A DNA stretch of 64,000 nucleotides from Magnetovibrio sp. (GTDB taxonomy: Bacteria > Pseudomonadota > Alphaproteobacteria > Rhodospirillales > Casp-alpha2): positions 6,135 through 70,134 of the forward strand of contig NZFO01000016.1 of assembly GCA_002690705.1 (NCBI GenBank), written 5' to 3'. Shown here one piece after another: positions 1-64,000 of the stretch. Every line of letters begins with the position of its first letter. The stretch's first letter is position 1. Both the position numbers and the translations under genes were made by a program. The notes under the pieces were generated by a model, which worked only from the letters and a program-made list of their open reading frames with translations, did no database searches and was not told where the DNA came from.

Positions 1-343
1 TTACTATTCCCTCACCCACTATTGGGTAGAGGTATTGGCTTATTTGATAGCCTTGGGGAAGATCCGCGTAAAAATAGTTCTTTCGCTCAAAAACGGAATA
101 TAAATTGATTTTAGCTCTGAGTCCCAGTCCGGTTTTAACAGCTTGCTCGATGCAATGCTTGTTAATTACAGGCAGCATCCCAGGCATAGCTGCATCAATT
201 AAAGACACCTGATGGTTGGGCTTTCCTCCAAATTTAGTAGACGAGCTAGAAAATAGCTTCGACTTAGCAGTTACTTGGGCGTGTACCTCAAGTCCGATGA
301 TCACCTCCCAAGCCCCCGTTTCCCCATGAATCATGTAACTCAT
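1..343 (-). CDS. gatB: GatB, amidotransferase subunit B (5' part only)
   Basis: N-terminal 114 codons of GatB, the subunit of the GatCAB complex that activates misacylated Glu-tRNA(Gln)/Asp-tRNA(Asn) for transamidation. The translation shows family signatures: [33 protein letters not shown] and [14 protein letters not shown]. The rest lies beyond the window edge. The start is taken as the ATG whose ATGA overlaps the gatA stop; a second in-frame ATG lies 9 bases further in. It is third in a gatC-gatA-gatB run with 4-base overlaps, so translation is probably coupled. Confidence 0.93.
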
Positions 344-1821
344 GGTATACACTTGAAGTGTGCTGCGTCCTCGAGCACTTTGGCAGCACGAAATATTGTG
401 TCTTCGTCGAATGCCCGGCCAATTAATTGCAATCCCAGCGGCAAACCAGCACCATCTAATCGTGTCGGCACGCTTATCGCAGGTAATCCGGCCATCGATG
501 CTGGAACCGTGAAAATATCATTGAGGTACATAGCTAGTGGGTCGTCCATTTTTTCACCAATGGCAAAGGCGGAGCTGGGCGCCGTTGGTGTCAAGATCAC
601 ATCAACGTCAAAAAATGATGTCTCAAAATCGCGCGCAATTAGTGACCGAACCTTTTGAGCTTTGACGTAGTAGGCATCGTAATAGCCTGCTGACAGCACA
701 TACGTACCAATCATAATGCGCCGGCGAACCTCAGGACCAAAACCTGCGCCGCGAGTGTTCTGATACATTTCATCCAAAGTGTCCCCATCGATACGTAAAC
801 CGTATCGAACGCCATCGTACCGTGCTAGGTTTGACGACGCCTCCGCCGGCGCTACAATATAGTAGCAGGGTAATGCGTAATCTGTGTACGGCAGAGAAAT
901 TTCAGTGCACGTAGCCCCAGCATGTTCTAACCATTCACGCCCTTGATCCCAAGTAGCTTGCACCTCAGCGGGCATGTCGTTCATCGTGTACTCTTTTGGA
1001 ATTCCCACCCGCAACCCTTTAACACCGTCCCCCAGTGCTGCACAAAAATCTGGAACAGCTATAGATGCCGACGTCGAATCATTCGGATCATGCCCTGCCA
1101 TAGCCTGCAGCATAATGGCTGTGTCTTCTACGCACCGCGCCATTGGTCCTGCTTGATCCAAGCTGGATGCAAACGCAATAATGCCCCAACGCGAGCAACG
1201 GCCATAAGTGGGCTTCATACCCACAATCCCGCAAAAACTAGCAGGCTGGCGGATTGAACCGCCTGTGTCCGTTCCAATCGCACCGAGAGCTGCCCGCGCT
1301 GCCACGATAGCAGCTGAGCCGCCTGAAGACCCTCCCGACACGATATCCTTACCTGCGGCGGGACCGCTACGGGCTCGCCATGGATTCTTTACGGGGCCGA
1401 AATACGACGTCATGTTTGCTGATCCCATCGCAAACTCATCAAGGTTAGTTTTACCAAGTAATACCGCACCTGCACTCCAAAGATTTTGAGTTACAGTCGA
1501 CTCGTATGAGGGCACAAAGCCCTCTAAGATTTTAGATGCGGCTGTCGTTTTAACGCCTTTTGTGCAAAAAAGGTCCTTCACAGCTATTGGGATACCATCC
1601 ATCGGCCCAAGAGACTCTCCATTTACGCGGCGATGGTCAGATTGTCGAGCCTGTTTTAGCGCTCGATCGGTGGTTCTGGTTATCATTGCGTTGAGCTTGT
1701 CGGCGTTTTCGCCCACCTCAAGATGCGCCACCAGTAATTCCTCAGCGGAGACATGCCCCGCGCTCAACATGCTCGCAGCTTCTGCGATCGTTAGCTGGGT
1801 GAGTTCAACCACAATACTCAC
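340..1821 (-). CDS. gatA: GatA, Glu-tRNA(Gln)/Asp-tRNA(Asn) amidotransferase subunit A
   Basis: Amidase subunit that releases ammonia from glutamine for tRNA-dependent Gln/Asn formation. The 493 residues match the usual GatA length. The amidase-signature Ser-cisSer-Lys triad is visible: Lys in PIAVKDLF, the Gly/Ser loop GGSSGGSAA, and the nucleophile region [13 protein letters not shown]. The start is GTG inside the sequence GTGA, which overlaps the gatC stop by 4 bases. The gene lies between gatC and gatB in the same operon. Confidence 0.97.
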
Positions 1822-2105
1822 ACTACGACTTTTGGCACAGCGTAAAAATCACCCTGCCGATCAGGGGCATTCCCAAGCACGTTCTCAGATGAATCACCAT
1901 CAGAGACCAAATCTTCTCGCATGAGCACTTGCATATCAGCAACTGTTGTCATCGGCGCAACGCCATCGGTACCTACTTCGGACAACATCTCCACCCAATC
2001 AATAATATTGTTCAATTCACCAACAAGGGCATCACGTTCCTCATCTCCGATATGGATCCGTGCAAGAGCTGCAATTTTATTGACATCCTCAAGGCTCAAT
2101 GACAT
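1818..2105 (-). CDS. gatC: GatC, amidotransferase subunit C
   Basis: Small 95-residue subunit that wraps around GatA and stabilises the GatAB interface. It begins [17 protein letters not shown], the typical GatC opening in which helix one packs on GatA, and contains the [11 protein letters not shown] segment and a C-terminal DLVSDG stretch typical of the family. It is the first gene of gatCAB. The 209 bases upstream contain the end of the SH3-domain gene on the same strand and no recognisable promoter. Confidence 0.95.
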
Positions 2106-2314
2106 TAGGCAAGTTCCGTGTACTTCGATTTAAAGGGACAAAACGGTATCATCCGGTTTCCACAACGGCAAGCACAGGAACCCCGATCATTCGACTTGTA
2201 GGACACAATTCATTGTTTTGGCACAGAGGCGAGCATTATCTGTCGATTCAAATGTATTACGGTCTCTATCTAGACCATTTGATTTTGTATGCTCGGGATT
2301 AGGATAAGCTGAGT

Positions 2315-3166
2315 TTAATCTATTTGTTTCTGGTTAAGCGCCAACCAAGCTTCCTTGGTCCATGAGCGTGCAGCCATCGAAGCTGCCTCTACCAGTGCAT
2401 CATGAAGTGTCATAGCTTTTCGTGATTTTGGCACTTTCTTTTTAACAAAGTTAGGCACACTACCCGCGTCAAATTTTACCTGACCTTGCTCCCAGTTCCA
2501 AAGCAGATGAGTTGAAAACACATCTTCTAGGTCACTTCCCAGCTCCAATAAATCTACTGTGATTTGATGCTCAGCCTCAACCGTTCCTTGATGAGGGCCT
2601 TCCGTAAAAAACATTGGTGTGCAGAACCCTAATTCTTTTTTTTGGCTGGAGGCAACCGGATTCGCGCAAACCCAGTAAACTTCGTAGTCAGCAAACTCAA
2701 ATTTTTGTGTTTTCGCGCCCGTCTTGCCTCGATAAATAATTTTGAATTTGCAACGCTTATCCGCAATTGCCACCGAGCCTTTGATAGGATTAGCCAAAGC
2801 ACCATCGATAATTGGCATAAGAATGGGTTGATACACAAAACCAATTGGTGTTTTATCCTTCCGCACTGCTATCCAAGGACCTTTAACCCGGCCAACGCCA
2901 AAAACATGGTCCCCGGCCTTCAACCCCATAACACGTTTTGAGGCCGTTTTGGGCAGCGCGCGAACGTTAGCATCCTTCAAAACTAGGTAACGCCTATTGA
3001 GCGGGCTCACGGTTACCCCAAGAATTGTAAGAGCTTTTTCTGACTTATTATCGTCGATATTCTCAGCGGCATAAACTGCCGCCGCCGTCATTACAAAAAT
3101 GATGGCGGGACCAACTAAGCGGCTGACAGATAAAGAAATTACCAAAATATTAACCACAAATTTCAT
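2315..3166 (-). CDS. Exported SH3-domain protein
   Basis: 283-residue protein with an N-terminal hydrophobic export segment (about residues 5-33, ending VYAAEN) followed by a bacterial SH3-like fold at about 55-110 (NVRALPKTASKRVMGL, then GPWIAVRK and IGFVYQPIL). SH3b domains usually bind cell-wall or protein ligands in the periplasm; the ligand here is unknown. Its C-terminal half has three cysteines and no family I recognise. A longer reading frame continues upstream into ruvX on the opposite strand. I start at the ATG immediately before the signal sequence, which leaves a 52-base divergent gap to ruvX. Confidence 0.75.
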   Translation of the reverse strand: MKFVVNILVISLSVSRLVGPAIIFVMTAAAVYAAENIDDNKSEKALTILGVTVSPLNRRYLVLKDANVRALPKTASKRVMGLKAGDHVFGVGRVKGPWIAVRKDKTPIGFVYQPILMPIIDGALANPIKGSVAIADKRCKFKIIYRGKTGAKTQKFEFADYEVYWVCANPVASSQKKELGFCTPMFFTEGPHQGTVEAEHQITVDLLELGSDLEDVFSTHLLWNWEQGQVKFDAGSVPNFVKKKVPKSRKAMTLHDALVEAASMAARSWTKEAWLALNQKQID

Positions 3167-3218
3167 TGGTCGGCATCCGTGCCCTTTTATCCAATGCTTT
3201 CGGCCTGTAAAAACAAGC

Positions 3219-3680
3219 ATGGCTATTTTAGACCTCGTAAGCGCAAAAGAAATGCTGCAACCTGGGCAATGCCTTCTTGGCATCGATCTAGGTTCCCTAA
3301 CAATCGGCATGGCCGTTTCGGATGTCAACAGAATGATTGCGAGCCCATTGATGACTTTCAAACGCGGGAAATTCCGAGATGACTTAACTAGACTGATGAC
3401 ACTATTTGAAGAACGGTCGATCGGTGGCATCATCTTAGGCCTTCCCATCAGCATGGACGGCACTGAAGGCCCTAGATGTCAGGCGACCCGACAATTTGCA
3501 AATAATCTTATGGCCAAAGTCGATCTTCCTCTTACATTTTGGGACGAACGGTTATCAACGGCTGCTGTTGAGAGAGTGTTAGTGCGTGAGGCTGACATGC
3601 CCCGCAAAAAACGCGGTAAAGTGGTAGATAAAATGGCCGCGGCATACATCCTGCAAGGGGCACTCGATGCGGGATTTTAA
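3219..3680 (+). CDS. ruvX: RuvX/YqgF, putative pre-16S rRNA nuclease / Holliday-junction resolvase-like
   Basis: 153-residue RNase H-fold protein of the YqgF family, involved in 16S rRNA 5'-end maturation in characterised bacteria. Visible motifs are the first acidic strand CLLGIDLGSLTIGMAVSD, GIILGLPISMDGTEGP, and the third acidic motif WDERLSTAAVERVL, with a C-terminal DKMAAAYILQGAL helix. The frame is open further upstream, but the family length and the divergent SH3-domain gene favour the ATG at 3219. It ends 28 bases before the quinone reductase gene. Confidence 0.93.
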   Translation: MAILDLVSAKEMLQPGQCLLGIDLGSLTIGMAVSDVNRMIASPLMTFKRGKFRDDLTRLMTLFEERSIGGIILGLPISMDGTEGPRCQATRQFANNLMAKVDLPLTFWDERLSTAAVERVLVREADMPRKKRGKVVDKMAAAYILQGALDAGF

Positions 3681-3708
3681 AAAGGCTATATGAAAAAGGA
3701 GCAAATAG

Positions 3709-4698
3709 ATGCGAGCATGGTGGTATAAAAAGCCCGGGCCAGCTGTTAATGTTTTACATAATGATGTATTTACGACACCAGGATTGGGACCAGATGACGT
3801 TCTTGTTAAAATTCACGTATCCGCAATTAACCCAACCGATGTGAAAAGGCGTACAACAGGCCGCGAACTCGGAGAGTTCCCATTAATAATACCAAACAAT
3901 GATGGTAGTGGCGTGATTGAAGCAGTTGGCAAAAATGTCAAGCCAAGCCGAGTTGGGGAGCGCGTGTGGTTGTTTGGTGCACAAGCAGGACGTCCGTATG
4001 GAACCGCCGCGGAATATTGTTGCCTCCCGGCGCGACAGGCGCGACATTTGCCTAGTGATGAGAGCTTTGTTGACGGAGCGTGCCTCGGTGTTCCTGCTGT
4101 AACAGCGCATCGTGGCTGTTTTGCTGACGGTTGTATCGATCAAAAGACCATATTGATAACAGGGGGAACCGGCCGGGTTGGTCAGTATGCGATTCAGATG
4201 GCTAAAATAGCCGGTGCAACAGTTATTGCAACGGCAAGCACATCAGGTAAAGCCGACCGAACGCGTGAATTGGGTGCAGACCATGTTGTCAATTACAAAG
4301 AGGAAAGTTTGCTCGAAGCAGTCAGAGACTTAACAAATGGTATCGGTGTGGATCGCTTTATTGATGTGGCCTTCGGAGAAAATATTGCGAGTGCTTCTCG
4401 CATAATAAAACCGAATGGGATATTGACAAGCTATGGCTCGGACGCAATCACAAACCCAGAATTTCCATTTCTTCCGCTAATGCAATCGAATATCCTAATT
4501 CGACCTTTTGCTATTTTTTCCATGCCAGCTGAAGCTCAAGAGTCTGCTTTTGAAACAATTGAGACTTGGTTGGAAGCAAAGCGCCTGAGGCATGCTCCGC
4601 GACAAATATATGACTATGATGAGCTAATTACTGCACATGAAACAGTAGCCAACGCCGAGATCGAAGGCAATTGCCTACTCAACGTAATATCTATGTGA
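3709..4698 (+). CDS. NADPH:quinone reductase-like MDR oxidoreductase
   Basis: 329-residue medium-chain dehydrogenase/reductase without the structural zinc cysteines, closest in layout to zeta-crystallin-type quinone reductases. An N-terminal GroES-like domain (residues 1-125, with AINPTDVKRR and NDGSGVIEAVG) is followed by a Rossmann domain beginning ILITGGTGRVGQYAIQMAK (about 145-165), which binds NADPH. ALGADHVVNY-type sequence (LGADHVVNYKEE) is also present. A GGAG-like site (aaaaaggagc) precedes the ATG. Substrate cannot be assigned. It may be cotranscribed with ruvX. Confidence 0.85.
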   Translation: MRAWWYKKPGPAVNVLHNDVFTTPGLGPDDVLVKIHVSAINPTDVKRRTTGRELGEFPLIIPNNDGSGVIEAVGKNVKPSRVGERVWLFGAQAGRPYGTAAEYCCLPARQARHLPSDESFVDGACLGVPAVTAHRGCFADGCIDQKTILITGGTGRVGQYAIQMAKIAGATVIATASTSGKADRTRELGADHVVNYKEESLLEAVRDLTNGIGVDRFIDVAFGENIASASRIIKPNGILTSYGSDAITNPEFPFLPLMQSNILIRPFAIFSMPAEAQESAFETIETWLEAKRLRHAPRQIYDYDELITAHETVANAEIEGNCLLNVISM

Positions 4699-5137
4699 AA
4701 TCAAGGTGCAACGGTCTGCCATCACGAATAGAGTTACTACTAAAGAGTCGAACTAATATAACAGTAAAGTAAACTGACACACTTCCTTGTAAAAAAGATA
4801 TAAACAAACTTTTGAAATTACATTAGCCTCAGGTTCATTTTGACCCTGATTTCACGTAGCATTTGTATTTAGATAAAGTGCTTACTCGGCTAAGCCCAAT
4901 AGTATGAACGTCACCAAGTGCTTTTCGTAACCTTTGTTAGATACGATGAGCAGGCGGCGACACTTTTCAATAAATGGTTTATTAAACCAAGTAGAATTGC
5001 AAAATCTATAGTGGAGTTTAATGTTACTCTCAGCTCAGGCTTTCTCTTGCTTTAGACGTTTTATTGGTAATCTGTGACGTAATGCCCAGATCAGTTGCAC
5101 GCTTGCCTGACAATGCCCTCAGTTCTATAGTGCGTGA
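4699..5137. other. Non-coding gap before pyrB
   Basis: 439 AT-rich bases with stops in all frames. Apart from a short ORF overlapping the pyrB start in another frame, I see no gene, tRNA or strong terminator. It presumably carries the pyrB promoter, but no convincing -35/-10 pair could be chosen. Confidence 0.5.
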
Positions 5138-6109
5138 ATGTGTGATGGCAGCTCTGATCGACCATTTTTTCCTCATCGACATTTACTTGGTATCGAAGGT
5201 CTCTCTCCTGACGAAATCACTGTCTTGCTCGATCGGTCAGAAAACTACGTTGAGCAAAACCGCCGAATTGATAAAAAAAAATCTCTGCTCCGCGGACGCA
5301 CTATAATAAATTTGTTCTTTGAGCATTCTACTCGAACTAGGACATCCTTTGAGTTGGCTGGTAAACGCCTCGGCGGAGATGTCATTAACATGTCTCTTTC
5401 CACAAGTTCGATAAAAAAAGGCGAAACACTGATAGACACAGCAATGACTCTTAACGCCATGCACCCGGATGTCCTAGTCGTCAGACATCAGAGTTCGGGG
5501 GCAGTAAAATTACTATCAGAAAAGGTGAATTGTGCAGTAATCAATGCGGGTGATGGTAGTCACGAGCACCCAACACAAGCTTTGTTGGATGCCCTCACTA
5601 TCCGCAGGCGGCGCGGCACCCTTCAAGGTCTCCAGGTTGCGATCTGCGGCGATATTACTCATTCAAGGGTTGCGCGTTCCAATATTCATCTTCTCCTCGC
5701 GATGGGCGCGCGCGTCCGATTAATCGCTCCAGCCACTTTAATCCCGCCGGGCATCGAGCATTTAGGTGCTGAAGTCTTCCATGAAATGGCCGCTGGCTTG
5801 AAAAATTGTGACATCGTTATGATGTTGCGGCTTCAGCAAGAGCGCATGCATGGTGGTTTTTTTCCATCGATTAGGGAATACTTCACCCACTTTGGCCTCG
5901 ATTACCCTAAGTTGGCTAACGCCAAGTCTGATGCGTTAATTATGCACCCGGGTCCTATGAACAGAGGGGTGGAGATAGATGCAGAAGTGGCAGATGATTT
6001 CGGGCGCAGCGTCATTCGCGAGCAAGTGGAAATGGGCGTAGCTGTGCGTATGGCTTGTCTTGAGATTTTGACAGAAAATCTCGATAGACCAGAGTTGAGA
6101 ACTAATTAA
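5138..6109 (+). CDS. pyrB: Aspartate carbamoyltransferase catalytic subunit
   Basis: 323-residue PyrB, which forms N-carbamoyl-L-aspartate from carbamoyl phosphate and aspartate, the second step of pyrimidine synthesis. The carbamoyl-phosphate loop is seen as [18 protein letters not shown] (about residues 63-80), followed by [24 protein letters not shown] and the C-terminal [13 protein letters not shown]. The N terminus [14 protein letters not shown] is typical. There is no clear ribosome-binding site before the chosen ATG. pyrC starts one base after the stop, so the two are an operon. No pyrI is present, as expected in this class. Confidence 0.96.
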
Positions 6110-6110
6110 C

Positions 6111-7424
6111 ATGGCGGGAACAGACGAGGTCCCAAGTCTAACAGCGTATGTCAACGCCCGGCTCATTGACCCCGCATCGGAGACCGACTCGCCCGGAGGC
6201 GTCTTGACCGATGGCGAGCGAATCGTTGCAGCAGGGGCTGGGTTATTCAATAGTGGTGCGGGAGACGACGCCAGAATTATTGATTGTGCTGGAGCTTGTT
6301 TATCACCGGGTCTAGTCGACATGCGCATGTACACTGGTGAGCCGGGAGAAGAGCACAAGGAGACTTTGGCAACGGCAGGCCGGGCAGCCGTTGCGGGCGG
6401 CGTAACGAGCATGGTTTGCCTGCCTAACACAAAGCCCGTAATAGATGACATGTCCACCTTGGAATTCATCGCTCGGCGAGCTCGCAAGCACGGACTGGCT
6501 AAAGTCTATTGCTATGGGACGGTAACAAAGGGCCTAGATGGAAAAGAATTATCTGAGATGGCGCTGTTATCAGAATCAGGTGCGTTGGCATTTACGGACG
6601 GCGTAAAGCCAGTCAAGGATGCTCAAGTTTTACATCGTGCACTTAGCTACGCTCAACCATTCGGATTTGTAATTGTTCAGCATGCTGAGGAGCCCTCATT
6701 GTCCGCTGGTGGCGTTATGAACGCGGGCGAAACAGCGACGCGGCTTGGATTAGCAGGCACGCCAGTTGAAGCCGAGATAATTATGGTTGAGCGCGATATA
6801 CGATTGGCAAAAATGACAGGTGGTCGACTTCATTTCGCCCATCTCTCAACAGCTGAAGCGGTCGATGCAGTTCGAAATGCTAAAAATGCAGGTCTCCACA
6901 TAACATGTGATACAGCGCCACCATATTTCGCACTCAATGAATTAGCTGTCGGAGATTACAGGACTTTTGCCAAATTATCGCCACCGTTGCGGGCAGAAAA
7001 GGATCGACAAGCAATCATCGCTGGGTTGATTGATGGAACCATCGATACTGTTGCATCTGACCATCGACCAGAGGACGAAGAAGCTAAGCGCCTGCCGTTT
7101 AGTGAAGCCGCGTATGGCGGAACTGGCCTAGAGACACTCCTCCCAGTCACCCTTGAACTATACCATAATGGTCATATGAGCTTAATCGATGCTATCTCAT
7201 TAATTACCAATAAACCAGCCGAATTAATGGGTCTAGCAGCGGGTCGGCTAGAAGCCGGAGCCGCAGCTGACTTATTAGTTTTTTCACCTGAAAAAGGATG
7301 GAAGGTTACGGAGGATCGGCTGAGTTCAAAATCAAAAAACTCTCCATTTGACGGCAGACCTGTGCAAGGTGAAGTCCTACAGACCATTGTCGACGGCCGA
7401 AGCGTATTCCGGCGAGGAGAGTAA
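6111..7424 (+). CDS. pyrC: Dihydroorotase-family protein, HxH motif missing
   Basis: 437-residue amidohydrolase of the type I dihydroorotase family, directly downstream of pyrB. Where active enzymes have the metal-binding HxH followed by REPG, this protein reads LVDMRMYTGEPGEEHKET (about residues 69-86), so both histidines are absent. Later motifs are kept: VIVQHAEEP, LHFAHLSTAEAV, VASDHRPEDEE and GGTGLETLLP. Such pyrB-linked PyrC-like proteins are known from pseudomonads and other alphaproteobacteria. In pseudomonads the copy is inactive and stabilises the PyrB complex. A structural role or an altered metal site are both possible here; no second pyrC is in the window. Confidence 0.88.
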   Translation: MAGTDEVPSLTAYVNARLIDPASETDSPGGVLTDGERIVAAGAGLFNSGAGDDARIIDCAGACLSPGLVDMRMYTGEPGEEHKETLATAGRAAVAGGVTSMVCLPNTKPVIDDMSTLEFIARRARKHGLAKVYCYGTVTKGLDGKELSEMALLSESGALAFTDGVKPVKDAQVLHRALSYAQPFGFVIVQHAEEPSLSAGGVMNAGETATRLGLAGTPVEAEIIMVERDIRLAKMTGGRLHFAHLSTAEAVDAVRNAKNAGLHITCDTAPPYFALNELAVGDYRTFAKLSPPLRAEKDRQAIIAGLIDGTIDTVASDHRPEDEEAKRLPFSEAAYGGTGLETLLPVTLELYHNGHMSLIDAISLITNKPAELMGLAAGRLEAGAAADLLVFSPEKGWKVTEDRLSSKSKNSPFDGRPVQGEVLQTIVDGRSVFRRGE

Positions 7425-7428
7425 TACG

Positions 7429-8061
7429 GTGCAAGACCCGCAAATATATCAATTAATGGCGATTATTTTTGGTTATGCGGCGGGCTCCATTCCTTTTGGG
7501 TTTCTCTTAACTCATTCAGCCGGTCTCGGAGATATTCGTGAGGTTGGCTCTAAAAACATTGGTGCCACTAATGTTTTGCGGACCGGTAACAAGTTTTTAG
7601 CCTTGCTGACCTTTTTGGGTGATTCAGGTAAAGGGGTGGTCGCCGCTTTAAGCGCGACAATGTTATGGGGCTCGGATTGCGGACTTATTGCAGGCTTCAT
7701 GGCAGTGGTGGGCCACAATTTTCCAATCTGGTTAGATTTCAAGGGCGGAAAAGGATTCGCTACCACACTTGGCGTTCTATTATATGCTTGTTGGCCCGCA
7801 GGTATAGCCGCCTGTATCGCTTGGCTCGTTGTTGCTGGGACCTCTCGCTACTCATCCTTAGCCTCAATAGTCGCGTTATTGATAGCACCTGCGTTTGCCT
7901 TTTGGATGGGCGCAGTCCCCCAGGGGCTCATGACAGGCGGATTGACGCTGTTAGGCCTAACCCGCCATCATGAGAATATACGGAGGTTGCGGTCAGGGGA
8001 AGAGGTCAAAATAGGCTGCAAAGATGCCACAATGTCTTATGACCAACCAGAAAAAAAATGA
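7429..8061 (+). CDS. plsY: Glycerol-3-phosphate acyltransferase PlsY
   Basis: 210-residue integral membrane enzyme that transfers acyl groups from acyl-phosphate to glycerol-3-phosphate in the first step of phospholipid synthesis. Hallmarks are GYAAGSIPFGFLL, VGSKNIGATNVLRTG, a HNFPIWLDFKGGKGFATTLG loop, and the late hydrophobic segment ending LTRHHENIRRL. The GTG at 7429 is preferred because GAGGAGA lies 8-10 bases upstream; an internal ATG at 7456 would remove the first residues of helix one. It sits 4 bases after pyrC in the pyrBC operon. Confidence 0.93.
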   Translation: MQDPQIYQLMAIIFGYAAGSIPFGFLLTHSAGLGDIREVGSKNIGATNVLRTGNKFLALLTFLGDSGKGVVAALSATMLWGSDCGLIAGFMAVVGHNFPIWLDFKGGKGFATTLGVLLYACWPAGIAACIAWLVVAGTSRYSSLASIVALLIAPAFAFWMGAVPQGLMTGGLTLLGLTRHHENIRRLRSGEEVKIGCKDATMSYDQPEKK

Positions 8062-8074
8062 GAGGAAGTTCCTG

Positions 8075-8704
8075 ATGAAGCTGTACGATTTCAATCGAGC
8101 GCCAAACCCAAGACGGGTACGTATATTCGCTGCTGAAAAAGGTGTTGATATTGAACTTGTCACAGTGGATTTAGGTGCACGCGAACAGACGGAGAATCAA
8201 TTTAAAGCAATTAATCCCCGGCAATGTGTTCCGGCGTTAGAATTAGACGATGGCACTATCATAACCGAGAGCGTGGCAATCTGCCGCTATTTAGATGAAA
8301 TCAAGCCTAAACCCTCACTGTTTGGTACCAGCGCCTTAAGTAAGGCCAACGTTGAAATGTGGCATCGCCGTGTGGAACACGAGGGCCTTTCGGCTGTTGC
8401 GGACGCAGTTCGTAATTCCATTGAATTTTTTAAAGACCGGGCGCTCGCTGGACCAAACTCCTTTGCTCAGATACCTGAGCTTGCTGAACGCGGTTTAATG
8501 CGTATTGATAATTTTTATCAAATGCTGGATCAAAGATTACAACACTCCTCATTTATTTCTGGCGACGAGTATACAGTTGCTGACATAGCAGCTCTCTGTG
8601 CGTTAGACTTCGCCCGCGTGGTCAAGAAAAGACCTCGGGAAGATCAAACCGCTCTTCGAAACTGGCACGGTAAAGTCTCATCTCGCCCCAGTGCCAAAGC
8701 CTAA
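8075..8704 (+). CDS. Glutathione S-transferase family protein
   Basis: 209-residue cytosolic GST-like protein. An N-terminal thioredoxin-fold domain (residues 1-80) contains NPRRVRIFAAEKG and the cis-Pro/SNAIL-like region VPALELDDGTIITESVAICRYL. The C-terminal helical domain contains the N-capping-type motif EYTVADIAALCALDFA. GAGAGGAAG lies 8-14 bases before the chosen ATG, whereas the upstream in-frame ATGs overlap the end of plsY. It occupies the position where dprA commonly sits in alphaproteobacterial plsY-dprA-topA clusters. Substrate unknown. Confidence 0.88.
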   Translation: MKLYDFNRAPNPRRVRIFAAEKGVDIELVTVDLGAREQTENQFKAINPRQCVPALELDDGTIITESVAICRYLDEIKPKPSLFGTSALSKANVEMWHRRVEHEGLSAVADAVRNSIEFFKDRALAGPNSFAQIPELAERGLMRIDNFYQMLDQRLQHSSFISGDEYTVADIAALCALDFARVVKKRPREDQTALRNWHGKVSSRPSAKA

Positions 8705-9289
8705 AATTTAGCTCAAAGAATCACAATTGAAATCGTCATCTAATAACTTTTTCCATTGGACATACTGCCAAAACACCCCGTGCCCGAATATCTCGATATA
8801 AAGTACCAGCCTAACTCATCACGGTGTTGTCATTCACATGAAGAGTTTTAGGTCATATACGATATTATTTGACCAAATCCCGTGGGCCCGGACTAACCTT
8901 TTGAGCCAAGTAAGGGCTACATACGACTTAAATTAACCATCTCAAGATTGTTGACTGATTTCAATTCGTCATTCTAAAATTTTTCCAAAAATCTATTAGT
9001 TTCTTGGAGGTTATTTAGCAAACCATTAGAGCTGTTTTTCCACTTCAGTACATTATTGAATGTGCTCAACCCTAAGCCGACATAATTTGAGGGGGAATAC
9101 AAACTTAAAGATTCCAACTTTATATTTCTGTATATGACCTCTTTAAAATGAGGTGTTCAATTATCCTCTGGTTGACAATTCCTCCCGAAATTGCCACTTC
9201 TGCCCTCGTTTTTGTTTTGCTCGTCCATCGAATGACCTCAGAATTGAGCCTCCAAGATGGTCGAGCCCGTTCAAGGAGTCGATCCAGAC
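8705..9289. other. Non-coding gap where dprA is usually found
   Basis: 585 AT-rich bases between the GST gene and topA with no intact ORF of note. The last 130 bases hold an open stretch (frame ending at the TAG at 9295) reading IPPEIATSALVFVLL, which vaguely resembles the winged-helix tail of DprA. The evidence is too weak to call a pseudogene. No tRNA or terminator is visible. AAGGAG at 9273-9278 is the topA ribosome-binding site. Confidence 0.4.
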
Positions 9290-11887
9290 ATGAATAGCGT
9301 TGTAATTGTCGAGTCGCCAAGCAAAGCAAAAACGATCAATAAATATTTAGGCAGTGATTATACCGTTTTGGCTAGTTATGGGCACGTGCGCGACCTGCCC
9401 TCAAAGGATGGTTCAGTCAAGCCCGACAACGATTTTTTAATGAATTGGGAGGTTGACGGGAAAGCGAAGAAGCACGTTAAAGATATAGCCAACGCCCTCA
9501 AAGGAGCGGATAAATTATATCTGGCTACTGATCCGGATCGCGAAGGTGAGGCCATCTCGTGGCATGTTCGCGAACTTCTAAAAAACGACAATTGCCTCGA
9601 CGGCATTGACGTAAAAAGGGTTGTATTCAACGAGATTACGAGAGATGCAATACTTGGGGCGTTTAAAGAACCACGTGATTTAGACTATGAGTTAGTTGAG
9701 GCGTATCTTGCTCGTCGAGCGTTGGACTACCTCGTTGGTTTTACGTTATCTCCTGTGCTCTGGCGTAAATTACCTGGTAGCCGGTCCGCCGGGCGCGTTC
9801 AATCTGTCGCCCTCCGACTCATTTGCGAACGTGAAACAGCAATTGAAAACTTCATCCAACAAGAATACTGGTCTATAAAGTCCGAATTTGAGACTACAGA
9901 AGGTAAGCCTTTTTTCGCGCAGCTCACCCACCTCGAAGGCTCCAAGCTTGCCAAGTTGCATATTGGTAATGAAGAGGTGGCATTAAATGCAGTTTCAGTA
10001 ATCGAAGGTAAGAATTTTCAAGTTGCCTCTGTCGAACGCAAAAAAACACGCCGAAATCCCTCCCCCCCATTTACGACATCTACTCTACAACAGGAAGCAT
10101 CCCGTAAACTAAGATTTTCAGCGCGACGCACTATGCAGGTCGCTCAAAAGCTTTACGAGGGTATCAACATAGGCGGGGATACCGTTGGACTAATAACTTA
10201 TATGCGTACTGACGGCGTACAAATGGCAAATGAGGCCATAAGTGTGTGTCGTTCTCTGATTAGTGAAAATTATGGAAGCGAGTATGTTCCAGAGAGCGCC
10301 AGAGTTTACAAATCTAAAGCCAAAAACGCTCAAGAGGCTCACGAGGCCATTCGGCCAACTGACCCTTGCCGTCGTCCAAAAGATATTAAGGATTATCTCG
10401 ACAAAGATCAGCTAGCACTTTATCGATTGATTTGGCAACGCACGGTAGCCAGCCAAATGGAGTCAGCTGTACTAAATCAGGTTGCAGTCGACATACAGTC
10501 CAAGGATACTTTGGTCCAATTTCACGCCACGGGTTCTGTAGTTGCTTTCGATGGCTTTTGGCGACTTTACCATGAGGGGCGGGACGACTTAGTCCAAGCT
10601 GATACGGAGGGAAATGAGCGAATCCTTCCACCATTAGAGGCCGGTAGTGATTTAGTTCGCGGGCCCATCACACCGGAACAACACTTTACTCAGCCTCCCC
10701 CGCGTTATTCTGAAGCCAGCCTCGTCAAGACGTTAGAGGAACTGGGCATAGGACGCCCATCGACATACGCAAGCATAATATCCGTCTTGCAGGATCGTGA
10801 TTATGTCGTTCTAGAGAACCGTCGATTTACACCCGAAGATCGCGGACGTGTAGTCACTGCATTTTTGGAGAGCTTTTTCACCCGCTACGTGGCATACGAT
10901 TTTACGGCCGAACTCGAAAATAAGCTCGATGACATATCAGGCGGCAAGGTTAATTGGAAAGATGTGCTCAGAGAGTTCTGGGACGCTTTTTCCATCGCCA
11001 TTGATGGAACAAAAGAATTGCGAATCACCCACGTCCTTGATCAATTAGATGGAATTCTTGGACCACATTTTTTTCGTGATTTAGGAGACGGTAAAGATCC
11101 TCGGAATTGTCCTGTGTGCGACGGTGGGCGTTTAAATTTAAAGATAGGTAAATTTGGAGCTTTTATCGGTTGTACAAATTACCCAGATTGTCGATACACT
11201 CGGCCTCTCGCAGTTAATGACGAAAATACCAACGCGGCCGGTGGAGGTGGCCCTAAAGAACTTGGGTGCGACCCGACAACTGGAGAAATGGTAACGCTCC
11301 GGCAAGGGCCATACGGTTGGTACGTGCAACTCGGAGGACCCCAAAGCGAGGACAAAAAGAAACCTAAACCCAAGCGGTCGTCACTACCGCGCGCTTTAGA
11401 TCCAGCAGATGTGGACTTGGAAAAAGCACTTGGCTTGCTCGCATTACCGCGTGAAATTGGAACGCACCCAGAAACTAGCGAATTAATTACCGCAGCTATA
11501 GGCCGATTTGGACCATATATAAAAATGGGCGCTACCTATGTTTCATTGAAAGATGACGATGATATTTTGACTGTTGGGCTCAACCGCGCTGTGCATCTAT
11601 TTGCTGATGCACCACGAAAGGATCCCCCGAAGACATTGGGCCCACATCCTCGAGACGATAAGCCCGTCACTCAACGTACCGGACGATGGGGACCGTACGT
11701 AAAACACGGAAAGCTAATGGCAACATTACCAAAGGACATGGATGAAGATATTCTCACTCTGGAAATCGCCATCAAACTTCTAGATGAAAAAGCGGCAAAG
11801 GGCAGCTCTAAGGGCCCAAAAACTCGCGGCAAAGGAGGGGTAAATCAGGCGCCCCGAAAGAAGTCCTCATCAGCCTCAATAACCTAA
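9290..11887 (+). CDS. topA: DNA topoisomerase I
   Basis: 865-residue type IA topoisomerase that relaxes negative supercoils. The Toprim domain begins VVIVESPSKAKTINKYLG and includes the acidic ATDPDREGEAISWH. The active-site tyrosine is in LITYMRTDGVQ. A single Cys4 zinc ribbon (CPVC ... CTNYPDC) follows the core, then two or more C-terminal topo-C repeats (IGRFGPYIKMG, TGRWGPYVKHGK) and a basic tail ending near PRKKSSSASIT. The start is the ATG at 9290 with AAGGAG upstream; an in-frame ATG 33 bases earlier has no such site. rnr follows after 8 bases. Confidence 0.96.
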   Translation: MNSVVIVESPSKAKTINKYLGSDYTVLASYGHVRDLPSKDGSVKPDNDFLMNWEVDGKAKKHVKDIANALKGADKLYLATDPDREGEAISWHVRELLKNDNCLDGIDVKRVVFNEITRDAILGAFKEPRDLDYELVEAYLARRALDYLVGFTLSPVLWRKLPGSRSAGRVQSVALRLICERETAIENFIQQEYWSIKSEFETTEGKPFFAQLTHLEGSKLAKLHIGNEEVALNAVSVIEGKNFQVASVERKKTRRNPSPPFTTSTLQQEASRKLRFSARRTMQVAQKLYEGINIGGDTVGLITYMRTDGVQMANEAISVCRSLISENYGSEYVPESARVYKSKAKNAQEAHEAIRPTDPCRRPKDIKDYLDKDQLALYRLIWQRTVASQMESAVLNQVAVDIQSKDTLVQFHATGSVVAFDGFWRLYHEGRDDLVQADTEGNERILPPLEAGSDLVRGPITPEQHFTQPPPRYSEASLVKTLEELGIGRPSTYASIISVLQDRDYVVLENRRFTPEDRGRVVTAFLESFFTRYVAYDFTAELENKLDDISGGKVNWKDVLREFWDAFSIAIDGTKELRITHVLDQLDGILGPHFFRDLGDGKDPRNCPVCDGGRLNLKIGKFGAFIGCTNYPDCRYTRPLAVNDENTNAAGGGGPKELGCDPTTGEMVTLRQGPYGWYVQLGGPQSEDKKKPKPKRSSLPRALDPADVDLEKALGLLALPREIGTHPETSELITAAIGRFGPYIKMGATYVSLKDDDDILTVGLNRAVHLFADAPRKDPPKTLGPHPRDDKPVTQRTGRWGPYVKHGKLMATLPKDMDEDILTLEIAIKLLDEKAAKGSSKGPKTRGKGGVNQAPRKKSSSASIT

Positions 11888-11895
11888 CGCCTATC

Positions 11896-14130
11896 GTGAT
11901 CAAGTCCACGCCGCCATTTCCAACGCGTCAAGAAATCATAAATCTCATAGAAGAGAGCCCCCACAAAATTGGCAAACGTGAGATAGCGCGGGCATTTAAG
12001 TTAAACCCGGAGCAAAAAAAACAACTTAAAAAATTACTGCGTGATATGTCTGATGAGGGGATAATCCAAAAACGGCATAGGCAAAAATTTGTTAAATCTG
12101 GGGATTTGCCTGAGTTCCTAGTTGTCCGAGTATCAAGAATAAACGAAGACGGGGACGTATTCGCATTGCCACTAAATTGGGATGGTAATAAAGCGCCGCC
12201 GCCAATTTTAATCTCCCCTGAGCGAGGAGGTCGCCCTGAGTTAGGGATCGGAGACACTGCTCTAATTAGGATAAGCAAATCCAGTACTGGACTCATAGGA
12301 AAAACCATCCGCCCCATTAACCGAGTTCCATCACAAGTACTCGGCATACTCTCTCGGTCGGGGAAAGGGTTTCGAATTCGTCAAACAAAACGCGGTGAGA
12401 GGCACGAACTGTTCGTTGAAAAAGGTGATCACGGCGAGGCCGAGTCCGGTGACTTGGTCCGGGCTGAGATTATACCCGGGAAAAATTTTGGTTTGCGCCG
12501 CGCGAGAGTAATTGAGAGTTTACATAGTAAGAGGGAACTAAGAGACTTTAGTTTGGTTGCCATTCATCAACATGAAATCCCCTTTATTTTTCCCTCAGAT
12601 GTTGAGGCTGTGGCCAAAGAAGCAACCGCAGCGCCCAAACAAAATCGAGCGGATTTAAGAGGCTTACCCCTTGTCACCATCGATGGTGTAGATGCACGCG
12701 ATTTCGATGATGCTGTCTGGGCTGAGCCTGATACCTCACCAACTAACCCAGGCGGTTGGCACTGCATTGTAGCAATCGCAGATGTGTCATGGTACGTGCA
12801 ACCCGGTTCAGCGCTAGATCTCGAAGCTCAAAAAAGGGGAAATTCCGTGTATTTCCCAGACCGCGTCGTGCCTATGTTGCCAGAAACGCTATCAAACGGT
12901 TGGTGTTCATTAAAACCTGATGAAGACCGTCCATGTGTGGCTGTTCATTTTTGGATTAACACAGAGGGAAAGATGTTAGGTCACAAATTTGAACGCGCTT
13001 TAATGCGATCAGTCGCACGATTAACATACGACCAAATTCAAGCTGCTTATGATGGATCGGATTCCGACCTCGAAGTAAATTTTATAAACCGCGTGGTGCA
13101 TCCGCTATATCAGGCTTACTTCGCTTTATCTCGTGCCCGTGATAGTAGACAGGTGCTAGAACTTGAGCTGGCAGAGCGCCATGTCGTTCTTAGTCCTGAT
13201 GGGACAGTCAAAATAATTCGGGAGCGGGCACGTTTAGAAAGCCACAAATTAATCGAGGAATTCATGATTGCAGCAAATGTGGCGGCTGCTGAAATACTCG
13301 AGACAGCAAAGACCCCCTTTTTATATCGCGTTCATGATCAACCATCGATAAAAAAGATTAATGCATTATCCATATTTCTTAAATCGCTTAACTTAAACTT
13401 TTCAAAAGGCCAAACCGTCAAACCCATTCAGTTCAATCAGATTCTGCGCAAAGTGTCAGATACCCCCTACCAGCAAATGGTTGCCGAAATTGTGTTGCGC
13501 TCACAAGCACAAGCTGAATACAGCACTCATAACATTGGGCACTTCGGCCTATCCCTTCGACGGTATTGTCACTTTACTTCTCCTATCCGGAGATATGCAG
13601 ACCTGCTGGTTCATAGGTCGCTGCTTTCGAGCCTGAAGTTGGAAGAGGATGATAATGCCCAAGATCTAGACATGCTGAATAAATTCGGAAAACAGCTATC
13701 AAACTTGGAGCGCAGGGCCGCTAGCGCGGAGCGCGAAGCCATAGACCGCTACACAGCACAATATTTATCAAACCAAATCGGCGCTAAATTTAACGCTCAG
13801 ATCAGCGGCGCGACCCGCGCTGGACTGTTTATCAAGCTGGATCAAACAGGCGCTGATGGCTTGGTTCCAATCCGAAGTCTCCCACAAGATTTCTACGTTC
13901 ATAATGAGACACTGCACCAATTAAAGGGACGCAAGACAGGTCGAACATATCGTATCGGGCAAAAGATCGAAGTAACACTTTTAGAAGCAATCCCTATAAC
14001 CGGTGGTATGATCTTTGAAATTCTCGGGGACAGCCCATCCTCAGGTTCGTCTAAGCGCGCCTCCGAAGCAAAAACGAGCAAACACAGAAAAAACACAAAA
14101 CAAAACTACAGGAGATCAAAATCAGACTAA
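11896..14130 (+). CDS. rnr: Ribonuclease R
   Basis: 744-residue 3'-5' exoribonuclease of the RNB family, degrading structured RNA. There is an N-terminal helix-turn-helix-like segment (HKIGKREIARAFKLNPEQK), cold-shock-like domains, then the RNB core with the four-Asp site IDGVDARDFDDAVW, and the signature HFTSPIRRYADLLVHRSL. A C-terminal S1 domain (GATRAGLFIKLDQTGADGLVP) is followed by a Lys/Arg-rich tail. GTG is used as start, 8 bases after topA; the family N terminus supports it. Probably part of a topA-rnr-protease transcript. Confidence 0.94.
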   Translation: MIKSTPPFPTRQEIINLIEESPHKIGKREIARAFKLNPEQKKQLKKLLRDMSDEGIIQKRHRQKFVKSGDLPEFLVVRVSRINEDGDVFALPLNWDGNKAPPPILISPERGGRPELGIGDTALIRISKSSTGLIGKTIRPINRVPSQVLGILSRSGKGFRIRQTKRGERHELFVEKGDHGEAESGDLVRAEIIPGKNFGLRRARVIESLHSKRELRDFSLVAIHQHEIPFIFPSDVEAVAKEATAAPKQNRADLRGLPLVTIDGVDARDFDDAVWAEPDTSPTNPGGWHCIVAIADVSWYVQPGSALDLEAQKRGNSVYFPDRVVPMLPETLSNGWCSLKPDEDRPCVAVHFWINTEGKMLGHKFERALMRSVARLTYDQIQAAYDGSDSDLEVNFINRVVHPLYQAYFALSRARDSRQVLELELAERHVVLSPDGTVKIIRERARLESHKLIEEFMIAANVAAAEILETAKTPFLYRVHDQPSIKKINALSIFLKSLNLNFSKGQTVKPIQFNQILRKVSDTPYQQMVAEIVLRSQAQAEYSTHNIGHFGLSLRRYCHFTSPIRRYADLLVHRSLLSSLKLEEDDNAQDLDMLNKFGKQLSNLERRAASAEREAIDRYTAQYLSNQIGAKFNAQISGATRAGLFIKLDQTGADGLVPIRSLPQDFYVHNETLHQLKGRKTGRTYRIGQKIEVTLLEAIPITGGMIFEILGDSPSSGSSKRASEAKTSKHRKNTKQNYRRSKSD

Positions 14131-14169
14131 GCGGAGCACTGACCTGCATTTTTTAGATGACGAGTTAGC

Positions 14170-15756
14170 ATGTTTGGTGAGATTATTGTGCCCATGATTA
14201 ATATTTCTAATTTATTGCTTTGTGCCTCTATGCTGGCCGTGTCTATTGGAGTAGTTGGATGCAGCGCGCCACCGCCAAAAACTACAACCCCCACCCAGAC
14301 CCATATTACAGAGATTATTGAGGTATTTGACGCCGGATACCGGAGTATTGCAGAAAAATATATTAATAACGTCGATCTTAAAAAAATCGCACTAGAGGGA
14401 ATCAGAGGGTTTGCCGCAATCGATCCTGCCCTCACTGCATCTATCGATGAACAAACAGTATTCCTTATTATGAATGGAAAAAAAGTTGCTGTCCATGCCA
14501 TGCCTGCATACGGGACTAGCCGATCTTGGGCCGAGATAATTGCAAACTTCGCTGTTCAAGCCCGCTCCTATTCAATTGAAATGAACCGGGCCAGCCCCGA
14601 AAAAATCTATGAAGCCGTATTCGATGGGGCTCTAGCAGGTCTGGATGTTTTTTCAAGATACGCAGGCGCAGATGAAGCTCGTATTAACAGAGCCAACCGC
14701 GAGGGTTTTGGCGGGATCGGAATTAGATTTTCAAAAAACTCAAATTTGGTGATTATCACTGAGGTAATGGCAGGAACGCCTGCCGCTGAGGCAGGTTTGC
14801 GCCAAGAAGACGTAATTACCCATATCAATGGTGAGGCCCTTCCCGAGAACGCAGACAAGGTCGCTCTTAAATTGCGAGGGCCAAAAGGCTCTTCCGTAAG
14901 GCTGAGACTTTTCCGTCCTTTGGAAGAACGCTCCATAAGCATGACTCTATTAAGGCGCCAAATTATGCCGATCTCAGTTAATGCTCGTCTAGAAGAACTT
15001 ATTCTTTATCTGAATATTTCAAACTTTAATCAAGGGACTGCTCATTCTCTTGCAAACGAGATTCGTAAAGCCAAAGCCCTGACATCTGATAGCCTTAGAG
15101 GTATTGTGCTTGATCTTCGGGGCAATACCGGTGGTCTTTTAAAACAATCAGTAAAAGTTGCCGACCTAATGCTGACCCATGGAAAAATTCTAACAACTCG
15201 CGGTCGCCATCCGGATAGTCTCCACCTGTACAAAGCAGGCGGACGCGACCTAGCACAAGGTCTCCCAATAGTCGTCATCATCGATGGTAAATCCGCATCG
15301 GCGTCTGAAATTGTCGCGGCTGCATTACAAGATAGAGAGCGGGCCGTGATCGTGGGCACTTCATCGTATGGTAAAGGTACCATTCAAACCGTTATCCGAT
15401 TGCCTAATGATGGCGAAATTACCTTAACTTGGTCCCGCTTCCTTGCACCTTCAGGTTATGCTCTACACGGTCTCGGCGTTCTACCAAACATATGTACCAA
15501 TGAGAAAAAAACGGGTCTAAAACCAGCTATCGACCGGGCTATAGCCAAACGGCTGACAATTCGCTCTGTCTTTGCATCATGGCGGGTAACCGGTGAGCGA
15601 GATAACCAAGTCCGAACAGATTTACGCAGTACTTGTCCGTCCTCACAACAGCAATCCACCACAGATCTCCGCATAGCAAAACAACTAGTTTCAGATCGTG
15701 ATTTATTTGCTCGCAGTCTCAGTATTGCGGCGATCTCATCTCAGACACGAAATTAA
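14170..15756 (+). CDS. S41-family PDZ serine protease, predicted lipoprotein
   Basis: 528-residue C-terminal-processing-protease-like enzyme. The N terminus is hydrophobic and ends with a lipobox-like VVGCSAPPP, suggesting a lipid-anchored periplasmic protein. The PDZ domain lies at about residues 180-255 (GGIGIRFSKN, AGTPAAEAGLRQEDVITHING). The S41 core follows, with DLRGNTGGLL, the nucleophile region IDGKSASASEIVAAAL and the catalytic Lys in SSYGKGTIQTV. An internal ATG at 14194 is an equally good start because it lies nearer the hydrophobic core. It probably trims or degrades envelope proteins; the true substrate is unknown. Confidence 0.87.
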   Translation: MFGEIIVPMINISNLLLCASMLAVSIGVVGCSAPPPKTTTPTQTHITEIIEVFDAGYRSIAEKYINNVDLKKIALEGIRGFAAIDPALTASIDEQTVFLIMNGKKVAVHAMPAYGTSRSWAEIIANFAVQARSYSIEMNRASPEKIYEAVFDGALAGLDVFSRYAGADEARINRANREGFGGIGIRFSKNSNLVIITEVMAGTPAAEAGLRQEDVITHINGEALPENADKVALKLRGPKGSSVRLRLFRPLEERSISMTLLRRQIMPISVNARLEELILYLNISNFNQGTAHSLANEIRKAKALTSDSLRGIVLDLRGNTGGLLKQSVKVADLMLTHGKILTTRGRHPDSLHLYKAGGRDLAQGLPIVVIIDGKSASASEIVAAALQDRERAVIVGTSSYGKGTIQTVIRLPNDGEITLTWSRFLAPSGYALHGLGVLPNICTNEKKTGLKPAIDRAIAKRLTIRSVFASWRVTGERDNQVRTDLRSTCPSSQQQSTTDLRIAKQLVSDRDLFARSLSIAAISSQTRN

Positions 15757-15836
15757 TGTTGCCGCGGGTATCGCTTGACTTCATCTGAAGACGCTGTAAC
15801 TTTCCTGCTGTAAATACTAATCGGGGAGTAAAGCCT

Positions 15837-16004
15837 ATGGCTAAACCAGCGAGTATTCAAATTAAGCTCGAAAGTACCGCGGGTACTGGTTATTATTATG
15901 TGACTAAAAAGAATCCCCGTAATCATACTGAGAAAATGGAATTCCGTAAATACGACCCTGTCGCTCGCAGACACGTTACATTCAAAGAAGGTAAAATTAA
16001 ATAA
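15837..16004 (+). CDS. rpmG: 50S ribosomal protein L33
   Basis: 55-residue ribosomal protein, short enough to be missed by length filters. The translation begins [18 protein letters not shown], followed by [20 protein letters not shown] and a basic tail ending EGKIK, which is the standard proteobacterial L33. It has no cysteines, so it is the zinc-free (C-minus) form. GGGGAG about 10 bases upstream serves as ribosome-binding site. It follows the S41 protease by 80 bases. Confidence 0.95.
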
Positions 16005-16081
16005 TCGCGCCTACTGGAATTACTTATTAGGGTGCCAAAGTTGAGCCATAAAATACATCCCTGACATTTTGGTTCCCCTTC

Positions 16082-16450
16082 TTACTTTTCTAGAATTTTA
16101 GCAACAGTATCTAAAAACAAAGGCACGGAGATGGGTTTAGCGATGTAATCGTCACAACCCCCATCTATGATTTTTTCTTCATCACCTCTCATCGCGAACG
16201 CTGTAACCGCGATAATAGGAATAGTTTTGAGATCATCATCGGCTTTTAACAATTTAATAACTTCAAGCCCTGAAATATCTGGCAGTTGAATATCCATTAA
16301 AATAAGATCTGGCTTATTCGACCTCCCTAAATTCACAACGTCACGGCCATTCATGCTTTGAACTGTTTGGTAGCCGTGGGCCTGAAGTAAATCATTAAGA
16401 AGCTTCATATTCAGCTTATTATCTTCGACTATAAGGATACTTTTTGCCAT
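16082..16450 (-). CDS. divK: DivK, single-domain response regulator
   Basis: 122-residue receiver domain with no output domain. It opens [18 protein letters not shown] and has the phospho-acceptor in [18 protein letters not shown], the Thr/Ser switch in VTAFAM, and the Lys in YIAKPISV. The sequence closely follows Caulobacter DivK, which is phosphorylated by DivJ, dephosphorylated by PleC, and controls CtrA activity and asymmetric division. The frame continues 33 bases upstream, but the family N terminus fixes the start. pleD, a frequent downstream partner, is not present; rpmG converges on it instead. Confidence 0.93.
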
Positions 16451-16650
16451 AAGAGAGACCCACACGATTAGAACTGGATTCACAGAGAGAGAACACTCGC
16501 TACACAGTTCTTAAGCAAATCCAGCACTTTAAATAACCGAGCGATTTACTAAATGAAGTGCGAAACCTATGATGCACCGATACTCCTCATCCATCGAATG
16601 GTGAGATATTCCAATGGCCAAGTCAAACACAGGTATGAATTGTTTGTTTG

Positions 16651-17349
16651 TCAGTCGCCTCGCACTTTCTCCACCATCTGACGGAGCAACTTAACATTGC
16701 TGATAATTAAAGCGTCTTTCTGACGATCAACAATGCCTTGCCGAGCAAGGTCATTCATTACACGAGCAACAGTCTCACGGGATGTACTGACTCTACTTGC
16801 CACGTCACTATGAACTGGGATCGGCGATATAGAAGCTTTTTCCCTATCAACCATATTGTTTGTCGCTAAACGTAGCAAATCAGCTTGCACACGAATATTC
16901 GCCGCTAGAGTACTCAAATCCATTACCCGTTCTGTGGAATTACGCACTACTGCCGCCAAGTCCCGCATTACCTTGAAGGCAACAGAGGGATAATTGTGGA
17001 CCATTTCCACAAAATAATCCTGTGAAAGCGTAGCTACTCTACAAGGTGTGAGCGACATAACACTTGCCAATCTAGGTTCGCCATCAATGGCGGCCAATTC
17101 ACCAAAGTGGCCCCCTTGATCAATATCATCCAAAGTAATTTCGCGACCCGAAACGGAATAGTTAACTACACGCACCCCGCCCTCAATAACAAAGAACACA
17201 TCGGTCGACTCACTTTGCCGATCAATAATCTGCTCTTGGGCTGGATAGAATTTCCAGCCACAACATCGCCCAATTACCTCTAAAGCATCTGCGTCCAAGT
17301 CCTCCAGTAACCCAACGAGTTTCAATATGCCAGAATACTTATGTGGCAT
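16651..17349 (-). CDS. Crp/Fnr-family transcription regulator
   Basis: 232-residue regulator with an N-terminal cyclic-nucleotide-binding fold (about residues 8-125) and a C-terminal winged helix (SDVASRVSTSRETVARVMND, about 172-195). The phosphate-binding cassette reads FGELAAIDGEPRLASV, with the Glu and Arg positions typical of cNMP binders. There is no Fnr-type Cys cluster. The ATG at 17349 is chosen because GGGAGG lies 4-9 bases before it. It is transcribed away from the GT2 gene. Ligand and targets are not visible from sequence. Confidence 0.88.
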   Translation of the reverse strand: MPHKYSGILKLVGLLEDLDADALEVIGRCCGWKFYPAQEQIIDRQSESTDVFFVIEGGVRVVNYSVSGREITLDDIDQGGHFGELAAIDGEPRLASVMSLTPCRVATLSQDYFVEMVHNYPSVAFKVMRDLAAVVRNSTERVMDLSTLAANIRVQADLLRLATNNMVDREKASISPIPVHSDVASRVSTSRETVARVMNDLARQGIVDRQKDALIISNVKLLRQMVEKVRGD

Positions 17350-17505
17350 TTTGCCTCCCTTGTTGTTTTTAGACCCAATGGAATTTCGCAATTTTTAAAC
17401 ATCATTTCCATTGATATATTAACGCGATCAAAAGGCCTTGGCCAGCATTCCACCGTTCAATTAGCCTGCTTGAATACGTCTGTTAAGATTTGTAATCTGA
17501 AAACA

Positions 17506-18519
17506 ATGAATGATGAGTATGAAATGGTTAGTAATCTGAAAACAAACCCTGACGAGGAGGCTTCGCAGAATGTGGCTGTAATCATTCCCTGTTATCGCGA
17601 GACCTCGCATATTCTTGATGTTGTCGCGGGCATTGGTCCTGAAGTAAATACCATCTACATAATAGATGACAAATGCCCAGACAATACAGGCGCTTTTGTC
17701 AAAGCTCAAAGCGATGACAAGAGAATTCGTGTAATTTATCATGAGCAAAACATGGGGGTAGGTGGCGCGACAATATCGGGCTATGTTCAGGCTCATAACG
17801 ACGGCCACTCGATTTTTGTAAAAATGGATGGTGACGGACAAATGGACGGCCGCCTCATATCTCGCCTGATCGCTCCGATAATTAGAGGAGATGCCGATTA
17901 CGCCAAAGGCAATCGATTTAACAGTATTAGGGGGATAGCGGACATGCCATGGCAACGGATATTAGGTAATTTTGCCTTATCCTTGGCTTCAAAATTTTCA
18001 AGCGGTTATTGGAATATACTCGATCCAACGAATGGCTTCACTGCCCTGCATTCAACGGCGCTTGACGAGTTACCCCTAGAGCGAATTTCTAAGGGTTATT
18101 TCTTTGAATCACACATGCTATATTATCTCGGTATTGCCCGTGCCGTGGTATACGACATGCCAATGACTGCACGTTACGGCACGGAGAGAAGCGGTATTGA
18201 TATACCAAAAATCGTCCCGGAATTTTTAATCAAACACTTAATTTGTACATGGCGACGCTTAATATTCACTTATTTTATTCGTGAGATCAATATTGCAACC
18301 ATCGAGCTTTTATTAGCCGCACTAATGATAATATTTGGCATTATGTTTGGAGGGTATAATTGGGCACATGCATATTTTTCTAAAATTCCTGCAACCGCCG
18401 GGACCGTCATCCTCGCGGCATTACCGATTATTTTAGGTTTCCAGTTTCTCATTGCATTTTTAAATTTTGACGGCCGCAACGTACCTAAATTGCCATTACA
18501 ACGCCTTCTGTCAAAATAA
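17506..18519 (+). CDS. Family 2 glycosyltransferase with C-terminal membrane helices
   Basis: 337-residue GT2 enzyme. The GT-A core starts at NVAVIIPCYRE, contains the nucleotide-sugar-binding DDKCPDNT and the metal-binding DxD within MDGDGQMDGR, and continues KGNRF ... LDPTNGFTALH. Two hydrophobic helices lie in the last 80 residues (LLLAALMIIFGIMFGG and TVILAALPIILGFQFLIAFL), as in polyprenyl-phosphate sugar transferases. The open frame extends 165 bases further upstream, but the first ATG followed by recognisable sequence is at 17506; an ATG at 17524 is also possible. Likely cell-envelope glycan synthesis, with the propeller and GT-C genes downstream. Confidence 0.85.
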   Translation: MNDEYEMVSNLKTNPDEEASQNVAVIIPCYRETSHILDVVAGIGPEVNTIYIIDDKCPDNTGAFVKAQSDDKRIRVIYHEQNMGVGGATISGYVQAHNDGHSIFVKMDGDGQMDGRLISRLIAPIIRGDADYAKGNRFNSIRGIADMPWQRILGNFALSLASKFSSGYWNILDPTNGFTALHSTALDELPLERISKGYFFESHMLYYLGIARAVVYDMPMTARYGTERSGIDIPKIVPEFLIKHLICTWRRLIFTYFIREINIATIELLLAALMIIFGIMFGGYNWAHAYFSKIPATAGTVILAALPIILGFQFLIAFLNFDGRNVPKLPLQRLLSK

Positions 18520-18916
18520 GGCAAATTGATGCTGGTTTTTTAGCTAAAGATTGGTAAGCCCAACCTCAGCTAACGGCCACCTTGACTGTTTCCAGCCACA
18601 ATACAAACTTTTAAAATTTATTGACCTAGTCAAATAAATTAAAGCGCCTTGTTACGTCAATGCAATCGAGCCCAGCACAAAAGTCCCTTACAAAAAATTT
18701 AAATTAGGGCTTATCAGTAATTTTGGAGTGTAAAGTCCACTCCTTAAAAACGACTAAAGCATGTTATTAACATAAAAATCTTTACTTTTTACAATAAGCC
18801 TATCTTAGTTTCTCTCAGAGATTTTGACGGAACAGGTTAAAGCAGCAATAACTACGTCATCATTTTAGAATATTAGTTGGTTAAATTCGCGGTTTCCCTG
18901 GGTACTTTTCCCTATT
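18520..18916. other. Non-coding gap with a short inverted repeat
   Basis: 397 bases, very AT-rich, no ORF. A 6-bp inverted repeat, GGAGTG at 18725-18730 and CACTCC at 18738-18743, is separated by 7 bases. It could be an operator or a weak hairpin; there is no T-tract to make it a terminator. Confidence 0.4.
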
Positions 18917-19897
18917 ATGCTTGTTCTTCCAAAAATTCTTGCGAGTTCGGTTATACGATCGAGTGAGCACAGTCATGCTCACGGTGGCTTGTACTTAGTT
19001 GACCTTAATGCTGGTCGATCCGAGCAAGTATTAAGTTGGGATCGTTCAAATATAAGTTTTCGAGGTCGAGGAGCTGAACGGGGCTTACGCGGGATCGCTT
19101 TTTTTAACAACTTAACCTACATTGCGAACAATGACTCAATTCTTGTTTTTGATCGATTATTTAATCAAATCGACGAAATTGAGAATGCATATTTTGGCGA
19201 CCTGCACGAAATGGTTACAATAGGGAATCACTTGTGGGTAACATCGAGCGGTTTTGATTCGCTGATATCAATAAATCTCAACACGCACAAATGCGTAGAT
19301 GGTTATTGTGTCCGGGATGAGTGGAACAGACGCTTAAATAAGTTTCTATGGCGTGTTCTTGGCATTGAACGCCCTGCCGGCGCATTAATAAATTGGTTTG
19401 ACCCAAACAATTCACATGGACCAGCCAGAAATGATGTTACCCATCTCAATACAGTAAGCACTAACAATGATCAGGAGTTATATATTTCGCTTCATAGAGG
19501 GAAATGGCTGTATCGGATGGCTGGAGAACGGTTAGAAAAAGTTATTCCGATACCTCTTGGCGCACACAATGCTCAGCCATTTCTGAACAATTTCATTTAC
19601 AACGATACGGAAAATGGCCGAGCTGTAAAAACAAATTCTAAAGGGCAGAAAATTCTTGAATTTCCATCCGTTTCCTATCCCAAAGAGCAGATGGAAGGGC
19701 TGCATCTCGGCCACCAAATTGCCAAACCGCAATTCGTTCGCGGACTTTGTGTCTTTAGCGATAAAGTTGTGATTATTGGATCATCTCCAGCAACTGTAAC
19801 CGCTTTCAACGCAGATTCTGGGGAACAAATCACGTCTGTCAATATTTCGATGGATGTAAGAAACTGTATCCATGGGCTAGAAGTATTTTCCAATTAG
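18917..19897 (+). CDS. Hypothetical beta-propeller-like protein
   Basis: 326-residue protein not assigned to a named family. Repeated short beta-strand-like blocks suggest a propeller: GGLYLVDLNAG, GLRGIAFFNNLTYIANND, HEMVTIGNHLWVTSSGFDSLISINL, GLCVFSDKVVIIGSSPATVTAFN. No signal peptide is evident, and the N terminus MLVLPKILASSVIRSS is only weakly hydrophobic. It lies between the GT2 gene and the convergent polytopic GT-C-like gene, so a role in the same glycan pathway is possible but unproven. The start is the first ATG of the frame; no strong ribosome-binding site is seen. Confidence 0.65.
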   Translation: MLVLPKILASSVIRSSEHSHAHGGLYLVDLNAGRSEQVLSWDRSNISFRGRGAERGLRGIAFFNNLTYIANNDSILVFDRLFNQIDEIENAYFGDLHEMVTIGNHLWVTSSGFDSLISINLNTHKCVDGYCVRDEWNRRLNKFLWRVLGIERPAGALINWFDPNNSHGPARNDVTHLNTVSTNNDQELYISLHRGKWLYRMAGERLEKVIPIPLGAHNAQPFLNNFIYNDTENGRAVKTNSKGQKILEFPSVSYPKEQMEGLHLGHQIAKPQFVRGLCVFSDKVVIIGSSPATVTAFNADSGEQITSVNISMDVRNCIHGLEVFSN

Positions 19898-20093
19898 TTG
19901 CTGCAAGGCCATAACTATGAAAAGCAATGTAGCCTAGTGGACTCAGAGCGTACATGCAATTTTCACTTAGTCGCTTTTTTGTCATTGGTACTGAGTCATT
20001 CATGACTTGAGAATCTGCATTACAGTCTCATTTAGACGATGTAGCTAAGACTCTTCAGAACCGGCCTTCTCAACTTTCTAGGTTGAAAAAAGT

Positions 20094-21713
20094 TTATTTT
20101 TGTCCCCCTTGACAATCCGTCCCCATAACGACGACCTTTTCAGCACCAGCAAAACAATGGGAATTAATTTTAAAGTAAGGTGTAGCATTAAAAATCTCGC
20201 TCGATGTTTTGAGCCTAGTACCACGAGCATAAACACAAGGGTATTTGGAAATAACATCTGAAAATTTAAGGGCTCCGTCCCAATTGCGGAGAGTTACTGG
20301 TTCCCATATCCACCAATCATCAATCCAAAAATCAAAAGATGGAAATTTGGCTTTCAACTCCGTCGAGTATCTTTTCCCTGTAACCTTATTAGCCAGATAC
20401 ATCGCATATACTAGCGCACTTGCACCGTATACATATATGCGCGCGCAACTCGCAAACGCATTATTATCAACATATGTTGCTTGCAATCGACGTTCTGCAA
20501 ACTGATGATCTATTTTCTTGGATAAAGCTACCTGCGTTGTCAAAAATATTACGAGGATGATCGCTCCCGCTGTCTCAGCTTTTATGGGTATTTTAATTCT
20601 TATGGGGCGCATCTTATAAAGTGCGCGAATACAAAATGTCATAGAAACCGCCCCAAGCATATAAGAGGGAATCATGTAAAAGGCTGTTGGCTGTTTGGCA
20701 ACTAAGATGGCTTGCGCCAATTGGGCGAGGCTTACTCCAACTATAAGCCACTGCTCATCGCTTCCAAAGAAGTGATTCCGCCGATGGGAAATACACATAA
20801 GAAACAATACGATTATAGTTAATAACATTGGCACCAGTAAACTGGGGCGCTTCAGAATGTTTAGAAATCCATTCCATAACTCTCCCGGAGCCATGACCCC
20901 TAACTCACCACTGTTATAAGGTCCGGTCGTCACGACCACATTAAATATCCAATTCATGAATGTCTCTAATCCGCCAATGGATGGCAGGAAGAAAAAGGTA
21001 AAAGCAGCTAGAGACACTCCAACATAAACAACTACACCCTTTGTGTGGCGGATCAAAAATAAGGGTAAAATCAGAACAGGCATTGCGGTGATTTTCGTCG
21101 CAAGTAAGAAGCCAGCAAGGCCTCCAAAATAGGCGGATATTCTATTATTACACTCAACATGGCGTAGAGAGTTCAAACTTAACGCAATCATTAAAGAGGT
21201 TCCAAAAACCAGTAAAGACTCGGGTTTCGGGATAAAAGCATGCTTGAGAATAATCGTTGACATAAATGGTGCCAATTGGCACGAAACCGCCGGTACCCAG
21301 GAACCAAACATCGCACGCCCAGTAAATCCCAAGATTGTTAGCGCTAGGGTATTTAACAAAAGCAGACCATCTGAGATGCGGGTTAGAAAAAATTCCGGAT
21401 CAGCTAATACAGCTTCAGTAACTGAAATGCTCGAGAAAAGCGTAAATATTGTAATCACGATGGCACCGAATAATTGATTAGTTACACCCGGGTGATACAT
21501 ATGGCCCGGTGTATAACCATTGATTAAGTTGAGCGCATCGAGGAGATAGAAATAACTGGGATCAAGTAGATGCCATTGCCAAAATGGCCCGGCTTTTTCG
21601 CGCAATGTCAATTGAATCAAGCAAAAGCAAAGTGGAAGTGCAAACCCAACCCAATTCCTCGAGAAAAGCATTAGTAAAGCGACCACATAATCAAAAAGTG
21701 AGTTTAGTCCCAA
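20094..21713 (-). CDS. Polytopic membrane protein, GT-C glycosyltransferase-like
   Basis: About 539 residues with roughly ten hydrophobic segments over the first 400, then a soluble tail of about 140 residues. The early luminal loop HLLDPSYFYLLDALNLINGYTPGHMYHPGV carries acidic and aromatic residues in the place where GT-C transferases (lipid-linked sugar donors) have their catalytic loop. That assignment rests on architecture, not on a diagnostic motif. No ATG opens the frame: TTG at 21713 is used here and the ATG at 21671 is the alternative. It converges with the propeller-like gene. Confidence 0.65.
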   Translation of the reverse strand: MGLNSLFDYVVALLMLFSRNWVGFALPLCFCLIQLTLREKAGPFWQWHLLDPSYFYLLDALNLINGYTPGHMYHPGVTNQLFGAIVITIFTLFSSISVTEAVLADPEFFLTRISDGLLLLNTLALTILGFTGRAMFGSWVPAVSCQLAPFMSTIILKHAFIPKPESLLVFGTSLMIALSLNSLRHVECNNRISAYFGGLAGFLLATKITAMPVLILPLFLIRHTKGVVVYVGVSLAAFTFFFLPSIGGLETFMNWIFNVVVTTGPYNSGELGVMAPGELWNGFLNILKRPSLLVPMLLTIIVLFLMCISHRRNHFFGSDEQWLIVGVSLAQLAQAILVAKQPTAFYMIPSYMLGAVSMTFCIRALYKMRPIRIKIPIKAETAGAIILVIFLTTQVALSKKIDHQFAERRLQATYVDNNAFASCARIYVYGASALVYAMYLANKVTGKRYSTELKAKFPSFDFWIDDWWIWEPVTLRNWDGALKFSDVISKYPCVYARGTRLKTSSEIFNATPYFKINSHCFAGAEKVVVMGTDCQGGQK

Positions 21714-22686
21714 AAATGTTACCCCTTCAAAATCACTTGTATTGTCTGCAAACGCAATACCAAACGAAGACTCATTGAACTAAAGTCATCTTACGAGACG
21801 CCAAAATGCGGTGATTCTGAATGGAAAAAGTCCGATTTTATAGGATCTCAAGGTTGTGCCGAATAGAAAAAAATTTTTCCAAAAAAGTTAATCTAGCCGT
21901 CTTAATCCTAGACAGTTTAAGTGTCAATTTGACCAGTGGAGCCGGAAGCACGCCCAATTTATGTTTTTTGAGATCATTAATCCGATACATTAGATATTAT
22001 TAGCGCACTGGTTAATGATTAAGATTGAAAATTTGTTATGAAAAGTCAGATTTAGAGTGCTCTGCGAATGAGAGACCTACTTGTTTTAGAAGATGCACCC
22101 CTCACAATTAATGTACATAAACTAAACCACTCTGGTACACCTCTGCTCAGCAATAACTCTCTAATATTTAAAATTCAGACTTGGCCTTATCGTTATAGAG
22201 ATTAACACACAGGGAGCTCACATAAATTTGTGTAACATTCACGTGGGAGGCTCGCTGAGCTGTAGCTCCGTAGACAGCGCGAAGAAACAATCACCCTGTT
22301 TAAATTAATATAGTACTGGAAGCTGCGAAAACGGCTTCCAGAAGTGTTACGAGCGGACCAAAATTGAGATAATGGGGGGCAATACAAAGAGTGCGTTTAC
22401 ACGTACAAGTGCACAGTACGCCAAACACTATTGGCTAACAAAAAAAAGAGTACACTGGAGCCATACTGAATTCTCTCACCAGTAATTTGGGAACCGCCTG
22501 ATGTAAAACTTGTTATTGACCTGTGCCGTATCTCTTGCCCTCTGGGTAGATTTTCGCTACGTAAGCTTGTCGGATTTATTATCTTCCTCAAGACCGTCTA
22601 AACAAAATAATTAAGTCCAAAGACTTTGAGAACTGAACGTCCAAATTAAGATTTAAGTTGGCATCTCGGAGAGGAACAAGCAACCC
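21714..22686. other. Long non-coding gap before hisZ
   Basis: 973 bases with only short random ORFs on either strand (the longest about 64 codons, without family resemblance or ribosome-binding sites). No tRNA was found. The one structured element is a 10-bp hairpin at 22314-22343. The final 30 bases supply the hisZ ribosome-binding site. Confidence 0.45.
22314..22343. other. Hairpin of unknown function
   Basis: CTGGAAGC at 22316-22323 pairs with GCTTCCAG at 22334-22341. The two inner bases extend the stem by a T-G wobble and a G-C pair, leaving a CGAAAA loop. No run of T follows on either strand, so it is not a standard terminator. It stands alone in the 973-base gap and could belong to a small RNA or be a relic. 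Confidence 0.4.
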
Positions 22687-23850
22687 GTGACCGAAAACCA
22701 AGCCACCGCATTGCTACCACCCGGAACCTCGGATGTTTTACCACCTGATGCAGCTTTTGAGGCCGCACAGTTGGAGCGGATAATCAAACACTTCTCAACT
22801 TTTGGCTACGAGCGCATTAATCCGCCACTTTTTGAGTTTGAGGAGACGTTACTCTCTGGCTTAGGAAAAGCGATTAGTCAAGATACCTTTAGGCTCATGG
22901 ACCCTTTATCACAACGCATGCTTGCTCTTCGCTCTGACATGACCCCTCAATTAGCTCGTATTGCGACGTCGCGTCTTGCTAATCAACCTCGTCCCCTGCG
23001 ATTGAGCTATGCAGGTCAAGTTATCCGAGTACGCGGATCGCACGCTAGACCCGAACGTCAATTCGCTCAGGTCGGCGTAGAGTTAATTGGCGCTGATCTA
23101 CCAAACGCAGATGCGGAAGTAATATCCATGGCCGTTGATGGGTTAACAAAACTAGGTATTAAAGAAGTTTCTGTAGACCTAACCATACCTACACTTGTGC
23201 CAGCCTACTGCGCTAGTTTGAATCTTAATAAAGATACAACCTCGTTAATAAGAGATGCTCTTAACAAAAAAGATGTTGCAGGGATAGTGTCATTATCTGG
23301 TCGCTTAGGCCCTGAAGCTGCAAAAACTCTCTCGATTATGCTCAATGCGGTCGGCCCTGCTAATAGCATAATGGCAACCTTATCAAATTTGCAACTCGAC
23401 CATGTCCCTGATATAGAGCGAGAGTCATTAAGTGCTGTTATTGAAGCCATCCGCTTTGTCGCCCCCAACCTCTCGTTAACGGTGGACGCCAGTGAAAATA
23501 GGGGTTTTGAATACCATTCCGGCGTATCCTACAGTTTCTTCGCCAAAAACGTACGTGGTGAACTTGGCAGAGGCGGAAGATATCAAACCAGAGCCCCAAA
23601 CGGCTCGGAAGAACCTTCAACGGGCCTTACTCTTTTTATGGATACAGTAATCAAGGCGTTACCACGCCCTGAGATAGAACCCCAAGCTTTTCACCCGGTA
23701 GGGCAAAAAACCAATGATGCGAATAAGTTCCGCGACCAAGGATGGCGGGTAATTAATGGTTTAAGTGAAGTTAAGGACATCGAAGCCGAAGCTCGACGTA
23801 TGAAATGCACGCACCTAATTCGAGGCAGTAAAATTTATAAGATTGATTAA
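22687..23850 (+). CDS. hisZ: ATP phosphoribosyltransferase regulatory subunit
   Basis: 387-residue paralogue of histidyl-tRNA synthetase that forms a hetero-octamer with the short HisG and is needed for its activity and feedback control. It opens with LLPPGTSDVLPPDA and has class II core motifs: FEFEETLLSGLG, the motif-2-like LALRSDMTPQLARIA, RLSYAGQVIR and ERQFAQVGVELIGA. There is no anticodon-binding domain, which separates it from HisS. The start is GTG with GAGAGGA 9-15 bases upstream. purA follows after 27 bases. Confidence 0.93.
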   Translation: MTENQATALLPPGTSDVLPPDAAFEAAQLERIIKHFSTFGYERINPPLFEFEETLLSGLGKAISQDTFRLMDPLSQRMLALRSDMTPQLARIATSRLANQPRPLRLSYAGQVIRVRGSHARPERQFAQVGVELIGADLPNADAEVISMAVDGLTKLGIKEVSVDLTIPTLVPAYCASLNLNKDTTSLIRDALNKKDVAGIVSLSGRLGPEAAKTLSIMLNAVGPANSIMATLSNLQLDHVPDIERESLSAVIEAIRFVAPNLSLTVDASENRGFEYHSGVSYSFFAKNVRGELGRGGRYQTRAPNGSEEPSTGLTLFMDTVIKALPRPEIEPQAFHPVGQKTNDANKFRDQGWRVINGLSEVKDIEAEARRMKCTHLIRGSKIYKID

Positions 23851-23877
23851 AGTATTTTTAAAACCGGAGGCAATACC

Positions 23878-25170
23878 ATGGCCAATGTGGTCGTAATTGG
23901 CGCTCAGTGGGGCGATGAGGGCAAAGGAAAAATCGTTGATTGGTTATCCGAACGCGCTGATGTGGTGGTTCGCTTTCAAGGTGGTCATAATGCAGGCCAT
24001 ACACTCGTCATTGATGGGGTTACCTACAAATTAAGCCTGTTACCGTCCGGCATTGTTAGACCCGGGAAGTTATCGGTGATCGGTAACGGGGTGGCACTTG
24101 ATCCGTGGGCCCTGCTCATGGAAATTGAAACAGTGAGGTCAGAGGGCGTAAAAATCAACCCGACGAACCTTCGAATATCTGAAGGAACTGTCCTTATCCT
24201 GCCGTTACATCGTAACTTGGACTTGGCGCGTGAAAAGGCCGCTGGTCAAGGTAAAATTGGTACCACCGGGCGAGGGATTGGACCAGCCTATGAAGATAAA
24301 ATCGCGCGTCGCGCAATTAGACTTGGGGACCTATCCGAGCTTGATGTTTTGGAGGACAAAATTGATCGCCTTCTCTTTCATCATAATGCCCTTCTGCGAG
24401 GTATGGATATGGAGGAGGTTAACAAAATCAAATTGTTGGATGAATTAAGGGAGGTTGCCCCCAAACTAGAACCCTACACAGAGACAACATGGCAGATTCT
24501 TGATCAAGCCCGTTCACACGGCCAGCGAATTCTTTTCGAAGGCGCTCAAGGCACTATGCTAGATATAGATCACGGGACCTATCCCTACGTGACGTCCTCT
24601 AACACAGTAGCCGCGCAAGCGGCCATTGGATCAGGTCAAGGTCCCAAAGCTATCGGCTTTGTCCTCGGTATCACCAAGGCATACACAACCCGTGTCGGCG
24701 GCGGACCCTTTCCCACCGAACAAGACAATCGAGTTGGCCAGTTACTCGGAGACCGCGGTCAAGAATTTGGGACGGTTACGGGGCGTGCAAGACGATGTGG
24801 ATGGTTCGATGCGGTAATGGTGCGACAAGCCATTAAAGTAAATGGTATTGACGGGATAGCCTTGACCAAACTTGATGTTCTTGACGGTATGGAAAAATTG
24901 AAGGTTTGTGTTGGCTATAAACTCTCTAATAAGGTGTTAAGTCACCTTCCAGCCTCAACGATTAAACAAGAGCGCGTTGAACCCGTCTATGAAACGCTCG
25001 AAGGATGGTCGGACAGCACACAAGGAGCTCGGTCTTGGGCAGACCTTCCAGCAACAGCTGTGAAATACGTCAGGCGTATCGAAGAGCTTATCGAAGCTCC
25101 AGTCGCATTGCTTTCAACAAGTCCAGAACGCGATGATACGATCCTAGTGCATGATCCCTTTACAGATTGA
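23878..25170 (+). CDS. purA: Adenylosuccinate synthetase
   Basis: 430-residue enzyme that makes adenylosuccinate from IMP, aspartate and GTP, the first step from IMP to AMP. Signatures are [20 protein letters not shown] (N-terminal P-loop), [24 protein letters not shown], and [18 protein letters not shown]. Full length. GGAGG lies 8 bases before the ATG. It forms a likely operon with hisZ. The downstream pseudokinase begins 129 bases later and may have its own promoter. Confidence 0.97.
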
Positions 25171-25299
25171 AAGTTAGCTCAGTTTCAGCCTCCATAAAAC
25201 TTACATTGTTTTGTCATTAATTAGTGGCTAATCTACGGCTGTGACTGTGGCTGTTGAGAATTGTCAGCGACTCCACCAATCCTACCGGGAACCTGAACC

Positions 25300-27432
25300 A
25301 TGGCAGAACAGCCTTTGGAAATGGAAAAGCCGGGAGCGGACGTACCAAGCAGGTTAATCCCTCCCGCGGAAACCAACGAACGTGCTAACGACGACGGCCT
25401 TCTGCCGCCGACGCAGCAACAGCCGGTTATTGAAAACCGTGATGGACCAATAGTGGTCCGTGAACTATATCAGGTCGATGCGGATAGACGCCTTCCTGAA
25501 TTCGATCAACCTTCAGCAAAGGCTTTTTTTGTAGAAAATCGCCACGATATCAGTCAAAAACTTTTTGCGTTGGCATGTACCCCCGGACTTCCGGTCCGTA
25601 TTGACATCATAAAAAAAATGGTTGGTCATTATTATCCCGGCCTATTGACTCTTATTGAGTGGGACGTCGTTTATTGGCCTCCTCTCGGGCAATCGACGCT
25701 CGTAGTTATTTATGAGAGTCCTTTGGGTGGTAGGGTCTTGACTCGCTTGAGTACACAGGAAACAAAGATCACAGAGTACGATGTACCAAAAAAGGTTGCC
25801 GAACCTTTACTTGAAGCTATCCATACAATTGAGGAAGAAGTGGGCCCTCATCGGGCTATTCGAGCCGACAATCTTTACTTTTTAGATGAGGATTTGGAGG
25901 AAATTGTGCTTGGACCATGCGTAACCTCACCGCCCGGTTTTGATCAACCTTCGCTATACGAACCCGTATATAGAGCTATTTGCCAACCGGAAGGGCGCGG
26001 CACAGGAGATAGCCGTGACGATATTTTTGCGCTTGCGGTGTCAATTATCCACTTGGTCATAGGACGTAACCCAGTGGCAAAAATCAAAGAGGAAAAGGTT
26101 CTTCATAATCGTTTAGAGAACGGAAGTTATGAGGGTATTTGCAATAATATCCGGTTACCGCTTGCCTTGATAGGGCCCCTGCGATCAATGATGGCTGACG
26201 ATCCATCAATCCGATGGACATATGAGGATGCTGATAGCTGGGCCAAGGGCGAAATGGTTGAAACCGTAAAGAGATTACCACCGATCAAGGCTGACATTCC
26301 GTTCCGGTTTCGTAAACGTGAGCATTTAACATTTGAAACTTTATGTTGGCATTTTTGTCAGCACGTTGAAGACGCAGCACGCGTGATTCAGGGAGATGAA
26401 TTTGCCAATTGGATTAAACGTCATCCTTCAAATCTTGGACTACTACAAACTATTCGGGGCATTATTCAAGCACGGAATTTTTTTGAAGATAGTCACCAAG
26501 GCTCTGACGCTTTTATGCTAACAAAAGTGGCCATCCTTATGGACCCAAACTCACCCATTCAGTACAAGGGACTGACTTTCATGCCAGATGGTTATGGTAC
26601 CTTACTGGGCACTATTTGGAACAAAGAAGGGGGACCTCAAGAATCTGCAGACATCTTGAATCATGATATTGCTAGCCTGTGGTTTTCAGGCCATGAGCGT
26701 GTCGGCCAAAAGCTCCTTGATGCGCGGAAAAACTTTGACCAATTCCGCAGTCTGCTCTCAATAAAGGACCCCGGCTATGGTCTTGAGCGGATTGCTTATG
26801 CATCTTGTCCGGGATTACCCTGCTTGAGTCCATTAATTGTGAGGCATAATGTACTTGTCATTGAGCAATTGCTACCCGCTCTCGAGGGTTCTGCAGTCTC
26901 TGCAGATACGTCGAGTAATCCAATCGACCGGCATGTTGCAGGTTTTATCGCGGCGAGATTTGACTCAGATACTCATCCTCACTTGAAAGCATTTGCATCT
27001 CCAAAAGAGGATACATCAACAATTGGTATGTTAAGCTTACTAGCCCTCTTACAATGGAAACTCCGCTCTCCTCCCATGCTCGCACTCTCCAGTTGGGTGG
27101 GCGGCTTGTTGGGACCAGCTATTAGTGCATATCATAATCGTCAGACCCAAGAACACTTAGAGCGCGAAATTCCAAAACTTGTCCGCAAAGGTAGCATGCC
27201 AGAACTTTTTAATTTAATCGACGATTCTGAAAAGCGGCGCGAAGATCATGAGGGCTTTATCGCCGCGCAGACAGAATGGCTGGCTGCAGAGGAGGAAATT
27301 CGTAGCATTGAGGGTGCTGATGAAGAGCGCGTAGCCCAAGGTGAGCTTTCGGGCCAGCAAGCTGCCGCCACAATTTCAATTCTTCTTAGCCTCGCGGTCA
27401 TATCAATCTTATTTGTGACCGGCTTAGGTTAG
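25300..27432 (+). CDS. Tail-anchored protein-kinase-like protein (predicted pseudokinase)
   Basis: 710 residues. Residues about 85-320 look like an eroded Ser/Thr-kinase fold. The catalytic-loop equivalent reads HRAIRADNLYF (184-194), so Ala replaces the HRD aspartate and Arg the following lysine, while the Asn is kept. The magnesium DFG position reads VLGP (about 203-206). The helix-F signature DDIFALAVSIIHLVIGRNP (240-258) is well preserved. A long helical region follows (340-530), then an amphipathic stretch rich in Glu/Arg. A single hydrophobic helix at 689-708 ends the protein, giving a cytoplasmic protein anchored by its tail. Activity as a kinase is unlikely; a scaffold role is inferred. 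The next gene, a small membrane protein, abuts it. Confidence 0.72.
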   Translation: MAEQPLEMEKPGADVPSRLIPPAETNERANDDGLLPPTQQQPVIENRDGPIVVRELYQVDADRRLPEFDQPSAKAFFVENRHDISQKLFALACTPGLPVRIDIIKKMVGHYYPGLLTLIEWDVVYWPPLGQSTLVVIYESPLGGRVLTRLSTQETKITEYDVPKKVAEPLLEAIHTIEEEVGPHRAIRADNLYFLDEDLEEIVLGPCVTSPPGFDQPSLYEPVYRAICQPEGRGTGDSRDDIFALAVSIIHLVIGRNPVAKIKEEKVLHNRLENGSYEGICNNIRLPLALIGPLRSMMADDPSIRWTYEDADSWAKGEMVETVKRLPPIKADIPFRFRKREHLTFETLCWHFCQHVEDAARVIQGDEFANWIKRHPSNLGLLQTIRGIIQARNFFEDSHQGSDAFMLTKVAILMDPNSPIQYKGLTFMPDGYGTLLGTIWNKEGGPQESADILNHDIASLWFSGHERVGQKLLDARKNFDQFRSLLSIKDPGYGLERIAYASCPGLPCLSPLIVRHNVLVIEQLLPALEGSAVSADTSSNPIDRHVAGFIAARFDSDTHPHLKAFASPKEDTSTIGMLSLLALLQWKLRSPPMLALSSWVGGLLGPAISAYHNRQTQEHLEREIPKLVRKGSMPELFNLIDDSEKRREDHEGFIAAQTEWLAAEEEIRSIEGADEERVAQGELSGQQAAATISILLSLAVISILFVTGLG

Positions 27433-27447
27433 GTGTACTTTAGTAAC

Positions 27448-27936
27448 ATGTCCGTGCAGACCTCGAATGAAAAAGATTGGACCAAGATTATGGCGGGCGG
27501 TACTGTTTTGGTATTGCTGGCACTATTCTCACTGCCCACGCTGATAATACTCATCCCCGGAATGCTTCCCACTGGAGTGGCTAAATTATGTGATCGTACA
27601 GAGCAACACTCTGCTACATTTTGTGTTGGAGGCCTAAATATTTGCGGAGTGTTCCCGTACTTAATGAAGCTGTGGACCGATAATCATTCTATTGACGCGG
27701 CAACAGCGGCCATCACAGATATCTTTACTATGCTGGTGATTTATGCTGCTGCGGGTTTCGGCTGGTTGATGTACTCGGTGGTACCTCCTGTGGTAAGTGC
27801 GGTTCTTAACGTTTTAGCCGAGCGACGCGTAAGTGTATTAAAAACAACTCAAGTCGCAATTGTTAAAGAATGGGGGCCTGAAGTCGCTTTAATGACTGAG
27901 CCGGGGGGGCAACCTCCCCTACCCCCTAATGCATAA
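27448..27936 (+). CDS. Small two-helix membrane protein paired with the pseudokinase
   Basis: 162 residues with two or three hydrophobic helices (ILVLLALFSLPTLIILIPGM-like segment near 15-40 and MLVIYAAAGFGWLMYSVVPPVV near 95-120). Between them lies a loop with four Cys (KLCDRTEQ, FCVGGLNICG) and an amphipathic C-terminal tail. No family recognised. The frame is open from a GTG at 27433, immediately after the pseudokinase stop; I prefer the ATG at 27448. Its 3' end overlaps the convergent rpoH gene by 11 bases. Adjacency suggests it works with the tail-anchored pseudokinase in the inner membrane. Confidence 0.65.
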   Translation: MSVQTSNEKDWTKIMAGGTVLVLLALFSLPTLIILIPGMLPTGVAKLCDRTEQHSATFCVGGLNICGVFPYLMKLWTDNHSIDAATAAITDIFTMLVIYAAAGFGWLMYSVVPPVVSAVLNVLAERRVSVLKTTQVAIVKEWGPEVALMTEPGGQPPLPPNA

Positions 27937-28810
27937 CTCTGTGCTCGATCATTGCATTTTTGACAGTTTTACGGAGTTTCTCAAACGCCCGAACCTCAAT
28001 TTGCCGCACGCGCTCACGAGAAATACCGTACGTGTCACTGAGATTTTGCAGTGTTGTCGGAACATCTTTCATACGCCGCTCGGTGATAATATGTCTTTCA
28101 CGATGTGATAAAGCACTCAATGCATTTTTTAGAAGCAATCTGCGTCCGTTGAGTTCTTCCGAGTCACCCAATAAAGTTTCTTGATTAGGTCCTTCCTCCA
28201 CTAAACCGTCCTGCCATTCTCCCTCACCATCCTCTGCCATGGGAGCGTTCAACGAAGGGTCGGCTCCGGCCATACGCCTGTTCATGTTAATAACTTCAAT
28301 ATCAGACACTTTAAGGCGCGATGAAATCTCACTAACCTGCTCAGGTCGTAAATCGCCTTCATCAAGGGCACCAATGTGTGCTTTCAGTTTGCGAAGATTA
28401 AAAAATAATTTCTTTTGTGCTGCAGTGGTCCCAATCTTAACTAGTGACCACGAATGCAAAATGTATTCTTGCATTGATGCTCTGATCCACCACATCGCGT
28501 AGGTTGCTAACCTAAAGCCTCGGCTGGGGTCAAATTTATTTACAGCCTGCATCATACCCACGTTACCTTCCGCTATCAGGTCAGAGATAGGTAGTCCATA
28601 TCCTCTGTAACCCATGGCGATTTTAACTACCAACCTAAGGTGGCTAGTGACCATTAATTCCATTGCATCGGAGTCGCCAAGGTCGCGCCATCGTCTAGCC
28701 AACTCTGCCTCTTGCTCCGCTTCTAACATTGGGTAAGAACGCGTGCGTTGCAAATAACTGGTTAAATTTTCTTCGGGAAACATAGCTGAAGAGGTACTTC
28801 TAAAACCCAT
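27926..28810 (-). CDS. rpoH: RNA polymerase sigma-32 factor (heat shock)
   Basis: 294-residue RpoH. Region 2 (LRLVVKIAMGYRGYGLPISDLIAEGNVGMMQAVNKFDP) with the -10-binding ATYAMWWIRASMQEYI is clear. The RpoH-box QKKLFFNLRKLK, unique to sigma-32 proteins, is present at about 130-141. Region 4 ends with YGISRERVRQIEVRAFEKLR. Two in-frame ATGs stand 9 bases apart. AGGAG touches the first but is 8 bases before the second, so the second is chosen. The upstream region contains a run of nine G and no clear promoter. Confidence 0.95.
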   Translation of the reverse strand: MGFRSTSSAMFPEENLTSYLQRTRSYPMLEAEQEAELARRWRDLGDSDAMELMVTSHLRLVVKIAMGYRGYGLPISDLIAEGNVGMMQAVNKFDPSRGFRLATYAMWWIRASMQEYILHSWSLVKIGTTAAQKKLFFNLRKLKAHIGALDEGDLRPEQVSEISSRLKVSDIEVINMNRRMAGADPSLNAPMAEDGEGEWQDGLVEEGPNQETLLGDSEELNGRRLLLKNALSALSHRERHIITERRMKDVPTTLQNLSDTYGISRERVRQIEVRAFEKLRKTVKNAMIEHRVMH

Positions 28811-28945
28811 TGTCTGCATCTCCTATCCTAGCTTTTCGTAACACGTTAATTATGTGTCTTTACGGTTTTTCATGAACCATAGATCACAAAAAATTTGCAC
28901 AAACTAACCCCTGTATCATTCGTTCGTTTAACCCAAAGAAAATCC

Positions 28946-28954
28946 GGGGGGGGG
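28946..28954. repeat. G9 homopolymer upstream of rpoH
   Basis: Nine consecutive G on the plus strand (C on the coding strand of rpoH) lie 136 bases upstream of the rpoH start, between rluD and rpoH. Mononucleotide tracts of this length are prone to slippage. Whether it alters rpoH transcription or is neutral cannot be told. Confidence 0.7.
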
Positions 28955-29041
28955 TACACACCACGCAAATCCCGTCCATCCAGACTGTGTTACCCCAATG
29001 CCACTGATATACAATGCGGTCGTTGGTCAAGTTCTGTGATG

Positions 29042-30025
29042 TTACAACTTAGTATGCGTCTCTAGCACTTTTCTGACTTGATTAATTTCACCCATATTAG
29101 ATGAATGCCACCTAAAAGAGGCTCCAGTTATAGGGTGTCTGAAGCCCAGCAAATATGCGTGGAGTAACTGACTTGAGACGGCCTTAATAGATTTAACTAA
29201 TATGTCCGGTGCTGATTTGGGTAATCGGCTCAGCTTACCCCCATAAATTCTGTCACCAATAATAGGGTGTCCAATAGACGCCATGTGCACTCTGATCTGA
29301 TGCGTGCGGCCAGTTTCTAAACGACATTCTACAAGCGCTGCGTTGGTGCCAAACGGACGCTGGGTGATATAGTGCGTAATTGCCATCTTGCCTCCGCGTT
29401 TTACTATCGCCATTTTCTTTCGGTTGACAAAGGATCGACCAATGTTTCCCTCTACTTTACCTCTCAGAGGAGCAGGCACTCCCCAAACTAACGTTTTGTA
29501 TGCCCGCACAATCTCGTGCCGCTCAAAAAGCTCCGAAAGACCTTGGTGCGCCTCGCTTGATTTTGCAGCAACGATTAAACCGCTGGTGTCTTTATCCAGA
29601 CGATGCACTATGCCCGGCCGAGTCACTCCTCCAATACCGGACAAAGTTCCTCTGCAATGATATAAAAGCGCATTCACCAATGTTCCGTGGCTATGACCGG
29701 GCGCAGGATGAACAACCATTCCGGTGGGTTTATCTATTACGATCAGATGTTCATCCTCAAAAACAACATCCAGTGGAATATCTTCAGCATACAGTATGGC
29801 GGGCGCTGGCGGCGGGACATGAATTTTGTAATTACAAGCTGCCCTTGCTTTCGATGCCGGGTCATTGATAGGGTGTCCTGACGAGTCAACCACACAACCC
29901 TTTGCTATCAAGTCCTGTATTCGACTCCTTGATAACGACGGCACGGCATCCGCTAACACGCGATCTAAACGTTGCCCGACCTTGTTTTCACCAGCGCGCA
30001 CGGTATATGTGACGTCATGCTTCAT
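29042..30025 (-). CDS. rluD: 23S rRNA pseudouridine synthase RluD
   Basis: 327-residue RluA-family synthase that modifies U1911/1915/1917 in helix 69 of 23S rRNA. The N-terminal S4 RNA-binding domain includes QRLDRVLADAVPSLSRSRIQDLI. The catalytic core shows DIPLDVVFEDEHLIVIDKPTGMVVHP, the catalytic Asp in HRLDKDTSGLIVAAK, and ECRLETGRTHQIRVHM. It is transcribed towards rpoH, in an order (rluD then rpoH) common in alphaproteobacteria. The small anchored-protein gene diverges from it 45 bases away. Confidence 0.94.
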   Translation of the reverse strand: MKHDVTYTVRAGENKVGQRLDRVLADAVPSLSRSRIQDLIAKGCVVDSSGHPINDPASKARAACNYKIHVPPPAPAILYAEDIPLDVVFEDEHLIVIDKPTGMVVHPAPGHSHGTLVNALLYHCRGTLSGIGGVTRPGIVHRLDKDTSGLIVAAKSSEAHQGLSELFERHEIVRAYKTLVWGVPAPLRGKVEGNIGRSFVNRKKMAIVKRGGKMAITHYITQRPFGTNAALVECRLETGRTHQIRVHMASIGHPIIGDRIYGGKLSRLPKSAPDILVKSIKAVSSQLLHAYLLGFRHPITGASFRWHSSNMGEINQVRKVLETHTKL

Positions 30026-30070
30026 TATTTGTGCCTAACCTAACTGACTGAAATAGACTGGACTAAATTC

Positions 30071-30415
30071 ATGCGCTGGCTCAAGTCCCTTATTATCATT
30101 CTCACATTTTTAATTGTCAGTGCACTTATGCTCATTGGGTATGGATTTTTTAAAAAGTCTCAAAATCCCAATTGGACACTGACTGATATTTTTCTCACCA
30201 CACCAAAAATTAAACAAAACAAACACGAGAATCCATCTACCAACCCATTTAATGACATTTTACTACAGCTCTCACCAGAATGTGTAATTGAAGATATTCA
30301 TCCGGATGACAACCGTGTTTATCTGACAATCGGCCCAATTGGACCGTGCCATCAGGTTGTAGTAATAGATATTGGAAACGGCGTTCATTTGGGGAGGATT
30401 CGCATCGACCAATGA
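30071..30415 (+). CDS. Small N-terminally anchored protein of unknown function
   Basis: 114 residues: one hydrophobic helix at about 5-26 (LIIILTFLIVSALMLIGYGF) followed by a polar linker and a small beta-rich domain with two cysteines (PECVIEDI, GPCHQVVVIDIGNG). The domain would face the periplasm. Similar-sized anchored proteins lie next to rluD in other alphaproteobacteria, but I cannot name the family with certainty. Its stop overlaps the JAMM peptidase start as ATGA, so the two are coupled. Confidence 0.65.
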   Translation: MRWLKSLIIILTFLIVSALMLIGYGFFKKSQNPNWTLTDIFLTTPKIKQNKHENPSTNPFNDILLQLSPECVIEDIHPDDNRVYLTIGPIGPCHQVVVIDIGNGVHLGRIRIDQ

Positions 30416-30861
30416 TCGAAATTAAACAATTCATATTTGATCAGGTCACTCTCGCCGCGGAGGATGCTTACCCTTTCGAATGCTGCGGTTTGTTAACAGG
30501 CTCTCGAAATAACAAACAACAAACACGGGTTATAAGAGCCGTGCCGAGCCCTAATGTAACCTGCGGGGATCCACGAGTCAGCTTTGAGATCGATCCTCAG
30601 ATCCGGTTTGATCTGATGCGCCAAATTTTCGGTTCGTCAAAAAATGAAAAAATAATTGGTCATTACCATTCCCACCCCGATCGTCCACCCCTCCCATCGG
30701 CGCGTGATTTAGCTATGGCCTATGAACCAGAACTGATATGGTTTATTATCGGGGTCAGCTATGGAGAGACCGTTGCAACTGCCGCTCACCTTTTGAACTC
30801 AACAGGCATCGCTTTTACCGAATTAAAAATCGTTATCTCAGAACAAAAAAAACTGGAGTAA
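30412..30861 (+). CDS. JAMM/MPN+ metallopeptidase (M67 family)
   Basis: 149-residue stand-alone JAMM protease domain. The zinc site is complete: catalytic Glu in YPFECCGLLTG and the H-x-H-x7-S-x2-D motif in HYHSHPDRPPLPSARD. Bacterial members cleave isopeptide or peptide bonds after small ubiquitin-like carriers, for example in CysO- or ThiS-like pathways. No ThiS/MoaD-like or E1-like gene is visible nearby, so its substrate is unknown. The start is the ATG overlapping the upstream stop. The threonine aldolase-like gene follows after 5 bases. Confidence 0.88.
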   Translation: MIEIKQFIFDQVTLAAEDAYPFECCGLLTGSRNNKQQTRVIRAVPSPNVTCGDPRVSFEIDPQIRFDLMRQIFGSSKNEKIIGHYHSHPDRPPLPSARDLAMAYEPELIWFIIGVSYGETVATAAHLLNSTGIAFTELKIVISEQKKLE

Positions 30862-30866
30862 ACCCT

Positions 30867-31907
30867 GTGAATTTTGCCAGCGACAACGTAACGGGGGCCG
30901 CCCCAGAAATATTGCAATCTTTGCTTATTGCTAATGAGGGAGATACTCCCGGGTACGGAGGGGATGAGCTAACCTTGTCAGTGAAATCCCGCTTACAGGA
31001 AACATTTGAGACTGAAGCTGAAATTTTTCTCGTAGCTACTGGCACCGCTGCAAATGCACTAGCCATTTCCGCCATAACACCGTCCCACGGCTCCGTTCTG
31101 TGCCATTGGACATCTCACATTTATGAGGATGAATGTGGCGCCCCTGAATTTTTCTCTGGCGGCGCACGCCTAATACCCGTGGACGGGTTGCGGGGGAAAA
31201 TGTGTCCGATCGACCTTACGCAAAAAGCTGCGAACGGCAGGGGAGATGTACATATGCTTCAGCCATCAGCCGCATCTGTTACTCAGGCATCAGAAATGGG
31301 CACGATCCACTCACCTAAGGAACTCTCAACGTTATCTAACGTATGTCGTGAGAATGGCCTGCGTTTGCACATGGACGGCGCACGTTTCGCCAATGCTCTT
31401 GTTGAGCAGAGTTGGACCCCCGCTGAAATGAGTTGGAAAGCTGGTGTTGACATCCTCTCGTTCGGGGCAACAAAGAACGGGGCCCTTGGGTGTGAGGCTG
31501 TTATAATATTTGACCCTGCCTTAGCGGATGAATTTGCCTTCAAGCGAAAACGTACCGGGCATTTATTTTCAAAAATGCGTTTGCTTGCTGCGCAAATGTC
31601 AGCATATCTCGAGAATGACCTTTGGCTTAATAACGCTAGGCATGCCAATGCCATGGCCCAACGACTATATAAAGGACTGAAGGAAATCCCCGGTGTTGAT
31701 TTTCCTTACCCTGTGGAGGCTAACATGCTTTTTCCGCGTTTGCCCGATGGAATGGCGCAAGAGCTTAAAACTCAGGGCTTCGTGTTTTACGATAACCGTT
31801 GGGACCCGGGTATTTGTCGGTTAGTTACGGCTTTCAACACGAAAAAAAGTGCTGTAGATCAATTTATCTCGGCAGCCTCCTCGTTTTCTTCAAGCAAAAG
31901 AGGATAA
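30867..31907 (+). CDS. Threonine aldolase-like PLP enzyme
   Basis: 346-residue fold-type I PLP enzyme of the beta-eliminating lyase/threonine aldolase group, which cleaves L-threonine or allo-threonine to glycine and acetaldehyde. It begins NFASDNVTGAAPEI and has VATGTAANALAISAI (phosphate-binding turn), HMDGARFANAL (Asp for the pyridine nitrogen, Arg) and the Schiff-base Lys in LSFGATKNGALGCEAV. The GTG at 30867 is chosen because GGAG lies 8-11 bases before it; the longer frame overlaps the JAMM gene. Third gene of a tight three-gene run. Confidence 0.88.
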   Translation: MNFASDNVTGAAPEILQSLLIANEGDTPGYGGDELTLSVKSRLQETFETEAEIFLVATGTAANALAISAITPSHGSVLCHWTSHIYEDECGAPEFFSGGARLIPVDGLRGKMCPIDLTQKAANGRGDVHMLQPSAASVTQASEMGTIHSPKELSTLSNVCRENGLRLHMDGARFANALVEQSWTPAEMSWKAGVDILSFGATKNGALGCEAVIIFDPALADEFAFKRKRTGHLFSKMRLLAAQMSAYLENDLWLNNARHANAMAQRLYKGLKEIPGVDFPYPVEANMLFPRLPDGMAQELKTQGFVFYDNRWDPGICRLVTAFNTKKSAVDQFISAASSFSSSKRG

Positions 31908-32157
31908 CTTAAAAGGTACGCATCAGGTGGCACCAAAATATAGCTCCCAAAAAATCAAAGCGTCCACGAGATAGTCTCCAACGGCTCAAAAAATGCTTTT
32001 ACTAGCCGCTTTAATCTAATCAAAACATTGGAAGCACTACGCTGAATCGCAGAGGCAAATTTAGTGCGAACTCAAAATGCTTTTAAGCACGGACCAGCCC
32101 ATATATTTTAAGAAAACCGGTTTTATTTTGAAGATTTAAATAAAAGGAGATTAACCC

Positions 32158-33375
32158 ATGCCCGGCCCGCTACAAGGCATACGCGTTTTTGATTTTACCC
32201 GGGTCCTAGCGGGCCCATCTTGCACACAAATGCTCGCAGACTTAGGTGCCGACGTAATCAAGATAGAGCGCCCCGGTTCTGGCGATGACACCCGCAAATT
32301 TGCACCACCTTACATAAAAAAGACTGATGGTACTAACACAAGCGAAAGCGCCTATTTTTGTGCCGCCAACCGAAACAAGCGATCCGTAACATTGGACATT
32401 TCAAAGTTGTCAGGACAAAAGCTGGCAAAAAGAATGATCTCGAAGTCTCAGGTCTTAGTCGAAAACTTTAAAACTAATGGCTTGGCGCAATACGGGCTGG
32501 GTTACGACGACTTAAAAGATGAATTTCCTAATCTAATTTACTGCTCAATCACTGGCTTTGGACAATTCGGACCCTACGCCTCTCGCCCCGGATACGATGT
32601 TTTAATTCAAGCCATGAGCGGCATTATGAGCCTTAACGGTGAGCCTGAGGGCTCACCGATGAAATCCGCTATCCCCGTCGCTGATCTCATGGCGGGTATG
32701 TACGCAGGTGTCGCAATTAACGCAGCTCTTCGCCATCAGGCACTAACGGGCGAAGGGCAGCACATTGACATAGGAATGCTCGACGTAATGGTAGCCTTCT
32801 CATCCATTCAAGGTATGAATTACCTTACAACTGGTAAAGTACCTCCGCGTTTAGGTAACGCACATCCAAATATTGTTCCTTATCAAGCGTTCAAAACGTC
32901 TAATGGAGATATTATTTTAGCGATAGGTAACGATAGTCAATTCAAGCGCTTTTGCGAAGTCGCCGACCGACCAGAACTTGCCGAGGACGTGCGCTTTGCA
33001 ACCAATAGCGAGCGACTCGCACATCGTGAGGTATTAATTCCACACGTTCAGGCCATTATTGACAAGAAAACAACAGAATTCTGGGTCGAAACGATGGAGG
33101 CCAACTCTATTAGTTGCGGGCCTATCAATGATCTTAAACAAGTTTTTGCAGATAACCACATCGTTGCACGTGGCATGAAAATTGATATCGAATACCCCGA
33201 GACCGGCTGCGAGAAAATAACGTTAATTAATAGCCCAATCAAAATGAGCAGGACTCCAACGGAAACAAACCGACCACCGCCCACATTGGGACAGCATACA
33301 GAGGAGGTGCTTCGTGAATTAGCAGATGTCAATTCGGAAGACATACTGGCCTTACAAGCAGAAAATGTTATTTGA
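32158..33375 (+). CDS. CaiB/BaiF-type CoA-transferase
   Basis: 405-residue class III CoA-transferase (formyl-CoA:oxalate/carnitine type), which moves CoA between carboxylic acids. Visible are GIRVFDFTRVLAGPSCTQMLADLGADVIKIE at the N terminus, AANRNKRSVTLDI, and the catalytic aspartate region IPVADLMAGMYAGVAINAAL, followed by TGEGQHIDIGMLD. A clear AAGGAG site lies 7-12 bases before the ATG. Substrate cannot be inferred. The last 8 bases overlap the convergent SGNH gene. Confidence 0.9.
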   Translation: MPGPLQGIRVFDFTRVLAGPSCTQMLADLGADVIKIERPGSGDDTRKFAPPYIKKTDGTNTSESAYFCAANRNKRSVTLDISKLSGQKLAKRMISKSQVLVENFKTNGLAQYGLGYDDLKDEFPNLIYCSITGFGQFGPYASRPGYDVLIQAMSGIMSLNGEPEGSPMKSAIPVADLMAGMYAGVAINAALRHQALTGEGQHIDIGMLDVMVAFSSIQGMNYLTTGKVPPRLGNAHPNIVPYQAFKTSNGDIILAIGNDSQFKRFCEVADRPELAEDVRFATNSERLAHREVLIPHVQAIIDKKTTEFWVETMEANSISCGPINDLKQVFADNHIVARGMKIDIEYPETGCEKITLINSPIKMSRTPTETNRPPPTLGQHTEEVLRELADVNSEDILALQAENVI

Positions 33376-34648
33376 GTGCTCTCTTTGGGTTCTTTTGGGA
33401 AGTAATGTCTTTAAGTAATGCTTTGGCTATTATTTGAGCGCCAGCAGGGTTATAATGTCCATCGAACAAAAAAGTATGCTCGCCGCGCTTAGTCGTTCTC
33501 AAAACCTCAAAGCGATTGACACATTTTAAATTTAGGTTTTCACAAAACGGAGTTGCCACAAACCCTAAATAGTCTCTCGCAGGAAAAGCAGTTCCACCTC
33601 TGGAGTACGAAACATATAATTCATCAACAAAAAATAAACGGCTTGGAAGAAGCTGAACCCACAACTCAGCTCCACGGTGTCCAATAATTTCACTTAATGC
33701 GGCGATCACTGAGAAATTATTTTTAAACGAGTTAGGGTTTACCTTTTTCTGAAAAGCATTTGGGTCACGAAACCTGTAATATAGTAACTTCATTTTAAAC
33801 AAAGCTGCTCGAAACGCCGCAGAGGTAAAGATCATTGTGTCCAAAAAAATTTTAAAGTTATCAAACGAAGGGACGAAAATACCGTAGTCTCTGTATACCT
33901 GATATCGCCAGGTAGGTATATTTAGATATGTCGCTGGTTGGGTGATCTGCGTCTTTAATTTCTTTATTTTAGAGTTTTCTGGAACATCTTCGGAGCTCTC
34001 CACGTTAGTTATTTGTTTAAAATCCTTGTTTCCACTCAAAGAATTCTCTATGCGCGCTTTTTCAATAACGCTACTGACAAAATCTTCGCTCGCATAAAAC
34101 GTGGCTAAGTCATTCCAAGTCATAGAGAGAATGACTATGTCCCCTTTTACCACAATATCTGCAACTTGGCGGTATCCACGCTCCCAATATTGATCAACTT
34201 GCGTGCCGGGTACTGCGAGATTGTATATAGCGGTGGCCTCGCCACTATCATTTAGTTCACATTGTAATTTGTTCGCCCAAGTATCCGCGTCTGATAAGCC
34301 CCAACCAAAAGTTTGACTATCGCCAATTAAAAATACTCGACGAGCGCTTTTCTCTGTATCCTTACGACACGGGACCCACCGATCTCCCATATCAGTGATC
34401 CGTACGCGTGAACCAGAGAAATCTATGCGGTTGTCAAACACTCCCTCGAACCCCGGGTAGCCCGACCAAAACCCCCGTGAGTCAAACACAAAGGCCCGAG
34501 GGTTCAGAGCATAGGGTTTTGGCATATCATAAATAAGCCGCGCCGCTACCTCTATAATTATGCAGCCAATAAATACAGAAAACAGTAAAAGAATTAAATT
34601 TTTCAAGCCAATACCTGTCCGCCGCTGAATGAAACTATCCAAACCCAT
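33368..34648 (-). CDS. Membrane-anchored SGNH-hydrolase-like protein
   Basis: 426 residues. One N-terminal helix (about 15-35, LILLLFSVFIGCIIIEVAA) anchors a large extracytoplasmic domain with SGNH motifs: block I FLIGDSQTFGWG with the candidate nucleophile Ser, block III-like SMTWND, and the C-terminal DGHYNPAGAQ carrying the Asp/His pair. This resembles AlgJ/AlgX-like O-acetyltransferases or lipases acting on envelope polysaccharides, but no glycan cluster adjoins it directly. The start ATG follows no strong ribosome-binding site. Convergent overlap with the CoA-transferase. Confidence 0.78.
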   Translation of the reverse strand: MGLDSFIQRRTGIGLKNLILLLFSVFIGCIIIEVAARLIYDMPKPYALNPRAFVFDSRGFWSGYPGFEGVFDNRIDFSGSRVRITDMGDRWVPCRKDTEKSARRVFLIGDSQTFGWGLSDADTWANKLQCELNDSGEATAIYNLAVPGTQVDQYWERGYRQVADIVVKGDIVILSMTWNDLATFYASEDFVSSVIEKARIENSLSGNKDFKQITNVESSEDVPENSKIKKLKTQITQPATYLNIPTWRYQVYRDYGIFVPSFDNFKIFLDTMIFTSAAFRAALFKMKLLYYRFRDPNAFQKKVNPNSFKNNFSVIAALSEIIGHRGAELWVQLLPSRLFFVDELYVSYSRGGTAFPARDYLGFVATPFCENLNLKCVNRFEVLRTTKRGEHTFLFDGHYNPAGAQIIAKALLKDITSQKNPKRALK

Positions 34649-34802
34649 CTAAAAACAGACAAAATTTAAAACAAAAGTAATTTCTGACGCGATGTCAAAG
34701 ATTTCTGATTGGATTAGTTGTAATTGGCTCAGTTTAGGCGCAAATTCTATTATCGCAACGGCACGCTGGGAACGGGCCTAAACTCAGGTTACTAGGGAGG
34801 GA

Positions 34803-35915
34803 ATGATGGAGACACAAGCTGCCGTCGCTTTTAGAGCCGGAGAACCACTAAGTATTGAAACTGTTCATTTAGAAGGGCCGCGCACGGGCGAAGTGTTAAT
34901 CGAAGTTAAAGCTACTGGTATCTGCCACACGGATGAATTTACGCGCTCTGGTGACGATCCGGAAGGCGTCTTTCCTGCGATCCTAGGACATGAGGGAGCA
35001 GGGGTAGTTGTTGAGACGGGCCCAAATGTAACCTCGGTAGTTCCAGGCGATCACGTGATCCCACTTTATACCCCGGAGTGCCGTCAATGTAGTTACTGCA
35101 CATCAGGTCGCACTAACTTGTGTCAAGCTATTCGGGAAACGCAGGGTCAAGGTTTGATGCCTGACGGCTCGTCGCGCTTCTCACTCAACGGAGAGAAAAT
35201 CCACCATTATATGGGGTGCTCAACATTTTCAAATTACACAGTGTTGCCGGAGATCGCCCTAGCAAAGGTCCGTCCAGATGCACCGTTCGATAAAATTTGC
35301 TACATTGGCTGCGGCGTCACTACCGGAGTTGGCGCAGTGATCTACACGGCGAAGGTTCAACCCGGCGATAATGTCATAGTGTTCGGCTTGGGTGGCATCG
35401 GGCTCAATGTTATTCAAGGAGCGCGACTCGTCGGAGCAGATAAAATCATCGGTGTTGATCTTAATAACAGCCGTAAATCAATAGCTGAAAAATTTGGGAT
35501 GACAGACTTTGTTAATCCTAAAGAGGTGGAGGAAGATTTAGTACCCTATCTTGTAGACCTTACCAACGGAGGTGCAGACCATTCCTTTGAGTGCATCGGC
35601 AACACAACAACTATGCGTCAGGCACTGGAATGCTGCCACAAAGGTTGGGGGGAAAGTACTATTATCGGTGTAGCGGGAGCTGGCCAAGAAATATCTACAC
35701 GCCCATTCCAATTGGTGACAGGTCGCGTCTGGCGTGGTACGGCGTTTGGCGGAGCCAAGGGTCGCACCGACGTGCCAAAGATCGTTGACTGGTATATGGA
35801 CGGCAAGATCAATATTGACGATTTAATTACACACACCCTGCCACTGGCAGAGATCAACAATGCATTCGATCTAATGCACACGGGCGAGAGCATAAGATCC
35901 GTGGTGGTTTACTAG
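34803..35915 (+). CDS. frmA: S-(hydroxymethyl)glutathione dehydrogenase, class III ADH
   Basis: 370-residue zinc-dependent alcohol dehydrogenase that oxidises S-hydroxymethylglutathione (formaldehyde plus glutathione) to S-formylglutathione with NAD. The catalytic zinc site is in [13 protein letters not shown] and LGHEGAG. The structural zinc cysteines are in [17 protein letters not shown]. The cofactor motif is [24 protein letters not shown] precedes the ATG. The hydrolase for its product is 5 bases downstream, so this is a complete formaldehyde detoxification operon. Confidence 0.95.
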
Positions 35916-35920
35916 TCCTC

Positions 35921-36766
35921 ATGCCATTTACTACAGTCAGCGAACAAAAGATATATGGTGGAACACAGGGCGTTTATCGCCATACCTCCCGAGAGACATC
36001 TTGCGAGATGGAATTGAGCGTATTTATGCCCTTGAAAGACACCAATGATCGAGTTCCGGTAGTTTATTACCTCTCTGGATTAACCTGTACACAAGAAAAT
36101 GTGACGACAAAGAGCGGTTTTCAACGCTTCGCCGCCCAGCATAAAATAGCCGTTGTTTGCCCAGATACTAGTCCGCGTGGTGCGGGTTACAGCGGCGAAG
36201 ATGACTCTTATGATTTTGGTTCGGGTGCGGGGTTTTATGTCGACGCTACTGTAGCCCCTTGGTCTGGGATGTACCGTATGTATAGTTACGTGACGAGCGA
36301 ACTTCCCATATTAATTGCGAGCCACTTCCCCATAGATAACGAACGGGCCGGCATCTTCGGTCATTCAATGGGTGGTCACGGCGCGTTAACGATCGCTTTG
36401 AAAAATCCTTCCCATTATAAAACCGTATCTGCATTCGCTCCAATTGTTGCCCCCATGCAGTGTCCGTGGGGTAAAAAAGCGCTTACCGGATACTTGGGAC
36501 CTGACCAACAAACATGGATACACTATGATGCCACAGAACTCGTAAATTTGGGTAAAAAAGTACATGGGAAAATCCTTATTGACCAAGGTAGTGCTGATAC
36601 TTTTCTCAAAGAACAGTTAAAACCGGACCTGTTTGTTGAAGCTTGTCGTGCAAGTGGGCAGCCGGTGGAACTGCGTATACATGACGGCTATGACCACAGC
36701 TATTATCTTATGGCAACATTCATGGAAGACCATATTCGACATCATGCACTGGCTTTGAATTTCTAA
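35921..36766 (+). CDS. fghA: S-formylglutathione hydrolase
   Basis: 281-residue alpha/beta-hydrolase of the esterase D family, which splits S-formylglutathione into formate and glutathione. The nucleophile is in FGHSMGGHGALTIAL, the catalytic Asp in DQGSADTFL and the His in DGYDHSYYLM. The oxyanion region YYLSGLTCTQEN and CPDTSPRGAG are typical. It is cotranscribed with the dehydrogenase. An inverted repeat followed by ATTTTTT lies just downstream. Confidence 0.95.
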   Translation: MPFTTVSEQKIYGGTQGVYRHTSRETSCEMELSVFMPLKDTNDRVPVVYYLSGLTCTQENVTTKSGFQRFAAQHKIAVVCPDTSPRGAGYSGEDDSYDFGSGAGFYVDATVAPWSGMYRMYSYVTSELPILIASHFPIDNERAGIFGHSMGGHGALTIALKNPSHYKTVSAFAPIVAPMQCPWGKKALTGYLGPDQQTWIHYDATELVNLGKKVHGKILIDQGSADTFLKEQLKPDLFVEACRASGQPVELRIHDGYDHSYYLMATFMEDHIRHHALALNF

Positions 36767-36769
36767 GAA

Positions 36770-36831
36770 GGCATGGCCCGCTCGAAAATCATTATTGACC
36801 CGCGCAGTTGATTGAACCCATGCCATTTTTT
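36770..36831 (+). terminator. Possible terminator after fghA
   Basis: GGCATGG at 36770-36776 and CCATGCC at 36818-36824 are perfect inverted repeats separated by 41 bases and followed by A then six T. The loop is long for an intrinsic terminator, so the call is tentative. Confidence 0.3.
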
Positions 36832-37551
36832 AATGCAGTACGTAAAATAAATATCTTCTCCCTGTCTGGGCCAGCGTGCCGGTCAAATCCCGTTTTGTGA
36901 ATAATAGTTGGGGCGAGGTTTCAAAATCAGTCTTAAAATGCTTTTAATGCCTGATCTATACCAACCAACCGTGGTTTTAAAAATCCAGTTATAGTCACAT
37001 CTGAACCTACCATCACGTCTTGTCTCGCTGAGGCACAAACCCCTCTCAACATGTTTTTTCAATAAGCGTTCATTACAGGTACCAAGCGATCTCAACAACT
37101 CCCTGGATACAACCCAGCCCCGCCTCCATTTTAATTTACTGCTAGTTTTCTAACTCCTCCCGTCCCGCCCTTGTGCTTGCCGATGAAAATATCTGGGTAA
37201 CTTTTTTAAGAATAACCCGATAAGTCAAATGCAACACGCCAACAAAATAAGTGCCAATTACCAAAAATCATCAGCGAGGCAAACGAGCTTTGAACAATAT
37301 ATATTTCTTGAACCGGCACACAGCTTTGCAAGAACTACAATAATTTTTTTATGTCTGATATAGAATATTAACGATAATTATCTAAAACTGGCCCCAATTT
37401 TGCTCGTTGAGTATTACACTCCGCAAAACGCAGGATTAGGGTTAATTTTTGCGAATTATTAAGTCATATATCAAAAATTCTGACTAATTTTTTAACATAT
37501 TGAATTAAATCAAAGATTAAGGTGACAAAAACACAGGGGGGATCTGGTGTT
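36832..37551. other. Long gap before amt, possible coding relics
   Basis: About 720 bases without a convincing gene. On the minus strand a stop-free stretch from about 37150 down to 36883 translates to coding-looking sequence (RRGWVVSRELLRS, LLKKHVERGLCLSETRRDG, CDYNWIFKTTVGWYR), but it lacks an ATG and a family match. A second short frame ends at 37142 with a hydrophobic segment (VIGTYFVGVLHLTYRVI). These may be remains of decayed genes. The amt promoter must lie in the last few hundred bases. Confidence 0.35.
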
Positions 37552-38859
37552 ATGAAAATTAATTTAAACTCTATTTCAATACCGTTGCTTGGCGTAGGGT
37601 TGCTGCTGATAGCGCCCGATCCAGCCTCAGCAACAGATACACTGGATGCAGCCAATACGGCATGGATTTTAACATCAACCGCTCTGGTACTATTTATGAC
37701 TCTGCCCGGCCTCGCTTTATTTTATGCCGGCCTGGTTCAAGCCAAAAATGTACTGTCTGTTATGATGCACTGCTTCACAATCGCGTGCATGGCATCAGTG
37801 TTATGGTTGGTTCTGCTATATAGCTTGGCATTTGATAACGGTGGCGCCATGAATGCTATTATTGGCGGACTGGGAAAGGTATTCATGAACGGTATAGGAT
37901 TTGAGTCTCTTACTGGTGACATTCCAGAATCCGTGTTTTTTATGTTTCAGATGACGTTCGCTATTATCACTCCAGCACTTATGGTCGGTGCTTATGTTGA
38001 ACGCATGCGCTTTTCAGCGGTGATAGTTTTCTCAACTCTTTGGCTAATTTTTATCTACGCACCTGTTTGCCATTGGGTATGGGGAGGTGGATGGCTGGCA
38101 AGCATGGGAGTCATGGATTTTGCCGGGGGTCTCGTCGTTCATGCAACGGCTGGAACTTCCGTTCTTATAGTTGTAAAAACTCTTGGTAATCGAAACGGCT
38201 TCCCAACAAATCTCCAGCCACCACATAGTCCCGGCCTAACAATGATCGGCGCAGCGATGCTGTGGGTTGGCTGGTTCGGTTTTAACGCAGGTAGTGCCCT
38301 TTCTGCAGATGGTAATGCAGGTATGGCAATGACCGTGACGCACATTTCTGCGGCTACTGCATCGCTGACCTGGGTTGTTATTGAATGGAAAACATTCGGC
38401 AAGCCATCCCTGATTGGCATTGTAACGGGAATGGTCGCGGGACTAGCTACAATCACGCCTGCTTCCGGATTCGTTGGCCCTATCGGAGGATTTTGTATCG
38501 GCCTGGCTGGGGGTATTGTCTGCTATTATGCTGTAAGCATTGTTAAAAATACCTTTTATATCGATGACTCTCTCGATGTTTTTGCCGTCCATGGTATCGG
38601 GGGAATTATAGGCACCTTGCTCGCAGCCATATTTGGCGTCGCGATTTTTGGCGGTGTTGGCCTTCCCGAAGGGACTACAATTTTAGGACAATTAGGCGTC
38701 CAAGCCACAGGCGCGGTCGCTATTGTCATTTGGTCAGCTTTTGCAAGTTACATTATCTTAAAATTTACTTCCTCACTCACAACGCTTCGCGCCAGCGATG
38801 ATGAAATCACGGAGGGGATGGATCTCGCCTACCACGGTGAGAAAGATTATAATTTCTAA
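37552..38859 (+). CDS. amt: Ammonium transporter
   Basis: 435-residue Amt/AmtB channel with an apparent N-terminal signal peptide (LLGVGLLLIAPDPASATD) and about eleven membrane helices. The pore twin histidines are in DFAGGLVVHATAG and FAVHGIGGIIGTLL, and the N-terminal PGLALFYAGLV is the family signature. The ATG at 37552 sits behind a G-rich site; a GTG 30 bases upstream is an alternative. No glnK lies next to it, although amt and glnK are usually paired. A strong hairpin ends the transcript. Confidence 0.94.
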   Translation: MKINLNSISIPLLGVGLLLIAPDPASATDTLDAANTAWILTSTALVLFMTLPGLALFYAGLVQAKNVLSVMMHCFTIACMASVLWLVLLYSLAFDNGGAMNAIIGGLGKVFMNGIGFESLTGDIPESVFFMFQMTFAIITPALMVGAYVERMRFSAVIVFSTLWLIFIYAPVCHWVWGGGWLASMGVMDFAGGLVVHATAGTSVLIVVKTLGNRNGFPTNLQPPHSPGLTMIGAAMLWVGWFGFNAGSALSADGNAGMAMTVTHISAATASLTWVVIEWKTFGKPSLIGIVTGMVAGLATITPASGFVGPIGGFCIGLAGGIVCYYAVSIVKNTFYIDDSLDVFAVHGIGGIIGTLLAAIFGVAIFGGVGLPEGTTILGQLGVQATGAVAIVIWSAFASYIILKFTSSLTTLRASDDEITEGMDLAYHGEKDYNF

Positions 38860-38883
38860 AATTTATTATGTGCATTTAAGACA

Positions 38884-38913
38884 GGAGGGCCCCCACTTTT
38901 GTGGAGGCCCTCC
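38884..38913. terminator. Strong hairpin between convergent amt and SDR genes
   Basis: Thirteen-base arms, 38884-38896 and 38901-38913, pair with a single C/A mismatch around a TTTT loop. The hairpin lies in the 78-base space between the converging stop codons of amt and the SDR gene, which fits a shared bidirectional terminator. No long T-tract follows in either direction. Confidence 0.75.
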
Positions 38914-38937
38914 CGGAAATTCAATCAAAAAATATTG

Positions 38938-39717
38938 TCAAACGACGTCACAAAGCCCTCCATCTACATTCAACGCTGCTCCTGAAATATAGCTCCCTTG
39001 GTCAGATGCTAAAAAACAGGCTGCATTTGCAAATTCTTCAGCAGTTCCCAACCTGCCCATAGGCAATGTTGCACCAATTTCAGAATAGAAGTCCTCCAAA
39101 CTGCGATTATTATTCTCCAACTCGTGTCGACGAACCCATTGCTCACTCTCTATGCGCCCAACCAGCAACGCATTGACCAATACATTGTCCGACACAAACT
39201 CTTTTGCCATTACTTTAGTCAACGCCATTCCCGCAGCTCGGGTCACTGATGTAGGGGCACCCTCAGCCGGCGGCACCTTAGCACCCGTATTCAAAATGTT
39301 GATCACTCGCCCCCATTTTCGCTTCCGCATTTGAGGTAAAGCTAAGCGACAGAGTCGAATTGCAGCAAAAAGTTTTAAATCAATATCGGCTTGCCATACC
39401 TTATCTTCAATATCTACAAATGGACCCCGTTGCGAAGACCCCGCGTTATTGACCAGTATATCAATACGTCCCATGACTGAAGTCGTATTAACAAATACGG
39501 CCTTACACCCGTCCGCCGTGGATACGTCGCCAACTATAGAATGCGCTTTTCCCCCCACTGACTCAATCATGGCCTTTGCATCCTCAAGATTTTTTTCTCG
39601 TCGAGCAACCAAAGTTACCTCCGCTCCAGCACTCACGAACCGTTTGGCCATTGCAAGTCCAAGTCCAACGCTGCCACCTGTAATCACAGCCTTTCGGCCA
39701 TTCATAGTTAAGTCCAT
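38938..39717 (-). CDS. SDR-family protein lacking the YxxxK motif
   Basis: 259-residue short-chain dehydrogenase/reductase fold. The cofactor loop TGGSVGLGLAMAKRF and ILVNNAGSSQRGP are normal. At the active site, where the family has Y-x-x-x-K, it reads APTSVTRAAGMALTK (about residues 153-167), with Thr/Ser for Tyr and Arg for Lys. The preceding Ser position is Asn or Thr in INILNTGAK. The C terminus GAALNVDGG is standard. AAAGGA lies 7-12 bases before the ATG at 39717, so the ATG 15 bases upstream, which contains that site, is rejected. Catalysis by the usual mechanism is doubtful. Confidence 0.85.
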   Translation of the reverse strand: MDLTMNGRKAVITGGSVGLGLAMAKRFVSAGAEVTLVARREKNLEDAKAMIESVGGKAHSIVGDVSTADGCKAVFVNTTSVMGRIDILVNNAGSSQRGPFVDIEDKVWQADIDLKLFAAIRLCRLALPQMRKRKWGRVINILNTGAKVPPAEGAPTSVTRAAGMALTKVMAKEFVSDNVLVNALLVGRIESEQWVRRHELENNNRSLEDFYSEIGATLPMGRLGTAEEFANAACFLASDQGSYISGAALNVDGGLCDVV

Positions 39718-40049
39718 CTTAGTTCCTTTCAAAAACCGAATTAAGAAAAATCAAAAATTCAAAAATCAAATTTGTCAAATTACCAATGAGTATGACAGCG
39801 ACGACCATAATTGTAAGTGAACAATGCCCTATCTCATCGAATGATCAGTAATCACGGAATCTTATCTCTTTAATTAAGACACTTACCTTTTAAATTTTTA
39901 TTATAATGGTTACATTGGCGAGTGGTGATTACTGACCAAAAAAGTGATTAAAGCCTTGAGATATGTCATCTCGAAAACGAGAGTTTGTCAGTAAATTTTT
40001 TGCTTTCTGAGGACCATTCGTATACGCTTAAAATTATGGTTTACATCTG
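39718..40049. other. Divergent intergenic region, SDR / PCuAC
   Basis: 332 AT-rich bases between two divergent genes, expected to hold both promoters. Its main feature is the pair of inverted 14-base elements at 39842-39855 and 39925-39938. No other ORF is supported. Confidence 0.5.
39842..39938. promoter_or_regulatory. Inverted repeat pair upstream of the PCuAC gene
   Basis: TGATCAGTAATCAC at 39842-39855 and GTGATTACTGACCA at 39925-39938 are inverted copies matching at 13 of 14 positions, 69 bases apart and 112 bases before the PCuAC start. They could be two operator sites for one regulator, or the terminal repeats of a 97-base miniature element. No clear target-site duplication flanks them. 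Confidence 0.5.
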
Positions 40050-40538
40050 ATGAAGACACAAAATCGTCTTACTATTATCTCTCTTATAGGGACCATTTGT
40101 ATCTTTCCACTGCAAATACACGCGGGATCTCAAATTTGGACCATCGGCAAGTTAGAAATAAGTAACGCATGGATACGGTCGACACCACCTAATGCGAAAA
40201 ACGGTGTTGGGTACTTGACCATCTCAAACCACGGTGAGCCTGATCAACTTATTCGAGCTGAGACAGCCGTCTCAAAAACCACGGAATTACACGCACACAC
40301 TTTTGACGGCGACGTAATGCGCATGCGTCAGATTCCATTTATCAATATTCCTATGGATGGCAACGCAGATCTCAAGCCCGGTGGCTTCCATTTAATGTTT
40401 TCAGACCTCAAGCAAAATCTCAACACTGGAGATACAGTCCAAGTTACCCTGTATTTTTCTAAAAAAGGCATCATTACCATTAAAATGCCAGTTTTAAAGG
40501 ACAAGAAAATGACACACAGTCAATACCATAAACACTGA
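40050..40538 (+). CDS. PCuAC-type periplasmic copper chaperone
   Basis: 162 residues with a signal peptide (cleavage near IHAGSQ, about residue 26) and a cupredoxin-like DUF461/PCuAC domain. The copper ligands are in TELHAHTFDGDVMRMRQ and GGFHLMFSDL, matching the family H-x(n)-M ... H-x-M pattern. A C-terminal HSQYHKH adds further possible metal ligands. PCuAC proteins deliver Cu(I) to cytochrome oxidase CuA or accompany Sco1. No Sco-like gene is in the window, so this is a stand-alone copy. Confidence 0.9.
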   Translation: MKTQNRLTIISLIGTICIFPLQIHAGSQIWTIGKLEISNAWIRSTPPNAKNGVGYLTISNHGEPDQLIRAETAVSKTTELHAHTFDGDVMRMRQIPFINIPMDGNADLKPGGFHLMFSDLKQNLNTGDTVQVTLYFSKKGIITIKMPVLKDKKMTHSQYHKH

Positions 40539-41867
40539 CTTTTTTTAGTATTTATGTGATCTCCCCAACCAGATTAAGATTGACGACTATTAGTGTCGTT
40601 CGTCTGGCTCCCTCCGGCTTCTGAGAGATAAGTATGGAAATCGAGAAGATTCAAAAAACTAAAATTAGAAAATGCCAAGGGTAGCCCTTTAGACCCGACA
40701 GTAAAGCTGTTCAAACAAGCTGATTAGATAATTTCTATACACTCAAGGATCTATTTCCCGCAGACAATTGAGCCTGAGATCGGGTGTGCGTTGGTTCGCT
40801 CCTGAAAAATCGGGCCTTACGTCTCTGTTCATAATCGAAATGCTAGTCTATGTGGAATAGATCGGTTTTTATTAATCCAGACAGATCTCAAATTAATTAT
40901 TATCTTTGATGTTTTGTATTTAAGAACATAAGATAAAAAATCCCGCTGGGTATTGGTTATCGAAGCGAATGTTCCAATAAACCCAATCTACGGCTTAGAG
41001 GAGAGAACGATCTCTACCTAGCTACATGGCTTCACCAAATGGTATTTGAAGAATAACGGGATATAAGCCAAAGTTGAGTTTTTAAGGGGCATTGGGAGCT
41101 AAACTTGTTAAGGGACTGGCAAAAGCCGCTATTGGAATCACGGAAACAGGTTCAACTATGCTCACTCATGGCCTGAGGATAGTATGAGATATTTTGGATG
41201 CCCAGACAGTTTTTTGCGAATAAAAAACGCTGTGGCAGATAACTGAAACCCCGAAAATATTCAACAAATCGCTTTTTTTAATACAGCAGACCTGCGGACG
41301 CGCAACATAATTTTACTAAAAATCAATTTAAAAGACTATTATTCAAAACCTATGTCATTAGTTCTGCCCAGCCTCCATATACCGCTTGTAAATCTTCTAG
41401 TAAACAATGGCTGATCCGCGTTCGAAAAAATAGTCAACCCCCATCAAGTCCGAGCACTCATCCCGAAATTAAAGCTCCCGAGTGCTTGAGGAATTTTGGA
41501 GGTTGATCAAAAAAAATATGCAAGGGTATTTCCTCTCTTGCCCTCAATAACGGTCACTCATTCGTGGCATCGATTATTTACATCTCTATTTTTCCTGACA
41601 TCGTTTTCGCAGAAATTTCTTCAACCACCAACCAAAAAAATATGCAGTTATGATCTACCGCTACGGCGGCTAACGTCGTAATAACTCGCCCGCAAAATTG
41701 AGAAATATATGGAACCTCAAAAGAGAGAAATTGTCTGACAGACCGGACTCAACTATTGAGTAATGGCGGGTCCTACGGGCCCTTCCTCTCTTGCCAACTA
41801 TACAGACTGAGAGTTTTGTTTATGATCATCACCAACATCAATAGCGCAGCTACGCTTGGTTCTGACC
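40539..41867. other. 1.3-kb region without a supported gene
   Basis: 1329 bases with only short ORFs (longest 61 codons, no homology recognised) and frequent stops. Several stretches have coding-like composition, such as the frame near 41095-41188 reading AKLVKGLAKAAIGITETG, but they are too short to identify. No tRNA, RNase P RNA, tmRNA or signal-recognition RNA signature was found. A small GC hairpin (41768-41773 with 41777-41782) lies about 90 bases after the CoA-transferase gene on the minus strand and may help terminate it. Confidence 0.45.
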
Positions 41868-43055
41868 TTATATAATTCCTCTCGCCCGAAGGTCTGCAAT
41901 CGCATCTGCATCGAATTTTAATTCCGATAATATATCATCCGTGTGCTCTCCACTCTCTGGGGTAGGCATCCCAGTTTTTGGCTTATAACGACTAAAATTT
42001 ATCGCTTGCCCAACCAAATTCATTTCTCCCAATACTGGGTGACGAACAGGATGCTGCATATTAACGTGTTCAACTTGTGGATCACTAAACACCTCATCAA
42101 TACTATAGATCGGCCCACATGGGACACCGGCTTCAGTCATTACATCAATCCACTCTGCCGAGCTCTTGGTAACTGTGTACTCCTCAATCTGCGCATTGAC
42201 CGAATTTCGGTTCTCAGATCGAGCCCTCCCAGTCGCATAATTCGGATGATCATGCATATCCGGTGCGTCCAAGACGTCACAAAGTCTATCCCACATAACA
42301 TCGCCAGCTGCCGCAATATTTATGTGTCCATCCTTCGTTTTAAAGACACCGGTCGGGATTGACGTTGGATGATTATTCCCAGCCTGAGGCGCTACGTCAC
42401 CAGCGATCAACCACCTGGCAGCCTGAAAGTCCAGCATGGCAATCATGGCTTCCAATAGCGAAGTATGTACCCACTGCCCCTCTCCCGATACTTCCCGCTC
42501 AAGCAATCCAATCAATATAGCGATAGTCGTGTAGTTACCTGCTGTTAGATCAGCTATCGGTATACCAACACGAACAGGTCCCTGTCCGGGCAGACCAGTT
42601 ACCGACATTAACCCACCCATACCCTGAGCGATTTGATCGAAGCCCGGGTGTTGAGCATATGGCCCACCCTGGCCGAACCCAGAAATACTGGCTAAAATGA
42701 TCTTAGGATTAATAGCTTTCAAACTCCTATAATCGATCCCCAATCGGCCTTTTACATCTGGACGATAGTTCTCAACTACGACATCTGCATCAACTAGTAA
42801 CTTCTTAAAGATTTCAACACCCTCTTCCTCCTTCAAATTGAGACTGAGGCTACGTTTGTTGCGATGAATATTCTGATAGTCGGGACCATTACGCGCACCC
42901 CCCATACCACGGGACTTGTCTACTGCGGTGGGCGCCTCAATTTTTATAACGTTCGCGCCCCAATCTGCCAGATGTCGCACTGCCGTGGGCCCTGAACGGA
43001 CACGCGTGAGGTCAAGAATGGTAAAACGGCTCAAAGGACCATTGTAATTGGACAT
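41868..43055 (-). CDS. CaiB/BaiF-type CoA-transferase (second copy)
   Basis: 395-residue class III CoA-transferase, clearly a different lineage from the one at 32-33 kb. It shows LTRVRSGPTAVRHLADWGANVIKIE, NIHRNKRSLSLNL, the catalytic Asp region IPIADLTAGNYTTIAILIGL, SGEGQWVHTSLLEAM and a C-terminal ILSELKFDADAIADLRARGII. GGGGGGAA-type sequence lies just before the ATG. It diverges from the TPP-enzyme gene across a 327-base region, so both may serve one pathway of acyl-CoA or keto-acid metabolism. Substrates unknown. Confidence 0.9.
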   Translation of the reverse strand: MSNYNGPLSRFTILDLTRVRSGPTAVRHLADWGANVIKIEAPTAVDKSRGMGGARNGPDYQNIHRNKRSLSLNLKEEEGVEIFKKLLVDADVVVENYRPDVKGRLGIDYRSLKAINPKIILASISGFGQGGPYAQHPGFDQIAQGMGGLMSVTGLPGQGPVRVGIPIADLTAGNYTTIAILIGLLEREVSGEGQWVHTSLLEAMIAMLDFQAARWLIAGDVAPQAGNNHPTSIPTGVFKTKDGHINIAAAGDVMWDRLCDVLDAPDMHDHPNYATGRARSENRNSVNAQIEEYTVTKSSAEWIDVMTEAGVPCGPIYSIDEVFSDPQVEHVNMQHPVRHPVLGEMNLVGQAINFSRYKPKTGMPTPESGEHTDDILSELKFDADAIADLRARGII

Positions 43056-43382
43056 AAATTCCCCCCAATAAATTACAGAGATAAAATTACCATACCTTCA
43101 AATATCTGCCAACGAAGGCACATCAGGTTCAACCATGTACAACGATAAAGGGTTTTACTGAGGCAAATAAATATACGCAATTGGCGCATTTAAATCCCAC
43201 ATAAATTCGCGATGCGACATTATTGGCGTTTGATGACCAATACCGACCACGGTATCAATGATGGACTAGGGTATACTGGCTTCTTTTTATTTTTTGGCTT
43301 TTTTTGATACGATACCCGTTGTGAGTATTTTGATACTCTGCAAAATTTGAGATGGAACAAGGCTTCGAACGGAGGCAGCAAA
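43056..43382. other. Divergent promoter region, CoA-transferase / TPP enzyme
   Basis: 327 bases between divergent start codons. It contains the repeat and palindrome at 43302-43338 near the TPP gene, and the GGAGG ribosome-binding site at 43371-43375. No ORF is supported. Confidence 0.5.
43302..43338. promoter_or_regulatory. Palindromic operator-like site upstream of the TPP enzyme
   Basis: GAGTAT (43323-43328), four bases, then ATACTC (43333-43338) forms a perfect inverted repeat 45 bases before the GTG start. The nonamer TTTTGATAC occurs twice (43302-43310 and 43328-43336), 26 bases apart. The layout suits a dimeric repressor or activator site; no regulator gene is adjacent. Confidence 0.45.
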
Positions 43383-45047
43383 GTGGAAAAAGGACATAAT
43401 TTTCTCACCGGTGGTCAGGTATTAATTGACTCTCTGGTCATTAATGACGCGAACATGGCGTTTTGCGTTCCCGGAGAGAGTTATCTGAGCGCATTAAATG
43501 CCCTATATAATGTGCCAAGTATACAACTAATTACCTGCCGACATGAGGGTGGAGCGGCCATGATGGCCGAGGCCTTCGGTAAACTAACCGGCAAACCCGG
43601 ACTGTGCTTTGTAACTCGAGGGCCGGGTGCTACTAATGCATCAAGTGGCGTGCACGTGGCGTTTCAGGATTCAACGCCTTTTATTCTTTTCGTCGGTCAA
43701 GTAAGCCGCACTATGAGAGACCGCGAAGCCTTTCAGGAGATTGATTATCGTCACATGTTTGGTTCAATGGCCAAATGGGTCGCAGAAATTGATTACGCGG
43801 AGCGTATTCCCGAGTATATCAACCGCGCCTACCATACGGCGATGGCTGGCAGGCCCGGGCCAGTTGTGTTGTCCATACCCGAGGACATGCTGGACGATCA
43901 GGCCCCCGTACCTGCACTAAGCCCAGCACACCGTATTCAACCAGCCCCGCACACCCATGAAATAGAAGAGTTACGATCACGTTTCTTAAAGGCCAAGAGC
44001 CCGATGATTCTTCTCGGCGGAAATTTTTGGTCGCAAACCGCAGTCGACAATGTTCAAGTTTTTGCAGAAGTTAACCATCTTCCTGTTGCATGCGCTTTTC
44101 GATGTCAGCACCTATTTAACAATGAACACCCAAACTACGCCGGCGATGTTGGTATCGGAATCAACCCAAAATTAGCAGAGCGAATTTCAAAGACAGATCT
44201 CCTTGTCGCTATCGGAACCCGATTAGGTGAGATCACTACATCTGGCTACTCTCTTTTGCGCGCACCCATTCCTGAGCAAGACCTTGTGCACATCTATCCA
44301 GGCGCGGAAGAATTGGGTCGCGTTTACCGCCCAGTATTAGCAATCAATTCAGGAATGACTACCTTTGCCCAAAACCTTAGGGAAATGGGGTCCATAAAAC
44401 CCTCGTGGGCAGAGAGCGCTCAGCAAGCACATGCTGACTACCGAATGTGGAGCGAACCTACAAAAGTACCGGGTGGTGTCAATCTTGGAATTATTGTGCA
44501 TATGCTGAGAGAAGCAATGGAAGACGATGCGGTTGTTACAAATGGTGCGGGAAATTTCGCGAGTTTTTTACACCGCTTCTACCGCTACCGCAATTTCAAC
44601 ACTCAGTTAGCACCGACGTCCGGATCTATGGGGTATGGGGTGCCAGCCGGAATCGTTGCAAAAAGTATATATCCAAACCGCTGCGTCGTAACGTTGGCCG
44701 GCGATGGTGATTTCTTGATGACTGGCCAGGAATTAGCAACAGCCATCCATCACGGCATCAACGTTATAATACTGATCGTGAATAACGGGATGTATGGCAC
44801 TATCCGCATGCATCAAGAAAAGAGCTTTCCTGGCCGCACCATAGGCACGACTCTCTCTAACCCAAATTTTCAACTTCTTGCCTCAGCATACGGAGCCCAT
44901 GGAGAGTTAGTCACATTAACTGAAGACTTTCCCGCTGCTTTTCAGCGAGCAAAAAACTGCGGCAAGCCTGCTCTCATAGAACTCAGAGTAGACCCTGAGG
45001 CTATTACACCATCCACGTCACTCTCAGAATTTCGTGCCAGTGAGTAG
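43383..45047 (+). CDS. Thiamine-diphosphate-dependent enzyme, acetolactate synthase-like
   Basis: 554-residue three-domain ThDP enzyme. The N-terminal domain carries the activating Glu in CRHEGGAAMMAEAFG and GPGATNASSGVHVAFQD. The central domain includes SPMILLGGNFWSQ and TRLGEITTSGYSLL. The C-terminal cofactor motif is GDGDFLMTGQELATAIHHG with NNGMYGTIRMHQ. It fits the broad acetolactate synthase/benzoylformate decarboxylase family. The FAD-site context and a small subunit are missing, so biosynthetic IlvB is unlikely. GTG at 43383 is preferred because GGAGG lies 8-12 bases upstream. Confidence 0.88.
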   Translation: MEKGHNFLTGGQVLIDSLVINDANMAFCVPGESYLSALNALYNVPSIQLITCRHEGGAAMMAEAFGKLTGKPGLCFVTRGPGATNASSGVHVAFQDSTPFILFVGQVSRTMRDREAFQEIDYRHMFGSMAKWVAEIDYAERIPEYINRAYHTAMAGRPGPVVLSIPEDMLDDQAPVPALSPAHRIQPAPHTHEIEELRSRFLKAKSPMILLGGNFWSQTAVDNVQVFAEVNHLPVACAFRCQHLFNNEHPNYAGDVGIGINPKLAERISKTDLLVAIGTRLGEITTSGYSLLRAPIPEQDLVHIYPGAEELGRVYRPVLAINSGMTTFAQNLREMGSIKPSWAESAQQAHADYRMWSEPTKVPGGVNLGIIVHMLREAMEDDAVVTNGAGNFASFLHRFYRYRNFNTQLAPTSGSMGYGVPAGIVAKSIYPNRCVVTLAGDGDFLMTGQELATAIHHGINVIILIVNNGMYGTIRMHQEKSFPGRTIGTTLSNPNFQLLASAYGAHGELVTLTEDFPAAFQRAKNCGKPALIELRVDPEAITPSTSLSEFRASE

Positions 45048-45519
45048 TTAGTTTAAGAAATCTACACAAATTATTGCGTTAAACCCTTCTTATCACAAAA
45101 AATATATGATCATAGGTGAACGCGCCATATAATCTCTCAATGTTAGGTCCGATACCTATGCATCACAGATATCCCGGCTATTGCCCAAATATGACATGGT
45201 TGAAGTATAGTTTGAGTGCAAAAAAAATATGATTTAATCGGCCTAAGACACTCCTGCATTGCCATCGAAGCAAGATCAGGTCCAGCTATCATTTGAAGCT
45301 TATCTGCAGCGGGTCAGTCGCGAGGATTCCAACGTTTATAGCGTTACAGATAGGGTAAAGCCTTAGTCTCATAACATTATACACCTGCAAAATCGAATAC
45401 AGTGATCATTTGTGGAACAGTATGATATCTGCTCCTCATTACTGTAGTTTTAAAAACTATATAGAGCTTCTTTCAAATACCTGAGCAAATAATCGTTTAA
45501 TAGGACTAGATTTATCTTT
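45048..45519. other. Non-coding gap before DUF1491 gene
   Basis: 472 AT-rich bases without supported ORF, repeat or RNA. It presumably includes the promoter of the DUF1491 gene. Confidence 0.45.
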
Positions 45520-45858
45520 ATGAAAACAATACGCATTAAAACTGAAATCTGGATTAAGGCACATCTTCGTGTTTGCGATAGAAACCTCTTGCCAGCTGTT
45601 ATAAGGCGACGGGGAGACCCGGATGCGGGTTCGATCTTAATCAAGTTAGATCGCTTAGATGGCACCTGCGTCATTCTTACCCGATGCCAAACCGTTGATG
45701 GTGAGCAAGCTTGGGTCAAAGCATTTGGCGAACTAACCTCATTAGATATAGATGGTGAAGCGTACATCGCAAAACAGATTGCCCTCGACCCAGATATCTG
45801 GTTACTTGAAATAGAGGACCCTAACGCAAAGTATGAAATAGACGGGGTTCTTATCTGA
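45520..45858 (+). CDS. DUF1491 family protein
   Basis: 112-residue protein of a family largely restricted to alphaproteobacteria; function unknown. The family core is evident: IRIKTEIWIKAHLRVCDRN, PAVIRRRGDPDAGSILIKL, and a C-terminal IALDPDIWLLEIED. It has no signal peptide or membrane helix, so it is probably cytosolic. No strong ribosome-binding site precedes the ATG. A very short ORF overlaps its stop codon. Confidence 0.88.
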   Translation: MKTIRIKTEIWIKAHLRVCDRNLLPAVIRRRGDPDAGSILIKLDRLDGTCVILTRCQTVDGEQAWVKAFGELTSLDIDGEAYIAKQIALDPDIWLLEIEDPNAKYEIDGVLI

Positions 45859-45998
45859 TGATCTCGGATTTGTTCTTATATGAAGTATCGGTAGGTTTTT
45901 TCGAGGACGCGGAAAAGGCGCAACCATTTCGTAATCGCTTCCAGCCTATATGTCCCAATACAAATTCGATCAGACTTTATCTATCCGTAAACAGATAA
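45858..45998 (+). CDS. Possible 46-codon ORF coupled to the DUF1491 gene
   Basis: The stop of the DUF1491 gene reads TGATG, whose ATG opens a 46-codon frame beginning MISDLFLYEVSVGFFED. No family is recognised. The stop/start overlap suggests translational coupling, but the sequence could equally be the truncated start of a decayed downstream gene. The rest of the gap to 46145 shows nothing further. Confidence 0.3.
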   Translation: MISDLFLYEVSVGFFEDAEKAQPFRNRFQPICPNTNSIRLYLSVNR

Positions 45999-46145
45999 AA
46001 ACTGCTAATCTCAATTGCACAAAGGAGCATGATACTCCAATACTTGTGCAACAAGTTGGGCCCGCAACGAGGAAACACTTGATCTAGCATCTTCATTAAA
46101 ATTAAAACGCATTTGTAGGAGCCTAATGAGCTAGCGGTTCAATTA

Positions 46146-46445
46146 CTATTCCGTGCGATGAATTAGATGGTAACCAAAGCTCGTTTCTACAGGGCCAGAA
46201 ACTTCGCCAACTTTCAGAGCAAAAGCGGCTTTTTCAAACTCCGGAACCATAGCCCCTTTTCCAAATGATCCCAAATCACCCCCGCTTGCACCGGACGGAC
46301 AATCGGAGTTTACAACGGCAAGATCGGCAAAATCTGCACCGTCTTCAATTTCTATCTTAAGATCTTCGATTTCTTTAAGGGCGGCTTCCTTCCCCTGCTT
46401 ATCTATCGAGCGAAGAATATGGGCGGCGCTAATTTGATCTGACAT
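46146..46445 (-). CDS. Parvulin-type peptidyl-prolyl isomerase (PpiC-like)
   Basis: 99-residue single-domain rotamase without signal peptide, so cytoplasmic like E. coli PpiC. Signatures are AAHILRS at the N terminus, CPSGASGGDLGSFGKGAMVPEFEKAAF in the centre and GPVETSFGYHLIHRTE at the end. It catalyses cis-trans isomerisation of Xaa-Pro bonds. The frame continues 84 bases upstream, but GGAGAG 5-10 bases before the ATG at 46445 and the family length fix the start. Confidence 0.92.
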   Translation of the reverse strand: MSDQISAAHILRSIDKQGKEAALKEIEDLKIEIEDGADFADLAVVNSDCPSGASGGDLGSFGKGAMVPEFEKAAFALKVGEVSGPVETSFGYHLIHRTE

Positions 46446-46623
46446 GAACTCTCTCCAAACAAAGTCGTTTAACGGGTAATCGAGCGTTTCGCAGGAAATT
46501 CTTAGATCATGAGCTACAGACACATTCAAGACCCCCTCTTTTAAGCGACTAGCCGCTATGCTAATAAGTTGTCTCTAAATCCTTAATCAAGATGTGATCC
46601 GATGACATGGGAAAAGAAAGAGT

Positions 46624-48648
46624 ATGAATAATCACATACAGCTGGAGATCACAGAGACACAGCCTTTCGCAGGCGGAATTGCCTTTGGTGAGACAGGGTC
46701 ATATGAACGGATCAAAGGCATAGCGCATTATTCAGTAGACCCTACCGCGCCCGCGCAGGCGGGGATTACAGATCTGCACAACGCGTTTCAAAATTCAGAT
46801 GGGCTTGTAGAATTTAGTGCCGATTTCATGATCCTTCGCCCTGTAAATGCCTCTCAAAGTAATCGGCGAATTTTTTATGATTGGGGAAATCGAGGTAACA
46901 TTAGATCTTTACAATTTTTTAATGACGCCATCGGTTCGAACGACCCGATTAAACCCAAGCATGCCGGTAACGGTTTCCTATTTCGGCGAGGCTATACGAT
47001 CGTATTTTCTGCTTGGCAAGGCGACTTGCTTGCTGGCGACGGACGCTTTTTGCTGAAACTACCGTTAGCGATGGAAGATGGTCACTCAATCACCGGTCAA
47101 GTTCGCTCAGAGTTCATACTTGAGCATGAGGGCATTACCTCGCAACCCTTATCAGGGTGGTCCAATACACGGAGCTACCCGACTATATCTCTGGATACAT
47201 CGAAAGCTATTTTGACCCGACGCCCCTACGCAACGGCCCCTCGTGAAGTTATCCCACCAGATCATTGGATGTTTGCTCGTAACGAGGGCGGTGCGGGGTT
47301 AGATGGGGTTTCAAAGCAAACCGCTATTGTGCCATCTAATAGTAACATCTACCTACCCGGTAGCTTTGAACCCGGATACATTTATGAATTAATATATACC
47401 GCCCGAGACCCATTAATTCTCGGATTGGGCCACGTCGCCGTTCGGGATCTAATCAGCTTTTTAAAATACGGCAAAAAAGATAGCGCCGGGACCACCAACC
47501 CAGTCGCACGGGCTGGCGGGATAGAAAAGGCTTACGGTTGGGGTCGCTCACAAACGGGCCGTGCTATCCGCGATTTCATATATAATGGCTATAACACTGA
47601 CTCAGAAGGACGTCAGGTTTTTGATGGTGTACTCCCGCATGTCTCAGGAGGGGGACTAATGTGGATGAACCATCGTTTCGCAAATGTAGTATCCCCAGCA
47701 GGTCAAGAACATGAAGTTCGGGATAATTGCGCAGACCGCTTTCCATTTGCCTACGCGGAGACCACAGATCATCTAACGGGTCGGTGCGACTCAATATTAA
47801 GGCATCCAGATACTGATCCCCTCATAATGCATACTCAGACTGCCACTGAGTACTGGCAGCGCCGAGGATCACTAATTCATACCGATACCGAGGGTAATGA
47901 TCTCGCTTTACCGGATAATGTGCGGATTTACATTTGGGGCAGCTCCGAGCATTACGCTGACCCAATGTTAAAAAAACCATCGAAAGGTCCGTGTCAAAAT
48001 TTTCCTAATGTTGTTCGCACCTCTATGTTCTTCCGGGCTACGCTTGATAACTTAGATAGTTGGGCTACCAACGGCATAAAACCGCCTGAGAGCCGTTACC
48101 CAAAACGCGCAGATGGCACACTACTCACTGCCGCGGAATGGCGAGTGCAGTTTCCGGCTATTCCGGGTGTCATGCTAACTCGGGGACCGGCTGACTTACC
48201 GCTTTTTGACTTTGGACCAGAATTTGATAACGGTTTTTTACAAGAGCCGCCAGTCCTGGTCAACGCGATGGGATATCCCACTCAAGTACCCGCGGTTGAT
48301 GAAGATGGAAACGACAAAGGCTGCCTGCTCGCCCCAATGGTAATGGCCCCACTAGCGACATATACAGGTTGGAACTTGCGTGCGCGCGGCCAAGGCCACG
48401 GTGCAAAGTACAAATTTTCAGGTTCCACAATACCGTTTCCAGAGACAGATTTTGAGCGCAACATTACGGGGGATCCCCGATCCTCCATTGAAGCTCGTTA
48501 CGGAAACAAGGAGGGGTATGTCGCGGCAATCAGAGAGGCCGCCAAACATCTCATCGAGGAACGCTACATGCTGACTGAGGATTTAGAACGATGCGTTGAT
48601 TATGCCCAAGATTGGGACCGTGACCGTCACCAGCTCACATTGCTGTAG
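46624..48648 (+). CDS. Large alpha/beta-hydrolase-domain protein
   Basis: 674 residues matching the alpha/beta hydrolase domain family annotated in many alphaproteobacteria and actinobacteria (Abhydrolase_10-like). The start is ETQPFAGGIAFGETGSYERI, with RIFYDWGNRGN and a GYTIVFSAWQGD segment. The likely nucleophile elbow is GWGRSQTGRAIRDFIYNG (about residues 301-318). No signal peptide is seen. Natural substrates are unknown; an esterase or lactonase role is possible. It stands alone between the parvulin gene and the convergent DUF2062 gene. Confidence 0.8.
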   Translation: MNNHIQLEITETQPFAGGIAFGETGSYERIKGIAHYSVDPTAPAQAGITDLHNAFQNSDGLVEFSADFMILRPVNASQSNRRIFYDWGNRGNIRSLQFFNDAIGSNDPIKPKHAGNGFLFRRGYTIVFSAWQGDLLAGDGRFLLKLPLAMEDGHSITGQVRSEFILEHEGITSQPLSGWSNTRSYPTISLDTSKAILTRRPYATAPREVIPPDHWMFARNEGGAGLDGVSKQTAIVPSNSNIYLPGSFEPGYIYELIYTARDPLILGLGHVAVRDLISFLKYGKKDSAGTTNPVARAGGIEKAYGWGRSQTGRAIRDFIYNGYNTDSEGRQVFDGVLPHVSGGGLMWMNHRFANVVSPAGQEHEVRDNCADRFPFAYAETTDHLTGRCDSILRHPDTDPLIMHTQTATEYWQRRGSLIHTDTEGNDLALPDNVRIYIWGSSEHYADPMLKKPSKGPCQNFPNVVRTSMFFRATLDNLDSWATNGIKPPESRYPKRADGTLLTAAEWRVQFPAIPGVMLTRGPADLPLFDFGPEFDNGFLQEPPVLVNAMGYPTQVPAVDEDGNDKGCLLAPMVMAPLATYTGWNLRARGQGHGAKYKFSGSTIPFPETDFERNITGDPRSSIEARYGNKEGYVAAIREAAKHLIEERYMLTEDLERCVDYAQDWDRDRHQLTLL

Positions 48649-48673
48649 AGATAGCGCAAGAATCACTTTTACT

Positions 48674-49261
48674 TTAAATATCTGGCACCTGACCTTGCGC
48701 GGAGCGTTTAATCATCAATATTCTTTGACGGCGATGCAAGAATGCATTAGTCCAAATATAGCCACCCCACGCTCCAATAACGGCCCAAGGAAGGCAGCCA
48801 ACCAGCATCGGCGCACCATATAGATTAAATAGATTACTCAGCTGCTGCCCCAAAGCAGAGATTCCATCCGAATCAACATTCATTGCTGCCGTAAGTTCCT
48901 CACCAAACGTGGTGTAGCCGGGCAAAGCATTGCTCTCGCCCATTATTACCCTTCCTGTGACTAGAAAAGCATAGTAAAGCGGAACAAAAGTAAACACATT
49001 TGAGAGCCAAACCCACGCCAAGCTAGCGATTAGATTAAATCTCCAACGTGGCGCTATCGCCCTTATTATAGCCCAAATTCCTATTACGATAGGAATTTGT
49101 ATACCAACAGTGGGCGTCAACCCGAAACCGATACCTATTGCAACACCACGAGCCGTGAACTCCGGACTATGGCGAGCACGAAGCATCGGCATTATTACAC
49201 GCAAGCGCATCATGCGCCAAAAACGCTTACTTATCGTGTCTCGTCGATCTTCCGTTTGCAT
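48674..49261 (-). CDS. DUF2062 membrane protein
   Basis: 195-residue inner-membrane protein of the DUF2062 family. The diagnostic early segment is SPEFTARGVAIGIGFGLTPTVGIQIPI, followed by LIASLAWVWLSNVFTFVPLYYAFLVTGR. Four hydrophobic segments are apparent. It has a basic N terminus and C-terminal tail. The first ATG of the frame lies 87 bases upstream; the family alignment favours the ATG at 49261, but no clear ribosome-binding site decides. Function unknown. Confidence 0.82.
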   Translation of the reverse strand: MQTEDRRDTISKRFWRMMRLRVIMPMLRARHSPEFTARGVAIGIGFGLTPTVGIQIPIVIGIWAIIRAIAPRWRFNLIASLAWVWLSNVFTFVPLYYAFLVTGRVIMGESNALPGYTTFGEELTAAMNVDSDGISALGQQLSNLFNLYGAPMLVGCLPWAVIGAWGGYIWTNAFLHRRQRILMIKRSAQGQVPDI

Positions 49262-49516
49262 TCTTTTACCGTTAGTATGATTTTTAAAGTTCGTAAACTT
49301 GTTAATTGGTATAGTATGGTAATGGTCTCCAAGAGAAGGTTTGTACAAGAAATATAGTCGTTTCTCAATTACCTCAGATTAGCACCGACGAAAATTTGTT
49401 ATCGCACCGGAGATATCGGTTACCAAAATAAATTGCGTATTAATCAAATAACGGGGTTTGCCGGATACCCCTCAATTGCTTATTCTGCTCGTAATTGACG
49501 ATTAAGTGGATCTTTA

Positions 49517-50284
49517 ATGAATAGCCAAAATATTGCCTTTGCCGCGTCGGATCAGCCAGAGGCCCAAAGCGCGTTGAGACGTCTAACCAAACGTTACGGG
49601 AATTGCATTCCAGAAGAAGCAGATGTGGTTGTAGCTCTCGGGGGCGATGGCTTTGTCTTACATATGCTACACGAGCATATGGCCCTAGGCACGCCAATTT
49701 ATGGCATGAATAGAGGCTCTGTAGGATTCATGATGAACCCTTACGAAGAGGACACCCTGACTGAGCGTTTAAACCGCGCACAAGGCGCAAAATTATACCC
49801 ATTACGAATGACGGCAACCACAGATTACGGGGAGACGCATGAGGCTCTCGCTATTAACGAGGTAGCTTTACTCCGCCAAGCTCGCCACACAGCTAAAATA
49901 AAAATTTTAGTAGACGGTGTGCAAAGAATGGAAGAGATGATCTGCGACGGGGTATTAGTTGCAACGCCAGCCGGATCTACGGCTTATAATTTATCAGCTG
50001 CTGGCCCTATTATTCCGTTGAGTGGCGAAGTACTAGCATTAACTCCAATCAGCGCATTTAGGCCAAGACGTTGGCGTGGTGCCCTTTTACCATCCACAGC
50101 TACTGTTGAATTTCACATTGGCGATGCGGAATTCCGATGTGTGAGCGCTACTGCTGATTTTCATGAAGTACGCAGTATACGCCGTGTAACGGTCTCTGAG
50201 GATCGCAGCATCGCGTTAACTTTACTCTTTGATCCAGAGCATAACCTCGAAGAACGTATAATAAAGGAGCAGTTCGAGCCTTGA
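49517..50284 (+). CDS. nadK: NAD kinase
   Basis: 255-residue NAD kinase, which phosphorylates NAD to NADP. The GGDG motif is in [17 protein letters not shown], the NE motif in [12 protein letters not shown], and the conserved glycine-rich loop in [21 protein letters not shown]. The short N terminus is typical of alphaproteobacterial forms. Its TGA is overlapped by the TTG start of the next gene. Confidence 0.94.
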
Positions 50285-51444
50285 GGCGGGCAAATACCGA
50301 TCAATCCAACTTAGCCAGTAGCGAAGAACCGGGAAATAATTTAGGACGAACGCTAATGTTCCAACGTCGTATGTCACTCACGCGCTGGTTTATGTTAATT
50401 GGAATGAGCTTAACGATCGGCACCCTCGGGGGATTAGTGTTCCACTGGCTGACTATGCCCTTAGCGTGGATGATCGGGGCTATGGTATTTACAACAGTGG
50501 CCGCGCTCATGGGTGCGCCAGTACGTGGCTCTCGTCGCTTAAGAAGCTTTATGGTTCCAGTATTGGGTATAATGCTTGGTAGCGCTTTCACACCTGAGAC
50601 TTTAGGGCAAGTTGATCTTTGGGTCCCTAGCATATTGGTCATGTTAATTTTTGTTGCTGTAGTCATTGGTTGTGTTGGAGCTTTTCTGTACAAAATTATG
50701 GATTTTGGGCCGGTGTCAGCTTATTTTTCTGCAACACCCGGTGGCTTGGCGACAATGGCTATCATCGGTACAGACTGGGGAGGGGATGAGCGGCGCATAG
50801 GGTTGGTCCACTCGGTCCGCATTTTGCTCACGGTTCTAATAATTCCTCTCTACTTTAGGATTTTTGAGGGCTACATCCCTGGCGGGTTGGAGTCTCTCGG
50901 TAGCCTCACAAACCTTCAAATCCGAGATGGATTGATATTAATTGCATGTGCCCTTGGATTCCCATTGTTCAAATTTTTGAATTTCCCATCAGCGCAGATT
51001 TTAGGTCCGATGGTGTTAAGTGCGATAGTCCACTTGATGGGTATAACAGAGGCAAAACCCCCCGTAGAATTGGTTAATTTAGCTCAGTTAGTCATCGGAA
51101 CTGGCATTGGCGCTCGCTTCGCCGGCGTTTCAATTTTTCGACTTTTCAAGGTCATGATGGCCGCAGCCGCTAGTACAATATTTATGGTCGCTCTGGCTGC
51201 AGCCTGCGCGAGTGGCTTAAGTCATCTGACCGGTTTACCCTTTCATGCTATATGGCTTGCTTTCGCACCCGGCGGTGTAGCAGAAATGACTTTAATTAGC
51301 CTTTCTATGGGAATTGACGTAGCATTCGTCTCCACCCACCACGTAATCCGTGTAACCTTCATGGTTATAGCGGCGCCTTACGTGTTTTTGATACTGCAAA
51401 AGTATTGGAGCATATCCGAGGACCAAACCAAACACGGACTTTAG
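50281..51444 (+). CDS. AbrB-family membrane protein (AmoA-like)
   Basis: Up to 387 residues with about ten hydrophobic helices in two repeated halves, as in the duplicated AbrB/AmoA family of putative transporters or regulators of ammonia monooxygenase-type genes. Markers are [36 protein letters not shown] and its second-half counterpart [19 protein letters not shown]. The start is uncertain. TTG at 50281 overlaps the nadK stop with AAGGAG 14-19 bases upstream; the ATG at 50356 is the alternative. Substrate unknown. Confidence 0.82.
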
Positions 51445-51476
51445 TCATGTGTAATTAATTTGCTAAATGTTTTTAA

Positions 51477-52544
51477 TCACAGATGATCCGCCCCCACAGC
51501 GTGGGTCACCGATTTGAAACCGTCACGCAAGAGTAGAGTTGCAAGATCATCTTTAATTCGCCTCACTAATTGAGGGCCACCATAAAGTAAGGCCGAGTAT
51601 AATTGCACCAAATGCGCGCCAGCCCGTATTTTTGTGTAAGCGTCTGCGCCCGATGTGACACCACCTACACCGATAATAGGGATCTTTCCTCCAACTAAAC
51701 GGTAAAAATCGTAAAGAACTGACGTGGACAGTTGCATCAAGGGGGCACCGCTCAAACCACCTATTTCATCTCGTTTTTTTCCGATCAAGTTTAACGGACG
51801 TTGCGTAGTCGTATTGGTTGCAATTAATCCATCAACACCAATTTCCAAGGCGACATCCGCAATATCCGATTTATCCTCATCGGTCAGATCTGGAGAGACC
51901 TTGAGAAGAACTGGCGGCTTGCTATCGAGATCAAGCTCATTTAATTGTTTAAAGACTTTTGATAGTATTAGACGTAAAGGCTGTTTCCCTTGTAGTTCCC
52001 GTAAACCCGGTGTGTTCGGCGACGATACGTTAACCACAAGATAATCCGCCACCGGGCCCAATTCACGTACACCAGCCAAATAATCATCAACCGCACTAGG
52101 GCTATCCTTATTTTTACCTAAATTAACGCCCACACAACCACCCTCTTTTTTATGACGCGATTCAAGTTGTTGGCGAGCCGCGCCCAAGCCTGAATTATTA
52201 AAACCCATCCGATTAATCACACCATGATCTGCCTTTAAACGAAAGAGGCGCGGGGTTGGGTTCCCCTGTTGTGGCCTTGGCGTAACCGATCCAATTTCTG
52301 TAAATCCAAAACCAAGCCTCAACACGGCATCTGGCACCTCCGCATCTTTGTCAAATCCTGCGGCAAGCCCTATGGGATTGGGGAACTTTTTGCCCCACAA
52401 AGACACAGCTAAAATATCCGGGTCTGGAACTCGATCAAAGCCGGCTAAGCCCCATTTCAAAGCCCAAATTGCTAGGCTATGAGCGGTCTCTGGATTCAAG
52501 CGAAAAATAAGTGGCTGTAATGTCGAGTAAAGATCAATCACCAT
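51477..52544 (-). CDS. pyrD: Dihydroorotate dehydrogenase (quinone), class 2
   Basis: 355-residue membrane-associated flavoenzyme that oxidises dihydroorotate using ubiquinone, the fourth pyrimidine step. The N-terminal amphipathic extension (LQPLIFRLNPETAHSLAIWAL) marks class 2. The FMN-site sequences are PIGLAAGFDKDAEV, VINRMGFNNSGL, the catalytic Ser loop NVSSPNTPGLRELQ, and IIGVGGVTSGADAY. Its start overlaps the DUF952 stop by 11 bases, so the two genes are coupled. Together with pyrB and pyrC near 5-7 kb it gives three pathway genes in the window. Confidence 0.96.
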   Translation of the reverse strand: MVIDLYSTLQPLIFRLNPETAHSLAIWALKWGLAGFDRVPDPDILAVSLWGKKFPNPIGLAAGFDKDAEVPDAVLRLGFGFTEIGSVTPRPQQGNPTPRLFRLKADHGVINRMGFNNSGLGAARQQLESRHKKEGGCVGVNLGKNKDSPSAVDDYLAGVRELGPVADYLVVNVSSPNTPGLRELQGKQPLRLILSKVFKQLNELDLDSKPPVLLKVSPDLTDEDKSDIADVALEIGVDGLIATNTTTQRPLNLIGKKRDEIGGLSGAPLMQLSTSVLYDFYRLVGGKIPIIGVGGVTSGADAYTKIRAGAHLVQLYSALLYGGPQLVRRIKDDLATLLLRDGFKSVTHAVGADHL

Positions 52545-52890
52545 TTATATACTCAGGGAATTGGTGTACCCCGTCCGCATTTAGGGGTAATGGATCTACT
52601 CGCTCAACTGCGTTTAATGGCAAATTCCCGTATACATGGGGAAATAATTCCCCGCCTCGAGCAAGCTCCCATTTTATAAGTTTATTGAGTTTTTCTGGAT
52701 CAACGCTAAGTAGCACAAGCCCCCCTTGCCCAGCCCTATGCTTCGCGGCACTAGATCGAATTTGCGACTTGGTAGAAAAATGTATAAAACCATCGGCTTG
52801 GTCTTGGGAGGAACCCGAGTACTCACCTTTTATTTGTGCTAGGGCCCATTCCTCCGAACTACACATATGGAATACTCGATTTTTCTTCAT
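52534..52890 (-). CDS. DUF952 family protein
   Basis: 118-residue protein of the DUF952 family, often encoded immediately upstream of pyrD in alphaproteobacteria. Family sequence includes VFHMCSSEEWALAQIKGEY, DGFIHFSTKSQI and LFPHVYGNLPLNAVERVDPL. The fold resembles ADP-ribosyltransferase-like glutathione-S-transferase-unrelated proteins; activity is unknown. Cytosolic. Overlaps pyrD by 11 bases. Confidence 0.88.
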   Translation of the reverse strand: MKKNRVFHMCSSEEWALAQIKGEYSGSSQDQADGFIHFSTKSQIRSSAAKHRAGQGGLVLLSVDPEKLNKLIKWELARGGELFPHVYGNLPLNAVERVDPLPLNADGVHQFPEYINGD

Positions 52891-53056
52891 AGAGCTTACT
52901 CTAACCTACAATAGTCATTGTACTCACTTGCTATTCTTGCCACTTAAATTCTCCGAGCCTCCCAACTGTTAATTCCCCGGATTGGTCAAGCTCGATAACA
53001 TTACAAAAACTTAGTTCACGATGGATCCCTCGTTGCTCAATTGGGGTCATTTCAAC

Positions 53057-53774
53057 TTAGTTATTATGAGATGGAGTGTCAGCATTTTCAGAACCAAAAT
53101 TAAGCAAGTAACCACTCTTGCCTCTAATACGTTTACCCTCGAATAGTCCTTTAGCGATAAATTATTGTTCCTAATTTTTTAAGACACCATTCAAGATAGT
53201 TGGCTTTTGGGCCTATGTGTACACCATGCCCTCCGCTACGAAATAGAGAATTCCATACCATCATTATCATTCGTCCCGACCGATGTAGTAGCTCCGTTTT
53301 TTGACTCTGGGTTGGTCTTGATGCTGGCGACAAATTACTATTAAAACACTCTCCATCGTCCTCCCGCAGATCACTCTAGGCAACTTTACGATTCAGGATA
53401 ATCTCAGAAGTGCCTCGCCCAAGTGAGCTGAAAAAGCCTGCCCCAGCGGTAAAAGTTGCATGCCCAACACCCGATAACATGCTTCGTTCTAGTCCTTGAT
53501 CTGACATAATCTGTTCTAAATGATTTTTTCGGGCATCTTCTCGTGTTAATTTAGACATCAACACGTCGCCTGAAAATTGATTGCCACTGTGAATGATAAA
53601 TAAAATTTTAGAGGCAGGCGGCGCGTTCCAAGAATACCTATCAGTGCACATGTGCCACTCACCTTTATTAGTTAGGGCCATTATAGCTATATTTAGTACA
53701 GGCAGATCAAGAAGTGTTTTCCCACAATTTTCCCTTTGCTTTTGTTCTTCATTTTCACTGATGTTTTGTTCCAT
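53057..53774 (-). pseudogene. Decayed gene of unknown family
   Basis: A minus-strand coding trace broken twice. The first 132 codons (from MEQNISENEEQ, with PPASKILFIIHSGNQFSGD and GVGHATFTAGAGFFSSLGRG) end at a TAG at 53376-53378. The same frame continues for 75 codons through WNSLFRSGGHGVHIGPKANYLEW to a stop at 53151. A neighbouring frame then continues GLFEGKRIRGKSGYLLNFGS to a stop at 53057. One nonsense change and one frameshift explain this. The family is not recognised. Confidence 0.6.
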
Positions 53775-54095
53775 CTTGTTCTTCTTTGTTATTGTTTTGT
53801 ATATACGGAAAGGCTGCGAAGCCCTCTAAAATACTAGGCTAAGTATAAATAGCTTTCTTCCCATAGCTTAACACTGAACAATGGCAATTCAAATGAATAA
53901 GACTACCTTTAAGTTTGATTTGTAGTTTCACAACTCAGATATAGCCTCGATTAAAACGTAAAAACTTAGTTGAGCTTTTTAGATATGATAACTTAATTGT
54001 GTAACCACTTTAATACATAAGCACGTAAGCGCAGGTATTAAAAAAGTGTTATCTGCTGAACCAACGGTGTGATAATATAACTCTTATTGCAGATA
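53775..54095. other. Gap between two pseudogenes
   Basis: 321 AT-rich bases with no supported ORF or structure; presumably degraded sequence between the two decayed genes. Confidence 0.4.
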
Positions 54096-54779
54096 TTAAT
54101 GGCTACAGCTTTTATTACAGGATAGTAGGCCCCCATTCTCCAACAATCGAGCAATCACTAATTCAATAAGCTTTCCACTAAAGCTCACGCCATCCACTTC
54201 ACATCCAAAAAGAGAGCCACTTTAATTTACCGTATAAATAGACTATTTCGTTTCCGCAACCAAAAGGGCATGGGATCCTCCACCGCCGCGCGCAATATCA
54301 GTTGCAACTTTGGGACTAAGCATACACACAGTTTTAATAAGCGAAACGCCGATGATATTTTAGAGCGCACTTAATAATTTGGTGCCTACAATCTGGTTCG
54401 GTATTCCACCCTTAAAACGGCCAATGATCCTTTTACAAGCATCGATTTAAAAATCGAGAAACGGATTATCATCGCTAAAGCAACAGACCGCATTATGGAC
54501 ATTGCGAAATCCCCTTACGCCCCCATTTTTTTTATCAGGTTGCATCCAGATTTCCCGGGAAAAAGCGAATTCTTCCATAAGTGGCAAAGAAAATTCAATT
54601 GGGTTGAAAATTGACACGTTAGGGTCGATCCAAGCTGCTATGACGTATCCCTCCGATAGCGCATCACGAATTGCAAGCAAACACGCCAAATCTGTAATGA
54701 CAGGCAGTCGTCCGCCCGCACGTTCACGGTATCAAGAAGGCGTCATTGCAAGTAAGTCATCGCCAAGATAGTGGTATTC
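54096..54779 (-). pseudogene. Decayed glycosyltransferase-like gene with five in-frame stops
   Basis: One minus-strand frame, with no shift, reads as a continuous protein interrupted by stops at 54732-54734 (TGA), 54447-54449 (TAA), 54360-54362 (TAA), 54243-54245 (TAG) and 54222-54224 (TAA). Segments: YLGDDLLAMTPS, RAGGRLPVITDLACLLAIRDAL, GYVIAAWIDPNVSIFNP (the DxD-like spot of nucleotide-sugar transferases), REIWMQPDKKNG, GIPNQIVGTKLLSAL, and GCEVDGVSFSGKLIELVIARLL. The glycosyltransferase assignment is an inference from the WIDPN motif. The 5' end is lost. Confidence 0.7.
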
Positions 54780-54899
54780 TCAATCATTTCTTTTTCCCCA
54801 ATCATGTACACTTAACAAACTTGTGTGATCCAAGCGGGCACATTATCAGCCTGGTAACTCTGTATTATACCTCGTTTCATTACCGTTATGGCATAATAG

Positions 54900-57800
54900 T
54901 CAGTTCTTGTTTCGTAACGTGACCAATAGCAAATCTGTTTTTGATAATAGCTGAAAGACCGAACCAGTGCCTTTGTTCAGAATTCGTACCACCCCATTTT
55001 TAGTGTCAGGAGGAGCCGACCAACGCAAATCGTCTATTTCGCGTATTTCTAAAAGTGTTTCTTTTCCTGATTTTTCGTCTTGGCTATGCCAACGCATTAC
55101 ACGGTTTGGGCGCTTAGGCGCACCAATTAGGGCGGTCCAAGTCTCTGGCATTTCGGTTGGTGGCCCATATAAATTTTTGAAATGTTCACTTATCGCCCAC
55201 ACTTCTCCAGATGGAAAAAGTGCATGAATTTGAACTGCATTCCCCTCAACATATTGCACAATTCCCCTCGTTCCGCGGTAAATTGACGACTTTACATCAA
55301 ATGCAGTTGCAATATCTTTCGGCCAAGAAATTGTTTCAATACAGAATTGTGTTTGCCATCGCTTTTTTTCAATACAAACAGTGTCTGACTTCGGTCTCAC
55401 GGAGACATTTTTCCCTAACTTATGATCCAATCCAAAGTTAAACGAGACATTCCTTAATGCGACCGACGCGTTAAGTGAAGTTTTAATCTCAGCCGGATTT
55501 TTAATTGTGATACCAAGAGCTGGGGCTTTTACCCTGCGATTTACGGGTGGGAGCGTTGCCAGATCATCTGTCCGTATAATATTTGGCATCATGTCAGCTG
55601 ATTTTGATTTGAAATCATGGTTTGCCGCTTCAACCTTCGAGATGATATCAGCCACAGGAGTTTTGTCCTCTGAAACCGAAGTAAGCTTTGCATTCGCTAT
55701 GATCTCAAGTTTTCTTGCCGTATCAGATGCGGCGCTTGGCCTTACCTTAATCTTTTTATTAGCTGATTTCATGTCCAGATCCAACGATGAGATCGTTGGT
55801 TGTGGTTGAGCGGTTCCAACAATTTTAATGTTTGGAGTTTCCATTTGTGTTGGGTCTCCTGTGGGTTGCCAAAACGGCTCCGGCTGGACCTCCGGACCCA
55901 ATCGGCCCAAACCAAAAGACTTTAATTTATTCTTCGAAATTTCTTGGCTAGAACTATCAGGTACTCCCGAAGCTCTCTTTGCGGGCGGAATCGGCAGGTT
56001 CATAGACTTCTTATCAAAACTCCCCTCGCCGAGCGTCGCCGCAGTTGACGCCTTTACTTTGTTAGCTATAGGGTCGATCGCATTTGTAGCGATTTGAGCA
56101 TTCGGTTTGTCGGCGGGTGAGACCGAATTGAGAATTGCTTGCTCGGCCGTGTTTTTAGATGTTTTCTTTGTGTCAACAATACCGGTAACCCAATCGATAA
56201 ATCCGAGTGACTTTTTATTGTCTGCTGCAGGATTCATAATTGAACTTACGCTTGGGCCTCTTGAGGAGATCTCAGCGGCCACGATAGTATTAACATCTGG
56301 CATTATAGCTTGAATCCCATTTCCCGATGTCTTCCAAATATTTTTAACTTGTGATAATTTGATATGACTTGGTGCTAACTCAACTACTAACTCTCGTACT
56401 TGAGGTGCAACCGGCACCGCAACTATGACAGGGTTCTCCCTCGATTGAGTTGAAAAAGCTGCGGTTTTGAGCGGTGACTTGCCTTTATGAGACTGTTGGG
56501 ATCGATTTGCCACGGGTTGACTACCTGTCCTGCCAAGGGAGATTCCCTCAGAAAACGTCTGAGATTCCGGGTTGCTAGGAGATTCAGGTGAAGCTTGAAT
56601 TAATTTCAACCGAACTACATCGAGAGATGTGTCCACATCGCTAATTTCTGGCTCTCTGGAAGCAGGGGAAAATGTTTCAAGCGCGCGCTCAGCCAATGTA
56701 GGTATTGATCGAGGAGTGTATTCTGTCCCTCTGTCATCACTCCGCTGATCAGGCATTTTAGGCTCTGGCGGCTCAATACTTGTTGTTGAGCTCTTGGAGT
56801 AATTTAACCTTTGAAAGGGTGGGGGCGTTGACGCGGAAGTCGGTAGCGCGGCTCCCACAACAGGAAGAATATTGTTCTCGGATACCTCGGTTTTTGGTAA
56901 GTCCAAAAAATTACTTAGTACTGGATTTGAGTGACTATCCCGGTCCTTGGATTTACTCTGCCTAGCAATCTCATTTGCCTCGCTCTCTCGTATGTCGGGA
57001 ACCTCCCAGCTATCTTGAAGAACGGGCTTCACCTCAGCGATAATTAGAGACGCCCGCCTTGCCGAATCGTGCGGAACTGAGTGATAACCTCCGTCTAACT
57101 CTTGATTGACTGCCTGGGTTTTTATTGATTTGAATTCGGTCACAGCCCGATCGGCTGGCAATGATCTCACGTGCTCTTGCGTTTCAATTTTTTCTTCTAC
57201 AATCTCACTGACACGTTCGTCAGATTTTGAATAATTTAAAATATTCTCGCGTTTAAATGACGGACTCAGGATCTGCGATGGTGGCGGTGTAGCGAGAAAA
57301 GAAGAAATAACTTTGGTGCTGTTGATGGGTTCTATGCCAACCTGCAAACTTGTTTCGGCGGTAACTGATGCCTTTCTCGTTCTTTTCGCCAAGGCTTTTG
57401 GCTCAGCCCCAAGACTACCAGCGCGCTCCGTTTCGACTAGCTCGTCTGATGATGGCGTGAAAATTTTCACAATACGTTCAACCATAGATGGCTTCGAACG
57501 CTCTTCATCTCGAAAAGTTCTAGCATTTTTCTCGTTATCAGCTGCCTCAGGTTTGGACACGCTAACTAAGCCTGAATATTCGACTGAGCTAGTCACTGCT
57601 TCAACAGACAAGGGCTCTGAGGCTATGGATGGCTGCAGCACTTTTTTCCCAGAAAGCTGCGGTCCAACTTGCAAAATCGGGTTATCCCTAGAAACTTGAC
57701 CCACATAAGTGTCTGACGCAGCATATGGCACTGGCAAGGCTGTTCCATGTACCCCATTGGGAGCCCTCTGTTCTGACGATGGCACTTGCATGCCCGTCAT

Positions 57801-59510
57801 CCGAGAAACCAAGGACGGCATGGAGCGTGCCGTGGGTTCCTCTGCTCCGTCAAGGTTCTCCGTCTGGTCTTTGCGTAAGTTAGGCGATTCAACAATTGAT
57901 ATTACTTCTGCGAGAGAGGCTGGCTCCTCATACCGTGCTTCCAATTCAGTGGTAAAGGGCTCAATGGATTTAGGAACAGACTTCACATTTTCTAAGGGTG
58001 GGTCAACTGACTGGAAAAACGTGCTCAAACCTTGAAATAATGATCTTTTATCAAGAACCTCCCGTACCTTTTCCTGCCCATCCGGTACTTGTGTATCCGC
58101 AGACGCCAATCCTTCCGTTGCGGTGGTTGATGCAATTTTTATATTAACTAACTCTTTTGTAGCCTCAAAATCCTGTACCTTGTCCGCGGTCTGATTTTCT
58201 TTGCTCGCGTCAGTCTCAGTTGATTTAACAGGGCTTGGTCCAGGTTCTGGTTTTTTCTCAGACGTTTTTATTATATTCAAAAAGCTCGCAATCTTACCCA
58301 TAAATGGATTTGAATTTGAAACTTGATTAGTGGACTTTACGTTGGTTTCTTGATTGACTGGGGTCACCGGTGAATAAACCGAGGGAATTGATGGCTGCGG
58401 TTGCGCAGTTCCAATGATCTTAAGTTTTGGCGCAGTAGCGTTGACTGCCTTTCCAGACGGCTTCCAGAGACCCTCTGCCAGCGGTTTCAAATCTTCCTGT
58501 CCCGGGATGCGCTCCGCTAACTTTATCGCAGCTACAGACGGCTGGCGCGCTTTGGTAATATCTCCTTCTTTTGTTGTGGGGACTTCCTTGAATTTTAAAA
58601 AACCTTTAAATTTTTCAAGAATTTTTCTTTGATCCAAACCTGTCACGGATTCGAATACACCCACTGGCTTTTGGGTGACTTTAATAGAGGGGTTCTGATC
58701 ATTTGGCGCTAAATCAGATTTCATATTATCAGGCACCTGACCATCTCCAATGTTCGATAATACTCGATCTTCATCTAACTGCTGGCTAGGCCTGGCTGAG
58801 CGAGGAGGACCTAGAGATTTTGATCGCTCTACACGATTTTCAGATTTATCGATAATATCAGGAAATTCAAAACCCTGATTAATTGGGTCGGTTTGTTGTT
58901 TAGCCCTATCACGAACCTTTTCGCTAACCTGGCTATTCGCGGACATTATATCTTTGATTTGAGCTTGAATAGATGGTTGTGGTCGCACAGTTCCGATGAT
59001 CTGAATTTTTGGGGTCACGTTTTTGGGGGCTATAACTGATGGCTGCCACATCGTCTCAGCAATTGGTGCACGCTTTGTCTCGGCACTAACAGCGGGAGAT
59101 GACTGCGACAAAAGGGGCTTTTGACTAGTGCCGACCTTCGACGCTTTAACAATGGTAACAGGTACCGATTGAACGGGCGGCACTGAAACTTTTAGGTCAC
59201 TCAAACTTGGGCTCTGCAATCCACTGGGGGACTGATTTTGCATTTGTTTTACTGAAAGCAAATAATGTGCGACGCCATAATGCCCTTTGTCCACGGCCAA
59301 ATCGACAGGCCGGATGCCAAATTCATTGACCGCATCCAGATCAGCGCCACCGACAACGCTTGCTTTAACGCCATCTATATCGTCTGACCATACGGCGTCA
59401 AACAACCGCTTTGTTGCCAATGACAACCCACCATCCGCCCCGGCAAGTTGAGGGACAAAAACTGCAAGTCCGACGGCTAAAACTAGAGCCACGCGGACAC
59501 TTATACCCAT
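54900..59510 (-). CDS. Giant exported ankyrin-repeat protein with repeated linear motifs
   Basis: 1536 residues. A signal peptide (residues 1-25, cleaved near QLAGA) is followed by about two ankyrin repeats (30-90). A long Pro/Ser/Lys/Glu-rich, probably disordered spacer runs from 91 to about 1340, and a folded-looking C-terminal domain occupies about 1345-1536, with two cysteines at 1379 and 1390 and WPKDIATAFD, GIVQYVEG and LRWSAPPDTKNG. Short motifs recur in the spacer: W-x-P-[ST] ... IIGTxxPQPSI at 154-181, 348-375 and 1213-1240 (diverged at 1058-1088), and PS[LM]-x-x-R ... PSS-type units at 561-580, 671-690 and 933-954. AAGGAAG precedes the ATG. A periplasmic scaffold role is inferred. 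Not assigned to a named family. Confidence 0.75.
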   Translation of the reverse strand: MGISVRVALVLAVGLAVFVPQLAGADGGLSLATKRLFDAVWSDDIDGVKASVVGGADLDAVNEFGIRPVDLAVDKGHYGVAHYLLSVKQMQNQSPSGLQSPSLSDLKVSVPPVQSVPVTIVKASKVGTSQKPLLSQSSPAVSAETKRAPIAETMWQPSVIAPKNVTPKIQIIGTVRPQPSIQAQIKDIMSANSQVSEKVRDRAKQQTDPINQGFEFPDIIDKSENRVERSKSLGPPRSARPSQQLDEDRVLSNIGDGQVPDNMKSDLAPNDQNPSIKVTQKPVGVFESVTGLDQRKILEKFKGFLKFKEVPTTKEGDITKARQPSVAAIKLAERIPGQEDLKPLAEGLWKPSGKAVNATAPKLKIIGTAQPQPSIPSVYSPVTPVNQETNVKSTNQVSNSNPFMGKIASFLNIIKTSEKKPEPGPSPVKSTETDASKENQTADKVQDFEATKELVNIKIASTTATEGLASADTQVPDGQEKVREVLDKRSLFQGLSTFFQSVDPPLENVKSVPKSIEPFTTELEARYEEPASLAEVISIVESPNLRKDQTENLDGAEEPTARSMPSLVSRMTGMQVPSSEQRAPNGVHGTALPVPYAASDTYVGQVSRDNPILQVGPQLSGKKVLQPSIASEPLSVEAVTSSVEYSGLVSVSKPEAADNEKNARTFRDEERSKPSMVERIVKIFTPSSDELVETERAGSLGAEPKALAKRTRKASVTAETSLQVGIEPINSTKVISSFLATPPPSQILSPSFKRENILNYSKSDERVSEIVEEKIETQEHVRSLPADRAVTEFKSIKTQAVNQELDGGYHSVPHDSARRASLIIAEVKPVLQDSWEVPDIRESEANEIARQSKSKDRDSHSNPVLSNFLDLPKTEVSENNILPVVGAALPTSASTPPPFQRLNYSKSSTTSIEPPEPKMPDQRSDDRGTEYTPRSIPTLAERALETFSPASREPEISDVDTSLDVVRLKLIQASPESPSNPESQTFSEGISLGRTGSQPVANRSQQSHKGKSPLKTAAFSTQSRENPVIVAVPVAPQVRELVVELAPSHIKLSQVKNIWKTSGNGIQAIMPDVNTIVAAEISSRGPSVSSIMNPAADNKKSLGFIDWVTGIVDTKKTSKNTAEQAILNSVSPADKPNAQIATNAIDPIANKVKASTAATLGEGSFDKKSMNLPIPPAKRASGVPDSSSQEISKNKLKSFGLGRLGPEVQPEPFWQPTGDPTQMETPNIKIVGTAQPQPTISSLDLDMKSANKKIKVRPSAASDTARKLEIIANAKLTSVSEDKTPVADIISKVEAANHDFKSKSADMMPNIIRTDDLATLPPVNRRVKAPALGITIKNPAEIKTSLNASVALRNVSFNFGLDHKLGKNVSVRPKSDTVCIEKKRWQTQFCIETISWPKDIATAFDVKSSIYRGTRGIVQYVEGNAVQIHALFPSGEVWAISEHFKNLYGPPTEMPETWTALIGAPKRPNRVMRWHSQDEKSGKETLLEIREIDDLRWSAPPDTKNGVVRILNKGTGSVFQLLSKTDLLLVTLRNKN

Positions 59511-60077
59511 AATATCTTCCTTTTTATTCGCACGAACGGCAATTTTAATGATCCTAACAATATCTATCGAGAATAATCAAAGCTTCGGATCGTCACAATC
59601 TCGCAGATTTGTTATTTTTTCGTCAATATTTGTTCAATTTAATTTGAGCGTACCAAAGCCTTGCACGTTTTGAGCAGGTGGAACAGGGTCTAGTTTTATT
59701 ATTCTTAACGAGCCGATACTGTTGAGTTCAAATGCGGTCGCGAATTGCAGAATGAGGAGGTATCCTCCCGTATTTAATCCCAAAAACAAACCAGTTGCCT
59801 AATAATAGTTTTAAAAGGGTAATAACTGAGCATACTTAATGTCACAAGGATAGGCCCAGCTTATACAAGAATATGTGGATTTTTTCCAATCATGACTGTG
59901 GCTTTACGCGAGTTAACCCTAACAAAAAATTTTGTTCACACTTATCAAAGTTTTCTTCCCTATCATATCCCCTCGGTTGTGGATATGCGGCACACGGGAT
60001 AAAAGTGGTAATATTTTGATTTACGCTTTAGTTTTTAGTTATAACCCAACTGTCCTATCTTTCTTCGGCCCCACGCG
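59511..60077. other. Divergent gap between giant gene and OYE gene
   Basis: 567 AT-rich bases with promoters for both flanking genes expected. One short palindrome, GGAGG (59756-59760), TAT, CCTCC (59764-59768), is visible. No ORF or RNA gene is supported. Confidence 0.45.
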
Positions 60078-61340
60078 ATGAAAAAAAATGTAATTATTGA
60101 AAAGCAAAGTGCGGTAACCAATAACAAGGTTCCATTATTGTTTCAGCCAATCTCTATCCGGGGGGTTGAGCTTCCCAATCGAGTAGTCGTGGCACCAATG
60201 TGCCAATATCACTCCGATGACGGAGAACCAACCGACTGGCAGATCATGCATCTTGGCCGTTTGGCGGCCGGTGGTGCCGGTTTAGTTTTTGGTGAGGAAA
60301 CGGCTGTAGAACGACGAGGAAGAAAAACCTATGCGTGCGCAGGGCTGTATAAAAAGAAACATGTAAAAGCGTACCTCAGATTAACAAACCTTATACGTGA
60401 ACAGGGCGCAGTCCCTGCAATTCAATTGGGTCACGCTGGTCGAAAAGCCTCATGTCACACTGCGACTGAGAGCTGGAGACCATTAATAGATCAGGATAGC
60501 CAGACCGGGTACCCGCCGTGGCAGGGACTTGCTCCAAGCGCACTCAACCAATTACCCCGGCATTTTTTACCAAAAGAAATGGATCGTGATGACATCAAAA
60601 CCGTAATCGAGGCATTTCGCGTAGCGACTCATCGAAGTCTGGATGCGGGATACGATGTGATTGAAATACATGGTGCACACGGATATCTCATCCATCAATT
60701 TCTATCTCCGGTCAGCAACCATCGAAAGGATTCTTACGGTGGCGATTTAGCAGGCCGCATGCGGTTTGCGTTAGAAGTTGCAGAGGTCGTTCGCAGTGCC
60801 TGCCCCGACCGGCCTGTATTTTATAGAATCTCAGCAGTAGATGGTGAGGGTGGAATTTGGTCTCTGCCCGATTCTATCAGCTTGTCCCAAGAGTTGAAGA
60901 GCCGTCATATTGACCTAATTGATGTATCCTCTGGCGGCATTAGCGGCGGCAGTACAATGCCCCCAGTTCCTAGGATCCCCGGTTACCAAGTGGGGTTTTG
61001 CGAGCGTATTAAGCGAGACGCAGATGTGATGACTATTGCGGTAGGGGGTATAACGAAAGCACAGCAAGCGGAGGATATACTGCGCGCCTCTAAAGCCGAC
61101 CTCATTGCGCTGGCTCGTGAACTACTTTGGAACGCTGATTGGCCCGTTCACGCCGCCCATGAACTTGGGATTAAGGATCCTTTTTTCATGATTCCAAACG
61201 AATATGCCTTCAGGCTTCGTCAACGCGAAGAGCAAAAGACAATACCGATTAACCAAGGTGGCGACAAGACCAATGCAGCCATGCGCTTCCTCCTCGGAGA
61301 CAACCACAGCTCAAACTTAATCAAATTAAAAAACACATGA
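60078..61340 (+). CDS. Old-yellow-enzyme-family NADH:flavin oxidoreductase
   Basis: 420-residue FMN-dependent ene-reductase of the YqjM/thermophilic-like type. It shows LFQPISIRGVELPNRVVVAPMCQYHSDDG, LGRLAAGGAGLVFGEETAV, AIQLGHAGRKAS, EIHGAHGYLIHQFLSPVSN with the paired substrate-binding His residues (HGAHGY), and ALARELLWNADWP near the end. It reduces activated C=C bonds; the natural substrate is not predictable. It overlaps the downstream ketopantoate-reductase-like gene by 4 bases (ATGA). Confidence 0.92.
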   Translation: MKKNVIIEKQSAVTNNKVPLLFQPISIRGVELPNRVVVAPMCQYHSDDGEPTDWQIMHLGRLAAGGAGLVFGEETAVERRGRKTYACAGLYKKKHVKAYLRLTNLIREQGAVPAIQLGHAGRKASCHTATESWRPLIDQDSQTGYPPWQGLAPSALNQLPRHFLPKEMDRDDIKTVIEAFRVATHRSLDAGYDVIEIHGAHGYLIHQFLSPVSNHRKDSYGGDLAGRMRFALEVAEVVRSACPDRPVFYRISAVDGEGGIWSLPDSISLSQELKSRHIDLIDVSSGGISGGSTMPPVPRIPGYQVGFCERIKRDADVMTIAVGGITKAQQAEDILRASKADLIALARELLWNADWPVHAAHELGIKDPFFMIPNEYAFRLRQREEQKTIPINQGGDKTNAAMRFLLGDNHSSNLIKLKNT

Positions 61341-62389
61341 ACCCCAAAATCGCAATTGTTGGTTCTGGCGCCCTTGGCGGGCACGTTGGAGCTTACCTTG
61401 CTCGCGCAGGAACAGATGTTACGTTGATCGACCCATGGCCAGAACACGTTGAGCGCATGCGCTCCAGTGGGCTTACACTGCAAGGGCAAACTGAACCAGA
61501 GTGCTTCACGCAAAACGTGACCACACTGCATATTACAGAGCTTCAGAAAATTGCAAACACAAGGAATTTTGATTTCGCATTCATCAGCGTAAAGTCTTAT
61601 GATACCATTTGGGCAACTGAAATGATTCGTGCATATCTAACTTCGACGGGGTTCATAGTCTCGCTTCAAAACGGCATGAATGAAGAGCGCATCGCTGCAG
61701 TTGTGGGTTGGGGAAAAGTGCTCGGTTGTATCGCTTCAACCATCTCTGTTGAATTGGATGGACCCGGACACATTAAGCGGAATATTAAACTTGGCGGTGC
61801 CCAGCACATGATTTTTCGCATTGGTGAGCCACATGGACGTTTCTCACAACGGGCCTGCATGGTTGCCGAATTACTTTCTTTGGTCGATAGCGCCAGTGTT
61901 ACCACAAATTTGTGGGGTGAACGTTGGTCAAAGCTTGTTGTCAACTGCATGCGAAACCCCATCGCAGCTGCCACTGGTCGTGGAGGAAACGCCAATGACT
62001 CCGACGATTACACTCGTAAACTAAGCCTGCGTATCGCTGCCGAAGCTATTACTGTAGGATGGGCCCATGGATTTGAGTTGGAAAATATATATGGAATGTC
62101 CCCAGAAGATGTAGTCCGTGCCGTCGATGGCGACTCTGATGCGATGGATCGTGTTGAGTCACATTTATTCGAAAACATGAAACGGCGTTCAAACCAACAA
62201 CGCCCTTCCATGGGCCAGGACATCGAGAAAAGCAGACGTACAGAGATCGATTTTTTAAATGGTTTAGTTGTCGAAAAAGCTGCCGAAGTGAATATCGATG
62301 CATCGGCAAACATTGGTATCATTAAGGCGGTCAAACGAGTTGAGCGTGGCGAATGTAGTCCGAGTGTAAAAAATGTACACGGTTTTTAA
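61337..62389 (+). CDS. Ketopantoate-reductase-family protein
   Basis: 350-residue NADPH-dependent reductase of the 2-dehydropantoate 2-reductase family. The Rossmann start is IAIVGSGALGGHVGAYLARAG, followed by VSLQNGMNEERIA, the catalytic Lys region WGERWSKLVVNCMRNPIAA and a C-terminal MGQDIEKSRRTEIDFLNGLV. It is longer than PanE, and its pairing with an OYE gene suggests a catabolic or redox role rather than pantothenate synthesis. Its stop lies 2 bases from the convergent glyoxalase-like gene. Confidence 0.88.
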   Translation: MNPKIAIVGSGALGGHVGAYLARAGTDVTLIDPWPEHVERMRSSGLTLQGQTEPECFTQNVTTLHITELQKIANTRNFDFAFISVKSYDTIWATEMIRAYLTSTGFIVSLQNGMNEERIAAVVGWGKVLGCIASTISVELDGPGHIKRNIKLGGAQHMIFRIGEPHGRFSQRACMVAELLSLVDSASVTTNLWGERWSKLVVNCMRNPIAAATGRGGNANDSDDYTRKLSLRIAAEAITVGWAHGFELENIYGMSPEDVVRAVDGDSDAMDRVESHLFENMKRRSNQQRPSMGQDIEKSRRTEIDFLNGLVVEKAAEVNIDASANIGIIKAVKRVERGECSPSVKNVHGF

Positions 62390-62391
62390 TG

Positions 62392-63195
62392 TTAATCGCA
62401 AAATTCTAAAACCGTATCCAAAGCATCAAGCCTAATCAAGGTGCGATTATTATAGACCAAAATATTACAGTCAAGAAAATCAAGGTGATTGATATACGAG
62501 CGGTTCATGGCTGAGAAAGAGATACCGCCGAACATTGACAATTGCTGACCAAAAGGCGACGCTAATTTTTTATAGCGTTCAGCGTACTTAACAGAGCTCA
62601 TTATTGAGAGCTGTCCGCCTTTAAACTTGATCACTCCATTTACAGCTCCTATACCGAGCAATTGAGCAAACTTTTCGCACTGCCCGCCCGGCGGATCGGC
62701 GACAACAATTATCTCTGGAATGCTTCGAACCCCATTGGCATGTCCTTGCCACTCAGGTCGCCACACAAATTCAGGGGTTCGATGTTCACAGAAATATACG
62801 CGACCAGCGGGAAACACATCAGGACGAACAGTCACCGTGCGGAACCGCACCTGATGCTCCACGCCGCCAAGTTCGATAGGTCGTGAAAAAGAGAGCGGCG
62901 GATCACCTGCCATATCAAGAATTTTTAAGTGCGTATAAATTTTATCGACGTTATCAGTTTTAAAAACTAAACCATTTAAACCTACGGGTGCCTTCAAAAT
63001 ATCTCGTCGATTTGTAATCTCACCAACTGGTAAGCCAATGAGTTCGAGATAGTTTGTTCCAAAAATCATCAGATGATTGATTGACCCTAACGAATGCCTT
63101 CCCTTTGGTGTGAGAACAAAGCCTAAGGTCTTAAAACGGCGAGCTGCTTCATCCATGCCAAACTTTACATTAATGACCACGTGATCAAGTTGCAT
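62392..63195 (-). CDS. Glyoxalase-3-like (VOC fold) protein
   Basis: 267-residue protein of the vicinal-oxygen-chelate superfamily, closest in layout to the Glyoxalase_3 domain. The first VOC module starts QLDHVVINVKFGMDEAARRF, then GRHSLGSINHLMIFGTNYLELIG with candidate metal ligands His and Glu. HRTPEFVWRPEWQGHANGV marks the middle module. A second, weaker module follows. Three ATGs could start it (63231, 63210 or 63195); I take the one next to the domain. Substrate unknown. Confidence 0.8.
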   Translation of the reverse strand: MQLDHVVINVKFGMDEAARRFKTLGFVLTPKGRHSLGSINHLMIFGTNYLELIGLPVGEITNRRDILKAPVGLNGLVFKTDNVDKIYTHLKILDMAGDPPLSFSRPIELGGVEHQVRFRTVTVRPDVFPAGRVYFCEHRTPEFVWRPEWQGHANGVRSIPEIIVVADPPGGQCEKFAQLLGIGAVNGVIKFKGGQLSIMSSVKYAERYKKLASPFGQQLSMFGGISFSAMNRSYINHLDFLDCNILVYNNRTLIRLDALDTVLEFCD

Positions 63196-63308
63196 CTCAC
63201 AAGCGTTCATTATTAAAGTCATCACAACCATTACTGAAACGGCTGCGAGACTGTCTCAATTCACCCCTACAGCCCACTTGCCAGACCGATTCATCCATAA
63301 AGAAATAA

Positions 63309-64000
63309 TTAAGCACGGTCGCCACCACGTCGACCAATAACCACATCACGGTGGACCCATACCCCCATTAATAATCCAAACCCAATTAACAGGGTCATCA
63401 TCGCCGTGCCCCCGTAAGATATTAAGGGCAAAGGCACACCAACCACAGGGATTAACCCCATAACCATGGCTATATTTATGAAGACGTAGAGGAAGAACGT
63501 TACCGTTACACCCATCCCGACTAACCGACCAAAATGACTATGGGAACGCATTGCAATAGCAAACCCATAGACAAGAAGTAAAATGTAAAGGCTTATTAAC
63601 CCGAGGGCCCCAATCATTCCAAATTCCTCAGCCAACATCGTAAAAATAAAATCAGTTTGCATCTCAGGAAGAAATCTAAGGTGGCCCTGAGTCCCCTGCA
63701 TAAACCCTCTTCCAGATACCCCTCCAGACCCAAGCGCTATCTTCGACTGAATGATATGGTAACCGGCCCCCAGCGGATCCGACTCTGGATTCAAAAAGGT
63801 CATGATCCGTCTCTTTTGATAACTGTGAAGAAATTGCCAACTTACAGGCATTAAAGCCAAGCCAAGAACTGCGAGCGCCCCAAACTTCCATAAGCGCACA
63901 CCCGCAACAAAAAATAACCCCCCACTTGCCATAACTAGCATTATAGCAGTTCCTAGGTCTGGTTGCCGCAATATTAGCACTGTGGGTATCCCTACCATTA
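63309..64000 (-). CDS. rodA: RodA, SEDS peptidoglycan glycosyltransferase (3' part)
   Basis: C-terminal 229 or more residues of a FtsW/RodA/SpoVE protein; the gene continues past the window edge. Family sequence includes IPTVLILRQPDLGTAIMLV, the loop around FLNPESDPLGAGYHIIQSKIALGSGG, FLPEMQTDFIFTMLAEEFG (catalytic-loop Asp region) and VVGVPLPLISYGGTAMM. RodA polymerises lipid II during cell elongation together with PBP2. RodA rather than FtsW is inferred from the short C-terminal tail and the sequence of the QSKIALGSGG loop. Confidence 0.9.
   Translation of the reverse strand, partial: MVGIPTVLILRQPDLGTAIMLVMASGGLFFVAGVRLWKFGALAVLGLALMPVSWQFLHSYQKRRIMTFLNPESDPLGAGYHIIQSKIALGSGGVSGRGFMQGTQGHLRFLPEMQTDFIFTMLAEEFGMIGALGLISLYILLLVYGFAIAMRSHSHFGRLVGMGVTVTFFLYVFINIAMVMGLIPVVGVPLPLISYGGTAMMTLLIGFGLLMGVWVHRDVVIGRRGGDRA

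Follow-up and report, generated by a model that had tools for sequence, protein, structure and literature searches.

Reading frame and domain layout

The window, that is, the whole 64,000-nucleotide stretch of Magnetovibrio sp. DNA analysed here, contains a minus-strand ATG frame (54900-59510) that is open for 1,536 codons, as an earlier reading made without database searches had stated. From base composition, about 85 stops are expected in a stretch of this length, and the other two sense frames contain 80 and 124, indicating that the frame is kept open by selection. It is a genuine gene, and orthologues occur within both its genus and its family. All window coordinates given below refer to the minus strand. 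The order of parts in the 1,536-residue product is a signal peptide, two ankyrin repeats, approximately 1,250 disordered residues and a C-terminal domain (CTD) with two Cys residues.

The predicted signal peptide (residues 1-25; 59436-59510) consists of a hydrophobic stretch followed by LAGA/DGG, and a counterpart stretch is found in the orthologues. This signal-peptide-like N-terminus supports the export that the sequence-only reading had proposed. Together with the two invariant Cys residues of the CTD, it would place the giant protein in the periplasm.

The signal peptide is followed by the ankyrin head (residues 31-91; 59238-59420). The Pfam model Ank_4 scored below the cut-off in the window protein and above it in the relative L055, and the modelled head of the orthologue L032 superposed on solved ankyrins with about 1 Å over 55-58 residues. 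As in ankyrin-repeat proteins, the head thus has the ankyrin fold. The previously noted ankyrin repeats are therefore borne out as to fold, but there are just two of them. Unlike ankyrin-repeat proteins, the window protein is predicted to be exported, has two repeats only, and the remaining chain is unrelated.

The linker (residues 100-1345; 55476-59213) is predicted to be disordered. In the AlphaFold2 model of L032 (814 residues), the head reached pLDDT values of 94-98 and the CTD mostly 75-95, while the linker mostly stayed below 50, in agreement with the disordered spacer described before. Two short helices were seen within this otherwise low-pLDDT chain. Across the family, linker length ranges from about 100 to 1,250 residues. 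L035 and L036 contain long near-exact internal duplications of head and linker, which could be due to recent duplication or to an assembly artefact.

The C-terminal domain and its family

The CTD (residues 1346-1536; 54903-55475) is conserved in a family of 41 sequences, in which two Cys residues are invariant, besides positions with W, F, G, E and R. Its AlphaFold2 model is confident (pLDDT 89, pTM 0.86). The CTD is an alpha/beta domain and probably disulphide-bonded. Sequence searches of Pfam, NCBIfam and the PDB with the CTD returned no matches. SPOR was not among even the weak Pfam matches of the CTD, and none of the 41 members gave a convincing match to any Pfam entry. Fold comparison yielded a best VIA Z of 5.5 for any chain and a best Foldseek E of 0.018, values that are weak and in the chance range. 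No fold match was accepted, as only weak PsbP/DcrB/START-like entries appeared. The likeness of the model to the PsbP/DcrB/Mog1/EagT6-type fold is likewise weak (VIA Z 3.4-4.5, within the chance range), and sequence similarity is absent.

Of 61 relatives, 53 contain a match. The search with a CTD profile that the sequence-only reading had recommended detected the domain in 81 of the 150 genomes sampled from the host's order, Rhodospirillales, and in only 6 of 385 across the class. A search of genome contigs with the window CTD alone gave no matches; a seven-sequence CTD alignment recovered eight named loci in the genome-contig search. The named relatives are from Rhodospirillaceae and Magnetovibrio metagenome-assembled genomes, and no plasmid-borne CTD copies were found. 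Literature searches did not turn up any paper on these proteins. This protein family is thus undescribed, centred on one order and rare elsewhere in the class.

Paralogues of the CTD are frequent in the host's family, often two or three per genome. In the tree, the window protein groups with same-genus orthologues in a clade with 99/97 support. The window genome (96.5% complete) has one CTD gene only; both same-genus relatives carry genes of all three clades.

Gene neighbourhoods of the three clades

Members of the window's clade are followed by a glycosyltransferase-like gene. In the window, only a pseudogene of it is left (54123-54880; 44% identity to L031 by tblastn), interrupted by a frameshift and several in-frame stops, whereas the giant frame has remained intact. 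We therefore rejected an operon partnership between the two in the window. The glycosyltransferase-like homologue has a WIDADVLVF motif and no Pfam match up to an E-value of 5. The decayed downstream region also contains a 132-residue frame (53376-53774) with no Pfam or NCBIfam matches. An OYE gene adjoins the window gene and is also common to L031 and L032, its closest relatives.

The second clade (16 loci) is found near SecD-SecF and a squalene/phytoene-synthase-like gene. Since these genes do not form a single operon, the SecDF association looks like shared synteny.

In six genomes, genes of the third clade lie directly behind those for the ABC and HlyD proteins of type I secretion. Most of these loci also have a substrate or TolC gene: a substrate of the RTX/FecR type is encoded at L052, L063 and L116, and TolC (OEP) at L063, L114 and L115. 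Operons of this kind, which serve the type I secretion of RTX adhesins (LapBCE/BapA type), thus encode one paralogue clade of the CTD. The earlier statement that no named system matches is right for the CTD itself but has to be qualified in view of this clade. The CTD genes of L051, L052, L063, L114, L115 and L116 have no ankyrin head and are mostly followed by an aldehyde-ferredoxin-oxidoreductase-like gene.

These neighbourhoods raise the possibility that the CTD family has an accessory function in type I secretion, acting in the periplasm with the TolC-HlyD-ABC conduit or with its giant RTX/adhesin substrate, and that the ankyrin clade is derived. Besides the third clade, several loci are in line with this explanation. 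At L070, the CTD gene is followed by TolC and then by a frame of 3,623 codons that weakly matches BapA-prefix; a MaeB-TolC pair, an anchor common to L114 and L115, lies a few kb from the L035 gene; and giant cadherin-like genes are located near L031, L032, L037, L039 and L066. However, the 16 loci of the SecDF-linked clade have no such secretion genes alongside, and L053 and L117 retain the CTD gene without a transporter. The CTD also differs from the known components of type I secretion (ABC, HlyD, TolC, LapG/LapD), and the window gene lies outside such an operon: no type I secretion gene adjoins it, and the sole ABC homologue detected elsewhere in the window genome was 47% identical to an imperfectly stitched query, an ABC protein whose C-terminal piece had been put in front, so that the matches hold piecewise. 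We regard a role of the whole family in type I secretion as somewhat unlikely.

Amphipathic helices recur along the linker

The sequence-only reading had listed short amphipathic helices near residues 297, 402, 490 and 1101. All four were recovered, the last one at 1103, and a fifth was found at 675. With a matrix trained without the window, matches were obtained to helix 1, KILEKFKGFLKFKE (about 296-297; 58584-58625), helix 2, PFMGKIASFLNIIK (402; 58266-58307), and helix 5, GFIDWVTGIVDTKK (1103; 56163-56204). The best match in the window, with 18.8 bits, was helix 3, SLFQGLSTFFQSVD (490; 58002-58043). Helix 4, SMVERIVKIFTPSS (675; 57447-57488), was identified by both the helix matrix and internal scores and is at the same time copy 2 of the second unit described below. 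When the window was left out of training, its linker gave five helix matches compared to 0.62 in shuffled linkers, and none of 1,000 shuffles reached five.

The same holds for the relatives. A total of 134 helix matches were found in 40 linkers, where shuffles predict 4.2, and 33 of the 37 linkers longer than 100 residues have at least one helix. The median spacing is 95 residues, and the number of helices rises with linker length (r 0.68). Helix density was 6.3 per 1000 residues, whereas other polar segments, taken from neighbouring proteins, had 1.0; this contrast is flattered by the family-trained matrix.

Conservation was compared in eight pairs of orthologues with helices and alignable linkers; the window linker cannot be aligned to those of its orthologues. 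In six of the eight pairs, the helices change more slowly than the remaining linker. Identity in helices versus the rest of the linker was 0.79 vs 0.45 for L031/L032 and 0.76/0.64, 0.65/0.43, 0.64/0.43, 0.45/0.30 and 0.43/0.26 for the five further pairs; three of the pairs are among L040, L041 and L042 and thus not independent. In the other two pairs, L047/L060 and L059/L065, the helices showed no such difference.

The helices follow a nearly palindromic pattern. Reversed linkers gave 108 matches compared to 140 in the native direction and are therefore unsuitable as a negative control. Because they score almost equally, we do not claim a strict oriented helix motif. A near-palindromic pattern indicates weak constraint on polarity and on the exact sequence, and this would also be compatible with membrane contact. 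The helices could thus be membrane-binding, in which case the protein would be an envelope spacer on the inner or outer membrane that does not dock on specific proteins. Their isolated occurrence along the chain, a mean moment of 0.57 and bulky F/L/I faces agree with this explanation. On the other hand, their mean net charge is just +0.26, many copies are conserved beyond what a generic membrane helix would need, and the W-x-P unit that recurs in the same linker is not predicted to be helical. A pure membrane spacer is therefore, in our view, quite unlikely.

The W-x-P unit is restricted to one clade

A 28-residue unit had been reported to occur three times at equal length, plus one diverged copy. 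The three copies (28-30 residues) are real: copy 1 (residues 152-181; 58968-59057), at the ancestral position behind the ankyrin head, and copies 2 (residues 346-375; 58386-58475) and 3 (residues 1211-1240; 55791-55880), identified by internal scores and the unit profile, gave internal ungapped scores of 95-130, compared to 62 as the best of 20 shuffles. The possible fourth copy (residues 1056-1085; 56256-56345) is not established; its score of 59 is below the best shuffle, and its profile E-value is 92. A larger tandem block of 194 residues (149-342 vs 343-536, comprising unit and helix) is likewise not established, as its score of 47 outside the unit was reached by 32 of 500 shuffles.

In pairwise comparisons, 15-16 of 36 residues agree between the copies. 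Fourfold-degenerate sites, small in number, agree at only 4/9, 4/7 and 5/9. Agreement of residues in the face of largely randomised fourfold sites indicates that the copies are old and that their residues have been retained.

Relatives were searched with a profile built from the window's three units alone. L031 and L032 matched with E-values of 5.5e-10 and 4.1e-9 and L138 with 0.0039; matches in L035 and L036 were weak (E 0.05 to 7), and some of the copies in these two are near-exact duplicates of one another. Behind the ankyrin head, each of these five proteins has a copy at the corresponding place, and the truncated L139 ends inside the unit. The consensus of this clade-specific segment is W-x-P...I-I-G-x-A-x-P-Q-P. 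The same profile search did not find the unit in more distant clades of the family. Conservation of the units in orthologues with otherwise divergent spacers had been put forward as support for docking motifs. Indeed, all checkable close orthologues keep the unit, even though their linkers otherwise cannot be aligned to that of the window protein, but the other clades do not have it. Judged from these alignments and searches, the W-x-P unit is a conserved motif of one clade, multiplied in the window species and not family-wide. The family-wide repeat of the linker is the amphipathic helix, rather than this unit.

A second unit had been described as occurring three times. The copies lie at about 562-565, 671-674 and 934-937, and internal scores identified copy 1, RSMPSLVSRMTGMQVPSSEQR (562; 57765-57827), and copy 3, RSIPTLAERALETFSPASREP (934; 56649-56711), in addition to the one that coincides with helix 4. 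The repeat is real for the better pairs, which score 68-73; the 562/934 pair scores 47. As the helix match at 675 falls inside this unit, the second unit can in part be regarded as a subtype of the amphipathic helix. The pattern TPPP...NYSKS, said to occur twice, did not survive: its score of 37 is below the shuffled maxima, and the relatives checked did not contain it.

Peptide binding is common among ankyrin heads. Helices or W-x-P unit might dock on the ankyrin head or the CTD of the protein itself, in cis or between molecules, and the latter would give rise to a polymer. Consistent with self-docking, CTD and helix arrays co-occur, and the short L051 and L052 have almost no linker and zero helices; there is also a very weak likeness of the CTD fold to the helix-binding EagT6/SciW and to DcrB. 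However, this similarity (Z 5.5 or less) is within background, and the AlphaFold2 model of full-length L032 gave no confident placement of unit or helices on the head or the CTD. In this model, the unit has low confidence and is neither ordered nor helical nor fixed in position. Binding to its own domains thus seems improbable. Random low-complexity drift of the spacer, with repeats that are recent or due to chance, would fit the range of linker lengths (about 100 to 1,250 residues) and the chance-level scores of TPPP/NYSKS and the fourth unit. It is highly improbable because of the conservation tests: the residues of the W-x-P unit are kept although fourfold sites are largely randomised, the unit is conserved in orthologues, and the helices greatly outnumber those in shuffled linkers and, in most pairs, evolve more slowly.

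A putative periplasmic tether

On balance, we favour the interpretation that the giant protein is exported by Sec and acts in the periplasm as a tether or scaffold; its helices and W-x-P units may bind a partner. The two-repeat ankyrin head at the N-terminus would bind protein, and the long disordered chain would join it to the alpha/beta CTD. Along this chain, short helices at intervals of about 95 residues, together with the clade-specific W-x-P segment, may be docking sites, and they might fold upon contact with the partner. Several weak sites on one chain could together provide avidity as well as length and reach.

Close parallels among known systems are FtsN and other SPOR-domain proteins of E. 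coli, with an extended periplasmic region that bears short helices, one of them essential, and ends in a small folded C-terminal domain (PMC4462998). Like FtsN, the window protein has, by prediction, a disordered linker with short helices and, judging from its signal peptide, a periplasmic location. Unlike FtsN, which has a cytoplasmic tail, a membrane anchor and a SPOR domain, it carries a signal peptide and an ankyrin head, and there are five helices in its linker of about 1,250 residues. It also differs from SPOR-domain proteins in that its CTD matches neither SPOR nor any other Pfam entry. By analogy, the giant protein would work like FtsN-type periplasmic tethers, but it is not a member of this group, because no SPOR match was found and an ankyrin head is present.

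The analysis defines a family that has no Pfam or NCBIfam entry and singles out the elements of its linker that evolution has retained. Should the helices prove to be docking sites, a natural series would be available within the family (1-8 sites, linkers of about 100-1,250 residues) in which effects of site number and spacing in the periplasm could be followed. The paralogues within type I secretion operons provide a testable way in to function. Going further, the family could represent a new class of beads-on-a-string periplasmic adaptors across one order. The ankyrin head and a new disulphide-bonded domain would carry between them a long disordered chain with helix motifs at regular spacing, on which envelope machines could be assembled, those for type I secretion of giant adhesins among them; we consider this broader proposal rather unlikely.

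Two minor observations concern the surroundings of close relatives. Cadherin-like repeat frames of 18,810 codons (G002:C143, about 52000-91300) and 9,276 codons (G033:C62) occur in these genomes. At L031 (10828-15450), L032, L037 and L039, a 2OG-Fe(II) oxygenase-like gene is situated beside a giant cadherin-like gene.
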